Assembly: GCF_000332075.2 (NCBI RefSeq)
Contig: NZ_ALVU02000001.1
Coordinates: forward strand, 3,484,324-3,548,323
DNA length: 64,000 nucleotides
Reading direction: 5' to 3'
DNA from: Synechocystis sp. PCC 7509
Lineage (GTDB): Bacteria > Cyanobacteriota > Cyanobacteriia > Cyanobacteriales > Chroococcidiopsidaceae
In this document: piece after piece, positions 1 through 64,000 of the stretch
Layout: the number at the start of each line of letters is the position of its first letter
Numbering within the stretch: position 1 is the stretch's first letter
Translations under genes and position numbers: made by a program
The notes under the pieces: generated by a model
Database searches by the model: none
The model's input: only the letters and a program-made list of their open reading frames with translations
Told to the model about the DNA's origin: nothing

Positions 1-1977
1 GTCTATCATAAGCCCACCGAAGCCCATGCCAATAAATTAATGTTGATGCTGGCAAACCCACCCGACAACCCCGCCGCCAGTAAAGATCATATCTCTATTG
101 CTTGGCCTGTGGACGTACTGCGGACAATAGATGAAAAACAAAAAGTAGTGGGTTTTTTGATGACGCGAGTCAAAGAAATGCACTCGCTATTGGACTTTTA
201 TAACCCAAAAACCCGTCGCCAAAAGTGTCCCTTTTTTAACTATCTTTATTTGCATCGTACCGCACGCAATCTTGCCGCCGCCTTTGGCGCACTTCACGCT
301 CGCGGTTACTGTATTGGCGATGTGAATGAATCAAATATTTTAGTTAGTAATACAGCTTTAATTACATTAGTAGATACAGATTCTTTTCAAGTTAGAAACG
401 AACGCAACGGCGAAATCTACCGTTGCGCTGTGGGCAAACCAGAATTTACCCCCCCCGAACTCCAGGGGCAGAGTTTCGCCCAGCTAGATCGAGCGCCAGA
501 ACACGATTTATTTGGGTTGGCAGTTTTAATATTTCAGTTGTTGATGGAGGGTACACACCCCTTTGCAGGCATCTATCAAGGTAGCGGCGACGCGCCACCC
601 TATGAAACGAGAATAGCTGAAGGTCATTTTGTTTACAGTCGGCGGCGCGTACCTTATTTACCGACCATAATTTCCCCCAAATTTGAGCTACTGCACCCAA
701 TATTGCAACAGCTATTTATCCGTTGTTTTGAAGAAGGGCATAACAACCCCCAAATGCGCCCTACGGCTCAAATTTGGCAAAGTGCGTTAAGTGAAGCGGA
801 ACGGGATTTAACTACTTGTAAAGTCAATAGTCACCATCGTCACGGCAAGCATTTAAGCTATTGCCCTTGGTGCGAAAGAACTTTTAAGCTGAGTGGGCGA
901 GATCCCTTCCCTTCCTCTCAAACAGTCCAAAAAGGTCAGCATTTACTACCCCTCAAAAAGCGCAACCCTACCTTGGTACTACCAAAAAGTCAGCCCGTTA
1001 GCAGCTTTTACCGTCAAAATCTCCTTAGCACAAGTCCTCGTCAGTACCGCCACAAACAAAAAATTAACGCCGCAATGTTGAGCGCTGTGGGTGTAGGGGC
1101 TGTGGGGTTATTTGGATTAACACTAATAGTTAAAGACTTTAAACTTTCAAGCAAAATTAGCGAGACGCTTTTTCCTCCAGCAGAAGTTGTGACTTCCAAT
1201 CAAACGGCTGATGTTAATAAAATTGCTTCCAAGTATAACCATCAAGGGAAAATATCTTCTAAATATGAAGATTATGACGGAGCAATTGAAAACTTTAATC
1301 AGGCTTTGATTCATAATCCCAACGATGCCCAAGCTTATATCGATCGCGGAAATGCGCTGTATGAAAATGCTCAAAATAGCGGCAACCCTGATGAAGAATA
1401 CAAAATAGCCCTTAAAGACTTTGATAACGCTCTAAAACTCAATCCCAATGAAGCTGAAGCTTATATTAGTCGGGGAACTGTGCGCTACGACATCGCCGAA
1501 TATAGTCCTGATGCTATCGACGAATACAAAGCAGCGATCGCTGATTTTAATCAAGCTATTAGTAAAAATCCCACTAATGCCCTTGCTTATGTCAAACGCG
1601 GCATTACCCAGCAAAAACTAGCCAAAAAAAATAGCGGCGACTTAAATCAAGGCTACCAAAAAGCTCTTAAAGACTTTGATTTGGCGCTGCAACTCGATCC
1701 TAAGTTAGCCGAGGCTTATGTAGAAAAAGGTAATATTTTATACGAATTAGCAAAAATTAATGGCAAAAACGAAAGCGATTATTGGGGAGCGATCGCCAAC
1801 TTACAAACAGCAGCTAAAATATTTCTCGATCGCCAAGATATGGAGCGATACCAAGAGGCTTTAGACACTTTGGGAAATATCTGTTTAGCCATAGAAAATG
1901 ATTGCCAGTCTTTATTAACTAATCCCCAATTGCCAAGTATTGCCAAACCGCAACCAATTAATAAAAATAAAAGTTAG
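1..1977 (+). CDS. Protein kinase-like / TPR membrane protein, 5' end missing
   Basis: The reading frame is open from base 1, so the true start lies outside the window; the ATG at 40 is internal. The N-terminal half resembles a eukaryotic-type Ser/Thr kinase of the kind found beside PP2C phosphatases and TerY-like proteins. GDVNESNIL looks like the catalytic loop and VDTDSF the DFG-like metal site; the N-lobe with the ATP-binding lysine is mostly outside. A CPWC pair follows the kinase (bases about 860-875). One transmembrane helix is encoded near 1075-1130. The C-terminal part holds at least four TPR units of the type DFDNALKLNPNEAEAY. A hybrid CheA kinase starts 43 bases downstream, which fits a signalling locus. 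The substrate is unknown. Confidence 0.8.
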   Translation, partial: VYHKPTEAHANKLMLMLANPPDNPAASKDHISIAWPVDVLRTIDEKQKVVGFLMTRVKEMHSLLDFYNPKTRRQKCPFFNYLYLHRTARNLAAAFGALHARGYCIGDVNESNILVSNTALITLVDTDSFQVRNERNGEIYRCAVGKPEFTPPELQGQSFAQLDRAPEHDLFGLAVLIFQLLMEGTHPFAGIYQGSGDAPPYETRIAEGHFVYSRRRVPYLPTIISPKFELLHPILQQLFIRCFEEGHNNPQMRPTAQIWQSALSEAERDLTTCKVNSHHRHGKHLSYCPWCERTFKLSGRDPFPSSQTVQKGQHLLPLKKRNPTLVLPKSQPVSSFYRQNLLSTSPRQYRHKQKINAAMLSAVGVGAVGLFGLTLIVKDFKLSSKISETLFPPAEVVTSNQTADVNKIASKYNHQGKISSKYEDYDGAIENFNQALIHNPNDAQAYIDRGNALYENAQNSGNPDEEYKIALKDFDNALKLNPNEAEAYISRGTVRYDIAEYSPDAIDEYKAAIADFNQAISKNPTNALAYVKRGITQQKLAKKNSGDLNQGYQKALKDFDLALQLDPKLAEAYVEKGNILYELAKINGKNESDYWGAIANLQTAAKIFLDRQDMERYQEALDTLGNICLAIENDCQSLLTNPQLPSIAKPQPINKNKS

Positions 1978-2020
1978 CAGATAAATTTAATAGTAAAAAG
2001 TATATAACTAAAAAAATGCT

Positions 2021-4711
2021 ATGTCTCAAGACAAAGAAGCAGAAATTAAACATCAATTTTTAGAAGAAGCTGAAGAACATATCGCCAAAATTGAATCGGC
2101 GCTGTTAGAACTTGCAAGCACTAAAAGCGATCGCCTTTTTGACGCTATATTAAGAGCCGCCCATTCTCTCAAAGGCGGTGCAGCCATGATGGGCTTTCAG
2201 ACATTAAGCAGTTTGGCTCATCGTCTGGAAGATTTTTTTAAAATCTTAAAAATTAAGCCAAGTTTAATCGATCCAGAAGTAGAAAAGTTATTGCTAACTG
2301 GGGTGGATTGTCTAAGTCAAGTCGTCAAATTAAATTTTCGCGGCGACTTAAAGGACGAGCAATGGTTAGAATCTGCTAATCCAGCTTTTGAGCAACTACA
2401 CCAAATCCTCGGTGAATCTCAAACAATTGCCGACACTATAGCCATTGTGTCCGAAGATGGGCAAGACATGGCGGGGTTGATTTTTGAAACGGAAGTAGAA
2501 GAATATCTACAACGCTTAGAATCGCTACTAATTGCCGATCTGCCAGCGATGGAATTGCAAGCAGAAGTAATCAATATGGCGCAGGAATTGGGTAGTTTGG
2601 GGGAAATGTTACAGATAGAAGCTTTTACGAGCTTGTGTCAGTCTGTAGTGGAGCAACTAGAAGCAAAGAGCGATCGCACTCTAGAAATTGCTCAACAAGC
2701 CTTGCAAGCTTGGCGTACAACCCAAGCAACTATCTTAGTTGGCGAACTTCATACCCTGCCAAAAAGTCTAATTACCGACCAATACAGGCAAGAAGACTCC
2801 CAATTGCTCGATCTAATTATGCTCGCAGACTTTGAGCTTCCTGTTGAAAAGGAGGAATTAGCACCATCTGTAGGGCTAGAGGAAGGGGCTGTAAGCCTTA
2901 GCTTATCAGGATTAGCCGCAACTAACGACGAGCCGGAAGCCTACTTAGACAGCACGGTACGAGTACCAACTAAATTACTCGAGCGCCTCAATGATTGGTT
3001 TGGCGAACTAACTATTGCTCGTAATAGCGTCAATGTATATACAGAAAGACTCCGGGATTTGAGTAGCTTACTTAAGTTGCGAGTCCGGGCAATGCAAAAC
3101 TTGGATAGTAACTTAGCAATTAGCAGCGCCAATATTTTTGAGCCCAGCGATTACTTTTTGCCTCAAACTATGCTACAAGACCTTGTGCGCCTGCAAGAAG
3201 TTACTAATGATATTGATTTGACTTTGGCAGAAACAGATCAAAGTGTTGGCGAACTAAACCGAGTTGCCAAGCAGTTACAAACTAGCTTAACTCAAGTCAG
3301 GATGCGACCTTTTGCTGACCTAGTGGCTAGATTTCCTCGCTTTATTCGCGAACTTGCTTCAGAATATGGCAAAAATGTTGAGTTCAAAGTTAGCGGCGAA
3401 CAAACTCTCATTGATCGCACTATTTTGGAAGCATTAAATAATCCTTTGATGCACCTGCTACGCAATGCTTTCGATCATGGGATCGAAAAGCCAGAAATTC
3501 GCTCTGGTTTGGGTAAGCAAGCCGTAGGGACAATTGAAATTAAAGCGGCTTATCTTGGCAACCAAACGATAATTACCGTCAAAGATGATGGTGGGGGCAT
3601 AAATTTAGAGCTGCTTCGCGCTCATGCTCAACAATTAGGCATCGAGCCGCCTAGCGAGGAAGAACAACTTTTAAGTTTAATTTTCGAGCCAGGATTTAGC
3701 ACCGCAAGTCAAGTAACGGCTTTGTCTGGTAGAGGGGTAGGTATGGATATTGTGCGCACCAACTTAAGACAAATTCGCGGCGATATCAAAGTTGATACCC
3801 AGTTAGGGGTGGGGACAACCTTTACTCTTAGCGTTCCCTTGACATTATCGGTTGCCAAAGTAATTTTAGTTGAAACTAATAGTATTTTGTTAGCGTTTCC
3901 TGTGGAGTCTATTAGAGAAATTCTATTACCCAATCCCAACCAATTTTGTGAAATTGCTGGCAAGGAAGCGATTAGTTGGGAAGGATTGATTGCGCCTTTA
4001 ATTCGTTTAGATCAATGGTTAAAACCACGTCAACAGTTTGAACAAATGGCATTTTACACCGAACCCACAGTATTAACAGTCGAAGATAATAACGAATGGG
4101 TAGGATTACTTGTAAATCGTTCTTTAGGCGAACAGGAAGTTGTAATTCGTCAGGTAGAACCGGGAATAGCTATGCCTCCAGGTTTTAGTAGCTGTGCGAT
4201 TTTAGGCGATGGGAGAGTTGCGCCGCTAGTAAATGTTCCGGCTTTACTTACATGGATTGCTAAAAGTAATCGCGCGATCGCTAATTTGCCTCCAAAAGTT
4301 ACTGACTTTGAATTAGAAAACAAAAAAGATACCATTTTGGTAGTAGATGATTCTATTAATGTCCGACGTTTTTTATCGTTAACTTTAGAAAAAGCTGGCT
4401 ATCGCGTAGAACAAGCCCAAGATGGACAAGAAGCTTTGGAAAAACTCTTAACTGCTTTGCCCATTAAAGCTGTAATTTGTGATGTTGATATGCCTCGCTT
4501 GGATGGTTACGGCTTTTTAGGGCGGGTTAAATCCAACTCTAAATTTAAACAATTACCGATCGCCATGCTGACTTCTCGTAGCGGGACTAAAGATCGCCAG
4601 TTAGCCATGCAACTAGGAGCAACAGCTTATTTCTCTAAGCCCTACAACGAACATGAATTGCTTCAAGCTATCAAGCAAATGGTAGATAATACTTCTAAGC
4701 AGAAAGCTTAA
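2021..4711 (+). CDS. CheA-type hybrid histidine kinase with receiver domain
   Basis: An 896-residue chemotaxis-type kinase. The domains in order are: an N-terminal Hpt domain with the phospho-acceptor His48 in AAHSLKGGA; a dimerisation region near 315-430; a GHKL ATPase with the N box HLLRNAFDHGIE and the glycine boxes DDGGGINLE and GRGVGMDIV; a CheW-like domain; and a C-terminal receiver domain with DD in LVVDDSINV and the phospho-acceptor Asp in CDVDMPRLDG. It would phosphorylate its own receiver domain or a separate CheY-like protein. In cyanobacteria such CheA/PilL hybrids usually control type IV pilus motility or phototaxis; no pil or che partner is visible here, so the pathway is inferred. 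It overlaps the convergent NACHT gene by four bases. Confidence 0.92.
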   Translation: MSQDKEAEIKHQFLEEAEEHIAKIESALLELASTKSDRLFDAILRAAHSLKGGAAMMGFQTLSSLAHRLEDFFKILKIKPSLIDPEVEKLLLTGVDCLSQVVKLNFRGDLKDEQWLESANPAFEQLHQILGESQTIADTIAIVSEDGQDMAGLIFETEVEEYLQRLESLLIADLPAMELQAEVINMAQELGSLGEMLQIEAFTSLCQSVVEQLEAKSDRTLEIAQQALQAWRTTQATILVGELHTLPKSLITDQYRQEDSQLLDLIMLADFELPVEKEELAPSVGLEEGAVSLSLSGLAATNDEPEAYLDSTVRVPTKLLERLNDWFGELTIARNSVNVYTERLRDLSSLLKLRVRAMQNLDSNLAISSANIFEPSDYFLPQTMLQDLVRLQEVTNDIDLTLAETDQSVGELNRVAKQLQTSLTQVRMRPFADLVARFPRFIRELASEYGKNVEFKVSGEQTLIDRTILEALNNPLMHLLRNAFDHGIEKPEIRSGLGKQAVGTIEIKAAYLGNQTIITVKDDGGGINLELLRAHAQQLGIEPPSEEEQLLSLIFEPGFSTASQVTALSGRGVGMDIVRTNLRQIRGDIKVDTQLGVGTTFTLSVPLTLSVAKVILVETNSILLAFPVESIREILLPNPNQFCEIAGKEAISWEGLIAPLIRLDQWLKPRQQFEQMAFYTEPTVLTVEDNNEWVGLLVNRSLGEQEVVIRQVEPGIAMPPGFSSCAILGDGRVAPLVNVPALLTWIAKSNRAIANLPPKVTDFELENKKDTILVVDDSINVRRFLSLTLEKAGYRVEQAQDGQEALEKLLTALPIKAVICDVDMPRLDGYGFLGRVKSNSKFKQLPIAMLTSRSGTKDRQLAMQLGATAYFSKPYNEHELLQAIKQMVDNTSKQKA

Positions 4712-7005
4712 TTTTCTGGCGTAGTTATTAATACTAAAGTATCTTCAATTGTTTGCCGGACTGACCGACTCATATAACTATTAGTACCAAGACAACTAAC
4801 TAACAATTTGTTGGCTTCATAATACTGTTTTAGCCTTTCCCATTCTTGATGATTGAAGTCCCAGTTGTAACCAAAATCCCGGTGAGAAACAATAGTCGCT
4901 CTTAATTCTTCTGTCCAGTCATGATTATTTACTACCCACCATTGTTTAAACTTTTCGTTGGTATCCGTAAATGGTGTTTGCTTTTCTAGCTGAACTATAG
5001 CTTGTTTTAGTTCTCGATTGACGTTGTGCGATCGCTGCTTAGTTCTATCTAAGACATTTTTAAACACTCGCACGGGCTGACTTGCAAAGTCAAGAATATA
5101 GTTAAGAGTCAAAGCTCGATCTAAAGCCAAATCCAGCGCCAAGTCGGGGCAAAGTTCTCGTGTAAACTTATTATCTATCAGTCTTGCTAAGTCGAGCGTA
5201 CCACCAACAGAGTTTTGTTTTCTGGCAATATCCAAATCTAAATAAAAAGCTCTAACTTTGTTTAGTTTATGCTTGGAAGATACTGCATGAGATTTGTTGT
5301 CTATCCACTTAATAAAATTTTGTAGCTTTTTATTATCCGCAACTAACGCATCAATTTGATCTTTGAGCATCAAAAGCAAATAATCAGCATTGCGGAGCAT
5401 TCCGACGGTTAGTAAAAAAACTTCTCGCCAACGTTTTTCTGTGATGTTGCTAACTAAATCTCGTAAAGTTGTTTCTAAAACTTGCGGATTGGAACTTGAA
5501 ACAATTTCTTTAGCAGCAAAATACTCTTGAAAACTCAAGTGAGAAAAAGAGTAAATTCCTCGCGCTCTTTCTACCAATAGTCCGTGTTGAGCTTCAATTG
5601 ATTTGACTACAGCTTCGCTATCTAGTTGTAACACCTCAGTTTCCGTACTGACATTAGGTAAATTGCAAATATAATCGGCTATATGTTGCTCTAATTCATT
5701 TTGTTTAAAAAAATAGTCGCCTCGCTTGAAGGTTAATAAAGCGATTTGACTGAGTAGGTCTTCTTTATGCTGTAAGGATAATTTTTTGTATATTTGCGAT
5801 CGCTCAATATTTCTTTTTGCATCCCATTTGCGTAATAGTAAATGCAACCCTTCTTGATAAAGCTCAGAGCTATTAGCAGGGAAGTCGGCTATTTCTTCAA
5901 ACATCAAACATAGCATAGTTAACAATAGCGGATTAGTTGCTATTTCTTGAATCGGCGGGTTTTTATGGAGCTTCCCTAAAAACTTACGGGTTTTACTTGG
6001 CTCTTTTTGGGCAAACCAATTTTGGGCAAATTTAGCTACTTGCTCCTGGTCAAAGTCGGCAATTTCTACTTCAGTAAATTGTTCTAAAGTGTATTCGTGG
6101 GTGGCAATGCGGCAAGTAATTACAAAGTAGTTATTATGAAATTTTTCGCTAAAAATATGCACTTCTTGCAGGACGCGATAGCAATCTATTTCTCTAACTT
6201 CATCAAGTCCATCTAATAATATTAGCCCCTTGCCTTGGCTAAGTATTTCTTCTGCTGCTTCAACTTTGTTGACCCCATAACCAATAAATTGCTCCGTCAC
6301 ATAATCTAGCAAATGCAAACAATTTTCATCTTCAGCAAAGTCTTTAAGAGTAATGAAAATTGGCACTTTATCCGCTTCTAATTTGCCAGAATTACACTGC
6401 ACTGCTAAATATTTTAAAAAAGTTGTTTTTCCCGCTCCTGGTTTGCCCAAAACAAACAGTTTAGGATGATTTTTAAGAGCTTCTAATCCCGATACTCGGC
6501 TTTGAATTATTTGTCCTAATCCAGGACGATCAAAATCATCAGCAACGCATACTTGAAGTAGGTCTGCAACGCCCAATCGCCGTCTTCCAATAATTTTTTC
6601 CAAGACATTGACGTTGGTATAAATATCATCTAACTCAACAGGTTGGGACATATCTAGCACGCGCATTATGCCACACCTTTGCTGAATACTCGCGTATCCT
6701 TTTGCTTTTACTTCTGCTACTAAATCATTAATATTATCGTCATTAATGCTGGTTTCTGCTAATTTAGTTGTGTGATTTTCACTCAAATCAGCGACTTCTT
6801 GCCAAGATAACTGTAGCTTTTGACAAATATGATGGAAATTCTCTCTTCCTACAGGTTTTCCTGCAAAAAACTTTTGCAAAGTAGCGCGAGACATTTCTAA
6901 ATCGGCGGCTAAGTCAACTTTGGTAGGAAAGGCTAGAACAGCTTGTTTTGCAAGGTTAATTCCTTGGCTTGACGCTTTTAGCGATCGCTTCGATCTTACT
7001 ATCAT
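4708..7005 (-). CDS. NACHT-family STAND NTPase with N-terminal helix-turn-helix
   Basis: A 765-residue protein. Residues about 20-75 look like a Cro/XRE-type helix-turn-helix (LEMSRATLQKFFAGKPVG). A NACHT NTPase follows, with Walker A GKPGAGKTTF (187-196) and Walker B LILLDGLDEV (261-270), then helical regions and SFSHLSFQEYFAA, typical of the NACHT-associated winged helix. The C-terminal 250 residues are helix-rich without recognised repeats and may be the sensor. Some bacterial NACHT proteins are known antiphage sensors; that role is inferred for this one. The gene stands alone, convergent with the CheA-like gene, and a long gene-free region lies upstream. Confidence 0.88.
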   Translation of the reverse strand: MIVRSKRSLKASSQGINLAKQAVLAFPTKVDLAADLEMSRATLQKFFAGKPVGRENFHHICQKLQLSWQEVADLSENHTTKLAETSINDDNINDLVAEVKAKGYASIQQRCGIMRVLDMSQPVELDDIYTNVNVLEKIIGRRRLGVADLLQVCVADDFDRPGLGQIIQSRVSGLEALKNHPKLFVLGKPGAGKTTFLKYLAVQCNSGKLEADKVPIFITLKDFAEDENCLHLLDYVTEQFIGYGVNKVEAAEEILSQGKGLILLDGLDEVREIDCYRVLQEVHIFSEKFHNNYFVITCRIATHEYTLEQFTEVEIADFDQEQVAKFAQNWFAQKEPSKTRKFLGKLHKNPPIQEIATNPLLLTMLCLMFEEIADFPANSSELYQEGLHLLLRKWDAKRNIERSQIYKKLSLQHKEDLLSQIALLTFKRGDYFFKQNELEQHIADYICNLPNVSTETEVLQLDSEAVVKSIEAQHGLLVERARGIYSFSHLSFQEYFAAKEIVSSSNPQVLETTLRDLVSNITEKRWREVFLLTVGMLRNADYLLLMLKDQIDALVADNKKLQNFIKWIDNKSHAVSSKHKLNKVRAFYLDLDIARKQNSVGGTLDLARLIDNKFTRELCPDLALDLALDRALTLNYILDFASQPVRVFKNVLDRTKQRSHNVNRELKQAIVQLEKQTPFTDTNEKFKQWWVVNNHDWTEELRATIVSHRDFGYNWDFNHQEWERLKQYYEANKLLVSCLGTNSYMSRSVRQTIEDTLVLITTPEN

Positions 7006-7826
7006 ACAATATTGGAATAACTTAGAAACTTAGCTGGGTTACTTATGAATACAAAACAGATTTGATAATTAAGATAAGAAATTAAAATAATTGCATTTGT
7101 AAAATCTACCCATTTAATTACTTAGTATATTTTAATCTCCTCCTTCAGGCTGATAGCTAACTCTACTAGCTGTTTTAAACACTAAGTTTTTATAAGTATT
7201 TATTAAATATATATTTATTCTGCACAAATAACTAATTTTATTATTAAATCATAAAATCTTTCTACATTGCATTTTTTATCACAAAATAGGTTTTTCTGAA
7301 GGCTGATTTTTAGTAAGCTTTTACTTCGTTACTTAGTACCTTCTATACTAAAAAGCTGAATATAACGGCGATAAAATTGCCGAATTTGAATATTTATTTA
7401 AGGCAAAACCCTTAGCAGACTAATAACTGCCGCTATCTACCGAAGCTACATAATTACAATAATCTATCTGAAGATAGATGCAAAGTTGAGAAGTACAAAG
7501 AGCTTGCTAAAAAGCATCAAGTCTATATAATTACTTGACATAGCTATTAATAGTGCGAGATTCTGTTATCTGTGGAAAAAGTCATAGATACAAGCAATTG
7601 GCAGCCCCAACAGGAGAATAACAAGCATCCGTGCAAGTCGGATTATCTTAGGTATAAGCAATTGGTATCAAATAAGTTCTGTTAGCTTGCTAATGCTATT
7701 TAAAGCAGCGACAAAATCGTCAGATATCAATAGCGATCGCTCGTTTAAAATCAAGATATTGATGATGTGGCTAATGATACCAACTAGCACATCCAAAACT
7801 AATCAAATGGAAAGTAATTTTCATCA
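7006..7826. other. 821-base gene-free region upstream of kdpA
   Basis: An AT-rich stretch between the divergent NACHT and kdpA genes. No open frame with convincing protein character was found on either strand. It presumably holds both promoters. I looked for the conserved blocks of the c-di-AMP (ydaO) riboswitch, which controls potassium transport genes in other bacteria, and did not see them. One HIP1 site lies near 7733 and a 12-base direct repeat lies within 7588-7665. Confidence 0.6.
7588..7665. repeat. Direct repeat with core AAGCAATTGG upstream of kdpA
   Basis: ATACAAGCAATTGG (7588-7601) recurs as TATAAGCAATTGG (7653-7665), with starts about 65 bases apart. The second copy ends about 160 bases before the kdpA start. 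It could be a paired regulator site or chance; only the repeat itself is seen. Confidence 0.4.
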
Positions 7827-9512
7827 ATGTTGCAAGGAATTTTTCAAATTGCTTTGACGCTATTACTCATAATAGCGATCGCCTATCCCCTTGGCAGATA
7901 CATAGCTCGTTTGTTTTTAGGGCAAAAAACCCTCCTCGACCCGTTAATGAATCCGATAGAGAGCATTCTCTACAAAATAGGAGGCGTACAGGCAAAAGAT
8001 GATATGACGGGCTGGCAGTACGCCAGAGCAATACTATATAGCAACCTAGTCATGGGAATAATAGTATTTTTGCTCCTTAGCACCCAAGGATTATTACCTT
8101 TAAACCCTACAAGCTTAACTGCTCCAGTTTGGCACTTATCTTTACACACAACAATTTCTTTTTTAACTAATACCGACCAGCAGCACTACTCCGGTGAAAC
8201 AACATTAAGTTATCTCAGTCAAGTATTAGGGCTGGGATTTTTAATGTTTACCTCAGCAGCGACGGGTTTAGCGGTAGGTATTGCTTTTATTAAAGGCTTA
8301 ACGGGACGACCATTAGGCAACTTTTACGTTGATGTAACTATTTCCATTACCCGAATACTGCTACCGCTATCTTTTGTGGGGGCAATATTGCTAGTAATTT
8401 TAGGCGTACCAGAAACCCTAGCCGCCCCGGAAACAGTGACGACTTTAGAAGGAGCAACTCAAACTATTGCTAGAGGCCCCGTAGCTCATTTTGAAGCGAT
8501 TAAACAATTAGGGGAAAATGGCGGCGGTTTTTTTGGCATCAACTCCGCCCATCCCTTTGAAAATCCTAATCCTGCCACAAACTTGCTCGAAACTCTGGGA
8601 ATGGTATGTATTCCCGCCGCCTTGATTTTTACTTACGGCATAATTGCCGGAAATCTTAAACAAGCTTGGCTGTTATTTGGGATGGTATTTTTACTTTTTA
8701 CGTTTCTAACTTTCCTTACTGCTGTAGGAGAATTTCAAGGAAACCCCTTAGTAAATACTCTATTAGATACACCGCAGCCAAACTATGAAGGTAAAGAAGT
8801 TAGGTTTGGCTGGGCGCAAACTGCATTATGGGCAGTTACCACCACCGGGACTATGTGCGGTGCAGTCAATGGAATGCACGATTCTTTGATGCCCAATGGA
8901 GGCTTTTCAACCTTACTCAATATGTTCTTACAAATTGTTTGGGGCGGTCAGGGAACGGGAACAGCCTACTTATTTATTTACTTAATTTTGTCGGTATTTG
9001 TCACCGGGTTAATGGTGGGACGTACCCCAGAATTTTTGGGGCGCAAAGTAGAACAACGAGAAATTGTGCTGGCTAGTGTAGTGCTACTGGTTCACCCGAT
9101 TGTAGTTTTAATTCCTAGTGCGATTACCCTTGGCTTTGCCGATTCTTTATCAGGAATTAGCAACCCAGGATTTCACGGGCTGGCGCAAGTAGTATACGAA
9201 TATACCTCCGCCGCCGCTAATAACGGTTCGGGTTTTGAGGGATTGGGAGACGCGACTATTTGGTGGAATCTCAGCACGATTGTGAGTTTGCTAGGGGGTC
9301 GCTACGTGCCGATTATCGCTATTTTGCTATTAGCAGATAGTATGAGGCACAAACAACCCGTACCCGAAACTTCCGGGACATTGAGAACTGATACGCTTTT
9401 ATTTACCACAGTTACAGCCGGAATAATTTTAGTTTTGGGCGTACTGACATTTTTCCCAGTTTTAGCTTTAGGGCCAATTGCGGAAGCTTTTAGCCTTGCA
9501 AGTCAACAGTAG
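7827..9512 (+). CDS. kdpA: Potassium-transporting ATPase, K+-binding subunit KdpA
   Basis: A 561-residue, strongly hydrophobic protein of normal KdpA length. It is the channel-like subunit of the KdpFABC high-affinity K+ pump in the inner membrane, which selects K+ when the external level is very low. Family segments include [15 protein letters not shown], a filter-type loop, and NNGSGFEGL. About ten membrane helices can be seen. It is the first gene of a compact kdpA-kdpB-kdpF-kdpC operon and lies 38 bases before kdpB. Neither kdpD nor kdpE is in the window, so the sensor must be elsewhere or absent. Confidence 0.97.
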
Positions 9513-9550
9513 AAACATTTATCAGACTTCGAGATTACCAATTACCCATA

Positions 9551-11629
9551 ATGGATGCAAATACTCAACCAAGCGCTCCTCGTTCGTCACGCCGAAATAA
9601 GCCTAAAACCAACACTAAAGGGATTTATTCAAGAGCCATCAAAGAGGCTTTTGTCAAGCTAAATCCCAAGCAATCCATCAAAAACCCTGTAATGTTTTTG
9701 GTTTGGGTAGGCACAATTGTTGTTGCTTTATTAACTATCGATCCGAATTTGTTTGGCCCGGTGCAAGGGGAGAATTTACGGCTATTTAACGGTTTAATTG
9801 CGTTAATTTTGTTTTTTACGGTTGTTTTTGCCAACTTCGCCGAAGCGGTAGCCGAAGGACGAGGTAAAGCTCAAGCTGATGCTTTGCGTTCCACAAAATC
9901 CGATACGATCGCACGTTCGCTATTACCAGATGGTTCAATGCAAGAAGTATCCTCAACAACTCTGCATCGAGGAGATACGGTTAAAGTCATTGCTGGCGAC
10001 ATTATCCCCGCCGATGGTGAAGTTATAGCCGGAGTCGCATCAGTAGATGAATCGGCAATAACTGGCGAATCTGCCCCGGTACTGAAAGAGCCAGGATCGG
10101 ACGTTGCAAGCTCCGTTACTGGGGGAACGCGGATATTATCGGACGAATTAACTATCCGGATTACCTCAGACCCTGGTAAAGGCTTTATCGATCGCATGAT
10201 TGCCTTAGTTGAAGGCGCGGAACGTTCTAAAACCCCCAACGAAATAGCTTTAACAGTATTACTTGCGGTGTTGACGCTGGTATTTTTGTTTGTAGTCGCT
10301 ACTTTAAACGCGATCGCAAATTATGTTGGAAGTCCCGTTAGTGTTACGGTTTTAGTTGCTTTACTTGTGGCATTAATTCCTACAACTATCGGCGGCTTGC
10401 TCAGTGCGATCGGTATTGCCGGGATGGATAGGGTAGCTCAATTTAATGTCATAGCCACCTCTGGAAGAGCGGTAGAAGCTTGCGGCGACGTGAATACCTT
10501 GGTTTTAGACAAAACCGGGACAATTACTCTAGGAAACCGCCTAGCGGAAGAATTTATCCCCGTTAACGGTCACTCAATGGCAGAAGTGGCTAAAGTAGCT
10601 CTAGCTGCTAGTATTTTTGATGAAACACCCGAAGGTAAATCTATTGTGCGGTTAGCGGAAAAACTAGGCGCAACGGTAGACTTCGATCGCAGTGCGGCGG
10701 AAGGATTGGATTTTTCAGCTAAAACTCGCATGAGTGGCACAAATTTACCCGATGGGAGAGAGACAAGGAAAGGTGCGGTAGATGCGGTTAAAGGGTTTGT
10801 GCGATCGCGTAGTGGAACTTTAACTCCCGATCTCGATACTGCTTACGAAAAAGTTTCTAATCTTGGTGGTACGCCTTTAGCTATAGCTTTAAATAACGAT
10901 GTTTACGGCGTAATTTATTTAAAGGATATTATCAAGCCTGGTATCCGCGAACGTTTCGACCAATTGCGGCGTATGGGTGTCCGCAGTGTCATGTTGACGG
11001 GAGACAACCGCATTACGGCTTCGGTAATTGCGGCGGAGGCGGGTGTTGATGACTTTATTGCTGAAGCTACCCCGGAAGACAAAATCGAAGTTATTAAGCA
11101 AGAACAAGCTCAAGGTAAGTTGGTAGCAATGACTGGAGACGGCACTAATGACGCTCCGGCTTTAGCACAGGCAAATGTAGGCGTAGCAATGAATACGGGG
11201 ACTCAAGCCGCCAAAGAAGCCGCCAATATGGTCGATTTGGACTCTGATCCCACAAAACTGATTGATATTGTGGCAATTGGTAAGCAATTACTAATTACTC
11301 GCGGTGCTTTGACTACTTTCTCGATTGCTAACGATATTGCGAAATACTTTGCCATTATTCCGGTAATTTTTGCTTCAGCGAAGTTAGATAGTCTCAATAT
11401 TATGCGTTTGACTAGCACCAATTCCGCCGTATTAGCGGCACTGATTTATAACGCTTTGATTATTCCGGCTTTGATTCCTTTAGCATTAACAGGGGTAAAA
11501 TTTAGACCTTTGACGGCGAATCAATTGTTGCAAAGGAATATCTTAATTTATGGCTTAGGGGGCGTGATTGCGCCCTTTATAGCGATTAAAATCATTGATT
11601 TAGCGATCGCATTAGTGGGTTTAGCTTAA
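9551..11629 (+). CDS. kdpB: Potassium-transporting P-type ATPase, catalytic subunit KdpB
   Basis: A 692-residue P-type ATPase that hydrolyses ATP to drive K+ uptake through KdpA. The phosphorylated residue is Asp320 in [14 protein letters not shown] (171-174) is the actuator-domain dephosphorylation motif, and [12 protein letters not shown] is the hinge motif. The first 45 residues form a basic extension rich in Ser, Arg and Lys before the first membrane helix. It is followed after 7 bases by kdpF, consistent with one transcript. Confidence 0.97.
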
Positions 11630-11636
11630 AAAAAAC

Positions 11637-11864
11637 ATGGAAATAATTAATCTATTGAAGGGAATTGAGTGGCGCAGGCAAAAAATGCCCCTATTCGCCT
11701 TTTTACTCCTTTGTTTAAATTTAGTCATTGCACCCGCCGTTTATGCTGCTTCTAGTGGCGCATTAGAACGCCGTCATGCTTACGCTTTGGGGATACTGGG
11801 TTTATTGACCTTTGGACTTGTTATTTACTTATTTGTGGTCGTTTTTCAACCGGAGCGATTTTAG
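11637..11864 (+). CDS. kdpF: KdpF-like small subunit with N-terminal extension
   Basis: A 75-residue membrane protein between kdpB and kdpC. The C-terminal 30 residues, ending LVIYLFVVVFQPERF, match the single-helix KdpF lipid-like stabilising subunit of the Kdp pump, which is about 29 residues in E. coli. An extra hydrophobic segment near residues 17-37 (FAFLLLCLNLVIAPAVYA) precedes it and could be a second helix or a signal sequence cleaved after VYA. The position 7 bases after kdpB and 3 bases before kdpC supports the call. The role of the extension is unknown. Confidence 0.85.
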   Translation: MEIINLLKGIEWRRQKMPLFAFLLLCLNLVIAPAVYAASSGALERRHAYALGILGLLTFGLVIYLFVVVFQPERF

Positions 11865-11867
11865 CTT

Positions 11868-12470
11868 ATGTCAGTCATTGGCGAAACTACCAAAGCAATT
11901 CGGATGACTTTAGTATTGTGGGTATTAACAGCGATTATTTATCCTGTATTGGTTTTAGCCGTCGCTCAAGTGGCGTTTCCCTATCAAGCTAACGGTAGCT
12001 TAGTCCAAAATCTAGAAGGAAAACTAATCGGTTCAGCTTTAATTGGTCAAGCTTTTACTACCGAGCAATATTTTTCTACTCGTCCCAGTACCAGCACTTA
12101 CAGCCAAGGAAAAGAAGCTGCACCGACGGGTTTATCGGGTGCTAGTAATCTTGCGCCTAGCAATCCTGACTTACTTAAACGCATTCAAGAAGAAGTTACA
12201 AGGTTGCAGGAAATCAATGTACGACCTACCGCCGACTTAGTTTATACTTCAGGCTCTAGCTTAGATCCCCATATTACTGTAGCAAGTGCGATCGCCCAGT
12301 TGGATCGAGTTGCCACCGCCCGAAATTTAGCTAGTGAAGATATCGCGCCGTTAATTGTCAAACATACTCAAGGAAGATTTTTAGGTATTTTTGGCGAACC
12401 GGGAGTAAATGTTTTAGACTTAAACCGCGAACTTGATATTCTTACCTTGTCTCGTCAAAATACACAATAA
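11868..12470 (+). CDS. kdpC: Potassium-transporting ATPase subunit KdpC
   Basis: A 200-residue KdpC with one N-terminal membrane helix (about residues 13-35) and a periplasmic domain. Family features are LIGQAFTTEQYFSTRPS and GASNLAPSNPDLL. KdpC helps KdpB couple ATP use to K+ transport. It is the last gene of the kdp operon. The next gene starts 120 bases later and is unrelated, a chemoreceptor with its own ATG. Confidence 0.95.
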   Translation: MSVIGETTKAIRMTLVLWVLTAIIYPVLVLAVAQVAFPYQANGSLVQNLEGKLIGSALIGQAFTTEQYFSTRPSTSTYSQGKEAAPTGLSGASNLAPSNPDLLKRIQEEVTRLQEINVRPTADLVYTSGSSLDPHITVASAIAQLDRVATARNLASEDIAPLIVKHTQGRFLGIFGEPGVNVLDLNRELDILTLSRQNTQ

Positions 12471-12590
12471 GGCATGAATATTTTTTGAAAAAATCATGGG
12501 AAATATCTTCAAACTTAGTTAGTTTCTATTAGATAGCGGGAACACTAGATAGTATCAGGAGTAAACCTTATCTATCAATCGCCTAAAGTT

Positions 12591-14096
12591 ATGGACCAAG
12601 CTATTAAAAAAACAGATATTCTCCCAAATCCCCAATCTTGGTTCGCCAACCAAAACTCATCAGGCGCTACAAATCGTTTCCAACTGCTAACTATTCCTCT
12701 AGCTCTTACGGTGTCGTTATGTGCAGGTATGGGTTGGTATGTGTGGGATTCTTATAATGCTTTTAAAAAAATTCAAACTCAAGACTTACAAATTCAAAAA
12801 TTGAGCGGTGATATTACTTATTTAGATGAAGTATTAACTTCTAGCGCTCGTTTAGCAGCTACTACCAGCAACAAGCGCTGGGAACAGCGTTATCTCGATT
12901 ATGTCCCAAAACTAGATGCGGCTCTAGCCGAAGCTCAGAAATTACTACCAAATGTCTTTAAAAGTGACGCATTTACTAAAACTAACATCGCCAACCAAAA
13001 ATTAATTGCTCTAGAAACCCAAGCTTTTGAGCTAGTAAATAAAGGCAATCAAAAAGCCGCCGCCGCCTTGTTACTAGGTTCAGAGTATGAGGCGCAAAAA
13101 GAAATTTATTCCCAAGGGTTAAAAGAAGCAACCGCAGCTTTACAAAAGTATGTAGATTCAAATATACAAGCAAAATCTCAACAGGCATTTGGTGCGATCG
13201 CCCTGCTTATAATTGCTTTAGTTATTTTACTATTTGCCTGGATAAGTGTATTGCGAACCATGCGGCGCTACGACCAAGCGATCAATAGTGCGGGGTTGCT
13301 AATTTCCACAAGTTCTCATGAAATTGCTGTCACCGTCCAACAACAGGAACGAGCGATCGCTGGACAAGCAAGTTCAGTTAATCAAACTACAACTACAATC
13401 GAAGAATTGGGTGCATCTTCTCGTCAATCTGCCGAACAAGCAACCGCTTCGGCTTCAGGAGCGCGTCAGGCATTGGTTTTAGCCGAGGAAGGAACTAAAG
13501 CCGTACATCAAACCATTGCCGGAATGTCTACCCTTAAAGACAAAGTGGAAGCGATCGCTCAAGCAATTATCCGCTTAAGCGAACAGACCAATCAAATTAG
13601 CGGTATCTCTGGTTTAGTTGGCGATTTGGCTAACCAAACTAATATGCTGGCACTAAATGCCGCCGTAGAAGCCGCGCGTGCGGGGGTACATGGTAAAGGC
13701 TTTGGCGTAGTAGCAAGTGAAATTCGCAAACTTGCCGATCAAAGTAAAAAATCTGCCGATAAAATCACCGCTTTAGTAGGAGATATCCAATCTGCGATTA
13801 ATACAACAGTTATGGTGACAGATGAAGGGACTAAAACTGTAGATAAAGGTTTAGAGCTTACTAATTCTACAGCTACCACCTTTGCTGGATTTGCTGATTC
13901 TATCAATAATGTATTTCTCAACAGCCAACAAATTGCTCTTAGCGCTCAACAACAAGCTTTAGCTGTCCAACAGGTAGTTGCAGCCATGAACTCGCTTAAT
14001 TTAAGCGCCAAAGAAAGCGCTACAGGTATTACTCAAGTTAAAGTCAGCACCGAACAACTCAACGAAGCGGCTCAAAAACTTAAAGCTGTTATCTAA
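12591..14096 (+). CDS. Methyl-accepting chemotaxis protein
   Basis: A 501-residue transmembrane chemoreceptor. Membrane helices lie at about residues 29-52 and 200-222, with a helical extracytoplasmic sensor of about 145 residues between them. The cytoplasmic part is a long coiled coil with the conserved hairpin tip [15 protein letters not shown], which contacts CheA and CheW. No clear HAMP domain separates the second helix from the signalling domain. The ligand is unknown. It may feed a CheA such as the hybrid kinase at 2021-4711, but no direct link is seen. Confidence 0.92.
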
Positions 14097-14111
14097 CTCA
14101 TTACATGAAAA

Positions 14112-14144
14112 AGGGGTTAACCCCTATTAAACTGGGTTAACCCT
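14112..14144. terminator. Bidirectional hairpin between convergent genes
   Basis: AGGGGTTAACCCCT (14112-14125) is a perfect palindrome, and GGGTTAACCC (14134-14143) repeats its core. The two halves can also pair with each other as one long stem with a loop of about 10 bases. The element lies between the ends of the chemoreceptor (+) and ycf35 (-), as expected for a shared terminator. It has no strong T run. Confidence 0.6.
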
Positions 14145-14171
14145 CTAAACTTTGAAACGCGCTGGAATGGA

Positions 14172-14525
14172 TTACTGCTGCACAACTAGCTTGACGTTGG
14201 CATTTTGTAAACCGCGTTGCTTGACTTCCGATAAAGTCTTGTTAACAGCGTACTTTTGGTTGATAGAGTTGATTAACTCAGTTTGGTTATGCTTTTTAGC
14301 AACGCCCCATAGGTCAGCGATTAGGTCAAAAGAACCATCGCTATTGCGTGACCAGCCTAAATCATATTCGCCTTCCAATACTGCAACTAGGTCAGCACGA
14401 ACTCTTTGACCGTTGTAGCCGCGAACGTCAGCTTCGGTCTTGGTGTTGATGCCTAAGTCGCGTAAGGAAGCCTTGAGGATTTCGGCATCAGCGATCTTGG
14501 TGCGTAGAGTGCTAAAATGGGACAT
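14172..14525 (-). CDS. ycf35: Ycf35-like DUF1257 protein
   Basis: A 117-residue protein of the DUF1257/Ycf35 family, encoded in cyanobacteria and red-algal plastids; its function is not established. It starts MSHFSTLRTKI, as usual in the family. A strong Shine-Dalgarno sequence, TAGGAGG, lies about 8 bases before the ATG (plus-strand 14534-14540). It lies downstream of ycf46 on the same strand with 148 bases between, and the two genes are often neighbours. Confidence 0.92.
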   Translation of the reverse strand: MSHFSTLRTKIADAEILKASLRDLGINTKTEADVRGYNGQRVRADLVAVLEGEYDLGWSRNSDGSFDLIADLWGVAKKHNQTELINSINQKYAVNKTLSEVKQRGLQNANVKLVVQQ

Positions 14526-14627
14526 TTGGGTTTCCTCCTAGGAAATCTGAATTAAAACGACAACAGTCTCAGTCAGGTTTCGTCGCGCTGTTTGAAAAGG
14601 GATAACCAAGGCGACTTTTTGTCAACT

Positions 14628-14643
14628 GCTGGCAATTGCCAGC
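14628..14643. promoter_or_regulatory. 16-base perfect palindrome between ycf46 and ycf35
   Basis: GCTGGCAATTGCCAGC is fully self-complementary. It lies 30 bases after the ycf46 stop and about 100 bases before the ycf35 start. It could be an operator for ycf35 or part of a terminator for ycf46. No T run follows on the minus strand, which slightly favours a protein-binding site. Confidence 0.45.
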
Positions 14644-14673
14644 CTTTCCCCCTGTGGTAGCAGGAGAAAGCTT

Positions 14674-16191
14674 TTAAAACTCCATGCGCTGATATTCAGC
14701 TACGGAGGTTGCAGCAGGTCTAGCACGCTGTCTTGCCCAATCTCTCAAGGCGGTGACTTGTTCTGTCATGGTCTTCGACAGAGGCAGCGTGGACTTGATA
14801 GCCGCAATAATATCTAGCTGGGTAAATTCTCGGTCTTGAGCAAAAGCCTCGTACATGGCTGCAACTAATGCTTGCTCAATTTCTGCACCGGAAAACCCAT
14901 CGGCAACTTTTGCCAATTGCTCTAAGTCAAAGCGAGTAATGTCGCGCTTGCGTTTGAGCAAATGAATGTTGAATATTTCTTTGCGCTCGTCTGCTGTAGG
15001 CAAATCTACAAAGAATAGCTCGTCAAAGCGTCCTTTACGTAAAAATTCCCCTGGTAAGCGTTCGACGCGGTTGGCGGTTGCCATCACAAATACCGGTGAC
15101 GTTTTTTCCTGCATCCAGGTGAGGAAAGAACCAAAAATTCTACTTGATGTACCACCGTCAGAATCCGCCGAACCTGTAGTTCCAGCAAAAGCTTTGTCTA
15201 ATTCATCGATGAACAAAATCGCTGGGGAAATCGATTCAGCCGTTTTTAAAGCATTTCGTAAATTTGCTTCACTTCGCCCCACCATCGAGCCATCGTAGAC
15301 TCTACCCATATCTAGTCTTAGTAAGGGTAAACCCCAAAGACGAGAAGTGGTTTTAGCAATTAACGATTTGCCGCAGCCGGGTACGCCCAATATTAGCATT
15401 CCCTTGGGTTGAGGCAATCCATACTCTCTAGCTCTTTCGGTAAAGGCGTTAGAGCGTTGCTTCAGCCAGTGCTTAAGTTCGTCTAGTCCGCCAACAGCTT
15501 CTAGAGTTTCGTCTTCTTCAATAAATTCTAAAATTCCATTGCGGCGAATTAGCTGTTTTTTCTCCGATAGTACGATGTCTACTTCGTTCTCTGTCAAGCT
15601 GCCTTTGGTAACTTGAGCTTTACGATATACTTTCTCGGCTTCGTCCCTGGTTAAGCCTAGTGCTGCTTTTAGTAACTTTTCTCGTGCCTCAGTAGTAATT
15701 CTCCGGGTTTTGTTTTGGTCTAGTTGCTTGGACAAGACTTGATTTAACTCCGTCATGTCTGGCAAGGGGAAGTCAAGAACTACAACTTCTTTTTCTAGCT
15801 CAATTGGTACTTGCTGTACTGGTGACATCAAGATAATTGTTTTTTGGGTTCCCTTAAAGCTGGCGATCGCATCTCTTAACCACCGTGTTGTCGCCGGGGA
15901 ATCTATAAACGGGTGTAAATCCTTAAATATAAATAATCCTGGCTCTTTCTGTCTAATAACCCATTCAATAGCGGCTTCTGGCGATACGGTGTTATGTTGG
16001 GTAACATTTCGGGGCTGACCGTATTCGACAATTCCATGAGTTACTGTCCAGAGAAATATGCGACGCACTGGTCTTACTTGGGCAATGGTAGAAATCGCGC
16101 TCTCTGCCCGTTCTTCCTCGGAGGTCACAAGGTAGATTAAGGGATATTGAGCTTGAATCAGAATATTTAGCTCTTCTTGCATGACCGTCAA
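14674..16191 (-). CDS. ycf46: Ycf46-type AAA+ ATPase
   Basis: A 505-residue AAA+ ATPase. The N-terminal 220 residues are a degenerate P-loop-like domain; the second half is a standard AAA module with Walker A GVPGCGKSL, Walker B ILFIDELDKAF and an arginine-finger region FLRKGRFDELF. Ycf46 homologues are found in cyanobacteria and plastids and have been linked to CO2 uptake or photosynthesis control in Synechocystis; the exact substrate is unsettled. It is upstream of ycf35 on the same strand. Confidence 0.93.
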   Translation of the reverse strand: MTVMQEELNILIQAQYPLIYLVTSEEERAESAISTIAQVRPVRRIFLWTVTHGIVEYGQPRNVTQHNTVSPEAAIEWVIRQKEPGLFIFKDLHPFIDSPATTRWLRDAIASFKGTQKTIILMSPVQQVPIELEKEVVVLDFPLPDMTELNQVLSKQLDQNKTRRITTEAREKLLKAALGLTRDEAEKVYRKAQVTKGSLTENEVDIVLSEKKQLIRRNGILEFIEEDETLEAVGGLDELKHWLKQRSNAFTERAREYGLPQPKGMLILGVPGCGKSLIAKTTSRLWGLPLLRLDMGRVYDGSMVGRSEANLRNALKTAESISPAILFIDELDKAFAGTTGSADSDGGTSSRIFGSFLTWMQEKTSPVFVMATANRVERLPGEFLRKGRFDELFFVDLPTADERKEIFNIHLLKRKRDITRFDLEQLAKVADGFSGAEIEQALVAAMYEAFAQDREFTQLDIIAAIKSTLPLSKTMTEQVTALRDWARQRARPAATSVAEYQRMEF

Positions 16192-16263
16192 CCTACTTGG
16201 AACCGAATAAAAACAATTTTGGATACTTTGGGAAAATCACTTAGGCGATCGCCTGTCCTAAAT

Positions 16264-16608
16264 TCACTTCAAACAAGGTACTAATTCTTCTTGACCTGCC
16301 GCCGTACCGGGTGTTACTTGAGCTACAGTCAATTTTTCTTCGTTTAATACTCCGCTAGAGCTACCTATGGCTACCATTTCACCGTCAGAGATTACTACAG
16401 TAGTGGCACACTCTGGGCAAGCATATAGCTGATGAGTACGACCGTGAATTGTTTCTAATTCCTCTACCATTTCTGGATGAGTTAGATAAAAACCAATTGC
16501 TTTTTCGGCTAGTTCGGACATTGGCTCGGAGTCAATTGCCGATCTGATTTTGAGCCTTCTATGTATTTCTGGAGTTAGGTAAAATGTAACCTTTTGCTTA
16601 GCTTGCAT
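16264..16608 (-). CDS. Small cyanobacterial protein with RHH-like N-terminus
   Basis: A 114-residue protein of unknown function. The first 55 residues (KVTFYLTPEIHRRLKIRSA, then SMSELAEKAI-like spacing) look like a ribbon-helix-helix DNA-binding fold. A single CPEC pair follows near residue 74, and only one other Cys (near the C-terminus) is present, so a full zinc ribbon is unlikely within one chain. It lies 72 bases upstream of ycf46 on the same strand, so co-transcription is possible. A regulatory role is inference. Confidence 0.7.
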   Translation of the reverse strand: MQAKQKVTFYLTPEIHRRLKIRSAIDSEPMSELAEKAIGFYLTHPEMVEELETIHGRTHQLYACPECATTVVISDGEMVAIGSSSGVLNEEKLTVAQVTPGTAAGQEELVPCLK

Positions 16609-16801
16609 ATGTCGTTTTTCAGTCTTGTTACCCGGGTATGTTTATCACCTTACTTGCCTCTTTTTGAATTGTCAAGACAGTATGCTGTTATGACAGCAAT
16701 ATTGTTACAAGTCGTAATAATTAATCGAAACAAGGGAAGTACGCTCAAATAGGTTATGGGTGTCACAAACCTGATAAATTTAGCGAGTATCAAGCGAGTA
16801 A

Positions 16802-17962
<1,161 letters not shown>

Positions 17963-17963
17963 G

Positions 17964-18218
17964 ATGAGGTCAATTACCGAACCTTACTTGACGCAAGTTG
18001 ATAGATTGCCAAAAGTAGGCAATCACATTCTGGCGCAGTTTGATGAGTCCTCAATTGTCGTCTATCAAGCTTATCGTCCAGCGATTGGCAACTTCGCCGC
18101 CACCCAGGGTTATTTTGGCGGCGAGTTTAGTTTTGGGCGTACGAGTTGGATTGAGCCTAATTTCTTACTTGATACTGCTATCAAACTGGAACTAACACCA
18201 AATCCTGCCTGTAATTAA
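17964..18218 (+). pseudogene. Truncated DUF4291 gene between sqdB and sqdX
   Basis: The 84-residue frame matches the start of DUF4291 proteins: ILAQFDESSIVVYQAYRP, then a GYFGGEFS block and SWIEPNFL. Family members, as I recall, are about 190-200 residues and continue after NFL with a WMMYRSGW-type block. Here the similarity stops at NFL and 17 unrelated residues follow before the stop. The missing block was not seen in the other frames downstream, so the C-terminal half seems deleted rather than shifted. It begins one base after the sqdB stop and ends 11 bases before sqdX. Confidence 0.65.
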
Positions 18219-18229
18219 CAATTTTTTGT

Positions 18230-19360
18230 ATGCGAATTGCCTTATTTACTGAAACGTTTTTGCCCAAAGTTGATGGAATTGTCACACGGTTGCGCCATAC
18301 TGTAGAGCATTTGCAGCGCAGTGGGAACGAAGTAATTGTTTTTGCTCCCGATGGGGGAATAACAGAGTATAAAGGGGCTAAAGTGTACGGTGTAACGGGG
18401 TTTCCTTTGCCTTTGTACCCAGAACTAAAAATGGCATTGCCAAGACCAGCGATTGGTCATGCTTTAGAGGAGTTTAAGCCCGATATTATTCATGTAGTTA
18501 ATCCCGCCGTTTTAGGCTTGGCGGGCTTATATTATGGCAAGTCGTTAAAAATTCCCTTGGTGGCTTCTTACCATACTCATTTACCGCAATACCTGCATCA
18601 TTACAACTTAGGAATGTTGGAGGGTTTGCTGTGGGAATTGCTTAAATCTGCTCATAACCAAGCACAGTTAAACTTGTGTACTTCAACGGCGATGGTGGCA
18701 GAATTAACCGCTCATGGGATTGAAAGAGTAGATTTGTGGCAAAAGGGAGTAGATACAGAGTTATTTCACCCAGAGTTGGCAACGGAAGAAATGCGATCGC
18801 ACCTTAGCCAAGGTTTTCCCCAACACCCTCTACTACTGTACGTTGGGCGGCTATCGGTAGAAAAGGAAGTTGAACGAATTAAACCCGTTTTAGAAGCTAT
18901 CCCCAATGCTCGTTTAGCTTTAGTGGGGGATGGGCCGCATCGAGCCGCGTTAGAACAGCATTTTGCGGGTACTCCCACGCATTTTGTGGGTTATCTCACT
19001 GGGAGAGATTTAGGCGCGGCGTTTGCTTCGGCGGATGCCTTTATTTTTCCCTCCCGTACTGAGACGCTGGGCTTAGTATTACTCGAAGCTATGGCGGCGG
19101 GGTGTCCTGTAGTAGCAGCTAGTTCTGGAGGAATCCCAGATATTATTACGTCGGGGATAAATGGATTTTTATTTGACCCGCAAATGGGAGATGAAGGAGC
19201 GATTTTAGCTACGCAAAGGTTACTCGCCCAGGCGCAAGAACGAGAAACTATCCGCCAAAACGCCCGCCTAGAAGCCGAACGCTGGGGCTGGGCGGCGGCG
19301 ACGCTTCAGTTGGTGGCTTACTATGAAAAAGTCAGAAGTCTTTGTTTGGCTTATTCTTAG
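18230..19360 (+). CDS. sqdX: Sulfoquinovosyl diacylglycerol synthase SqdX
   Basis: A 376-residue GT4-type glycosyltransferase with the GT-B fold that transfers sulfoquinovose from UDP-sulfoquinovose to diacylglycerol, the last step of SQDG synthesis. It starts MRIALFTETFLPKVDGIVTR, typical of the family. The nucleotide-sugar region includes VGRLSVEKE and LVGDGPHR, and the EX7E motif is in SRTETLGLVLLEAMAAG. It acts at the cytoplasmic/thylakoid membrane face. The position downstream of sqdB supports the assignment over other GT4 enzymes. Confidence 0.94.
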   Translation: MRIALFTETFLPKVDGIVTRLRHTVEHLQRSGNEVIVFAPDGGITEYKGAKVYGVTGFPLPLYPELKMALPRPAIGHALEEFKPDIIHVVNPAVLGLAGLYYGKSLKIPLVASYHTHLPQYLHHYNLGMLEGLLWELLKSAHNQAQLNLCTSTAMVAELTAHGIERVDLWQKGVDTELFHPELATEEMRSHLSQGFPQHPLLLYVGRLSVEKEVERIKPVLEAIPNARLALVGDGPHRAALEQHFAGTPTHFVGYLTGRDLGAAFASADAFIFPSRTETLGLVLLEAMAAGCPVVAASSGGIPDIITSGINGFLFDPQMGDEGAILATQRLLAQAQERETIRQNARLEAERWGWAAATLQLVAYYEKVRSLCLAYS

Positions 19361-19461
19361 AGCTAAATTGCGATCGCCCAATAAATAACAAACTCTGGGG
19401 ATTTTGAGGTTATTTGTTCGTAAGAGCGATCGCCTTAGGTTAGTCTATTTACTACTGTTTT

Positions 19462-19725
19462 TCAACTTTCGCCCGCATTGTTCTTGTTGTCAAAAGATTG
19501 ACTACCAATTCCTAGCTGTTGTTTTGAGCGTTTGAGTTGCTTCCAAAGAGCGCGAATTTTCTCATAGGATTCTTCAGGAGAAAGCTTACCCGCTGTTTCC
19601 AAATTGCAAATATAGCTTACCCTTTGGGCAAATTCTTGTAAATTTGCATTAAAAACTAAGTTTTCTGGCTTAACTTGACCGTAATAGCGGCCGCGCGGGT
19701 AGAGAAAGTCTGTTTTATGATCCAC
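19462..19725 (-). CDS. DUF7219-like small cyanobacterial protein
   Basis: An 87-residue soluble protein. The block DFLYPRGRYYGQ, then PENLVFNANLQEFAQRV and YICNLETAGKLSPEE, is a pattern I recall as widely conserved in cyanobacteria (DUF7219, function unknown). It is predicted to be mainly helical with a basic C-terminal third. It stands alone, pointing away from the glycosidase-like gene region, with about 100 bases to the convergent sqdX end. Confidence 0.8.
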   Translation of the reverse strand: MDHKTDFLYPRGRYYGQVKPENLVFNANLQEFAQRVSYICNLETAGKLSPEESYEKIRALWKQLKRSKQQLGIGSQSFDNKNNAGES

Positions 19726-20049
19726 TGCTTCTCCGTATTTTTTTAAAATGTATTTTGTTAATGAGAATTAAGCCTATATTTATTAGCCAGATTCTCTAAA
19801 TATCTCTCAACCTAACGGTAATATAAACCTTATTCTAGCTTCTTAACCTCTTTTTAACCTAATATCTAGGTGCTGATGTTTATTAGCTGAGTTGATACTT
19901 AAGCTGATTGCGATTTTAACTGTTTTCAGCTTTTGCCTACAGTATCCCCAAGCACTACTTCCTCTGTCTAAAGAAGTAACTATAAGCAATGGGCTAAAAT
20001 TTGTTCAAGCTGAGATTATGGTAGCTAGTTGTTTCTAATTGGTTCTTAA
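19726..20049. other. 324-base gene-free region
   Basis: An AT-rich spacer between two minus-strand genes. It should hold the promoter of the DUF7219-like gene at its left end and the 3' end of the glycosidase-like transcript at its right. I saw no RNA gene, convincing hairpin or small gene. Confidence 0.5.
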
Positions 20050-21543
20050 TTATTTGCGTGGTACAAGCTTGATAATCGTTACTTTATCTGTGACGTTGAG
20101 GCTAATTCTATTATTCTTAATCGAGGTAGCTTTGGTAGACAAATTGCCCGCATCATCAAAAGTATAAATAGTAGCACTACGAATCGGGGTAGATAGATTT
20201 ACTTGGGTTGGAATAGGTGGCGGATTAATTTCTCTAACTGGGGTGGTACTGGTATCTCCATTAGAAATTTCGTGCCAGATTATTAGGTAAAAATTGCCAT
20301 CTCGTTTTTGTAATAAAAGGTCGTGTACGTACTCTGTGCGGTTATAACCTGGGGGTGCTGTACTTGAGAGATTATAATTTAACGTTTTAGGAATTATTTT
20401 CGAGCCTTGTGGATCGTTAAGGAGACTAATTAAACTTTTTAAGGCAGTGTAGGCGGGTTTTGGACTTAAGTTGTGGCGTAATAATCCATAGTTAGCTTCA
20501 GAATTGTCTGGTTGATTCCACTCATCTACAAGTTCATAAGAGCAAGTGCGGGGAACACGTTGACGAAAGTACTCCAAAAACAAACGCGGCATATATTTTC
20601 CATGCACTTTTTCAGAAATACCTCGTTCGCCTTTTGTCGTAAAGTAGCCCGTTTCTGTTGCTGCCATTGGCTTGCCTTTAAAAGGCGGGGCGTAAACATC
20701 AAAAGCATAAGGATTTCTATTAATATTTACTGAGGGAAAGTTGCCATGCCAATAGTATTTTTCAATTGTGTTGTATTTAAACGGATTATTAAAAGGATTG
20801 CCACCATTTGGGTAAGGATGAAAATTTCCCCAATCTACGTACTTACTCAAATCTCCTAAAGGTGATTTGCTGCCGTAATCGTAGGAACGCCCTAAAGATG
20901 GCCCAATGACTTTAATTTGATCTGTAGCGCGATCGCTTTTTAAGGCTTTGTAGGTATCTTTAGTCAAGCTCTCAATATAGCGAACCCAGTATAAAGAAGA
21001 CTTTGGATCGTCACTGAGTTTGGTAGTATCACCTTTATACCAAGACAATCTTTTGTAGTTGAAATCGATTTCATTAGCGATTTCAACCGCATCAATGGCA
21101 TTAGTCCCAACTTTGTTTTTGACAAAATCAGTAATGTTGTAAGCGGGAGGGGTAGCCCAGTAGGATGAATTAGCCGTAACTCCCAAAATTGGATACATAA
21201 CGTAAGTAGTTTTAATACCCAAACGTCCTAGTTCTTTTGTTTTGTCAATTACATCTTTGGTTGCCCCACTATCGCGGATATGACGAATGCCAAGAGCGAC
21301 TAATTTTTGCTTGACAGCATTATAATTTTGACCGTAGGGAGTATCGTAATAAGACCAATGAGTGGTGACACACATACTATCTACAAAACTATAGGCAGGC
21401 TTTGCAGCTTTGGAAGTGGCGGCAAAAGCTGGATTTGGTGTTGTAGAAGGCAAATTAGAACTAATTGTTACTTCTCGATCGAAGCAGCCAAGAGTCGTAA
21501 CAATTAGCGTCAGCAGCAATAGTAATAGTTTTAGAGAGCGCAT
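20050..21543 (-). CDS. Glycoside hydrolase-like lipoprotein (clan GH-A type)
   Basis: A 497-residue protein. I start it at the ATG at 21543 (MRSLKLLLLLLTLIVTTLGC), which gives a standard lipoprotein signal with lipobox TLGC and Cys20; an upstream ATG at 21576 would add 11 residues before the signal. The mature part looks like a TIM-barrel glycosidase: NE157-158 in VEIANEID could be the acid/base and Glu298 in AATETGYF the nucleophile, as in GH5/GH39-like families. The C-terminus is beta-rich. The substrate is unknown; a cell-envelope or exopolysaccharide sugar is likely. Confidence 0.75.
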   Translation of the reverse strand: MRSLKLLLLLLTLIVTTLGCFDREVTISSNLPSTTPNPAFAATSKAAKPAYSFVDSMCVTTHWSYYDTPYGQNYNAVKQKLVALGIRHIRDSGATKDVIDKTKELGRLGIKTTYVMYPILGVTANSSYWATPPAYNITDFVKNKVGTNAIDAVEIANEIDFNYKRLSWYKGDTTKLSDDPKSSLYWVRYIESLTKDTYKALKSDRATDQIKVIGPSLGRSYDYGSKSPLGDLSKYVDWGNFHPYPNGGNPFNNPFKYNTIEKYYWHGNFPSVNINRNPYAFDVYAPPFKGKPMAATETGYFTTKGERGISEKVHGKYMPRLFLEYFRQRVPRTCSYELVDEWNQPDNSEANYGLLRHNLSPKPAYTALKSLISLLNDPQGSKIIPKTLNYNLSSTAPPGYNRTEYVHDLLLQKRDGNFYLIIWHEISNGDTSTTPVREINPPPIPTQVNLSTPIRSATIYTFDDAGNLSTKATSIKNNRISLNVTDKVTIIKLVPRK

Positions 21544-21593
21544 TGTAGTATCAATTAACAAGTTATTAATTAACAATGACCGTCGATGAAAGT

Positions 21594-23087
21594 TTAAGTT
21601 TCGTCTTCTTGGTCAGGCAAATCAAATTCTGCTAGGTGTTGAGGAGGGATAGCGGCAATAATCGCATCTATTACCTTCGCCACCGGGATAATTTCTAAAC
21701 TGCTAATTTCGGGGTAGTTTTGACCTTTGGGAACGATCGCCCGTTTAAAACCAAGTTTTGCCGCCTCTTTCAATCGTAGTTCCATTTGGGAAACTGGGCG
21801 AATTTGTCCGCCTAAACCAACTTCACCCATTAATACTGTATGCGGATCGACAACGCGATCGCGGAAACTTGCCACAACGGCGATCGCTATACCCAAATCT
21901 ACCGCAGGTTCTTCAACATTTAAACCCCCGGCGGACGCAACATAAGTATCTAATTTTGATAGAGGAATGCCTACCCGTTTTTCTAAAACTGCCAAAATCT
22001 GCAATAGTCGATTGTAGTCAACTCCTGTAGTAGAGCGGCGGGGAGAACTGTAGCTAGTAGGGCTTACCAAGGCTTGCAACTCTACAACAATGGGGCGAGT
22101 GCCTTCACAGGCGACGACAAGGGCAGTTCCGGGAGTACTTTGATCGCGAGTGCCTAAAAATAATTCTGAGGGGTTAGCAACTTCTCTTAAGCCTTGCTCA
22201 ACCATTTCAAATACGCCAATTTCGTGAGTTGCGCCAAAGCGATTTTTGACCGATCGCAGCAAGCGGTGAGAAGCAAAGCGATCGCCTTCAAAATATAGTA
22301 CCGTATCAACTAAATGCTCTAATACTTTGGGCCCTGCGATCGCGCCTTCTTTGGTTACGTGACCGACAATTAGTAGTGTAATATCTTCTCGCTTGGCTAC
22401 TTTCATCAACGCCGCCGTACATTCCCGCACCTGCGCCACCGAACCTGGCGCAGAAGTCATAGAGGGTAAGTAAATTGTTTGAATACTATCAATTACCGCC
22501 ACATTTGGTTTGAGGGATTCTAATTCGCGCAAAATTTCTTCTAAATCTGTCTCTGGCAAAACATAAAGATCCGCCCCCTCTCGTTTATTGTTAGTTATTT
22601 CAGCAACTTGACTCTGAGATTGCAATTTGTTAAAAACCCCTAATCTAGAAGCTCGGAGCTTGACTTGTTGCCCAGATTCTTCGCCACAAACGTAGAGAAC
22701 GCGGTAGTTTTCAGCCAAAAGATTAGATACTTGCAATAGTAAAGTAGATTTACCAATTCCCGGATCGCCGCCAATTAGCACCAAAGAGCCTGGTACAATT
22801 CCCCCGCCTAACACTCGATCTAATTCACTGTAGCCAGAAAGCCAGCGCTCCTCGTCACGGGGAGTAATTTGAGCAAAAGTTAAAGCGGCGCGTGCTTTGG
22901 CGGGTTTATTTGATTTACCATTATTGCGCCCGGATTGGACTGCGCCTCGACTAGGAAGCATAGAACTACTTGACTCTATTTGCTCTTCTAAAGAATTGTA
23001 AGTTCCACAGTGGGGACACTTGCCAAACCATTGCGGTGAATCGCCTCCACAATCATTGCAAACGTAGTAAGTTCGAGGTTTTGCCAT
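21594..23087 (-). CDS. radA: DNA repair protein RadA/Sms
   Basis: A 497-residue RecA-like ATPase that aids branch migration in recombination. The N-terminal zinc finger uses Cys10, Cys13, Cys24 and Cys27 (CNDCGG and CPHCGTY); Walker A GDPGIGKST is at about 107-115; the RadA-specific KNRFGATHEIGVFEM follows; the C-terminal third is the Lon-like domain with GGLNVEEPAVDLGIA. It lies upstream of the lipoprotein gene on the same strand and diverges from rpaB. Confidence 0.96.
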   Translation of the reverse strand: MAKPRTYYVCNDCGGDSPQWFGKCPHCGTYNSLEEQIESSSSMLPSRGAVQSGRNNGKSNKPAKARAALTFAQITPRDEERWLSGYSELDRVLGGGIVPGSLVLIGGDPGIGKSTLLLQVSNLLAENYRVLYVCGEESGQQVKLRASRLGVFNKLQSQSQVAEITNNKREGADLYVLPETDLEEILRELESLKPNVAVIDSIQTIYLPSMTSAPGSVAQVRECTAALMKVAKREDITLLIVGHVTKEGAIAGPKVLEHLVDTVLYFEGDRFASHRLLRSVKNRFGATHEIGVFEMVEQGLREVANPSELFLGTRDQSTPGTALVVACEGTRPIVVELQALVSPTSYSSPRRSTTGVDYNRLLQILAVLEKRVGIPLSKLDTYVASAGGLNVEEPAVDLGIAIAVVASFRDRVVDPHTVLMGEVGLGGQIRPVSQMELRLKEAAKLGFKRAIVPKGQNYPEISSLEIIPVAKVIDAIIAAIPPQHLAEFDLPDQEDET

Positions 23088-23286
23088 TGGTGTTTTTGAA
23101 GTTTTACGAAATATTTATATGAAGTAAATCTTAAGAAAGCTGCAAATCCAGTATTAGTAATACTCCCGGCTTCTTAAAACGATTAAATGAAGTGATAATC
23201 TTAATGGAATAGAACAAAAAATTAACGAAGCCCTGCGTGCGCGCTTGCGCTATCGCCAGATTTCACTCGTAGGAGAGTTATTAAAA

Positions 23287-24015
23287 TTGGAAAACCATAA
23301 AGAAAAAATCCTAGTAGTAGATGACGAAGCTAGTATTCGCCGGATTTTAGAAACTCGGTTGTCGATGATTGGCTATGATGTCGTTACCGCCGCCGATGGC
23401 GAAGAAGCTTTAGAGATTTTTCGTAAAGCAGAACCAAATTTAGTAGTTTTAGATGTGATGATGCCTAAGCTTGATGGCTATGGTGTTTGTCAAGAATTGC
23501 GTAAAGAATCAGACGTACCCATTATTATGCTAACAGCCCTAGGAGATGTAGCCGATCGCATCACGGGGTTAGAATTGGGCGCGGATGATTATGTAGTTAA
23601 ACCTTTTTCCCCTAAAGAGCTAGAAGCAAGAATTCGCTCGGTACTGCGGAGAGTTGATAAAACGGGTACATCGGGTATTCCCAGTTCTGGAGTTATCCAT
23701 GTTACCAATTTACGCATTGACACCAATAAGCGGCAAGTTTACAAAGGCGACGAGCGCATCCGGCTTACAGGCATGGAGTTTAGCCTATTAGAGCTACTTG
23801 TTAGCCGCTCTGGGGAAGCTTTTTCGCGCTCGGAGATTTTGCAGGAAGTATGGGGTTATACTCCCGAAAGACACGTTGATACTCGCGTGGTTGACGTGCA
23901 TATTTCCCGGTTACGCGCCAAGTTAGAAGACGATCCTAGCAATCCCGAACTAATCTTGACAGCTAGGGGTACGGGTTATTTGTTTCAACGCATTATTGAG
24001 CCTGGAGAAGAATAA
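23287..24015 (+). CDS. rpaB: Response regulator RpaB (OmpR family)
   Basis: A 242-residue OmpR/PhoB-type regulator nearly identical, as I recall, to cyanobacterial RpaB (Ycf27), which controls photosystem and high-light genes through HLR1 sites. The receiver domain has Asp56 in VVLDVMMPKLDGYG; the winged-helix domain includes RLTGMEFSLLELL and HVDTRVVDVHISRLRAKLE. I chose a TTG start at 23287, giving (M)ENHKEKILVVDDE, because homologues begin exactly there; AGGAG lies at 23271-23275. An earlier TTG at 23245 would add 14 non-conserved residues. Confidence 0.93.
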   Translation: MENHKEKILVVDDEASIRRILETRLSMIGYDVVTAADGEEALEIFRKAEPNLVVLDVMMPKLDGYGVCQELRKESDVPIIMLTALGDVADRITGLELGADDYVVKPFSPKELEARIRSVLRRVDKTGTSGIPSSGVIHVTNLRIDTNKRQVYKGDERIRLTGMEFSLLELLVSRSGEAFSRSEILQEVWGYTPERHVDTRVVDVHISRLRAKLEDDPSNPELILTARGTGYLFQRIIEPGEE

Positions 24016-24025
24016 CTAGCAATTT

Positions 24026-24682
24026 ATGGCGAAACCAGACCAAAACCAAGTTTTGCGCCGTTTGCCAATTGTGGTAGGGGCGATCGCAGGTGTATTGCTA
24101 CTGATTAACCGCCTACTCACCCCAGAGCTTACCAGTTCTCAATCGCGGGCGGATGCTTTGGGAGTTATTTTGAGTGCGGTATTAATTTTGACGGGTTTAT
24201 TGTGGCAGCAAGTGACACCGCGATCGCCTGATGCTGTTAATTTGATTGGCGAACAAGGTTTTGAGCTTGCGCCCGATTTGCCCGAAGAAGTCAAAACCGA
24301 ATTAGCTTGGGCAAGTCACTTATTGCTAACTAACACCGTCACCAAAGCAATAGTAGTTTTTTACCAAAATAAAGTATTGCTGCGGCGGGGAATTTTGGGA
24401 AAACAAACAGAAGTTAAACCCGGTGCGATTTTGCAGCGAGTGCTAGATAAACAAAAAGCTATTTATTTAGTCAATCTGACTATTTATCCCGGAAAAATTG
24501 AGTTTGATTATTTGCCCGAAAATACTCAAGGAGCGATCGCGCAACCCATAGGCGATCGCGGGGTATTAATTCTAGGGGCAGATGCTCCGCGCAGCTATAC
24601 CAAGCAAGATGAGAACTGGATTAGTGGTATTGCCGATAAAATCGCTGTCACTCTTATTAATCATTTACCCGATACAGGTTGA
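24026..24682 (+). CDS. CCB2/CCB4-like cofactor assembly protein (complex C subunit B)
   Basis: A 218-residue membrane protein with two N-terminal helices (about 14-31 and 42-62) and a soluble domain. It matches my memory of the cyanobacterial 'cofactor assembly of complex C subunit B' family, related to plastid CCB2/CCB4, which attach heme c-i to cytochrome b6. The soluble domain has KAIVVFYQNKVLLRRGILG and QPIGDRGVLILGAD. It follows rpaB by 10 bases and precedes DUF456 by 9 bases, so the three genes may be one transcript. Confidence 0.8.
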   Translation: MAKPDQNQVLRRLPIVVGAIAGVLLLINRLLTPELTSSQSRADALGVILSAVLILTGLLWQQVTPRSPDAVNLIGEQGFELAPDLPEEVKTELAWASHLLLTNTVTKAIVVFYQNKVLLRRGILGKQTEVKPGAILQRVLDKQKAIYLVNLTIYPGKIEFDYLPENTQGAIAQPIGDRGVLILGADAPRSYTKQDENWISGIADKIAVTLINHLPDTG

Positions 24683-24691
24683 AATTGTTTT

Positions 24692-25210
24692 ATGTTAGCT
24701 CTCTACTGGTCGCTTGTGGCAGTAATGGTTATAGGAATTATTGGGGCTGTTGTACCTGCAATTCCTGGTACTAGCTTGATATTGGTGGCGATTTTGATTT
24801 GGGGATTTGTACAAGGATCGTGGGCAAGTATCGGTTTACCTTTGGGAGTTGCGATCGCTGTTCTAATTATGGGAATTGGGATTGATTTACTTGCTACTTA
24901 CTGGGGAGCAAAACGCGCTGGCGCGAGTAAATGGGGGCAAATTGGCGCAATTGTCGGTTTAGTAGTCGGTATTCTTGGGTTATTGCCTGCTTTGCCTGTG
25001 GGTGGCCCACTATTAGGTATTTTAATCGGGCCATTACTGGGAGCAATTATCGGTGAATATTTATTTCAGCGCGATTTGAAACTGGCATTAAAAGCGGGAA
25101 TAGGTATTGTTGTCGGTTCTTTGATTGGCAACTTAATTCAGGGAGTGCTGGCGATCGCGGTGGTAGGAGTATTTTTATATACAACTTGGGGACAAGTATT
25201 TGCTGTCTAA
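24692..25210 (+). CDS. DUF456 family membrane protein
   Basis: A 172-residue, very hydrophobic protein with about four to five membrane segments and glycine-rich helices, including AVVPAIPGTSLI near the start and LPVGGPLLGILIGPLLGAIIGEY in the middle. This is the DUF456 pattern; function unknown. It is 9 bases after the CCB-like gene. Confidence 0.85.
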   Translation: MLALYWSLVAVMVIGIIGAVVPAIPGTSLILVAILIWGFVQGSWASIGLPLGVAIAVLIMGIGIDLLATYWGAKRAGASKWGQIGAIVGLVVGILGLLPALPVGGPLLGILIGPLLGAIIGEYLFQRDLKLALKAGIGIVVGSLIGNLIQGVLAIAVVGVFLYTTWGQVFAV

Positions 25211-25218
25211 AATTTTAG

Positions 25219-25380
25219 TTAGTTTGCTATCTCATTCAAGCAGCAGTAGAACTAATCAAACCTTCTATAAATTCAAGTTATCTAGACGAGCAGATCGCTA
25301 AAAAGTTTACGAGAGTGCATGAAGCAGTAGTATTTGCATATTTAGGCAGCATTATAGATGATGATATTGGTGTCAATTAA
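25219..25380 (+). pseudogene. Stop-free frame without start, possible gene remnant
   Basis: Fifty-three codons are open between TAG at 25216 and TAA at 25378, with protein-like composition (AAVELIKPS, LDEQIAKKF, VHEAVVFAYLG). There is no ATG, GTG or good ribosome site at its left end. It may be the tail of a lost small gene, or chance; it also runs antisense to the PIN remnant. I do not recognise the family. Confidence 0.25.
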
Positions 25381-25389
25381 AACTTTCAT
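25342..25389 (-). pseudogene. 5' remnant of a PIN-domain toxin gene
   Basis: The ATG overlaps the stop of the upstream antitoxin-like gene as ATGA, a common toxin-antitoxin layout. The frame reads MKVLIDTNIIIYNAA and then stops. MKVLIDTNIII is the classical first strand of VapC/PIN nucleases with the first catalytic Asp. The rest of the domain, about 120 residues, was not found in any frame towards 25211, so the toxin has been lost by deletion. Confidence 0.65.
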
Positions 25390-25682
25390 TGCAAATATCT
25401 TTCTATCATCCTCTCCTCCAACATGGTTTGAACTTCAGTATCCGTAGGAGCGAGCTTATCTGTTTTCAAAAAACCACGCATTTGTTGAATTAAAGCTTCC
25501 CATTCTGCACAGGAATCTTGAATAGGACTACTAGGATTAGAAGTAAATGGTTGTTTAAGCGGTGTTTGATTCACTGAACTATTTAGCTCATTTTGCAGCG
25601 ATTCAATAATGAGATTTACTAAAGTAAGGCGATCGCTCACAGATAACTTAAAAGCTTGTTCTTTGGTTTCTTGTAGAGACAT
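25386..25682 (-). CDS. Probable orphan antitoxin of a lost PIN toxin
   Basis: A 98-residue protein. The N-terminus, MSLQETKEQAFKLSVSDRL and then a LVNLIIESL helix, resembles the short antitoxins that sit before PIN toxins in cyanobacteria. The middle is a Ser/Pro/Thr-rich linker and the C-terminal 40 residues are helical and charged. The stop TGA overlaps the ATG of the PIN remnant. With no intact toxin it may now be non-functional or act only as a DNA-binding protein. The family name is uncertain. Confidence 0.65.
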   Translation of the reverse strand: MSLQETKEQAFKLSVSDRLTLVNLIIESLQNELNSSVNQTPLKQPFTSNPSSPIQDSCAEWEALIQQMRGFLKTDKLAPTDTEVQTMLEERMIERYLQ

Positions 25683-25779
25683 AGCGTGTTTTTAACTCTA
25701 GTATCTAGCTTATTGCAACTAATTGGGGGATTGATAAGAGCGCGTTTTATACTTTGCTATTGATTAGCGCGATCGCAAT

Positions 25780-26421
25780 TCACCACAATAAAGTTGCTAT
25801 ACCTGCAAGTATAGGACGACGACCTACACAACGATGCCCTAATAGTACATTTTTAACTAACTTATCCGCCGTTGGACAAGTAGATAATTTTGGTGGTTTA
25901 CTGAGTTTTTCTGCTAATTTTCCTTGCAAATCTGAAGGCGCACGGGGCGGAAATACTAAGCTTAGAGAAACATTGTCTTTTAAGGTGCGCGATTGAGATT
26001 CCGCCCAAGTCCATAAAGCGCCCTGAGTCGCGCTAAAATGCCCTAAATTCGGTAAGCCAATTCGCCCATTTTGACCTAAAAATACACCAATTCTGCCTTC
26101 TCCTGCCGCTTGCATTTGTGGTACAACGCTTTCAATTAGATGGATAGGAGATATCACATTTACTTGCATCATTGTCTCTAAGTCATCAAAAACTGCGGCA
26201 CAGTGAAACAATGCTGATGGTGTCTCTAATTCTGGTAGTTGTAAAAGTCGCAAATCGCAATGATGCCATACTAATTCTTTGTTTTGCGATCGCGCCCACA
26301 ATATTAAATCTTCTGGAGGCGATCGCGTTAACGCCACTACGCGCCAATCTAGCCGTAATAAACTCAATACTACATTACGACCCCAAAACCCTGTAGCACC
26401 TGTCACCCAAGCGGTTTTCAT
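25780..26421 (-). CDS. SDR-like protein with altered catalytic motif
   Basis: A 213-residue Rossmann-fold protein with the nucleotide motif TGATGFWG (7-14) and the NVISP segment of short-chain dehydrogenases. Where the family has YxxxK it has FSATQ (Phe129 and Gln133), so both the Tyr and the Lys used in catalysis are replaced. It may bind NAD(P) without normal redox activity, or act as a partner subunit. It is the last gene of the eight-gene minus-strand cluster and overlaps the hydrolase stop by four bases (ATGA). Confidence 0.8.
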   Translation of the reverse strand: MKTAWVTGATGFWGRNVVLSLLRLDWRVVALTRSPPEDLILWARSQNKELVWHHCDLRLLQLPELETPSALFHCAAVFDDLETMMQVNVISPIHLIESVVPQMQAAGEGRIGVFLGQNGRIGLPNLGHFSATQGALWTWAESQSRTLKDNVSLSLVFPPRAPSDLQGKLAEKLSKPPKLSTCPTADKLVKNVLLGHRCVGRRPILAGIATLLW

Positions 26422-27179
26422 GGTAGGAGAAAGTTATTAATTTCTTGGTATACGCGATCGCGTTCTACATCTAATAAAATAATATGGTCTGATTTTTCTA
26501 ACCAGCAAAGTTTTTTCTCTTTAGAGCCGATTTGCTGATAAATTATTTTTGCACCATTAGGATCGACTACTGTATCTTTTAACGACTGGATAATTAATGT
26601 TGGTACTTCAATTTGCGGTAACAAAGGTTTAATTGCGTTAATCAATTCCAATGCGCTTTTAACTGTTGGTAAATTAAAGGTTTTAAAAAATGCCGCTTCT
26701 TCAGCCGCTTTTCGCATAACTTTATCGCTAATTGGCAATCTTAATCGAGGTACATCATTAATTAATCTACCTACCGAAGCTAGATAAGTTTCGGGTTTTA
26801 GTAAGTAATACCATTCGTGCTTGATTGCTAAAAATGGGCTAAGTAAAATCAAATTTTCCACAGGATTTGTAGCAGCTAAATATAACGCTAGTGGGCAACC
26901 TGTAGAAAATCCAACTACTGAAACGTTGGCATATTTTAAACTTAGCTTTTGATAGGTTTCTTCTATGTGTTCGTACCATTCTTTCCACTTAGAAGCTGGC
27001 ATTTTAGGCATAAGTTCCGCATGACCTGGATAATTTATACCTTGAACAGCTAAACCGCGTTTATGCAAGTATTCTCCTAATAGCTGCATCTCATATACAC
27101 CGCCACCTAAGCCATGTAGAAGTAAGCAAGCGCGATCGCCTGTGGATTCTAATAAAAACGGTTGATTGCTTAATTTCAT
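26418..27179 (-). CDS. Alpha/beta hydrolase, lysophospholipase/esterase-like
   Basis: A 253-residue serine hydrolase. HGLGGG near residue 18 forms the oxyanion region, GFSTG holds the nucleophilic Ser, and SLKDTVVDP plus SDHIILLD supply the Asp and His. It resembles monoacylglycerol lipase/carboxylesterase enzymes. In the cluster it may remove an acyl group from, or edit, a lipid intermediate; this is inferred from context. It overlaps the methyltransferase stop and the SDR start by four bases each. Confidence 0.85.
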   Translation of the reverse strand: MKLSNQPFLLESTGDRACLLLHGLGGGVYEMQLLGEYLHKRGLAVQGINYPGHAELMPKMPASKWKEWYEHIEETYQKLSLKYANVSVVGFSTGCPLALYLAATNPVENLILLSPFLAIKHEWYYLLKPETYLASVGRLINDVPRLRLPISDKVMRKAAEEAAFFKTFNLPTVKSALELINAIKPLLPQIEVPTLIIQSLKDTVVDPNGAKIIYQQIGSKEKKLCWLEKSDHIILLDVERDRVYQEINNFLLP

Positions 27180-27931
27180 CTTTTTACCATTGTTCCTACA
27201 GCAAAATAATCGTTACGTTGCAGGGTTTCTAGTTCCCAACCATAGGGTTTTGCCCAATCAATTAATTGTTGTGCTGGACGCAATACTAATTTCCAAGGTT
27301 TTTGATTTAGATCGACTAAAGTTTCTTGCAATAGTTTCAAATCTGGATGATTTTCTTCAATAGTAAAAACCCATCTTGCGCCGGGTTGAGTAATAGCTGA
27401 ACCATTATTTAAAACTTTTTTAATCTGCTCGTCTTCTGTCAAAATGTCAAAGAATCCAGAAGATACTAAAATATCGGCTTTTTGGCTGGCAAAAGCAGAT
27501 AAATTAAAAGCATCGTTATGTTTAAAAATAATATCGCTGCGTCCTTGGTTAGTAGCTTTTGCTTTTCCTTGAGTGACGGCTTCATCGTTGTAATCGCCAG
27601 CAATAATAGTTGCGCGATCGAAGGGTAATAAAAATAAATAAGAACCGACACCCGCCGCTAAATCGAACACTTGAGGATGGTTGTAATTAGAGATTGCATC
27701 ATTAAGTTGAGTTACTAGCATTTGACGGCGCGATCGCACTCCATCCCAAACTTTATTTGATAGATATATCCGGTCAATTAATACCCCTAATGGTGTGATT
27801 CCCTGGGGTTTATTTTCATAGACGTACTCCAACATTACACCAGAATCAAAGCCCGTTCTCCAGCCTAAACTAATGCCTTTGCTGAGTTTACCAACAGTTT
27901 TGAGTAAAAAACGTAAAATTTGATATTTCAT
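27176..27931 (-). CDS. Class I SAM-dependent methyltransferase
   Basis: A 251-residue methyltransferase. SAM motif I is FDLAAGVGSYL and the acidic strand-2 residue is in IIAGDYNDE. I chose the ATG at 27931 (MKYQILRFLLKTVG), 16 bases after the aminotransferase stop; an ATG at 27985 would overlap that gene by 38 bases. Similar methyltransferases occur next to or fused with alpha/beta hydrolases beside CDP-alcohol transferase genes in other bacteria, as I recall. The methyl acceptor is unknown; an amine or lipid head group is possible. Confidence 0.82.
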   Translation of the reverse strand: MKYQILRFLLKTVGKLSKGISLGWRTGFDSGVMLEYVYENKPQGITPLGVLIDRIYLSNKVWDGVRSRRQMLVTQLNDAISNYNHPQVFDLAAGVGSYLFLLPFDRATIIAGDYNDEAVTQGKAKATNQGRSDIIFKHNDAFNLSAFASQKADILVSSGFFDILTEDEQIKKVLNNGSAITQPGARWVFTIEENHPDLKLLQETLVDLNQKPWKLVLRPAQQLIDWAKPYGWELETLQRNDYFAVGTMVKR

Positions 27932-27947
27932 TGCTTTTAGGGGTGAT

Positions 27948-29000
27948 TTAACGGTATTCGAGCTTACATTTCCATAGCCAATCAACGGTTTTGGATAAAC
28001 CTTTCATTGAGTTAAAAATATGCGGCGATAGGCGGACATAATCACCTCTTTGGGCGGTAATAATGCGTTTTTTATAGCCATTTTTAACAATTAATTCTGC
28101 TTGTCCCAATCCTGGATCGAAGCAAAGAAGACCAGACCATCTTTCAGGACAAGATACAACTTTCCAACCCATTTCTAACAAGCGTTCGTGCAGGTAATCA
28201 CGGCGTTGTTTTACACCTTGAGTTATATTTTCCCAACCATAGTTTTGAAAGTATTTTAAATTAGTTTCAAAGCGGGCGATCGCTTGCGGAGAAGACCAGC
28301 TTAATTCCCAACCCCGCGCGGTTTTACTCATTTCTGACTGCACCAAAGGCGGCTGATTTAATCCCAGCCAAGTAGGAAAAGGTGCAGATAATCGGCTTAA
28401 AACTCTGGGACTAATAACTAATAAAGCGAGTCCCAAACCCGAAGCTAACCATTTTTGCGTCCCTGCACACCAAAAATCAATTTCAGGACACCAACTAGGT
28501 TTAACTCCCGCCGATTGAATCGCATCTACACAAGTCCAAATCTCTTTAGCGCTTGCTTGTTTTACTACCTGTTGCCAAGGTTGTTCTATCCCAGTTGTAA
28601 AGTCAACGGTGGAAATGCTAACCATTTTTACAGATTCATCCCAAGGTTGCGCCCAATCTTGCACGGCTTGCGCTTCAACTCCAAAGCGGTCTAAACTCTG
28701 CCAAGGTAAAACATTAGCGGGAAAATCATTAGCTGGATACATCACGGTGTCGCCGTTTTGCCAATTTAGACTGTGGGCGGCGATCGTTAATGCCATGCTA
28801 GTAGAAGGTACAAAGGCAACTTGTTCGCTGTGACACCCTAACCATAAAGCTACACTTTCTCGTAGCTTATCAACTCGTTTAACCCAGTTTGGTAACAGAA
28901 TATTGCCCATAAGTTCGGGGGCGATTAGGCTGTGCAAGTAGCTTTGTAAAGTTAAAGGTGCAAGTCCCGCCCAGTTTAGATAAGTAATTCCGGGAATCAT
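27948..29000 (-). CDS. Class V PLP-dependent aminotransferase
   Basis: A 350-residue PLP enzyme of the aminotransferase class V / cysteine desulfurase-like fold. The PLP lysine is in CAGTQKWLASG and the ring-binding Asp in CVDAIQSAGV. There is no obvious desulfurase active-site Cys loop. It starts MIPGITYLNWAGLAPL, like small class V enzymes acting on free amino compounds. The stop of the CDP-alcohol transferase gene and this start share one base. In this cluster it might make or remove the amino group of a lipid head group (inference). Confidence 0.85.
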   Translation of the reverse strand: MIPGITYLNWAGLAPLTLQSYLHSLIAPELMGNILLPNWVKRVDKLRESVALWLGCHSEQVAFVPSTSMALTIAAHSLNWQNGDTVMYPANDFPANVLPWQSLDRFGVEAQAVQDWAQPWDESVKMVSISTVDFTTGIEQPWQQVVKQASAKEIWTCVDAIQSAGVKPSWCPEIDFWCAGTQKWLASGLGLALLVISPRVLSRLSAPFPTWLGLNQPPLVQSEMSKTARGWELSWSSPQAIARFETNLKYFQNYGWENITQGVKQRRDYLHERLLEMGWKVVSCPERWSGLLCFDPGLGQAELIVKNGYKKRIITAQRGDYVRLSPHIFNSMKGLSKTVDWLWKCKLEYR

Positions 29001-29593
29001 TAGGCTGTTTGGGTGTTAATGTCACGGATAGATCGAAATATCCGTAAGCCAATAGTTAAACCGCAACCGATACACATTCCGGGTATAACGTATTGCCATA
29101 CAGGGAAGCCAAACGCCGCCACAATACAGCTAATACCAATAATTGCCAGCCTGTCAGTTTGTCCGCAAGGGCCTACCGATTGGGTTTTACTTCCCGCCGT
29201 TAAACCAAGTAAACCAAAGGTTTGCACCCAGCTTGTCAGGATAATTAGGGCAATAATCCATGTAAGTTGACTGTGAGGAAATAAGCCCAAAATAATCAGT
29301 AAATCGGTGATTTCTCCCGGTAAACGGTTGAGATAAGCCCCTAATGGAGATGTTTTGTTAAATTCTTCTGCAACTAAGCCATCTAAGGTACTAAGTAACA
29401 TTCGTAATGCGATCGCAATTATCGCCCCAATCCACCAACCTTTATACAAACAGTAAGCTGTAGCTAAACCGGGTATTAGTGTCGAACACGATAACCAATT
29501 GGGTGATAATTGATTGATTCCAGGAATTTTCCTGAGTAAAGCCCGTAACGTATATTTAGCTTGATACAAACCCAAATCAATTTTAGGAGTCAT
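29000..29593 (-). CDS. CDP-alcohol phosphatidyltransferase-like protein, degenerate motif
   Basis: A 197-residue membrane protein with about five or six helices, of the YnjF-like branch of CDP-alcohol phosphatidyltransferases. The family motif DxxDGxxAR-x8-GxxxDxxxD is only partly kept: position D1 is Ser68, D2 is Asp71, the glycine is Gly72, the Arg is Glu76, G2 is Gly85, D3 is Asn89 and D4 is Gly93. Three of the four metal-binding Asp residues are missing, so ordinary phosphatidyl transfer is doubtful. It overlaps the acyltransferase gene by four bases. Confidence 0.8.
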   Translation of the reverse strand: MTPKIDLGLYQAKYTLRALLRKIPGINQLSPNWLSCSTLIPGLATAYCLYKGWWIGAIIAIALRMLLSTLDGLVAEEFNKTSPLGAYLNRLPGEITDLLIILGLFPHSQLTWIIALIILTSWVQTFGLLGLTAGSKTQSVGPCGQTDRLAIIGISCIVAAFGFPVWQYVIPGMCIGCGLTIGLRIFRSIRDINTQTA

Positions 29594-30252
29594 AAAAATA
29601 ATTCTTGTTTAAGTTGAGTAATTAACTTGTCTAAGTCATTACCTGTATAAGGTTCTCCAAAGGTAACTTCTAAATGCTGAAATGGTCGCCACCACCGCAC
29701 GTCTACTGACCACGCAGATTTAGTTCCAGCCAAATGTACGGGTAAAATTGTCCAACCTTCTTTTAGTAATATTTTTAGTAATCCGCGTTGAAGTTGGCAA
29801 CTTTTACGGCTACCACTGGGATAAAACAAAATCCAGCCAGAGGTTGCAGCTTTTAAGCGATTTCGCCATTGTTTTAATTCCATGACGCTAAGGCGATCAA
29901 AAGCTACAGCTTGACATAATAATGATGCGGCTAACGCCCGATTAAGTTGACAAAAAAAGTAGTCTGCGGCGGCTAATACAACAACTTGACATCGGATTTT
30001 GGCAGGTAAGGCGGCAAGTAAAGTAATAGTATCTAGGTGTGATTGATGGTTTGCTACAATGGCAATGCGATCGCCTGTAGGAATTTGCCCTTTTACCGTT
30101 AGCCGATATTGCAATCTTAATAGTGTTACTGCAAGCCAACTACCACAAAGCCGCAAAGTGTCCCATGTTAAATCTGGTACGCGCGGGTAACTCCCTAATC
30201 TTTTAGTTAAAGGATCTCCCAAATCCGGCGCTGGTGCATACTCGAATCTCAT
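29590..30252 (-). CDS. PlsC-like acyltransferase
   Basis: A 220-residue glycerol-phosphate acyltransferase-type protein. Motif I is NHQSHLD (68-74) with catalytic His69 and Asp74. Motif III, normally FPEGTRS, is YPSGSRK (144-150), with Ser in place of the substrate-binding Glu. HLAGTKSAW covers motif IV. It would transfer an acyl chain to a lyso-lipid or another alcohol. It overlaps the Rieske gene stop and the CDP-alcohol gene start by four bases each, supporting co-translation. Confidence 0.85.
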   Translation of the reverse strand: MRFEYAPAPDLGDPLTKRLGSYPRVPDLTWDTLRLCGSWLAVTLLRLQYRLTVKGQIPTGDRIAIVANHQSHLDTITLLAALPAKIRCQVVVLAAADYFFCQLNRALAASLLCQAVAFDRLSVMELKQWRNRLKAATSGWILFYPSGSRKSCQLQRGLLKILLKEGWTILPVHLAGTKSAWSVDVRWWRPFQHLEVTFGEPYTGNDLDKLITQLKQELFL

Positions 30253-31262
30253 ACTGGTTTACCTTGATAAACAAAGGGTTCAGAAGTTAAAGGCTGTTTT
30301 CCATCAGTCTGATTTAAAATAACTTTGCGGACGGCGTGAGAAACTGGATTAGTTTCGCGGCTTAAGTCTTGACTATGTAAGTTATACGCCCGTTGTTCTT
30401 CTTGTACCGCGCGGATATCTTCAGCAAACACTTGGCGAAATGTACCTTTATCTAAAATTGGGTGCAGCAATTTTAAAATCCAAGGCATCCCGCGTATATG
30501 GCGAAAGTAAAATGTTGAATAAACCCATGTTCTTTGTGGTGCAATAGGGACATAAACTACAAATAAATAAAATGCCCCATCCTCCGACCATAAATGAAAG
30601 TAAGGATACTCATACATGACATGGACGCGATTTTTGCCGGGGTGAGAAATCAGCGCCGCGAGTAGCCTGGGGGTATCAACTTCATAGATGGCGTTTACAG
30701 TCCGTAAGTCACTTTTTAAAGACAATAGTTTAGGATTTGCCCAAGGTTGGGCGCTTTGATGCAAGTCTGCATGAAATAAATCGGTGGCATTTTCGGTAAT
30801 ATAGCTAAAATGACAGCCAACTTCTCCTTGCATCGGAATCGGATGATAATTATTGCTGTGAACTGGGGGAATTTTTGGTAATGGTACAGAATCGGCTAAG
30901 TTTGCATCACCTAAAAATACCCACAACCAGCCGCCATACTCTTTAACAGGGTAAGACTTAAGACAAAATTGCTTGTGTATATCCATACCCGGAATATCGG
31001 TACATTGACCGCTAGGGGCAAATTTCCAGCCGTGATAACTACAAACAAGTTTGTTCCCAACTCGGCGACCAAATTTACTTAAACGTACTCGTTTATGCGG
31101 ACAAGCATCTTCAAAGACGCTGTAGCTATTATTATTTTTGACAACAACTAATTCTACCGTTCCCACTTTCGCCGCTTTAACTCCACTACGCGGAAAGCTT
31201 TTAAGATGGGCAACTGTCCACCAATAATCGAGATTAACACTACACTGGCGTACATCTTCCAT
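30249..31262 (-). CDS. Rieske non-heme iron oxygenase
   Basis: A 337-residue oxygenase. The Rieske 2Fe-2S ligands are Cys54, His56 (CPH), Cys74 and His77 (CSYHGW). The mononuclear iron site is in ENATDLFHADLH with His164 and His168. It resembles pheophorbide a oxygenase/choline monooxygenase-like enzymes. I start it at 31262, where ATG shares its last base with the cdsA-like stop (TAATG); an in-frame ATG at 31322 would overlap by 60 bases. It probably hydroxylates or demethylates a product of the cluster; the substrate is unknown. Confidence 0.88.
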   Translation of the reverse strand: MEDVRQCSVNLDYWWTVAHLKSFPRSGVKAAKVGTVELVVVKNNNSYSVFEDACPHKRVRLSKFGRRVGNKLVCSYHGWKFAPSGQCTDIPGMDIHKQFCLKSYPVKEYGGWLWVFLGDANLADSVPLPKIPPVHSNNYHPIPMQGEVGCHFSYITENATDLFHADLHQSAQPWANPKLLSLKSDLRTVNAIYEVDTPRLLAALISHPGKNRVHVMYEYPYFHLWSEDGAFYLFVVYVPIAPQRTWVYSTFYFRHIRGMPWILKLLHPILDKGTFRQVFAEDIRAVQEEQRAYNLHSQDLSRETNPVSHAVRKVILNQTDGKQPLTSEPFVYQGKPV

Positions 31263-32221
31263 TAGTAGCCAAAGCCTCCATGAAAAAAGCGGACTGTGTG
31301 AAAAAATACTGGCGCAACCCACAGCAAACTATCGATTCTGTCTAAAATTCCGCCATGTCCGGGTAAAAGTGCGCCAAAATCTTTAATTCCCAAATCGCGT
31401 TTAAAGGCACTCATTACCAAGTCGCCAATTTGACCGCCGATACCTACTATTAAACCAATTATTCCTACTAACCACCACTGAAAATGAGGAAAAGCAATTT
31501 GCCAGTTGAGAAATGCGATCGCAATACTTGACAATAAAGCTAAAAGCGAACCTTCTACAGTCTTTTTAGGCGATATTTCCGTCCAAGTAGTTTTACCGAA
31601 TAATTTACCCCACAAAAAAGCTAAAGCATCGTTAAATTGAGTCGCCAGTACCATAAACAACACATACCCTAACCCATACCAAGACTGACTTAAAAAGCTA
31701 ATATGCGCTAGAAACCAACCAAAATAAATTAGTCCAATCGCTGATAAGGAAATATGTTGAATTGCCCCTTTAGATTGGTTAGTAAGTATAGGTAAAGTTG
31801 TAATTCCAGCTATTCCCCAAATTGGCAACGCCATAAATAGCCCGTACTGATTAAAAGCCGCACACAAACCCAATCCGACAATTAAAATATCGACAATAAT
31901 ACAATAAGCCCGATGTTCGTAAAGTCCTGTACTACGGGCAAATTCTTTAAAACCATAGATAGAAACTAAAGTAATTGCGATCGCCCATGCACCCGAACCC
32001 AGCCACAAAGGTATAAAAATTACCGGTAACAAAATCGCCCAAGTTAAGAAAGGCTTCTTTGCTACTTCTAAGGGTTTTAGCCAAATAAAAGCGCCTAATA
32101 ACGAATAAACAATTGCCGCCAAACCAGAATAAAAAGCTAAAGGAATAAAGTTGTTAGTAATGTTATTACTTATTAATTCAATCAAATTGAATGATTGAGC
32201 GATCGCATTTATACTGTTCAT
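31262..32221 (-). CDS. Phosphatidate cytidylyltransferase-like protein (second CdsA type)
   Basis: A 319-residue integral membrane protein with about eight helices. The full CDP-diglyceride synthetase signature is present: SAFKRDLGIKDFGALLPGHG followed by GILDRIDS. It should make CDP-diacylglycerol or a similar CDP-alcohol from CTP and a phosphatidic acid. It is the first gene of the eight-gene cluster and supplies the activated lipid that a CDP-alcohol transferase downstream would use. Whether the genome has a separate housekeeping cdsA cannot be seen here. Confidence 0.9.
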   Translation of the reverse strand: MNSINAIAQSFNLIELISNNITNNFIPLAFYSGLAAIVYSLLGAFIWLKPLEVAKKPFLTWAILLPVIFIPLWLGSGAWAIAITLVSIYGFKEFARSTGLYEHRAYCIIVDILIVGLGLCAAFNQYGLFMALPIWGIAGITTLPILTNQSKGAIQHISLSAIGLIYFGWFLAHISFLSQSWYGLGYVLFMVLATQFNDALAFLWGKLFGKTTWTEISPKKTVEGSLLALLSSIAIAFLNWQIAFPHFQWWLVGIIGLIVGIGGQIGDLVMSAFKRDLGIKDFGALLPGHGGILDRIDSLLWVAPVFFHTVRFFHGGFGY

Positions 32222-32527
32222 ATTTATTCAAGCTAATACTGTCGGGAGTTGCAGCCATTTTTTAAGTAGTTGCATTCAAATACAAACAATGTATTGCTAA
32301 TTCCAGAATGCTCATTGATTTAGCAGATACTTATAAATATATTTAGTTGCTGGTATAAACTAAAAAGTAGTATGCCAATATTTACAGCTAACACTATTAA
32401 GCTTGACAAAACAGCTTATGCAAGGTATGGCAAAAAAATAATAAGTATGGTCAATAATGCTGCTTGAACTAGCTATGGTAGAAATGCAAGTTCAAAAATC
32501 TAGCGGCTCTCAACTCAATATTAAACT
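32222..32527. other. 306-base divergent intergenic region
   Basis: An AT-rich spacer between the divergent cdsA-like gene (-) and the 115-residue gene (+). It must hold the promoter of the eight-gene lipid cluster. I saw no clear operator, hairpin or RNA. Confidence 0.5.
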
Positions 32528-32875
32528 ATGCCTAAAATCACTTTAGAAGTCAGCGAAGAACTGGCAGAACAATTGGCAACTATGGGCGACAAACTCCCTG
32601 AACTCCTACGCCAGAGTATACAAAACCCAGTAGTGCCAGCCTCTATTTATCGCTACATCCTCAACTTTCTGACAAGTTCACCTACACCTGCACAAATTGC
32701 GGCTTTTAAACCAACTACAGAAATGAGCGATCGCTTACAAATTTTACTCAACCGTAGTCAATTAGGCAAACTCACCACTTCAGAACTTGCTGAACTAGAT
32801 GAATACGAGCATATAGAACATTTAATAATTATGCTCAAATCTGGCAATTTGCCTCATCTGACAAGTAATCCGTGA
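32528..32875 (+). CDS. Hypothetical protein paired with HNH gene
   Basis: A 115-residue soluble protein I do not recognise by name. It is mostly helical; the first half (ITLEVSEELAEQLATMGDKL) resembles small antitoxin-like or accessory proteins, and the last half has RSQLGKLTTSELAELDEYEH. Its stop overlaps the GTG start of the HNH gene (GTGA), so the pair is co-translated. Similar pairs with HNH nucleases are common in cyanobacteria, from memory. Confidence 0.75.
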   Translation: MPKITLEVSEELAEQLATMGDKLPELLRQSIQNPVVPASIYRYILNFLTSSPTPAQIAAFKPTTEMSDRLQILLNRSQLGKLTTSELAELDEYEHIEHLIIMLKSGNLPHLTSNP

Positions 32876-33223
32876 GTGTTACTTACATTCCTAGTGCGTT
32901 GCGCCGCTTGGTAGAAAAACGTGCCAATTACAGATGTGAGTATTGCCAACTTTTGGCAGAGGTCGCCTTTTTCTCTCATGAAATAGACCACGTAATAGCT
33001 GAAAAACATGGCGGTGCAACTGATGCCAACAACTTAGCTTTTACTTGTTGGCGTTGCAATCGCTACAAAGGAAGCGATCTCGGCTCCTTCGATCCTCAAA
33101 CAGGTGCTTTTAGTTTGCTATTTAATCCTTGGCTTCACCCCAGAAGGACGCACCACTATAAAATTGCTTCAAATTAACAGTGAAGAACGACGTGAAGAAA
33201 GGCAACGCTTGTCTGACTCATAA
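32872..33223 (+). pseudogene. HNH endonuclease gene with internal deletion and frameshift
   Basis: The first 85 or so residues carry an intact HNH core: CEYCQ, then EIDHVIAEKHGG, NNLAFTCWRCNRYKG and FDPQTG. At about 33129 the frame changes. The annotated frame ends at 33177 with an unrelated tail (LHPRRTHHYKIASN), while the +1 frame continues GFTPEGRTTIKLLQINSEER to TAA at 33221, which is the expected C-terminus. About 15-20 residues between FNP and GFTP are also missing compared with relatives, so a deletion not divisible by three is the likely cause. The truncated 101-residue product may still fold. Confidence 0.7.
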
Positions 33224-33271
33224 CATTAGCCCAAAAGAGTTATGGCATTTAAATTTTTTATGATCCGCTAG

Positions 33272-34657
33272 CTACTCTAAAGTCCCAATAGTTAAGATTT
33301 GCGGTGGCGTAGAATCTGGGGGATAAATCAATTCCAACTGCACCATACGGCGGCTTGAAGGAGACATTTTCACTGAAAGCATGGGATCTAGCACTTGCCC
33401 AACACGATGCCACAAATGCACGTAGCGCGTCTGTGGTTTGCCGTTGTCGTCACTGTAACGCAGGCGGACTGTACCCCGAAAAAAAGGAAAATCTAAGGAT
33501 GGTTGACGAAAACGCGCCCCTTTTTGACTTAGTTTGTCTTCTTTTAAAGGCGTAGCCAGGGTTAAAGTTACTGTTTGAGCTTTTTGAGTTGAATTAAGCA
33601 AAGGAATAGAAAGGTTGTAAAGAACGCCATAATTCCCATGAGATTCATAAGCTGTATCTGGGTATCGGGCTAACATCTTGGCTGTTTGCACTTGTCCTGT
33701 CCCCAATCTGCCACCTTTGAGCGTATTTACAGCATAAGAAATAGCTTTCCCTGGGGCAGGAATTGTCAAGTTTTTAGCTTGGGGATTGTCTGTAAGCAAA
33801 GCTTGCCATTGCGAACCTTGCGATATACCTGCAACTCTACCGTAGATTAATTGACCGCTAGTTTGTTCGGGAGGAGTGGGAGTTTTGTCACGGGGACTTG
33901 AAAGGCTGCTAGTAGTTAGTAATTGCTCCCATTGGGCTAAAGTGGGCGCTGGATCGCTTTGTTGTTTGGCAAACATTGCCAGACTTGCTACATAAACTTT
34001 GCCACTACTATTTAATTGCATCAATGTAGATCGCCCGTTAACAGCTTTAACTAAATCGCGGACGGGAATCGGCGAATTTAGTAACATTTTGCTTTTTCCT
34101 GGGGCAATTACTAGCTTTTGAGGAAACCCTGCTTGACGGACACCTCGTAAAACATCGCTCACAGCGCGATCGCCTGGGCCAGAATAAGTTTTACCATCAT
34201 TATTTTCTAAATAAGATAATAAAGTGACATAAGGCGCTTCTGGCAACAAATAACTAGCGGCGGCTAAAACATCTATAGTTACAGGCTTTTTACCTGGGTT
34301 GTTAACGATTATCCCTAAATAAAGCGTTTGGGAATCTTTGGGATAGTAGCTGAAATGGTGAGCAAATAAATCAAAATGCCCCTCCAAAGGATAGTTAAGG
34401 TGGGCGGATGATACTTTTTTGTTTGTTGAGGGAAAAGTTGACAGTAAAATCCCGTCAGCTTTTACCCCTTCAGGACTATTGCTATTGAATACCGGAATAT
34501 TGTCTAACTTGCCTGGTAATGGTAGAACTTCCTGGGATTGAACGACTTCTTTAAACGTAGCTTGGGCAAAAACTAACTTGGGAATTGGCGACAAATATAG
34601 CAAAGTAGCTAAAGATGCGATCGCCCCATACCCAATTTGTTTAGGAGTTTTTATCAT
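33272..34657 (-). CDS. DUF3370 family secreted protein
   Basis: A 461-residue exported protein with an N-terminal hydrophobic segment (residues about 9-30, ending VFAQ), likely a signal peptide. The block SSAHLNYPLEGHFDLFAHH and the nearby NNPGKKPVTID fit the cyanobacterial DUF3370 family, function unknown. The fold is probably beta-rich and periplasmic. It stands alone between the HNH remnant and minC. Confidence 0.85.
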   Translation of the reverse strand: MIKTPKQIGYGAIASLATLLYLSPIPKLVFAQATFKEVVQSQEVLPLPGKLDNIPVFNSNSPEGVKADGILLSTFPSTNKKVSSAHLNYPLEGHFDLFAHHFSYYPKDSQTLYLGIIVNNPGKKPVTIDVLAAASYLLPEAPYVTLLSYLENNDGKTYSGPGDRAVSDVLRGVRQAGFPQKLVIAPGKSKMLLNSPIPVRDLVKAVNGRSTLMQLNSSGKVYVASLAMFAKQQSDPAPTLAQWEQLLTTSSLSSPRDKTPTPPEQTSGQLIYGRVAGISQGSQWQALLTDNPQAKNLTIPAPGKAISYAVNTLKGGRLGTGQVQTAKMLARYPDTAYESHGNYGVLYNLSIPLLNSTQKAQTVTLTLATPLKEDKLSQKGARFRQPSLDFPFFRGTVRLRYSDDNGKPQTRYVHLWHRVGQVLDPMLSVKMSPSSRRMVQLELIYPPDSTPPQILTIGTLE

Positions 34658-34820
34658 TGCAGTTAAATATCAAGCGCGATCGCCAAAGGATTATTTTCTA
34701 GAGATTCTAATTAGAAATAATTTAGTATGGTATTCATTAAGTGAGTAGATTTGCTTTTTTAACTTAATAAAAAAAGTCGTCCTTACCGAAAATCCTAAAC
34801 TTGCCTGCCCTTATTTTTGC

Positions 34821-35618
34821 ATGACCTCTGATTCTGCCCTACCTGAAGTTGTTTCTGACCTTACTCCCGCTACAGAAGAAATAAAGGTTAATTTCCAAGT
34901 GCGCTTTAAAAGCGAGGCGGATCGAATGCTCTTAATTTTGCCTACCGAAGCAGAAATACCCGCCTCGGCAAACAATTGGTCAGAAATTTGGCAACAGATG
35001 AAACAACGCTTAAATGCTGGCGAAAGATTTTGGCAACCTCATACCCAAGTAGAACTACTGGCTAACGATCGCTTATTAGATGGCAGACAATTACAACAAA
35101 TAGCCGATGCTTTAAGCGAAGTAAAACTGTCAATGGAGCGAGTTCGCACTAGCCGCCGTCAAACGGCTGTAGCGGCGGCAACGGCTGGTTATTGCGTCGA
35201 ACAACAAGCCTCTGTAACAACTTTGGCAACTGCGCCTACCTCCTCTACTCCCCCCTTGATAGAACCGTTATATTTACAAATGACGATTCGTTCTGGCGCT
35301 GAGATTCGCCATTCTGGTACAGTAGTCGTGTTAGGAGACATCAATCCTGGTGGTATTGTAGTTGCAAATGGCGATATCCTAGTTTGGGGTCGCTTGCGGG
35401 GGGTTGCTCATGCGGGTGCTAATGGTAATGTCAAATGTTTAATTATGGCTTTGCAAATGGAACCAACACAACTACGAATTGCAAATTATGTAGCCAGAGC
35501 GCCAGCTAACCCACTGGAGGAATACTATCCTGAAGTTGCTTACGTTACTCCTGACGGTATTCGTCTTACCAAAGCTGCTGATTTTTCTAAGTTGTCGTCC
35601 CAGTTTCTACCATCATGA
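34821..35618 (+). CDS. minC: Septum site-determining protein MinC
   Basis: A 265-residue FtsZ assembly inhibitor. The C-terminal beta-helix domain has IRSGAEIRHSGTVVVLGD and NGDILVWGRLRGVAHAGA; the N-terminal domain is preceded by an acidic leader of about 20 residues, as in other cyanobacteria. It works with MinD and MinE to place the division site. Its stop overlaps the minD start by four bases. Confidence 0.95.
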   Translation: MTSDSALPEVVSDLTPATEEIKVNFQVRFKSEADRMLLILPTEAEIPASANNWSEIWQQMKQRLNAGERFWQPHTQVELLANDRLLDGRQLQQIADALSEVKLSMERVRTSRRQTAVAAATAGYCVEQQASVTTLATAPTSSTPPLIEPLYLQMTIRSGAEIRHSGTVVVLGDINPGGIVVANGDILVWGRLRGVAHAGANGNVKCLIMALQMEPTQLRIANYVARAPANPLEEYYPEVAYVTPDGIRLTKAADFSKLSSQFLPS

Positions 35619-36421
35619 GTCGCATTATCGTCACAACTTCTGGTAAAGGCGGAGTAGGTAAAACCACCGTCACTGCAAACTTAGGTATGGCTTTAGCCCG
35701 ATTGGGTAAACAAGTTGCTTTAGTTGACGCGGATTTTGGTCTAAGAAATTTGGATCTATTACTTGGTTTAGAAAACCGGATCGTTTACACGGCAATTGAA
35801 GTTTTTGCTGGCGAATGTCGGTTAGAACAAGCGTTAGTTAAAGACAAGCGCATCCCCAATTTGGCGCTGTTACCCGCCGCGCAAAATCGGACTAAAGAAG
35901 CCGTAAGTCCCGAACAAATGACCGAACTTGTTGGCACTTTAACTAAAACCTACGATTATGTAGTTATTGATAGTCCCGCAGGCATTGAATTAGGGTTTAA
36001 AAATGCGATCGCACCAGCGAAGGAAGCTTTAATTGTTACTACCCCAGAAATTTCCGCAGTCCGAGACGCTGACCGCGTAGTAGGCTTACTAGAAGCCCAA
36101 GGAATCAAGCGCATTAATCTAATAGTTAATCGTCTGCGTCCAGCAATGGTACAGCTAAACGATATGATGTCAGTGCAAGACGTGCAAGAAATTTTGGCAA
36201 TTCCCTTAATTGGGGTAATTCCTGAAGACGAGCGCGTGATTGTTTCCACCAATCGTGGCGAACCATTAGTATTATCGGAAACACCATCCTTGGCGGGAAC
36301 GGCTTTTGATAACATCGCTCGTCGTTTGGAAGGACAAACCGTTGAATTTATCGATCTAAGTGCGCCTCCAGATAATATATTTTCTCGAATCCGCAAATTA
36401 TTGCGGACAAAAATCATTTAA
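35615..36421 (+). CDS. minD: Septum site-determining ATPase MinD
   Basis: A 268-residue ParA/MinD-family ATPase with the deviant Walker [10 protein letters not shown] at residues 10-18 and Walker B VVIDSPAG. The C-terminus [13 protein letters not shown] is the amphipathic membrane-targeting helix. It recruits MinC to the membrane and is released by MinE. It is the middle gene of minCDE. Confidence 0.97.
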
Positions 36422-36450
36422 GCGATGTTCCTTCTCCTGTTTCTACTGCT

Positions 36451-36744
36451 ATGATTAGCGAACTTTTGGATCGGCTTTTTCCTCTGCCTCGTAATAGTAA
36501 TGATAATAGTCGTGCGGAAGTCAAGCGACGGCTACAATTGGTGATTTCCCACGATCGCGCCGATCTAAATCCAGAAATGCTGGAAAAAATGCGCCAAGAG
36601 ATTTTGGAAGTAGTGTCGCGTTACGTCGAACTTGACCTAGAAGGGCTAGAGTTTTGTTTAGAAAACAACCAACGAGCAACGGCTTTAATTGCTAATTTGC
36701 CTATTCGCCGCGTCAAAGAAGAAGTAGAGCCACAGGCTAAGTAG
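36451..36744 (+). CDS. minE: Cell division topological specificity factor MinE
   Basis: A 97-residue MinE. The N-terminal 30 residues carry the MinD-stimulating region and the rest ([20 protein letters not shown]) is the dimer/topology domain. It starts 29 bases after minD, completing minCDE. Confidence 0.95.
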
Positions 36745-36846
36745 TTGTACGTAGCAACTGGCATCATTTTTTTTGCTCTAGCCGGGTAAAAGTAGCTGGC
36801 AGGGCTAGTTTTATTGGGTACGGAAATCTACTTACAAACTTTTGTG

Positions 36847-36872
36847 GGCAAAAATGCGAGCGCATTTTTGCC
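36847..36872. terminator. 12-bp perfect inverted repeat, likely min operon terminator
   Basis: GGCAAAAATGCG and CGCATTTTTGCC are separated by two bases. The stem is long and stable, with T and A runs inside its arms. It lies about 100 bases after minE on an otherwise gene-free stretch. A terminator or a protein-binding dyad are both possible. Confidence 0.5.
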
Positions 36873-36918
36873 TGTTGAGTTGCCATGGATAAATTAAGCA
36901 AAAAAATTACTGAATAGG

Positions 36919-36947
36919 AATAATTTATAAACTTTTTATAAATTATT
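36919..36947. repeat. AT-only 12-bp inverted repeat with 5-base loop
   Basis: AATAATTTATAA and TTATAAATTATT flank ACTTT. Perfect pairing in AT-rich DNA is less surprising than in mixed sequence, but 12 bp is notable. It may be a second terminator or a regulator site upstream of the PEP-CTERM gene. Confidence 0.4.
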
Positions 36948-37271
36948 CGTACAATTTTTTATACATAAACACTGGCAAACCTAATTACGCAAAGCATTTA
37001 ATACTTTTATTTATCTATTAGTGAGTATATTTTTTTGATGAACTATAAGTATAAACCGTAACTAGCAAGGGAAATTATGTCATCTTTGATAAAGAAACAA
37101 ATTTCAAACTTACGTAAATCTAATTACTGATTAGCTTACATAAGTATAAATATTGCAGTGAGGCTCTAGTGTTTTCCGCAAAGGTTGCCTTACCTGCGAG
37201 TAACTCGATACAGATAACACCTCAAAATCTCCGTAATATCAACAGTTACCTTTTTTGGAGCATTCAATTCC

Positions 37272-37994
37272 ATGTCTAACCTCGCAAAAACTTCAACTTT
37301 AACCGCTAGTGTATTGGGCTTACTAAGTCTATCAACTGTCCTTTCTGCTGCACCATCTCAAGCCGCAGTTATCAATGGTAGTTTTGAGCAGGGGCTTTTT
37401 GGATGGCAGAGTCAGGGTTCAGTAGGAGCTATCGACGATTCCCTAGGTGTTAACCCCACGGATGGTTATTTTCAAGCTGGTTTAGCTACTTACAACAGCA
37501 CTCCTGCTGCTTCTTTAGAAGGATTTTTAGGTTTAAGTGTTGGTAGCCTAAGTACTTTAGGAAATGGCGTAGCAAGAGGCGGTGCAGCGATTAGACAAAC
37601 CTTCACAGCAAATGTTGGCGATGTTATTAGTTTTGATTGGAACTTCCTCACCGATGAAGGTACGCCAAACGCCCGTAACAACGACTTTGCTTTCTTCTCT
37701 CTTACTGGTTTGACAGAATTAGCAGATACCAATGTCTCCTTTTTCGATTCTTTGTCACCATTTCGCGAAGAAACTGGCTATCAGACGACTTCTTACACCA
37801 TTACTACGGCTGGAACCTATACTTTGGGCTTAGGCGTAATAAACTCAGGAGATTTTAAAGTTCAATCCGGCTTGTTAGTAGACAATGTTCGCACTGAAAC
37901 TGTACCTGAGCCTGCTTCAATGTTGGGTATATTAGCTTTTGGTGCTTTGGGTGGTAAGAAGCTATTGAAGCGCAAGCAAAAAGTTGCCGAATAG
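37272..37994 (+). CDS. PEP-CTERM sorting-domain protein
   Basis: A 240-residue exported protein. It has a signal peptide (residues about 1-31, ending SQAAV) and a C-terminal sorting signal: VPEPAS, a hydrophobic helix and the basic tail KKLLKRKQK. Such proteins are processed by an exosortase and often belong to the extracellular matrix. The middle is a beta-rich lectin-like domain (FEQGLFGWQSQG, ISFDWNFLTDEG). No exosortase gene is in the window. A strong terminator follows. Confidence 0.9.
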   Translation: MSNLAKTSTLTASVLGLLSLSTVLSAAPSQAAVINGSFEQGLFGWQSQGSVGAIDDSLGVNPTDGYFQAGLATYNSTPAASLEGFLGLSVGSLSTLGNGVARGGAAIRQTFTANVGDVISFDWNFLTDEGTPNARNNDFAFFSLTGLTELADTNVSFFDSLSPFREETGYQTTSYTITTAGTYTLGLGVINSGDFKVQSGLLVDNVRTETVPEPASMLGILAFGALGGKKLLKRKQKVAE

Positions 37995-38020
37995 TAAACT
38001 ATAGCGCGATCGCTCTTTTT

Positions 38021-38052
38021 AACTGCTATGTCTCTAGACATAGCAGTTTTTT
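38021..38052 (+). terminator. Rho-independent terminator after PEP-CTERM gene
   Basis: AACTGCTATGTCT (38021-38033) pairs with AGACATAGCAGTT (38036-38048) and is followed by four more T. The T run is on the plus strand, so it serves the PEP-CTERM gene; the convergent chlN ends just beyond at 38059. Confidence 0.85.
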
Positions 38053-38058
38053 AATGTC

Positions 38059-39570
<1,512 letters not shown>

Positions 39571-39585
39571 TCAAGTTACCCTCTG

Positions 39586-40233
39586 TTAATAGTTGGGAAA
39601 TAGACCAGAAATATCTTGAGAGCCTTGAACTTCTTGCTGTTCATCTGCTGTGACTTTGTTGGATGTAAGTTCAACCATTACTTCATCTCCTTCACCCAAA
39701 AACACATCGCCAAAATCATCTAAGGAATTTACAACAGAATTATTCTCTGTTGTTGTAAATTCCTCCATTTCGTCAAAGGCAATTTCATCGAGAGATGTGA
39801 TAGTAAATGCTGCTTGTTCTTGGAAAGCCTTGGGGACGGATGAACCGCCCCCCAAGCTTTCCGCTTCGTCAACAACTACAACAAATTCATCATCAAGGTT
39901 AACTTGCAACAAATCATTGCATTGCGTTTGTTGTTTTTGTGCATCAATAGTGGCTTGAGAACTGTTACCCAACATCAAATCTGGATCGAAATTCAACCCT
40001 AATACATCAATTAAAGTATCTACATTCGGATTCAGCTTCGAGAAAGGCAACATTAATTCTGCAAGCTGCGGTTCTAGCGCATTAATTGCGCCCAGGATGA
40101 GGTAAGACGGCGGGCGTTTGCCACCGTCAGGAGTAGCAACGCCAGAATGCAAGCTAATCCAGAAACGATTGCTTTGAAAATATTGCAACCACCTCTGTTT
40201 CAACGAGTTTTTTAGACTACCAAAAAAAGCCAT
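39586..40233 (-). CDS. DUF5331 protein between chlL and chlN
   Basis: A 215-residue protein. The N-terminal 90 residues (LKNSLKQRWLQYFQSNRFWI) are conserved in cyanobacteria as DUF5331; residues 125-200 are strongly acidic and low in complexity. The position between chlL and chlN is conserved, from memory, and suggests a role linked to dark chlorophyll synthesis or its regulation, but no function is known. It is 29 bases after chlL. Confidence 0.85.
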   Translation of the reverse strand: MAFFGSLKNSLKQRWLQYFQSNRFWISLHSGVATPDGGKRPPSYLILGAINALEPQLAELMLPFSKLNPNVDTLIDVLGLNFDPDLMLGNSSQATIDAQKQQTQCNDLLQVNLDDEFVVVVDEAESLGGGSSVPKAFQEQAAFTITSLDEIAFDEMEEFTTTENNSVVNSLDDFGDVFLGEGDEVMVELTSNKVTADEQQEVQGSQDISGLFPNY

Positions 40234-40262
40234 TGTTTCTTATCCTCATCCTTCAAACTAGA

Positions 40263-41126
40263 TTAAACCATCATCAAATCTAGTTTTTCTTCCTGACTTG
40301 CGGCGGGAGTTGTGGGATTGAGATAGAAGTCAGACAACAAGGAGAACAATTCGCGGTCTGGAGCATCATTAGGTACAACACCCTCTGGTCGTGCCAAAAT
40401 TTGATCGGCAATACTGAGATAGTAATCGCAAACATAATTTAGCGAAGGGTCTGTTTCTGCCATTTCAAACAAAGTTTTACCTTTAACGCGAGATACGCGG
40501 ATATCTTCAATCAAAGGCAATACTTCTAATACAGGCATGGGGACAGCTTCTATATACTTCTCAATCAAATCACGCTTGGAAGTGCGGTTGCCAATCAATC
40601 CCGCTAGGCGCAAAGGATGAGTCCGCGCTTTTTCTCTTACAGAAGCAGCGATACGGTTAGCAGCGAATAAAGCATCAAAGCCATTATCGGTAACGATTAG
40701 GCAATAGTCGGCGTAGTTTAGAGGCGCAGCAAAACCACCGCATACCACATCACCCAAAACATCAAACAAGATAATATCGTACTCATCAAAAGCGTTGAGT
40801 TCTTTGAGCAATTTTACTGTCTCTCCTACCACATAGCCACCGCAGCCAGCACCCGCCGGAGGCCCGCCAGCTTCTACGCAATCTACGCCACCGTAGCCTT
40901 TATAAATGACATCTTCCGCCCAAACATCTTCGTAGTGATAATCTTTTTCCTGAAGCGTATCGATAATTGTGGGAATTAAAAACCCAGTCAGGGTAAAAGT
41001 GCTGTCGTGCTTGGGGTCGCAGCCAATTTGCAATACTTTTTTGCCACGCTTGGCTAAGGCAACAGAGATGTTACAGCTAGTTGTAGATTTGCCGATACCA
41101 CCTTTTCCGTAAACTGCAAGTTTCAC
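40263..41126 (-). CDS. chlL: Light-independent protochlorophyllide reductase ATPase subunit L
   Basis: A 287-residue ChlL (NifH-like) that passes electrons to ChlN-ChlB with ATP hydrolysis. P-loop GKGGIGKS is at residues 7-14. The 4Fe-4S ligands are Cys95 (AGAGCGGY) and Cys129 (DVVCGGF). It is the first gene of the chlL-DUF5331-chlN unit, transcribed from a long upstream region with a possible operator. Confidence 0.97.
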
Positions 41127-41634
41127 TTTATTTTTGGCTCCTATCGTTGTTTATCGAACTGCTAGTTAAAAAAATCAGTCTACTAGCTTGGTTGTTTTTT
41201 ATCTTTCCGGTCTGTGATTGAATTATTGTTCAACTCCGGCGCAAAAGAAAGGGGGTTGAAAGATAAGTATAGGTTTAAAACACGTTTAAACCCTTTATGT
41301 GAATGCTTGTGAATAAAAAAAGACTCAAAAAGCCCTCTCAATCATTTATAAAGCTGTAAGTAATTATTTAATTACTGTTTTTTATAAAAAAGGTAACAAA
41401 AAACAAATATGCACAAGCCCTAGAAGCTGCTAAAAAAAAGAGTTCAGCGATAAAGATAGAACACAACACGTACTTGTTATCTGAAGTCTAAGCCAGTGTA
41501 AACAGCCTGTAAGCGGTATTTACTTGGAGAACAGATAGTTTTGCCCAGAGTTTGTAACTAAGCTAAGAACGAGATTAGAGCAAAGCTGGCTACTTATGTT
41601 AAAAATAATAAATTTTGTCCAAATAGCTGTATTT
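41127..41634. other. 508-base region upstream of chlL
   Basis: A gene-free stretch, AT-rich, before chlL (minus strand) and after the Trp-rich gene. It should contain the chlL promoter. The one clear dyad is at 41272-41292. No RNA gene was seen. Confidence 0.5.
41272..41292. promoter_or_regulatory. Inverted repeat upstream of chlL
   Basis: GGTTTAAA and TTTAAACC are separated by ACACG, forming a 21-base dyad about 146 bases before the chlL start. The size and symmetry suit a dimeric regulator. ChlL is controlled by oxygen and light in some cyanobacteria, but no known factor is assigned to this sequence. Confidence 0.45.
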
Positions 41635-41889
41635 CTAGGAAACATCGCCAATGTTTTCTTCTATTTCCTGCAAAGACTGCCAACCTGCTTGCCATTGGGA
41701 AGCATTTTTGAGCAATTTGGCATTTACCCAGAAACGCACCAGAGGATCGCAAGCTGCGACCATTTCCGCAAAAACCCATTTGCCTTGATTTTTGCGATTG
41801 ACAACTTGAAAATGCCGCCAACCGTCTATTTTTTGCTGTGCTGTCCATTTAGAACCAACTAAGTAAGGAAATTTTTGTTTTTTTTGCAT
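41635..41889 (-). CDS. TIGR02450-type small Trp-rich protein
   Basis: An 84-residue basic protein with seven Trp residues. GSKWTAQQKIDGWRHFQVV followed by a GKWVFAEMVAACDP segment matches the Trp-rich TIGR02450 family, function unknown. Other overlapping frames here lack this pattern. It stands alone. Confidence 0.85.
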   Translation of the reverse strand: MQKKQKFPYLVGSKWTAQQKIDGWRHFQVVNRKNQGKWVFAEMVAACDPLVRFWVNAKLLKNASQWQAGWQSLQEIEENIGDVS

Positions 41890-42019
41890 AATTTATAAGT
41901 TATTGGCGGTTATAAAAATTAGACCTTTTTTGCAAGAATGGTAGCCAAATATTTCTGTAAACGGGAGGTCTATACAATAAAAGAAATCGCTACCTTATAT
42001 TATTAACCGGGAGATAATT

Positions 42020-42712
42020 ATGACTGCCGCAGCAAATCTGAGTGTAGACCAAGACATTATTTACCCAGACAGTGACGGACAGCCAATGTCGGATAATACC
42101 AAACAGTTTGAGTGGATAGTAACCATCAAAGGAGGACTAGACGCTCTATATAAAGATGACCCCAATGTATTTGTTGCGGGGGATTTGCTTTGGTATCCGG
42201 TATACGGCAACAATAAGCTTAGAGTAGCTCCCGATACGATGGTAGCGTTTGGAAGACCCAAAGGTTATAGAGGTTCGTACAAACAATGGCTTGAAGATAA
42301 TATTGCGCCACAGGTAGTGTTTGAGATTCTCTCTCCAGGTAACACCCTTAAAGAGATGGCGAAAAAGCTAGAGTTTTACGAAGTCTATAGTGTAGAAGAA
42401 TACTATTTATACGACCTGGATAAGAACGATCTAAGGATCTGGAACAGGGTTGAAGGACGTTTAACTGTAGTTGAAGTAACTCCAAGTTGGGTAAGTCCGC
42501 GTTTAGGCATTAGATTTGAGCTAAATTCAGAAACTATGCAGATTTATCGACCAGACGGGCGACCTTTTGCAACTTATGTAGAATTGGATCGGCAAAGAGA
42601 AACTGCCGAACAGCACGCCTCAGACGCACAACAAAGGGCGGAAACTGCCGAAAAAAGAGCAGAAGAACTAGCGGCAAAGTTACGCGCTTTAGGTATCGAT
42701 CCTGATGCTTAG
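42020..42712 (+). CDS. Uma2-family (DUF820) putative nuclease
   Basis: A 230-residue PD-(D/E)XK-fold protein of the Uma2 family, very abundant in cyanobacteria. The core includes VAPDTMVAFG, VVFEILSPGNT and KLEFYEVYSVEEYYLYD, with the Asp and Glu positions of the fold. The C-terminal 40 residues form a Glu/Ala/Arg-rich coiled coil. GGGAG precedes the ATG by about 9 bases. The role in cells is not settled. Confidence 0.9.
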   Translation: MTAAANLSVDQDIIYPDSDGQPMSDNTKQFEWIVTIKGGLDALYKDDPNVFVAGDLLWYPVYGNNKLRVAPDTMVAFGRPKGYRGSYKQWLEDNIAPQVVFEILSPGNTLKEMAKKLEFYEVYSVEEYYLYDLDKNDLRIWNRVEGRLTVVEVTPSWVSPRLGIRFELNSETMQIYRPDGRPFATYVELDRQRETAEQHASDAQQRAETAEKRAEELAAKLRALGIDPDA

Positions 42713-42833
42713 AAATATCTTTTGGGTGGAAATACACCTTAAATAGTACGTGAAGTCCGATCCACCAAAAACTTATCTGTTTCTACAATGAGCTTATAAA
42801 GAACTATTTATGCTAAGGCGGTTCATAAAATCT

Positions 42834-45464
42834 ATGCAACCAACCAATCCTAACCAATTTACAGAAAAATCCTGGGAAGCGATCGCCCATACTCCCGATA
42901 TAGTTAAAGCTCATAGCCAACAACAGATAGAAAGCGAACACTTAATGAAGGCTCTTTTAGAGCAAGACGGTTTAGCTAACAGTATTTGGACGAAAGCAGG
43001 AGCAAATATCCAAAAACTGCGCGATCGCACTGACCAATTTATTCAAAAGCAACCCAAAGTGTCGGGGAGCGATAACGTATATGTAGGACGCAGCCTAGAC
43101 ACGCTACTAGATCGCGCTGACACTTACCGCAAAGAATTTAGCGATGAATTTATTTCTATAGAACATCTAATATTGGGTTACGTCAAAGATGAGCGCTTTG
43201 GCAAAAGCTTAATTAAAGAATTCGGCTTGGATGAAACTAAGCTTAAAAACATTATTAAAGATATTCGTGGGAGTCAAAAAGTGACCGATCAAAGTCCAGA
43301 AGGCAAATACGAAGCACTGGAAAAATACGGACGCGACCTTACCGAAGCCGCAAAACAAGGCAAACTTGACCCCGTAATTGGACGCGATGACGAAATTCGC
43401 CGCACAATTCAAATTTTGTCCCGTCGAACTAAAAATAATCCTGTACTGATTGGCGAACCTGGTGTAGGAAAAACTGCGATCGCTGAAGGATTAGCACAAA
43501 GAATTGTCGCAGGTGATGTACCTCAATCTCTCACTGACCGCAAACTCATTAGTTTAGATATGGGTTCGTTGATTGCTGGTGCTAAATTTCGGGGAGAATT
43601 TGAGGAGCGTTTAAAAGCTGTACTCAAAGAAGTTACCAATTCGCGCGGCAATATTATTCTATTTATTGACGAAATCCATACGGTAGTTGGTGCGGGTGCA
43701 AGTCAAGGCGCGATGGATGCGGGAAACTTACTTAAACCCATGTTGGCGCGGGGAGAATTGCGGTGTATTGGTGCGACAACTCTAGACGAGTACCGCAAGT
43801 ACATTGAAAAAGATGCGGCTTTAGAAAGACGCTTTCAGCAGGTGTATATTGAGCAGCCAAATGTTGAAGATACGGTGTCAATTTTGCGCGGTTTGAAGGA
43901 ACGTTACGAAGTTCATCATGGGGTAAAAATCTCTGATAGTGCTTTAGTTGCTGCTGCTATGCTGTCCAATCGTTATATAAGCGATCGCTTTTTGCCAGAT
44001 AAAGCAATTGATCTAGTAGACGAAGCCGCCGCCAAGCTGAAGATGGAGATTACGTCTAAACCAGAAGAATTAGACGAAATCGATCGCAAGGTTTTACAGC
44101 TAGAAATGGAACGGTTGTCGCTGCAAAAAGAAACAAACGCAGCTTCTAGAGAAAGGTTAGAAAGAATTGAAAGAGAACTTGCCGATCTTAAGGAAGATCA
44201 AAGAGCAATGAGCGCTCAATGGCAATCGGAAAAGGATGTAATTTCAAAAATTCAGAAAATTAAAGAAGATAGCGATCGCGTTAACGTCGAAGTTCAGCAA
44301 GCCGAGAGAGACTACGATCTCAACAAAGCCGCCGAGCTAAAATACGGCAAACTAACCGAATTGCAAAAGCAGCTAAAAGAAGCCGAAGCAGAGCTTAGTC
44401 AAGCGCAAACAAGCGGTCAATCTTTACTACGAGAAGAAGTAACCGAGTCTGATATCGCCGAAGTTATTTCTAAGTGGACGGGTATACCGATTAGCAAGTT
44501 AGTGGAATCGGAAAAAGACAAGTTGCTGCAATTAGAAGACGAGTTACATAACCGCGTTATCGGTCAAAATGAAGCCGTTACCGCCGTTGCTGATGCTATT
44601 CAGCGATCGCGCGCTGGACTTGCCGATCCTAACCGTCCTACCGCTAGTTTCATTTTCCTTGGTCCCACCGGAGTAGGTAAAACAGAACTAGCTAAAGCAA
44701 TAGCTGCCTACTTATTCGATACCGAAGAAGCGCTAGTTCGGATTGATATGTCGGAATACATGGAGAAACACGCTGTTTCTAGGCTGATTGGTGCGCCTCC
44801 AGGGTACGTAGGTTACGACGAAGGGGGACAACTAACGGAAGCGCTGCGCCGCCGTCCTTACGCCGTGATTTTGTTTGATGAAATTGAGAAAGCGCACCCC
44901 GATGTATTTAACATCATGCTGCAAATTCTCGATGATGGGCGCGTTACTGATGCTCAAGGTCATACGGTGGACTTCAAAAACTCCATTATTATCATGACTA
45001 GCAATATCGGTTCGCAGTACATTCTCGATTTGGCTGGCGATGATTCTCAGTATGATGAGATGTATCGGCGGGTAATGGAAGCAATGCGCGGTAGTTTCCG
45101 TCCTGAATTTCTCAACCGGATTGATGAAACAATTATCTTCCACGCCTTGCAAAAAAATGAGTTGCGGCAAATTGTTCAGTTGCAAGTAGTGAGACTAGCA
45201 GATAGGTTGAGCGATCGCAAAATATCGTTAAAACTCTCTGATTCTGCTTTAGACTTTTTGGCAGAGGTAGGCTACGATCCCGTATTTGGTGCGCGTCCGC
45301 TCAAACGTGCAATTCAAAAAGAGCTAGAAACTCAAATTGCTAAAGCCATCTTGCGCGGCGAGTTTCACGACGGCGATACTATTTTTGTAGATGTCGAAAA
45401 TGAACGGATTGCTTTTAAACGATTGCCATCGCAATTAGTTACAACCCAACCTGGAGCGTCATAG
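42834..45464 (+). CDS. clpB: ATP-dependent chaperone ClpB
   Basis: An 876-residue Hsp100 disaggregase acting with DnaK. It has the double Clp_N domain, AAA-1 with GEPGVGKTA, a long coiled-coil M domain (about 400-525) and AAA-2 with GPTGVGKTE, plus the C-terminal [21 protein letters not shown] start it at 42834 ([16 protein letters not shown]), as in other cyanobacterial ClpB1 proteins; an ATG at 42810 would add eight residues not found in relatives. Confidence 0.95.
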
Positions 45465-45466
45465 AT

Positions 45467-45495
45467 GTAGAGACGTTGAACTGCAACGTCTCTAC
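45467..45495. repeat. GTAGAGACGTTG palindromic repeat between convergent genes
   Basis: GTAGAGACGTTG (45467-45478) pairs with CAACGTCTCTAC (45484-45495) across a five-base loop. This hairpin type is a well-known dispersed repeat in cyanobacteria, from memory. It sits just after clpB and supplies the TAG stop of the minus-strand SRPBCC gene (45492-45494), so it could act as terminator for both. Confidence 0.75.
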
Positions 45496-46040
45496 AATCC
45501 ACAAATCACCTGGCGCATTGTTCGCATATTTGCAGGTAATTCTAGCTGCATCGCTTGCTGTATAAACATTGTTGGGATGGGAATATTTGGGGTTGCTTGC
45601 ACAGCGTAAGTAAGCAGAGTTCCATCTTGACAATCTTGCAAGCTCAAATCGGCAGCAAAATCGATAAAAGTACCAGTTTCTAAACGAAACTGAATTTGCT
45701 GCTGCACTACTTCAATCACATTTAAGTAAACTTCTACTTGCGCCGTAAAAAACAAAAAGGCTTTTTTCGCCGCTTGATATAAGCGCTTGGCTTCCCCTCG
45801 GTGCAAAACTTCGCTTTTAGTCACATCAGGAAAATACTGCACCCAACGAGGGTAATCTGTGACTTGTTGCCAAACGTGCGATCGCACCAAAGGTAAGTAC
45901 ATTGTAGCTGTTACCGCCCCGCCCCAATCAGAGTGCGATCGCGTTTTGACTAAAATTTCTCCCCCAATCATAGCTATTTGCTGAAGCTTACTCCACTCAA
46001 CAACCGATTTACTTGCATTACTAGCAGAAAATTCATTCAT
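45492..46040 (-). CDS. SRPBCC (START-like) family protein
   Basis: A 182-residue protein with the polyketide cyclase/START-like fold: TATMYLPLVRSHVWQQVTDY, then WVQYFPDVTKSEVL and a beta-rich rest. Such proteins bind hydrophobic ligands. The stop codon lies in the GTAGAGACG repeat, so the last few residues may have changed when the repeat inserted. The first 35 residues are polar and less conserved; an internal start at MIGGEILVKT is possible. Confidence 0.8.
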   Translation of the reverse strand: MNEFSASNASKSVVEWSKLQQIAMIGGEILVKTRSHSDWGGAVTATMYLPLVRSHVWQQVTDYPRWVQYFPDVTKSEVLHRGEAKRLYQAAKKAFLFFTAQVEVYLNVIEVVQQQIQFRLETGTFIDFAADLSLQDCQDGTLLTYAVQATPNIPIPTMFIQQAMQLELPANMRTMRQVICGL

Positions 46041-46251
46041 TCTACGTGCGAAGTCTCCTACACCAATAAATACAAAAAGTGTAAATAGTTACATGAATTT
46101 AGTTAACTCAATCACTAATTATCACCTGACTGTCTAGCAGTTTTGTAAAAAGATGCTAAACCTGTGATAAAGGTTCCAAGAATTTATCTATTAAAATTAG
46201 TAAATAAACAAGCACCGCTAATATTAAGTAAATTCAAAGGGAAAAAATATC

Positions 46252-46833
46252 ATGGCTTTGACTACTTCAACTATGTTGTTATTAGGTACTAAAGCGCCAG
46301 TCTTTAAATTACCCGATGTATTATCTGGTCAATTAATTTCGTTAACTGACTATACAAAAAAACAGGCAATTTTAGTCATGTTTATTTGTCAACATTGCCC
46401 CTTTGTCAAGCATATTAAGACTCAATTAGCGCAACTTAGCAGCGATTATGCTAATAGTAATTTGGGGGTTATTGCTATTAGTTCTAATGATGTCAGCAAT
46501 CACCCAGACGATGCGCCGGAATACTTGCAAGCTATGGCGCAAGAACTTAGCTTAACTTTTCCTATTTGCTATGACGAGAGTCAGGAAATAGCCAAAGCTT
46601 ACACCGCAGCTTGTACACCGGACTTTTTTTTATTTGACGCTAATCAACAGCTAGTTTATCGCGGACAACTTGATGATAGTAGACCCAGCAATGGCAAACC
46701 TGTTAATGGTAAAGATTTACGCGCAGCCATTGAGGCAGTTTTGGCAGGAAAAGCTGTTGATGGAGAACAAAAACCAAGTGTGGGTTGCAATATTAAGTGG
46801 AAGCCTGGGAATGCTCCTAGCTACTATGGCTAA
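46252..46833 (+). CDS. Thioredoxin-like / AhpC-TSA family protein
   Basis: A 193-residue redoxin. MFICQHCPFVKH holds a CxxC motif, CTPDFFLFD has the second conserved Cys and the cis-Pro region, and VYRGQLDDSRPSNGKPV is typical of a subfamily found in many cyanobacteria. It probably acts as a thiol peroxidase or reductase in stress defence; the substrate is unknown. Confidence 0.88.
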   Translation: MALTTSTMLLLGTKAPVFKLPDVLSGQLISLTDYTKKQAILVMFICQHCPFVKHIKTQLAQLSSDYANSNLGVIAISSNDVSNHPDDAPEYLQAMAQELSLTFPICYDESQEIAKAYTAACTPDFFLFDANQQLVYRGQLDDSRPSNGKPVNGKDLRAAIEAVLAGKAVDGEQKPSVGCNIKWKPGNAPSYYG

Positions 46834-46881
46834 TGATCTATTCGTGTTTTTAAACTAACAATTTTAATTATTAATATAAGC

Positions 46882-47934
46882 ATGAATTTTTGTAGTGATA
46901 ATGTAACGGGAATATCGCCAGAAATATTAACCGCTTTAGCTAAAGTAAACCAAGGTGCAGCTATGCCTTATGGCGAAGATGAATGTACCAAAAGGCTACA
47001 AACCAAGTTTGCGGAATTATTTGAGACGGATGTTACAGTTTTTCCTGTAGTTACCGGAACGGCGGCTAATGCTTTAGCTTTATCTGTGCTAGTTCCACCT
47101 TTTGGAGCAATTTATTGTCATTCGTCCGCACATATAAATGTCGATGAATGCGGTGCGCCAGAGTTTTATACAGGTGGGGCAAAATTACTTACACTTCCTG
47201 GCAATAATGGTAAATTATCTGCACAAGAATTGCAAAATGCGATCGCACTTTCAGGCATTGGTGTTGTCCATCACGTCCAACCTGCGGCTATTAGTATTAC
47301 CCAAGCAACAGAAGCGGGTACAGTTTACAGCAAATCTGAAGTTCAACAAATTGCTGAAGTTGCTCGTACTCATCACCTTAGCCTGCATATGGATGGAGCG
47401 CGATTTGCTAATGCGGTAGCAACTTTAGGTTGTTCTCCCGCCGATATCACTTGGCGTTGTGGTGTAGATGTATTGTGTTTTGGCGCGACTAAAAATGGCG
47501 CTATGGCGGCGGAAGCTGTAATATTTTTCAACCGCGATTTAGCTCAAACCTTTGACTATCGCCGTAAACGTAGCGGACACTTGTTTTCAAAAATGCGATT
47601 TTTGTCAGCACAGTTAGAGGCATATATAACTAACGATTTGTGGCTAAAAAATGCCGCTCACGCAAACCTAATGGCAAAGAAACTAGCAATGGGACTTACT
47701 AAATTACCAGGAGTAGAACTTTGTTATCCGGTAGACGCAAACGAAGTATTTATTCAGCTACCCGAAACTGTTATTGCGGGACTAATAGCCGATGGTTTTA
47801 AGTTTTACCGTTGGGAAGGAGAGCATTCAACAATGGTAAGGCTAGTAACTGCGTTTGATACAACCAATGAATCAGTTGATGCTTTGATCAAAGCGGCTTA
47901 TTCTCACTCTGTTAGTGTTTTGAGCAATTATTAA
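46882..47934 (+). CDS. Low-specificity L-threonine aldolase
   Basis: A 350-residue PLP enzyme that splits threonine or allo-threonine into glycine and acetaldehyde. The start MNFCSDNVTGISPEI and AAMPYGEDECT fit the family; the PLP lysine is in CFGATKNGAM and HMDGARFANA holds the ring-binding Asp. It is 48 bases after the thioredoxin-like gene; no functional link is evident. Confidence 0.92.
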   Translation: MNFCSDNVTGISPEILTALAKVNQGAAMPYGEDECTKRLQTKFAELFETDVTVFPVVTGTAANALALSVLVPPFGAIYCHSSAHINVDECGAPEFYTGGAKLLTLPGNNGKLSAQELQNAIALSGIGVVHHVQPAAISITQATEAGTVYSKSEVQQIAEVARTHHLSLHMDGARFANAVATLGCSPADITWRCGVDVLCFGATKNGAMAAEAVIFFNRDLAQTFDYRRKRSGHLFSKMRFLSAQLEAYITNDLWLKNAAHANLMAKKLAMGLTKLPGVELCYPVDANEVFIQLPETVIAGLIADGFKFYRWEGEHSTMVRLVTAFDTTNESVDALIKAAYSHSVSVLSNY

Positions 47935-47950
47935 GTTAGCCTGAAAATAA

Positions 47951-48023
47951 TGGAGAATTGGGGAGTCGAACCCCATACCTCTTCCATGCCATGGAAGCGC
48001 TCTACCAAATGAGCTAATCCCCC
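47951..48023 (-). tRNA. tRNA-Ala (GGC)
   Basis: On the minus strand the 73 bases fold as a full cloverleaf: acceptor GGGGGAT/ATTCTCC with two G-U pairs, D arm GCTC/GAGC, anticodon stem CTTCC/GGAAG with loop ATGGCAT (anticodon GGC) and T arm TGGGG/CCCCA with loop TTCGACT. The discriminator is A; the CCA end is not encoded. Confidence 0.95.
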
Positions 48024-48188
48024 GAATCATTACACTGTCTTTTTTCTAGCACCTCTTAGAACCCATTGTCCACACTCTAGAGGATGATGACGTGCTAATA
48101 ACTAAGTTCTACTTAGTCACAGTGCTTTGTTAGCATCTCTTAATAGTTGTTTACTTGTCAAGCTTATTGATAAAAGTTTATAAATTAA

Positions 48189-48380
48189 TTAAGAAATCTT
48201 CAGTAAATAATTAAGACAGTTGTGCATAAGAAAATAAACTACTAACATTGCTGCTGCCGAAAAAGCCACTAAAGTTCCTGCCAACATTAAGGAAAATTCT
48301 CGCTTCTGCACCGCCGCATCCATGAGGTGCAGCGACCAAGCCACCAGCGCCACATCAAAAACTAATATAGAAACGAGCAT
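48189..48380 (-). CDS. Small two-helix membrane protein
   Basis: A 63-residue protein with two membrane helices (about 1-19 and 31-52) joined by a charged loop (DAAVQKREFS). I believe similar proteins are widespread in cyanobacteria, but I know no function. It stands alone between tRNA-Ala and hisF, 72 bases from the hisF stop. Confidence 0.7.
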   Translation of the reverse strand: MLVSILVFDVALVAWSLHLMDAAVQKREFSLMLAGTLVAFSAAAMLVVYFLMHNCLNYLLKIS

Positions 48381-48452
48381 ATATTAAGAAGTTTAAATTT
48401 TATTAGTACATCTTAACATAAGTACAAAAAATCAGCAGGAAGGGAGATTTTG

Positions 48453-49223
48453 TCAAGGGTTGCGGACAAGACAAGAGCGATCGCGCAAGTAATTTTTGAT
48501 TTGAGAGACGCTAAGATGTCCGTAATGTAACAATGAAGCTAATAGCGCCGCCTCTGCCTTACCTTCGGTTAATGCCTCATAAATGTGTTCGCAGTTGCCC
48601 GCACCACCAGAAGCTATAACGGGAATTTGTACCGAAGATGCGACTTTTTTTGTTAGTTCTAAATCATACCCAGCTTGCGTACCATCCGCATCCATACTTG
48701 TAACCAATAGCTCCCCAGCACCGCGCTGTTCGAGTTCTTTTGCCCAAGTTAAAGCATCTAACCCTGTATTTTCTCGTCCGCCGCGCACGTACACATCCCA
48801 GCCGGGATTTGTGGGATCTTGCCTACGCCTAGCATCAATAGCAACAACGATACATTGATTGCCAAAGCGATCGCTGGCGCGGTTAATTAAGTCTGGTTGG
48901 CGCACGGCGGCGGAATTGATACTAACTTTATCTGCCCCTGCCCTTAACAAATTTTTAATATGTTCTAATGATTGAATACCACCACCAACAGTTAGGGGGA
49001 TAAAAACTTGCTCCGCAGTCCGGTACACAACATCAATAATTGTGTCTCGATCTTCATGGGTTGCTGTAATATCCAAAAATACCAATTCATCCGCCCCAGC
49101 CTCGTTATAAACCTTGGCAAGTTCCACCGGATCGCCAGCATCGATTAAATTAACAAAATTAACACCTTTAACTACTCGTCCGGCATTGACATCTAAGCAA
49201 GGTAAAATTCTTTTGGCAAGCAT
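48453..49223 (-). CDS. hisF: Imidazole glycerol phosphate synthase cyclase subunit HisF
   Basis: A 256-residue TIM-barrel enzyme. With HisH it forms imidazole glycerol phosphate and AICAR in histidine synthesis. Catalytic Asp11 is in [15 protein letters not shown] and Asp130 in VVAIDARR. Phosphate loops are GGGIQSLEH and SGGAGNCEH. It is not in a his operon here. Confidence 0.97.
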
Positions 49224-49304
49224 AATAATTTTAAAAGATTTTAATTATATTGAGAATTTTTTATTGCACTCTACCCACGCTAAAAAAGGCTAATAGCTGG
49301 CAAT

Positions 49305-50402
49305 ATGGCAATTATTTCTTCAAAACAAGACCCGAACCAACCAAATAAACAGCGCTCTGACACTGTAAAACGCGATCGCCCATTATCGCAACCATTACTA
49401 AAACCCGAAGTTACCGCCGAAGAAAAAGAGCCGCAAGAAGATAGTATTCGCCCTCACCGCTTTGCGGATTATATTGGGCAAAAAGAGCTAAAGGAAGTTC
49501 TCAACATTGCCATTAAAGCCGCTCTAGGGAGAAACGAAACCTTAGATCACTTATTACTATACGGCCCCCCAGGACTGGGAAAAACCACCATGTCGCTGAT
49601 TCTAGCTGCCGAAATGGGGGTAGATTGCAAAATTACCAGTGCGCCCGCCTTAGAGCGTCCACGAGACATTGTAGGGTTATTGAATAGTCTTAAACCTGGC
49701 GATGTTTTATTTATTGATGAAATTCATCGCTTGTCGCGAATGACAGAGGAAATACTTTATCCAGCTATGGAGGACTTTCGCCTAGATATTACTATCGGCA
49801 AAGGTTCGAGTGCCAAAACTCGCTCTTTACCATTGCCAAAATATACGCTTGTGGGGGCAACAACTAGGGTAGGGGCGCTATCTTCACCCTTACGCGATCG
49901 CTTTGGTTTAATTCAACGCCTGCGGTTCTACGCCCACGACGAACTAACTCTAATTGTTTTACGCACCGCCCAACTACTGCAAACTTCTATTACCAATGAT
50001 GGCGCAGAAGAAATTGCTAGGCGATCGCGCGGGACTCCTCGAATTGCCAATAGATTGCTAAAACGAGTGCGAGACTACGCCCAAGTCAAAAACGCTGGCA
50101 TAATCGATCAATCCATTGCATCGGTTGCTTTGGAGCTATTCCAGGTCGATCCTTGCGGTTTAGATTGGACGGATAGACAGATGTTGAGCGTGATGATCGA
50201 ACAGTTTAACGGTGGCCCAGTGGGTTTAGAAACAATGGCGGCGGCTACCGGAGAAGATACGCAGACAATAGAGGAAGTTTATGAGCCGTATTTAATGCAA
50301 ATTGGCTACTTAAACCGCACTCCGCGCGGACGGGTTGCTTCCGCCGCCGCCTACAAACACTTGGGTTTTACCCCTCCAAATCAACAGTTATCTTTACTAT
50401 GA
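49305..50402 (+). CDS. ruvB: Holliday junction helicase RuvB
   Basis: A 365-residue AAA+ motor of RuvABC branch migration. Walker [10 protein letters not shown] and Walker [10 protein letters not shown] are intact; the C-terminal winged helix ends [17 protein letters not shown]. The first 45 residues are a polar, basic extension common in cyanobacteria. Its TGA overlaps the start of the TPR gene. Confidence 0.97.
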
Positions 50403-51199
50403 TGCGTTTAATTTCGATTATTTTACTTTGTGTACTTCTAGTATTTGGCTATAGCGATCGCGCGTTGGCGCAAAATAAACCCACACCCGAACAGTTGCAA
50501 CAACTAGACACTCTAGCGCAAAAAGCAATTAAAGCTACTAATACGGGAGATTTTGCCACCGCCGAAACCTATTGGACAGAAATTATCGAGCAATTTCCCG
50601 ATAATCCCGCCGCCGTCAGCAATCGGGGAAATGCGCGTATTAGTCAAAATAAATTAATTGAGGCTGTTTCCGATTTCAACAAAGCCATCGAGCTTGCACC
50701 TACTGCTACAGATCCCTATCTCAATCGCGGTACAGCTTTAGAAGGTTTGGGAAAGTGGGATGAAGCAATCGCCGACTACAACAAAATTTTGTCCCTCGAT
50801 CCCAAAGACGCAATGGCTTACAACAATCGGGGTAATGCCGAAGCAGGTTTAGGTAATTGGGAAAAAGCAATTTCTGACTACCGTACTGCTGCCGATTTAG
50901 CGCCCAACTTTGCCTTTGCTAGAGCTAATTATGCGATCGCTCTTTATCAAAACAGTCAAACTGATGAAGCTATCCGTAATATGAGAAATATTGTCCGCAA
51001 GTATCCTAATTTTGCTGATATGCGAGCAGCACTAACGGCAGCTTATTGGGAACAGGGAAAACGAGGAGAAGCCGAAAGTAACTGGGTTGCAGCAGTTGGA
51101 CTTGACAAGCGTTATAAGGATTTAGACTGGGTGGTTAAAGTCCGCCGTTGGCCGTCAAAAATGGTTGCAGCTTTAGAAAAGTTCCAAAAATTACAATAA
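50399..51199 (+). CDS. Exported TPR-repeat protein
   Basis: A 266-residue protein with a signal peptide cleaved near ALAQN (residue 25) and at least four TPR units, for example [19 protein letters not shown]. It is likely periplasmic or lumenal and binds partner proteins. It overlaps ruvB by four bases, so it is co-translated with it, and overlaps the convergent HAD gene by nine bases. The partner is unknown. Confidence 0.88.
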
Positions 51200-51964
51200 T
51201 ACTAATTGCTCAATTTCTGCGGGTGTAAGTTCTTGAACATTGCTAAAAACCTTAGTCGCTCCCGACTCAATTAGAGTTTTGGTATAGTCACTGCGGCGTT
51301 CCTCTGATACCTGGACATGAGGGGGAAGAATACCTACACCAATCCAAGCTCTTTGAGGAAAACGCGATCGCGCTTTTTCTACTGTATACATATCCCCTAC
51401 TGTATCCCCTACGTACACAACGGGCAGCATTTTATCAAGGTTTTGCTCTAACTGCTCCACGGCGGCAAAAAGTCCCGTAGGATCGGGCTTACCAGGGGCA
51501 TCTTCCATCGCAATTAGTAAAGGAGATTGCAAACCTAGACGTTTTGATAACACATAATTAGCAGAGGCGCGAGTTGCACCGCTAAAAAAGCCCCAAGGAA
51601 TACCAGCATTAGTTAGCCCGTTTAAATAACTTGGTTGCAATAATAAGGGTTCGTTGCAAATGTAACCATCCCAGTTATCAGGATCTTCGCCTCGGTAACG
51701 AGATTGAAAAAAAGCTACGATTTCCTGATAGTTAGTTTTAATTGATTGTCCTTGAGAGCGAAAATAACGGCAAATTAATTCTTGAGACGCTTCCCAATCG
51801 TTATTCCAAATCCCAACAGATTTTAGAGTGTCTATATCTAATTCACTGGGACGATAAGCTCCACCTGTAAAGCGTTCTACCGTGTCCGCCAACGCCCGAC
51901 GATAGGAATTACCGACATCGCGGACTACTCCATCAATATCAAAAATTGCGATCGCACTACTCAA
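51191..51964 (-). CDS. HAD-superfamily hydrolase, TIGR01548 type
   Basis: A 257-residue HAD phosphatase. Motif I is FDIDGVVRDVG, and motif IV is VVYVGDTVGDMYT; the long N-terminal cap (SYRRALADTVERFTGG) matches the TIGR01548 group found near histidine genes in other organisms. The substrate is unknown. Confidence 0.88.
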   Translation of the reverse strand: MSSAIAIFDIDGVVRDVGNSYRRALADTVERFTGGAYRPSELDIDTLKSVGIWNNDWEASQELICRYFRSQGQSIKTNYQEIVAFFQSRYRGEDPDNWDGYICNEPLLLQPSYLNGLTNAGIPWGFFSGATRASANYVLSKRLGLQSPLLIAMEDAPGKPDPTGLFAAVEQLEQNLDKMLPVVYVGDTVGDMYTVEKARSRFPQRAWIGVGILPPHVQVSEERRSDYTKTLIESGATKVFSNVQELTPAEIEQLVLL

Positions 51965-52062
51965 AATATTTATACCTAGTCAGGCAGATAAATCTGTATT
52001 GAGTTACAATAAGCGATCGCACGGTTTTAAGCAAGTTCAATACAAACAAGCGGAGGTAAGAT

Positions 52063-52362
52063 TTGACCAAGTTTATTTTAAAAGTGCTGTGGTTAGATGA
52101 AAACGTAGCTTTAGCAGTAGATCAAATAGTAGGAAAAGGAACTAGCCCGTTAACTCGTTACTTTTTTTGGCCCCGCAATGATGCGTGGGAAGAATTAAAA
52201 AGCGAAATGGAAGCTAAACACTGGATAGCCGAACAAGATCGAGTTTCCGTACTCAATCAAGCTACCGAAGTGATTAATTACTGGCAAGAAGAAGGTAGAA
52301 GGCGACCCATTGCTGAAGCCCAATTAAAATTTCCAGAAATTGCGTTTACAGGTAGCGCCTAA
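52063..52362 (+). CDS. 30S ribosomal protein PSRP-3 / Ycf65
   Basis: A 99-residue plastid-type ribosomal protein, a small 30S subunit component of cyanobacteria and chloroplasts. It begins at TTG ([20 protein letters not shown]), with GGAGG about 9 bases upstream; [19 protein letters not shown] is the family core. The TTG start is shared by several relatives, from memory. Confidence 0.93.
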
Positions 52363-52434
52363 GCTTAATAGCCAAAAGCAACCAAATTTTAACGGTGGCA
52401 TTCCTTGCTACTGCTAATAATTAGTTGAGTGGTG

Positions 52435-52491
52435 GGGCAGAAGTAGCGATCGCGCCATTGGTACACCCGATGCAAGTACCAATTTCTGCCC
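52435..52491. promoter_or_regulatory. Nested hairpin element upstream of helicase gene
   Basis: GGGCAGAA (52435-52442) pairs with TTCTGCCC (52484-52491) and, inside, ATTGGTAC (52457-52464) pairs with GTACCAAT (52476-52483). The two right arms touch, while the left arms are split by 14 bases that include a HIP1 site. It could be the psrp-3 terminator or a structured RNA in the helicase leader. Confidence 0.45.
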
Positions 52492-52497
52492 TAATGC

Positions 52498-52599
52498 TTA
52501 CTCACCTTTGATACTTTTGTCCAACGGCGACAAAATCAAACTGACCGCTTCCCAGGGAAGCAAGCGAGGATCGCCTTCTCCCCATAGAGAAATCACCAT
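52498..52599 (-). CDS. Possible 33-residue small ORF or gene fragment
   Basis: It reads MVISLWGEGDPRLLPWEAVS and continues SLILSPLDKSIKGE-like to TAA. The composition is protein-like, but there is no clear ribosome site, and the start ATG is only a few codons from a stop. I do not recognise it. It may be a remnant or chance. Confidence 0.25.
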   Translation of the reverse strand: MVISLWGEGDPRLLPWEAVSLILSPLDKSIKGE

Positions 52600-52785
52600 T
52601 GCCCTTGCTCAGGTAGTTTATGAAAATTACTGTTAAGATGAATTTCTGCTAGTGCATCCCGGTCTGTTGCTGGCGGATTGGACTTGCTTGTTCGAGCCAT
52701 CCAACTAAACACACAAATTTTTTGCTCTTAGACTGGTTCCAGACCTTTGATTTGGATAGGGGCATTACTAGGAGCAATTGCAGCT

Positions 52786-54084
52786 ATGACATTTTCTCAT
52801 CTCGGTCTTTCGCAAGAACTGCTTAAAGCGATTTCCGAGCAGGGCTACACTCAGCCAACGCCCATTCAAAAGCAAGCAATTCCAGCTATTCTACAAGGAA
52901 AAGACGTTTTCGCCAGCGCTCAAACGGGAACGGGTAAAACCGCAGGTTTTACCTTACCTTTACTGCAACTGCTCAATAACACTAGCGCCAATAAGGGCGA
53001 TCGCGCTCCTCGCGCCCTCATCCTCCTGCCTACTCGCGAACTAGCACAGCAAGTAGGTGATAGCGTCCGCACCTATGGCAAATACCTATCTCTGCGCTCG
53101 GCAGTAATCTATGGTGGGGTGGCAATTAGACCGCAAACTCAAACCCTGCGCCAAGGCGTTGATATTGTTGTCGCTACTCCCGGTCGTTTACTCGATCACT
53201 TAGAGCAAAAAAACCTGAATCTTTCCCAAATAGAGATACTCGTGCTGGACGAATGCGATCGAATGCTAGACATGGGTTTTATCCACGATATCCGCAAAAT
53301 TTTAGCAAAGTTGCCCTCCTCCTCTCGGCAAACATTAATGTTTTCCGCCACCTTCTCAACCACAATCCGGCAACTTGCCAATACTTTACTTTCTTCTCCT
53401 ACCTTAATTGAAGTTGCTGCCCGCAATACCGCCTCAGAGCAAGTAGAACAGGTAGTTCATCTTGTTGATCGCGATCGCAAACGAGAATTGCTGTCTTACA
53501 CGATTAGTTTTCACAACTGGAAACAAGTATTAGTCTTTACCCGCACAAAACACGGTGCTAGTCGTTTAGCCGAGCAACTTGCTAAAGACGGGCTACAAAC
53601 TGCCGCAATTCATGGCAATAAAAGTCAATCAGCCCGGATGAAAGCTTTAAACGATTTTAAGCAAGGCAAGGTAAGGGTATTAGTTGCTACAGATGTGGCT
53701 TCTAGGGGATTGGATATCGAGCGGCTACCTTATGTTGTCAATTATGAATTGCCCAACGTCCCCGAAGACTACGTACATCGTATTGGTCGTACAGGTCGCG
53801 CTGGTAAGGAAGGGCGAGCCGTTTCCTTAGTCTGTAAAGAGGAATATGAATATTTAGAGAGCATCGAAAAGTTGCTCAATCAGACCCTTGTCAAAGAAGT
53901 AGTTTCCGGGTACGAGCCTAGCTCTCTACCAGTAAATTCTGACATTAAGCGATCGCCGCCCAAACGCTCTCAGCAACGACGCAGCAACTGGGCAAAGTCC
54001 GCGACACCAGCCAAGACTCCCCCGCAACAAGCCAAAAAGTCGCGTCCAAAAACGACTCCACACCGCCTCAGCACCCTTGGTTAG
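52786..54084 (+). CDS. DEAD-box RNA helicase, RhlE/CrhR-like
   Basis: A 432-residue helicase starting [16 protein letters not shown]; the upstream ATG at 52747 would add 13 non-conserved residues, and AGGAG precedes the chosen start. Motifs: Q motif [18 protein letters not shown], Ia [15 protein letters not shown] (DEAD varied to DECD), [18 protein letters not shown]. The C-terminal tail is basic and Pro/Ser rich. It probably unwinds RNA in cold or redox stress. Confidence 0.93.
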
Positions 54085-54491
54085 ATTAGTTGAGGGTTGA
54101 TAATTTGTTGTACCTCTGCTCAAAACAGAGGTAGGAAGTATATTTATAAAAGAAATATACTTCCTGTTTATTTGAATAATCAGCGCCGCAAGGTGGCTGA
54201 AACCCTGGTCTATCAAAAGTATGAAATACAGGAAACTTATTTTAATTAAAAATATACTCATTATGCTTGCTCAATCAGTACCTTGACTATGTGCCAATAA
54301 AAGCAACAGCATTTTTATTTATTAAAGATTTAGCAGTTTTATCGGGGATCGGTTAGTCTCGATATGTAAGTGCGTAATAAAAGCAACCCCCTACAAAGTT
54401 TCTTTACAAATTTATTCAACTAAATTAGGAGTAAATCTAAAGAAAATATAAAAAAGGGTTTACAATTAAGTGTGGTGTTTGGAGGAAAACA
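54085..54491. other. 407-base region after the helicase gene
   Basis: Two adjacent hairpins near the left end are the only clear elements. The rest is AT-rich and should hold the promoter of the DUF1815 gene. No small gene or RNA was recognised. Confidence 0.5.
54112..54165 (+). terminator. Two tandem hairpins after the helicase gene
   Basis: ACCTCTG (54112-54118) pairs with CAGAGGT (54126-54132), and AGGAAGTATAT (54133-54143) pairs with ATATACTTCCT (54155-54165), with loops of 7 and 11 bases. They lie 28 bases past the helicase stop. The second is followed by a T-rich stretch, so it is the likelier terminator. Confidence 0.65.
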
Positions 54492-54836
54492 GTGTTTCTA
54501 AGACTAGCACAGCAACACCGGCAATTTGTTCAGGATCTGGTAATGAACCTACAAGCTTTAGCTATTGTACTAGAGCGTCGCGGCTACCCAGCATCTTGTT
54601 ATACCTGTGGCGGTCAAATGAGCAGTGCCTCATTTATGGTAAGTTTGAATAAAGATCATCTGATCCGGTTTTTGGTATCCGACTATGGAATCACCTGGAC
54701 AGAAATGCGAGACGATCGCGAACTGATGAAATTGGAAGGGGCAGAAGCCATTAGTCAACTTCAAGAATTGGCAGACTTGGTCAAATACTCGATTGCTCCT
54801 TGCGAGGCTCCAACTCTAGTTACCAAAACAATTTAA
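54492..54836 (+). CDS. DUF1815 family protein
   Basis: A 114-residue cyanobacterial protein. The sequence FVQDLVMNLQALAIVLERRG and the CYTCGGQM pair match DUF1815, function unknown. It uses a GTG start with GGAGG 7 bases upstream (54481-54485). The single CxxC could bind metal or be redox active. A bidirectional terminator separates it from the convergent recA. Confidence 0.88.
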   Translation: MFLRLAQQHRQFVQDLVMNLQALAIVLERRGYPASCYTCGGQMSSASFMVSLNKDHLIRFLVSDYGITWTEMRDDRELMKLEGAEAISQLQELADLVKYSIAPCEAPTLVTKTI

Positions 54837-54876
54837 TCAGTACAGACAAATATAACGATAAGAATTAGTTTCACAT

Positions 54877-54907
54877 AAAATAGCGCCCCAACTAGGAGCG
54901 CTATTTT
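54877..54907. terminator. Bidirectional terminator between DUF1815 and recA
   Basis: AAAATAGCGC (54877-54886) pairs with GCGCTATTTT (54898-54907) with an 11-base loop. The plus strand continues with TT, and the minus strand has T at its far end, so it can serve both convergent genes. Confidence 0.8.
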
Positions 54908-54923
54908 TTGGTTCTAATGGTAT

Positions 54924-56006
54924 CTACTCGTTATCTAGCTCATCGACTTCATCAACAGGATCATCTTCATTAACTACCGCTACAGAGTTGGCAGAAACAA
55001 CCGCTCCCATTTCTAGTTTTTGGCGTACCTGTTGCTGGACAATTTCGGCAATTTCTGGTTTTTCTTCTAGGTACTTGATGGCATTATCTCGACCTTGAGA
55101 AATATTTTCGCCGTTGTAGCTGTACCAAGCTCCTTTACGCACAATAACTCCAGTTTCTTCAGCCAAATCTACGATGCAACCTAAAGTAGAAATACCTTTG
55201 CCAAAAATAATGTCAAACTCAGCAATGCGAAAGGGCGGAGCAACTTTATTTTTGGCGACTTTAACTTTGACGCGGTTGCCAAACTCGTCTGTACCTTTTT
55301 TCAAAGTTTGAATCCGACGAATATCTAGGCGCACCGAAGCGTAAAATTTTAGCGCATTACCGCCCGTTGTTGTTTCGGGGCTACCATAGGTAACGCCAAT
55401 TTTTAGCCGTAACTGGTTTAAAAAGATAACTGTGCAGCCAGATTTACCAATATTGCCAGTAATTTTCCGTAAAGCTTGACTCATCAACCGAGCTTGCAAG
55501 CCAACATGGACATCGCCCATCTCGCCTTCAATTTCTGCTCGTGGTACTAGCGCCGCTACAGAGTCAATGACGACAATATCAACCGCCGCACTTCGCACTA
55601 GCTGGTCAACAATTTCTAATGCTGATTCTCCGGTGTCTGGTTGGGAAACTAGCAAGTTTGCAATGTCTACACCCAAAGCTGCGGCGTAGGTAGGATCGAG
55701 AGCGTGTTCGGCATCAACAAAAGCGGCAACACCGCCATTTCTTTGCACTTCCGCCAAGGCATGAAGGGCTAAAGTTGTTTTACCAGAACTTTCTGGACCA
55801 TAAATTTCAATTACCCGCCCTTTGGGTAAACCGCCGCCTAGAGCCAAATCTAGGGTAAGCGCACCGCTAGAAATTGTTTCTACTTTCATGCGGGTGGCAT
55901 CGCCAAGGCGCATGATTGCACCTTTACCAAAGCTGCGCTCGATTTGGGTAAGAACTAAGTTTAGGGCTTTTTGCTTTCCAGAGGTGTCTGTTGTTTCGAT
56001 TGCCAT
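54924..56006 (-). CDS. recA: Recombinase RecA
   Basis: A 360-residue RecA. Walker [10 protein letters not shown] and the DNA-binding loop region [16 protein letters not shown]-like segment are intact; the C-terminus is acidic ([15 protein letters not shown] type). It drives homologous recombination and repair. No SOS-type LexA box was recognised in the 180 bases upstream. Confidence 0.97.
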
Positions 56007-56192
56007 TCGCGCCTCAAAGTAGGGAGGTATATAAAAATTGTAAGTTTGTTCAGCAGTAGTGCAGATATACTATTTTACCGAATTTTTTGCCTCTGAGCCG
56101 AGTCAGCAAGCTAGGATTAAGTGAAGTAATGTAAAGCTGTTTGGGTCTACGGCGGATGTTGTTACGTTCGTTGCATTATGAAGACTAACAAG

Positions 56193-58844
56193 CTAATTTT
56201 TTTGGGGATGTTTTATTTCTTGGCATTGCTCAATCAACGTTGCGATTAAGCCCGTCCAACCTGTTTGATGACTTGCGCCTAATCCTGCACCGTTGTCGCT
56301 GTGGAAATACTCGTGGAAAAGCATTAAGTCGCGCCAGTGGGGATCGGTTTGAAACTTTGTTACTCCACCATTAAAAGGACGTTGATTTGTATCATTAGTC
56401 AGAAAAATCTGCCTTAGCCTTCGTGATAGTTCCGTTGCTACTTCTTTTAAGTTCATTTTTTGCCCCGAACCTGTGGGACACTCAACCAAAAAATCATCAC
56501 CTAAGTAGTTATAAAAGTTTTGCAGCGACTCAACGATCAGATAATTGATGGGAAACCAGATTGGCCCGCGCCAGTTGGAATTACCACCAAATAAAGCTGT
56601 TTTTGATTCTGCTGGCTCATAATCTACCCGGTATTCGGTGTCATCAATATTAAGGATATAAGGATGAGACTTGTGGTATTTAGAAACTGAGCGAATTCCA
56701 TAGGGACTTAAAAACTCCTGTTCATCGAGCATTTTGTGCAAAATACGGCGGAGTTTGTCGGGATAGGCGATCGCAAGTTGTCTTCTTGCACCCACACCGG
56801 GGGTTTCCATACAAGCAACATTTCTTTTCAAGTCAGGACGATTATTGATAAACCAATCCATTCTGCGTTTGAAGTTGGGAAGCTGTTTTAAGGTTTCCGG
56901 TTCCAATGATGCGATCGCAAATAAGGGAATTAAACCTACTAAGCTGCGTACTTTCATTGTGACTTGGCGATCGTCTTGAAATTGCAGCGCATCGTAATAG
57001 AAACCATCTGTTTCATCCCATAGGGACACTTTGTGATTGCCCATACCATCCATTGCTTCGGCAATTCTAAGAAAATGCTCAAAAAATTTACTAGCAATAT
57101 CTTCATAAGCTGAGTTTTCTATTGCTAATTCCAAGGCAATTGTCAGCATATTTAAGGCATACATTGCCATCCAACTCGTACCATCAGCTTGTTGAATATA
57201 GCCGCCTACGGGTAACTTGGCACTGCGATCGAATACTCCAATATTATCCATTCCCAGAAAGCCACCTTGAAAGATGTTTTTGCCTTCTATATCTTTTCGA
57301 TTCACCCACCAAGTAAAGTTTAATAGTAGCTTTTGAAATACTCTTTCTAAAAAATGCCGATCCGCTCGTCCATATATTTGTTTTTCTATCTGATAAGTGC
57401 GCCAAGTTGCCCACGCATGAACGGGGGGATTTACATCGCCAAAAGTCCATTCATAAGCTGGCAGTTGCCCATTTGGGTGCATATACCATTCTCTTGTTAA
57501 GCGGCTAAGTTGACGTTTGGCAAAATCGGGATCGATAACTGCTAGAGGGATGACATGAAACGCCAAATCCCAGGCTGCATACCAGGGATATTCCCATTTA
57601 TCGGGCATGGAAATAATATCATTATTAAATATATGTACCCATTCGCTATTTCTAACGTTGTAACGTTCTTTTGGGGGCGGTACAGTATCGGGATCGCCTT
57701 TCAACCAATCTTCCACAACGTAATAATAAAATTGCTTGCTCCACAACATTCCGGCGTAAGCTTGACGTTGAATATTGCGCTCGTCTGAGGATAATTTACT
57801 AGCAGAAACTCGTTGATAAAATTCGTCGGCTTCAGCTTTACGAGTTTGAAATATATTTGTAAATTCTTCAGCTTTTAATTGGGGCGAATCACTAAGACGT
57901 AACCAGATAGTTTCTGTTTCGCCTGGTTTAACTATTAAAGTATAATGAGCGGACACTTTAGTACCAGTTAAATCAGGATTTACGGTAGGTTTATTGTGAA
58001 TTAAATAATTATTAATTCCATCTTTTACAAAAGGCGAAGTGTTTGGTGTATTAAAGATTTTTTGATTATTGGTTTCATTTTCTGTAAATAATAAGTTAGT
58101 TTTACCGTGACAATATAACCAGCGTTCCCCTAAAGTTGGATGAGCAGCTTCAATAATACTAAAATCATTGTTAGATTCAACAACTTTCATAATTGGCTTG
58201 GGATTTTTGCTATTCCAAGTCCAATAGTTTCTAAACCAAAGCGTAGGTAATAGATGTATGGGCTTTTCTTCAGTTCCTCGGTTGGTAATACTAATTTGCA
58301 TTAATATATCTTCGGGGGAATTTTTGGCATATTCGACCAATACATCAAAATAGCGATCGCCGTCAAATATACCAGTATCGATTAATTCAAATTCTGGATT
58401 AGTGCGATCGCGCTGTTTGTTTGTTTCCACTAATTTTTGATAGGGAAAAGCAGCCTGCGGGTATTTATACAAACACTTCATATAAGAATGAGTGGGAGTG
58501 TTGTCTAAATAAAAATAATATTCCTTGACATCTTCGCCATGATTGCCTTCATTACCTGACAAGCCAAAGAATCTTTCTTTAATAATTGGATCTTCACCAT
58601 TCCATAAAGCGATCGCCAAACACAATCTTTGGTGATTGTCAGAAATACCCGCAATCCCATCTTCTCCCCAACGGTAAGCGCGAGATCGGGCTTGCTCGTG
58701 AGGAAAATAATCCCAAGCCGCCCCATCAGGACTATAATCTTCTCTGACCGTACCCCATTGGCGATCGGCTAGGTAAGATCCCCAGCGTTTCCAGTAGCCC
58801 GTGCGATCGCGATCGGCTTGTAATCTTGCTTCTTCGGGATTCAT
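56193..58844 (-). CDS. Large glucosidase-like protein (MGH1/GH63-type)
   Basis: An 883-residue soluble protein with an (alpha/alpha)6-barrel hydrolase fold in the last 500 residues: [31 protein letters not shown] and [16 protein letters not shown] are typical of MGH1-like glycosidases (mannosyl-oligosaccharide glucosidase relatives). Glu/Asp residues in YEWTFGD and near the C-terminus may be catalytic. No signal peptide is visible, so it may act on cytoplasmic sugars such as compatible solutes. The substrate is unproven. Confidence 0.82.
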
Positions 58845-59027
58845 GATTTACTGCTTTGTATTGCTCTATTACAACTTAGATTTTTGACTATTGCCTGCCG
58901 CTTGATGGAAAGGAATTTATTTTTTTAGTGATTTTTGATAGCTAAACAATTAGCTACCAATTTTGTGAATTTTGCCCTGATTTTCCTAACCAATATTTTA
59001 AAGAAAGGGAGAGGGCAAAAGGCTTAG

Positions 59028-60233
59028 TTAAAGTTTGACAAAGTTCGCCGGATTTTGGTCGCGCCGATGCTTAGTTTCAATAGGAGTACCTTGTTCTTTA
59101 CCTGCTAAGGCGGCAGTTATTTCTAAAGATTCTCTAAGCCGTCTAGCTGCATAGATTGACATATCTCGCGGGACATTAATGCGATCGCGCAAGTATCGCA
59201 AAGCCTTATCCGATCCCGGCGGCGGCGGACAAGCTTGGTGAGTCATCAGATGAGTCAGAGTACATCGCAAAGCCGTATCTATCAATGCGTCATCAGAGGG
59301 ATTGACGCGAATAATATTGGCGCGATGCTTCATTACCCGATAAAGCGCCTCTAGGCGCGAGGTAGTAGGTTCTTCGGGGTAAGTTGCATCGGGTAAACCA
59401 TCCCAAGGGCCACAATCAACTCTTTGCTGGTTAATCAGGTTTTGCGGTTCGCCATTAGCAAAGCATCCTCCCATTTGGGGCGGCAAGTCATGGGCATGAG
59501 TATGAAAATCGCTTTGAGTACCTCGGTAAGTTGGTCTAGTTTCCATGGCTGTAAACCAGTCAGATAAACGGGGATGTTCTTCGCGTAGGGAGTAACCTTT
59601 GTAGTAATACAAACTAGCATTCATACGTTCGATATAGGGAGTAAAAATTACATCCACTGTCCCAAACTCCTCTAGAAAATAAGGACTTGGCGTAGCCGCG
59701 ATCGCTGTTTCGACTTTTGCCACCATATTTATAAATCGCTCGCGGTTTTCTTGGTCTTTTCGAGCCGAAGAGGGATAGCATAACCAACTACACCATTCTC
59801 TAAACAACCGTCGCTCCAGTTGCCTTAGTGGTAGGACTTTGGGATGCAACATACTTAGTCCCAAGGGTTCGTAAACTTGCTCCAAGGCAATTAAAATATC
59901 ATCGCTTTCAGTAATAATGCGACCATCTAGCTCAATGGCGGGTAGCATTCCTGAAGGTACTTTGCGCTTGTACCAGCTTTCTTTTTCCCCGTAGCAGAAC
60001 ATAGTTACTTTTTCGATGCGATAGGGAATTTGTTTTTCCTCTAGCCACAGCCAAATTTTCTGACAATAAGGACACCAGGCGTGATTGTCTCTGTATAGTG
60101 TCACCCGCACTTGGGACTCGCTACCACCAAACAGACGCAACTGAGCTTGAGCATTGGTTGCACCATTGACGGTATCGATTTCAAAATTAGTGAGGGCTTC
60201 TAGTTCTGTCCAGCTTAAAGCAGCAATAGTCAT
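59028..60233 (-). CDS. Glutathione S-transferase family protein
   Basis: A 401-residue protein. A thioredoxin-like N-terminal domain carries [19 protein letters not shown] and [12 protein letters not shown], then the helical GST C-terminal domain, then an extra ~120-residue C-terminal part ([13 protein letters not shown]). CPYC suggests an omega-like, thiol-active enzyme. The first 42 residues form an extension before the thioredoxin fold. Function unknown. Confidence 0.85.
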
Positions 60234-60382
60234 AGGGCAGGGGTTGTAAATGCTCTCAAAACTATTATTTTATCTTGACTCATTGCTAGTTTAAAGACAC
60301 TACCCCAGCTATTGTAAGTTAGACTTCGCCCTAACCTATTCTCTAATTACTACTATGGGGCAAATCCGCCCCAAGTCTAGCT

Positions 60383-61276
60383 TTAAGAGCGGCGAACATT
60401 AAAGCAACACCATTCTTTGCGCCGCCAGATAGTCGCCACAACCCAGCCATTATGCTCTAAAGCATCGGCTACATCTGCCGCTTGGTCGAGTAATACACCA
60501 CTAAATATCCCCCAAGTTGTCGGCTTACAAATCGCGCTTAGTTCGGGAATTAGGCGAATAATTACTTCTGCCAAAATATTGCACATAATGCCGTCTACTT
60601 GTTCGTTGTGGAGTAGCTTTCGCACTTGCTCTACACTACCTTTATCTACAAGTAAGCGATCGCTTGTAATTTTATTTAGCTCCCGATTGCTGGTAGTAGA
60701 TTCTACAGCTAATAAATCCGTATCTACGGCATAAACTTTACTAGCACCAAGTAGCAACGCACCAATAGAAAGAATGCCCGAACCGCAGCCAATGTCTGCC
60801 AAAACTTCGCCTTGGGAATCTTCATCAATCCGCATTTCCAATGATTCCAAACATAGCTGAGTTGTGGCATGATTGCCTGTACCGAAAGCCATTCCCGGAT
60901 CGAGAGTCAGAACTAAACGAGTTGTATTTTCTGGTACTTCTATCCAAGCTGGATTAATTAAAAAATACTCGCCGATTTCCTCTGGTTGCCAGTAGTCTTT
61001 CCAACTACTAGCCCAGTCTTCTTCATCCATCAATTGCCAATGCAACGATGGCGCAGGTAGTTCAGCAATTAAAGCATCTTGCCTTAGCCACAATGACAGC
61101 GCTGCCAAATCTAGCAGTTGGACTTGATTTCTGGGCAAATAAGCCTTTACTAAGCTGGTAGCGCCCTTATTTTCACTGGCTGTCCCCTGACAGCCAAACT
61201 TTTCCAAGCGCCAGAAAACTGATTCTTCCAGGCTTGGATCGCAATTAATTTGTAGTTCCCACCAACTATTTGCCAT
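60383..61276 (-). CDS. prmA: Ribosomal protein L11 methyltransferase PrmA
   Basis: A 297-residue SAM-dependent methyltransferase that methylates ribosomal protein L11. SAM motif I is [32 protein letters not shown] and CNILAEVI (the NPPY-like NIL motif) are typical of PrmA. It starts 13 bases after serA, so the two are likely co-transcribed, as in other cyanobacteria. Confidence 0.95.
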
Positions 61277-61288
61277 AAATTAGCAACA

Positions 61289-62869
61289 TTATAAAGTGAC
61301 CGTATAAGCATCTCTAATTCCGGGAACTTTGATAATTTCCGCTAAAATTCCATCGGGTAAAGGATCGTCCAAGCTCAACACCATTACCGCATCACCCCGG
61401 ACAATTTTACGTCCTACCTGCATACTGGCAATGTTGACATTGAAGCTTCCTAGCAACGAGCCAATTTTACCAATTAGTCCCGGCATATCGCGGTGCAAAG
61501 TAAATAACATATGTTGAGTTGGGGGAACATTTATTGGAAATTCGTCAATATCTGTAATCCGAATTTCGCCATCTCCTAGTAATGCGCCAGTAACTGAATG
61601 AGAGCCTAACGAACCTTTGGCTTCTAAATACAAAGATCCGGCATAATCTTTCACCGCCGCATCTCGCGTTTCAATAACTCTAATTCCGCGCTCTTTTGCC
61701 TCAATGCTGGCATTTACATAGTTTACTCGTTCGCGCAAAGCTTCAGATAGCAAGCCTTTTAGCGATGCCACTACTAAAGGTTGGCTTTTATTGGTGGCGA
61801 GTTCTCCTTGAAGTTTGACATTGAGCAACTCTACTCTACCCCCCGCCAATTGACCGACAAACTTACCTAAAGTTTCGGCTAACTGCATATAAGGTCGTAG
61901 TTCTTCCATTACATCCGGGCTAATACCGGGAATATTTACCGCACTACGGGCGGGTAAGCCTAGCAGTACGTCCCGAATTTGCTCGGCGACATCTATGGCT
62001 ACGTTTACTTGCGCTTCGGCGGTGGATGCGCCCAAATGAGGCGTTAAAATTGCTTGTTTGCCCAAAGCTCGAAGGGGCGATTCTCCCAAAGGTTCGGTTT
62101 CGTAGACATCTATGGCTGCGCCGCCAATAAGTCCCTTTTCTAAGGCTTCAGCTAGAGCAATTTCGTCAATAATTCCGCCTCTAGCACAGTTAATAATTCT
62201 AGCGTTGGGCTTCATCTTGGCTAAAGCTTCGGCGTTAATTAGGTGGGTTGTTTCGGGAGTTTTGGGGATGTGTAGGGTAATGTAATCAGATTCTCGCAAC
62301 AGTAAATCCATATCTACCAAACGACAACCTAATTGTTCGGCGCGTTCGTTAGAAATGAAGGGATCAAAAGCAATTAGTTTCATCCCCATTGCTTTAGCAA
62401 CGTTGGCTACATGAGAACCAATTTTGCCTAAACCAACAACTCCTAGAGTTTTTTTGTAAACTTCTGCGCCGACGTAGCTTTTACGATCCCACTGTCCGCT
62501 TTTTACTGATGTATTGGCATCGGGAATGTAGCGAGAGAGCGCCATCATCATTGCTAGGGCGTGTTCGGCGGCGGCAATGGTGTTACCTTCAGGGGAATTT
62601 ACAACTACGATGCCTCGGCGGGTAGCGGCAGGTACATCGACGTTATCCACCCCCACGCCTGCCCGTCCGATAATTTTTAGCTGAGTTCCAGCATCAATAA
62701 TTTCTTTGGTGATCCGGCTACCAGAGCGGATCATTAGTGCGTCGTACTCTGGAATGATTTGGATAAATTGTTCGGGCGATAAATTGGTTTTGATGTCAAC
62801 CGTCGCTACTTGGGAGAGAATGTCAATTCCAACTTGGTCGATGGGGTCAGATACAAGAACTTTGGGCAT
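61289..62869 (-). CDS. serA: D-3-phosphoglycerate dehydrogenase SerA
   Basis: A 526-residue enzyme, first step of serine synthesis from 3-phosphoglycerate. NAD motif [17 protein letters not shown], catalytic regions [11 protein letters not shown] and [10 protein letters not shown], an intervening domain and a C-terminal ACT domain ([16 protein letters not shown]). I start it at ATG 62869 ([12 protein letters not shown]), as in relatives; a TTG at 62914 would add 15 residues of unlike composition. Confidence 0.95.
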
Positions 62870-62983
62870 TTTTCTGGAGGAAGTCGCGCTATACTTTGCT
62901 TTTACAGTGGTCAATAAGTTTTAACTTTAGCTAGGCTTGGGTTCGAGGGTGAAGACTTCACTTTATTATTGTTTGCAAGTCAA

Positions 62984-62999
62984 AAGTGCGATCGCACTT
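62984..62999. repeat. HIP1 site within a 16-base perfect palindrome
   Basis: AAGTGCGATCGCACTT extends the common HIP1 core by four paired bases on each side. It lies between divergent serA and the glycine-rich membrane gene. HIP1 sites occur throughout the window; this one is longer than usual and could also be a regulator site. Confidence 0.5.
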
Positions 63000-63132
63000 C
63001 CCCGTCACAGCGACACCAGCAATAATTGTTCTTGTCATCTTTAAAATAACTATAAGTTTAGGGCATACTCGCAGCAAGTTAAACTATAACCCAAAGCCGA
63101 AACAAGCACTAACAAAATAAGATCGCATTTTT

Positions 63133-63648
63133 ATGAACTATCTTATCGCCGTAATGAGCGATCGCATTTCTGCCGAAGCCGCCTATGTATCTTTGGAAAA
63201 AGAAGGTATCCCGCTTACAAATATTAGTATTTTAGGTAAAGGTTACAAAACGGCAGATGAGTTTGGTTTAATCGATCCCAACGCCGAAGCTAAAAAACAA
63301 TCGCGTTTACTCTCTTTTTGGCTAGTACCTTTTGGATTTATTGCGGGTGGGGCTTTTAATTGGCTCACTGGTTTAAATACTTTTCCTTGGGCGGGGACAA
63401 CGGGTAACATTGCTATTGGCGCGCTTTTAGGCGCGATGGGTGGCTTTATGGGCAGCTTTTTCGCTGGTGGTGGCGTAGGTTTAACTTTAGGTGGCGGCGA
63501 TGCGCTTCCTTATCGCAACCGTTTGAACGCAGGCAAATATTTAGTAGTTGTCAAGGGATCGGATCTGGTTACTCGTCAAGCTAATCGAGTTTTGAGAAAA
63601 TTTGAGCCAGAAAACTTACAAGGATATAACGATCCCGACGAGCAGTAA
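63133..63648 (+). CDS. Glycine-rich membrane protein, stress-type
   Basis: A 171-residue protein. The N-terminal 40 residues resemble a ferredoxin-like sensor domain (MNYLIAVMSDRISAEAAYVS); residues 57-120 are two glycine-rich membrane helices (LVPFGFIAGGAFNWL, GALLGAMGGFMGSFF); the C-terminus is soluble again (AGKYLVVVKGSD). Cyanobacterial relatives are known, function unclear; it recalls general-stress proteins with the same layout. Confidence 0.8.
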   Translation: MNYLIAVMSDRISAEAAYVSLEKEGIPLTNISILGKGYKTADEFGLIDPNAEAKKQSRLLSFWLVPFGFIAGGAFNWLTGLNTFPWAGTTGNIAIGALLGAMGGFMGSFFAGGGVGLTLGGGDALPYRNRLNAGKYLVVVKGSDLVTRQANRVLRKFEPENLQGYNDPDEQ

Positions 63649-63675
63649 TAAAATTCATCTAAGTTAAAAGTTTTA

Positions 63676-64000
63676 AATGTTGCCAAGAGAAGAAATTTTA
63701 AAGGGTGTAGAAAATCGAGACAGTATAGCGCGGGTAATCGATCGCGCTGAACAAGCTATTAAAACGTGGGAAGTTGTGTTAACAGATTTCCTTTCCCCCC
63801 CCGAACTTGCAGAGCTACAAAAGGTGTTTAGTCGCTTGACAGAGGTGCAATTATTGGCTTGGGGTGGGTACGAACAAGCCGAACGTCAACGCTTGGCTGT
63901 CGCTCGCTCGGAAATGCCTTTAGAACGCCATCAAGTGGAGTTAGTGGCGCTAGAAATTGCCGGAAACTTTCTATTTGATACAGCAACTCACCGCGACTTT
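63676..64000 (+). CDS. Photosystem II S4 domain protein, 3' end missing
   Basis: The frame opens at ATG 63676 (MLPREEILKGVENRD) and runs off the window after 108 codons. The content (FLSPPELAELQKVF, RLTEVQLLAWGGYEQAERQR) fits the N-terminal part of the YlmH-like protein annotated in cyanobacteria as photosystem II S4 domain protein; its S4 RNA-binding domain would lie further right. It follows the membrane gene by 27 bases. Confidence 0.88.

What the first reader, a model, noticed from the sequence alone, without database searches (positions are those of the whole stretch)
25780..32221. Eight-gene overlapping operon that may build an unusual lipid
Seen: eight minus-strand genes (cdsA-like, Rieske oxygenase, PlsC-like, CDP-alcohol transferase-like, class V aminotransferase, methyltransferase, alpha/beta hydrolase, SDR-like) with overlaps of one or four bases or a 16-base gap. 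Known: CdsA, PlsC and CDP-alcohol transferases act in phospholipid synthesis; related small clusters exist in Pseudomonas (around PA2536-PA2541, from memory). Inference: the amino, methyl and oxygenase steps suggest a modified head group or a lipid-like small molecule. I know of no described product for this combination.
Basis: partly seen in the sequence, partly recalled or inferred. Interest (0 to 1): 0.8.

Follow-up and report, generated by a model that had tools for sequence, protein, structure and literature searches.

The report
Variant lipid operon shared with Vampirovibrio
Eight tightly packed bacterial genes look like an extended version of a known but chemically unexplained phospholipid-type gene cluster; a small group of cyanobacteria shares this version with the algae-killing bacterium Vampirovibrio, and it may make a membrane lipid that has not been described.

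Summary
Eight minus-strand genes (25780-32221) overlap by 1 or 4 bases or lie 16 bases apart. All eight recur in order in 3 other genomes of the genus (Aliterella group); seven (no alpha/beta hydrolase) recur in order in Vampirovibrio chlorellavorus and, over two contigs, in another family of its class. dN/dS is 0.065-0.156.

The core (CDP-alcohol transferase, CdsA-like, PlsC-like, PF12147 methyltransferase) is of E. coli ynbABC type. P. aeruginosa arc1 (PA2541-PA2536), a T6SS-resistance locus, seems to be of this type; that link is partly recalled. Among clusters read here, the Rieske, class V PLP and SDR-like genes occur only in this clade.

Best reading: a dedicated second CDP-diacylglycerol branch making a modified non-PG phospholipid. 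Its product is unknown. Cautions: the transferase lacks the canonical aspartate motif (17 of 17 aligned relatives deviate), the SDR lacks Tyr/Lys in 8 of 8, and the Rieske gene is a remnant in one Vampirovibrio genome. New variant of a known kind.

The parts
31262..32221 (-). CdsA-like CTP:phosphatidate cytidylyltransferase (YnbB type), 319 aa
   Evidence: PF01148 E=4.7e-56; C-terminal half aligned to solved CdsA 4q2g, E=3.9e-18; 34% identity over 242 aa to E. coli YnbB; one of two PF01148 places in the genome
30249..31262 (-). Rieske non-heme iron oxygenase, 337 aa
   Evidence: PF00355 E=5.1e-18; only near-full-length NCBIfam match is SdmA 4beta-methylsterol monooxygenase, 138 bits against cut-off 600; C54/H56/C74/H77 and D161/H164/H168/D282 invariant in 5 of 5 (their roles as ligands are recalled); H-x3-H is one residue shorter than in DdmC
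29590..30252 (-). PlsC-like acyltransferase, 220 aa, with PSGSR in place of PEGTR
   Evidence: PF01553 E=2.4e-11; HX4D kept; PSGSR in 6 of 6 extended-cluster sequences against PEG(T/S)R in 5 of 5 core-cluster sequences aligned
29000..29593 (-). YnbA-type CDP-alcohol phosphotransferase, 197 aa, non-canonical motif
   Evidence: PF01066 E=3.8e-9; D1 replaced by N/S and D3 by N in 17 of 17 aligned, D4 by G in the 7 extended-cluster sequences; nearest full-length solved match of the profile is PI-phosphate synthase 6h53
27948..29000 (-). class V PLP enzyme, 350 aa
   Evidence: PF00266 E=3e-23; D159, Q162, K183 invariant in 7 of 7; nearest solved: cysteine desulfurases, C-S lyases
27176..27931 (-). 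PF12147 SAM methyltransferase (C-terminal half of YnbC type), 251 aa
   Evidence: PF12147 E=1.3e-43; 32% identity over 266 columns to the YnbC C-terminal half
26418..27179 (-). alpha/beta hydrolase, 253 aa, seen only in Aliterella-group clusters
   Evidence: PF12146 E=8.1e-22; no match in the Vampirovibrio and G398 loci; weak similarity to the YnbC N-terminal half, pairwise E=0.004 over 62 aa
25780..26421 (-). SDR-fold protein without the catalytic Tyr/Lys, 213 aa
   Evidence: PF00106 E=5.2e-11; GxxGxxG kept; F129 and Q133 at the Tyr and Lys positions and LGQNGR at the Ser region invariant in 8 of 8 (aligned to solved SDRs)

Best explanation
One operon encoding a dedicated second phospholipid branch of ynb/arc1 type. 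Proposed route: the PlsC-like enzyme supplies or remodels an acylated phosphate lipid; the CdsA-like enzyme activates it as CDP-diacylglycerol; the YnbA-type transferase adds a polar acceptor (a polyol phosphate, by its distant similarity to PI-phosphate synthases, or an amino alcohol); the PF12147 methyltransferase methylates the product. The class V PLP enzyme and the Rieske oxygenase make or tailor the acceptor or the lipid; the SDR-fold protein is a non-oxidoreductase partner; the hydrolase is an Aliterella-group addition that trims or recycles. By analogy with arc1 the role would be envelope integrity, for example tolerance of phospholipase attack. Shown: gene set, order, conservation, purifying selection, family and motif residues. 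Inferred: co-transcription, lipid product, order of steps, role.
For: The core families match E. coli ynbABC and clusters on Shinella, Citrobacter, Burkholderia and Pseudanabaena plasmids. The four core genes stand together in 3 other cyanobacterial genomes and in 4 genomes of family f31, with a fifth cut by its contig end and a sixth with only methyltransferase fragments. CdsA signature and PlsC HX4D are kept. The host has another CdsA and a PgsA-like protein with all four Asp. PG is stated to be the sole phospholipid in cyanobacteria (PMC5897459, one passage), so a second CdsA/CDP-OH pair is unexpected. E. coli YnbB overproduction raises the CDP-DAG-derived glycolipid MPIase (PMC6362211, passages). 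P. aeruginosa lacking arc1A is more sensitive to lipase effectors (PMC12663445, passages). An Aas-like acyltransferase/AMP-ligase gene follows the SDR-like gene in G398.
Against: No product, transcript or mutant is known. The transferase lacks the canonical aspartates and may not do the textbook reaction. The PlsC-like motif III is altered. The PAP2/dual-specificity phosphatase of the E. coli, Shinella, Citrobacter and Burkholderia clusters is missing. PA2537-PA2541 sequences were not compared. The E. coli ynbB knockout had no significant change in MPIase, and YnbB does not complement cdsA. In the first arc1 study no single inactivated toxin, two phospholipases included, explained the arc1 defect (PMC8926400, passages), so its lipase link is not consistent between studies.
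Confidence: 0.58

Rival explanations
1. A lipid repair or defence module in which no new lipid accumulates: the acyltransferase, hydrolase and activated lipid re-acylate or clear damaged (lyso)phospholipids, with the YnbA-type and SDR-fold proteins as non-catalytic binding partners.
For: arc1 and arc1A phenotypes in T6SS and lipase defence; degenerate motifs in the CDP-OH protein and SDR; Aas-like gene next to the G398 cluster.
Against: Methyltransferase, PLP enzyme and Rieske oxygenase keep their motif residues, which a pure repair module would not need.
Confidence: 0.2
2. A small lipid-like secondary metabolite or isoprenoid/sterol-type lipid, not a phospholipid: Rieske plus SDR act as in SdmA/SdmB C-4 demethylation.
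For: The Rieske protein's only near-full-length NCBIfam match is SdmA; SdmAB works in a cyanobacterium, Calothrix (PMC10202945, passages).
Against: 138 bits against a cut-off of 600; the SDR lacks Tyr/Lys, and no SdmB model is among the 25 of 48 matches shown for it (whether the library holds one was not checked); no cyclase gene in the cluster; one Vampirovibrio genome keeps the operon with the Rieske gene a remnant.
Confidence: 0.1
3. Independent functions packed in one directon: a phospholipid core plus unrelated passengers.
For: Hydrolase, Rieske and GNAT genes come and go.
Against: Order kept between lineages whose RpoB is only 63-68% identical; PLP, methyltransferase and SDR-like genes are present in every cluster not cut by a contig end.
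Confidence: 0.1

Closest known systems
ynbABCD of Escherichia coli K-12 and the same type on Shinella, Citrobacter and Burkholderia plasmids
   Same: YnbA-type CDP-OH protein, YnbB-type CdsA and PF12147 methyltransferase domain; the three plasmid clusters also have a PlsC-like gene, E. coli has none in the operon
   Different: Window adds Rieske, class V PLP and SDR-like genes; its hydrolase is a separate gene with only weak similarity; no PAP2/dual-specificity phosphatase
arc1A-F (PA2541-PA2536) of Pseudomonas aeruginosa
   Same: Six-gene locus with a probable phosphatidate cytidylyltransferase at PA2536; the kinds of the other genes are recalled, not compared
Four-gene ynbA-ynbB-plsC-MT clusters of Pseudanabaena ABRG5-3 and three other cyanobacterial genomes
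   Same: Same core in the same phylum
   Different: Outside the window-type clade (support 100 in the concatenated tree); none of the accessory genes
SdmA/SdmB sterol C-4 demethylase pair
   Same: Rieske plus SDR pairing; near-full-length Rieske match
   Different: Far below the SdmA cut-off; SDR without Tyr/Lys

Membership tests
ynb/arc1-type lipid cluster | YnbA-type CDP-OH protein together with YnbB-type CdsA and PF12147 methyltransferase, usually a PlsC-like gene | tested here: met
ynb/arc1-type lipid cluster | hydrolase fused to methyltransferase (YnbC) | tested here: not met
   separate genes, weak hydrolase similarity; the other cyanobacterial and f31 clusters read also have a short, unfused methyltransferase ORF
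ynb/arc1-type lipid cluster | PAP2/dual-specificity phosphatase (YnbD) | tested here: not met
   none among the eight genes
ynb/arc1-type lipid cluster | protection against T6SS or phospholipase attack | not testable with these tools
   reported for arc1 only (PMC8926400, PMC12663445, passages)
canonical CDP-alcohol phosphotransferase | DxxDGxxAR...GxxxDxxxD motif (recalled) | tested here: not met
   S-xx-D-G-xx-A-E ... G-xxx-N-xxx-G in the window; the host's PgsA-like protein keeps all four Asp
CDP-diacylglycerol synthase | C-terminal KR...KD...PGHGG..DR.D signature | tested here: met
classical SDR oxidoreductase | catalytic Ser and YxxxK | tested here: not met
   Phe and Gln at the Tyr and Lys positions in 8 of 8
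class V PLP fold | PLP lysine and Asp | tested here: met
   K183, D159 invariant in 7 of 7; D159 aligned to SufS, K183 within one column of its Lys
cysteine desulfurase | catalytic Cys in the C-terminal loop (motif recalled) | tested here: inconclusive
   window has RLSPHIFN in that region; the printed alignments stop before it
SdmA 4beta-methylsterol monooxygenase | score over the curated cut-off | tested here: not met
   138 against 600 bits

The most novel reading that the evidence does not exclude
The operon makes a previously undescribed nitrogen-containing, methylated and oxygenated phospholipid, a second phospholipid class in a cyanobacterium, through a CDP-alcohol phosphotransferase with a new N-D-N type active site; the pathway passed between a photosynthetic cyanobacterial lineage and the predatory Vampirovibrio lineage, where it may protect the envelope against phospholipases.
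Probability: 0.3. Interest if true: 0.78.

Novelty: new variant of a known kind. Interest (0 to 1): 0.52.

Why it matters
The ynb/arc1 module is found in several phyla and has a defence phenotype in one species, yet I found no paper that names its product. A compact variant with three extra enzyme-type genes, in organisms described as having PG as their only phospholipid, gives a clean background in which a product would stand out in lipidomics. The unusual transferase motif raises a testable question about CDP-alcohol phosphotransferase chemistry.

Tried and rejected
Structure prediction of the Rieske and PLP proteins gave low-confidence models (mean pLDDT 53.5 and 55.3, five-sequence alignments); no fold search was run on them. 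Gene neighbourhoods of three plasmid relatives of the Rieske protein and of the two plasmid relatives of the PLP enzyme gave no functional clue. Empty-site test: in five sister-genus genomes where the best DUF3370 and response-regulator matches lie on one contig (G561, G538, G573, G614, G585) they are more than 140 kb apart, so no empty site was read. Cluster GC (40.4%) is near window GC (42.0%), while the V. chlorellavorus cluster has 56.1%: composition gives no sign of recent transfer. The order of Aliterella, Vampirovibrio and G398 in the trees is unresolved (64 for Aliterella+Vampirovibrio in the concatenation, 79 in the CdsA-like tree; against it 95 in the methyltransferase and 68 in the CDP-OH tree), so the direction of any transfer is open. 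The SDR beside the Moraxella ynb-type cluster is not detectably related to the window SDR. Short pentatricopeptide-repeat matches of the YnbA profile were discarded as repeat artefacts.

Rows dropped before counting: four f32 hits at 28-30% identity (one, G018, re-read with about 8 kb on each side: no cluster); G428, G430, G444, G460 and G366, G554, G608, G617 (E 1.9e-46 to 6.5e-21); of these only G428 was re-read (no cluster).

Literature: no paper holds four of five terms for the gene set, none holds three of five for the core set; of 126 papers with a ynb term the 30 listed are mostly unrelated. The V. chlorellavorus genome paper (PMC4451040) and an Aliterella-related genome paper (PMC12587747) do not contain 'phospholipid' or 'Rieske' in the main text. 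Only open PubMed Central papers were searched.
Full report
WHAT IS THERE. The window lies on contig C1 of a 4.9-Mb genome. Its genus includes Aliterella atlantica CENA595: genus members G605, G623, G638 and G657 have the contig positions of the named loci L010 (A. atlantica), L007 (Chlorogloea CCALA 695), L008 (Chroococcus MAG) and L012 (Aliterella MAG), so these are counted once. Eight minus-strand genes run from 32221 to 25780 with 1- or 4-base overlaps and one 16-base gap. All eight have Pfam assignments over the gathering score.

CONSERVATION. All eight genes in the same order: the window plus L007, L008 and L010. L012 holds cdsA, Rieske (read in two pieces in different frames), plsC, cdpOH and part of the PLP gene up to its contig end. 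V. chlorellavorus (L009 = G408) has seven in the same order at 52-67% identity, without the hydrolase. A second genome of its genus, G418, keeps six; between cdsA and plsC it has only a short frame made of N-terminal, middle and C-terminal scraps of the Rieske protein. G398, of another family of that class, has cdsA-Rieske-plsC at the end of one contig and plsC-cdpOH-PLP-MT-SDR at the end of another, at 46-65% identity to the window; that these are one cluster is inferred. I call this class Vampirovibrionia from recall.

COUNTS. PLP enzyme with E <= 1e-60: 5 of 388 genomes of the order, all in the window's genus, where 1 of 6 genomes (74% complete) had no hit and 13 of 13 other members of the family had none; 4 of 289 genomes of the class of G015; 1 of 386, the window's own, in the phylum sample. 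dN/dS between window and L010 is 0.065-0.156 for the eight genes.

CORE IDENTITY. tblastn with window and E. coli proteins gives cdsA = YnbB type (34% over 242 aa), CDP-OH = YnbA type (33% over 110 aa), MT = C-terminal half of YnbC (32%). The four-gene order ynbA-ynbB-plsC-MT occurs in G193, G237, G286 and on a Pseudanabaena plasmid; in four f31 genomes (G015, G148, G303, G382) the order is ynbA-MT-ynbB-plsC, a fifth (G254) is cut by its contig end before ynbA, and a sixth (G359) shows MT fragments only. PF12147 was found in 10 of 386 phylum genomes, the window's own included, and in 1 of 14 control genomes, E. coli. Annotated clusters from Shinella, Citrobacter and Burkholderia add a fused hydrolase-methyltransferase and a PAP2/dual-specificity phosphatase; a Moraxella one has a patatin-like and an unrelated SDR gene. 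In the concatenated tree of CdsA-like, CDP-OH and MT proteins the window-type clusters form one clade (support 100; 100, 98 and 100 in the single-gene trees), apart from the other clusters of the phylum; the branching inside it is unresolved. Patchiness suggests transfer between the Aliterella lineage and Vampirovibrionia, but RpoB identity (67.8% window-V. chlorellavorus, 63.1% window-G398, 65.2% between these two) shows that the cluster proteins are not clearly more alike than RpoB, so an old shared cluster lost in many lineages is not excluded.

ACTIVE SITES. CDP-OH protein: canonical D1 is S in 4 and N in 13 of 17 aligned sequences, D2 is D in 17, D3 is N in 17, D4 is G in the 7 extended-cluster sequences and D in the other 10, and a further Asp (D97 in the window) is invariant; the nearest full-length solved match of the profile is PI-phosphate synthase. 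The host's PgsA-like protein keeps all four Asp. That these Asp bind metal is recalled knowledge of the family. PlsC-like: HX4D kept; PEGTR is PSGSR in 6 of 6 extended against PEG(T/S)R in 5 of 5 core sequences. Rieske: candidate cluster and iron ligands invariant in 5 of 5, with H-x3-H spacing. PLP enzyme: K183 and D159 invariant in 7 of 7, nearest solved relatives cysteine desulfurases and C-S lyases. SDR: GxxGxxG kept, Tyr and Lys replaced by Phe and Gln in 8 of 8.

MECHANISM. PF01066 has three places in the host genome (a PgsA-like protein, a third protein, and the cluster gene) and PF01148 two, so the cluster is a second set. [quoted passage not shown] The simplest reading is a dedicated branch from phosphatidate through CDP-diacylglycerol to an unknown phosphatidyl-X, methylated and possibly aminated or oxygenated. 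Support for a lipid role comes from relatives: YnbB overproduction raises MPIase, although the ynbB knockout hardly changes it and YnbB does not replace CdsA (PMC6362211, passages); arc1 is needed against T6SS attack (PMC8926400, passages) and arc1A against lipase effectors (PMC12663445, passages), although in the first study no single inactivated toxin explained the arc1 defect. That PA2541 is a YnbA-type protein is recalled and was not tested. Against a simple head-group pathway: the CDP-OH and SDR proteins have non-canonical sites, the PlsC-like motif is altered, the phosphatase of the ynb type is missing, and Rieske and hydrolase are not universal, so the indispensable set is likely CdsA-like, PlsC-like, CDP-OH, PLP, MT and SDR-like.

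VERDICT. Observation confirmed; interpretation partly supported; new variant of a known but unexplained kind. No description of this combination was found in the searches named in Tried and rejected.

Noticed in passing
L007:8374-8928; L012 about 4505-5181: A GNAT acetyltransferase gene (PF13302, E=4e-21, tested in L007) lies between the CDP-OH and PLP genes; the L012 stretch is 98.8% identical over 677 bases.
   Followed up: partly
L058 about 8990-9150 (G418): Rieske gene reduced to a short remnant frame between cdsA and plsC in a Vampirovibrio-genus genome that keeps six other cluster genes.
   Followed up: partly
L028:7121-8206 (G303), L030:7761-8849 (G015): In f31 genomes the YnbA-type protein carries a C-terminal flavodoxin-like domain (Pfam tested on L028; L030 by alignment).
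   Followed up: no
L059:2706-4859 (G398): Aas-like acyltransferase/AMP-ligase gene 15 bases after the SDR-like gene on the same strand.
   Followed up: partly
L039 (Kosakonia cowanii plasmid): A methyltransferase gene matched by the window methyltransferase follows ACP, ketosynthase, MaoC-type and FabG genes, hinting at acyl-chain chemistry for this family.
   Followed up: no
window 25330-25690, minus strand: Looks like an antitoxin-type ORF followed by a very short frame resembling the start of a PIN-type toxin; read by eye only.
   Followed up: no
window 32528-33177, plus strand: Two-gene unit (115 aa unknown plus HNH nuclease) upstream of the cluster; homologues lie on the other side of the cluster in L010 (13072-13562), so it appears to move.
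   Followed up: no
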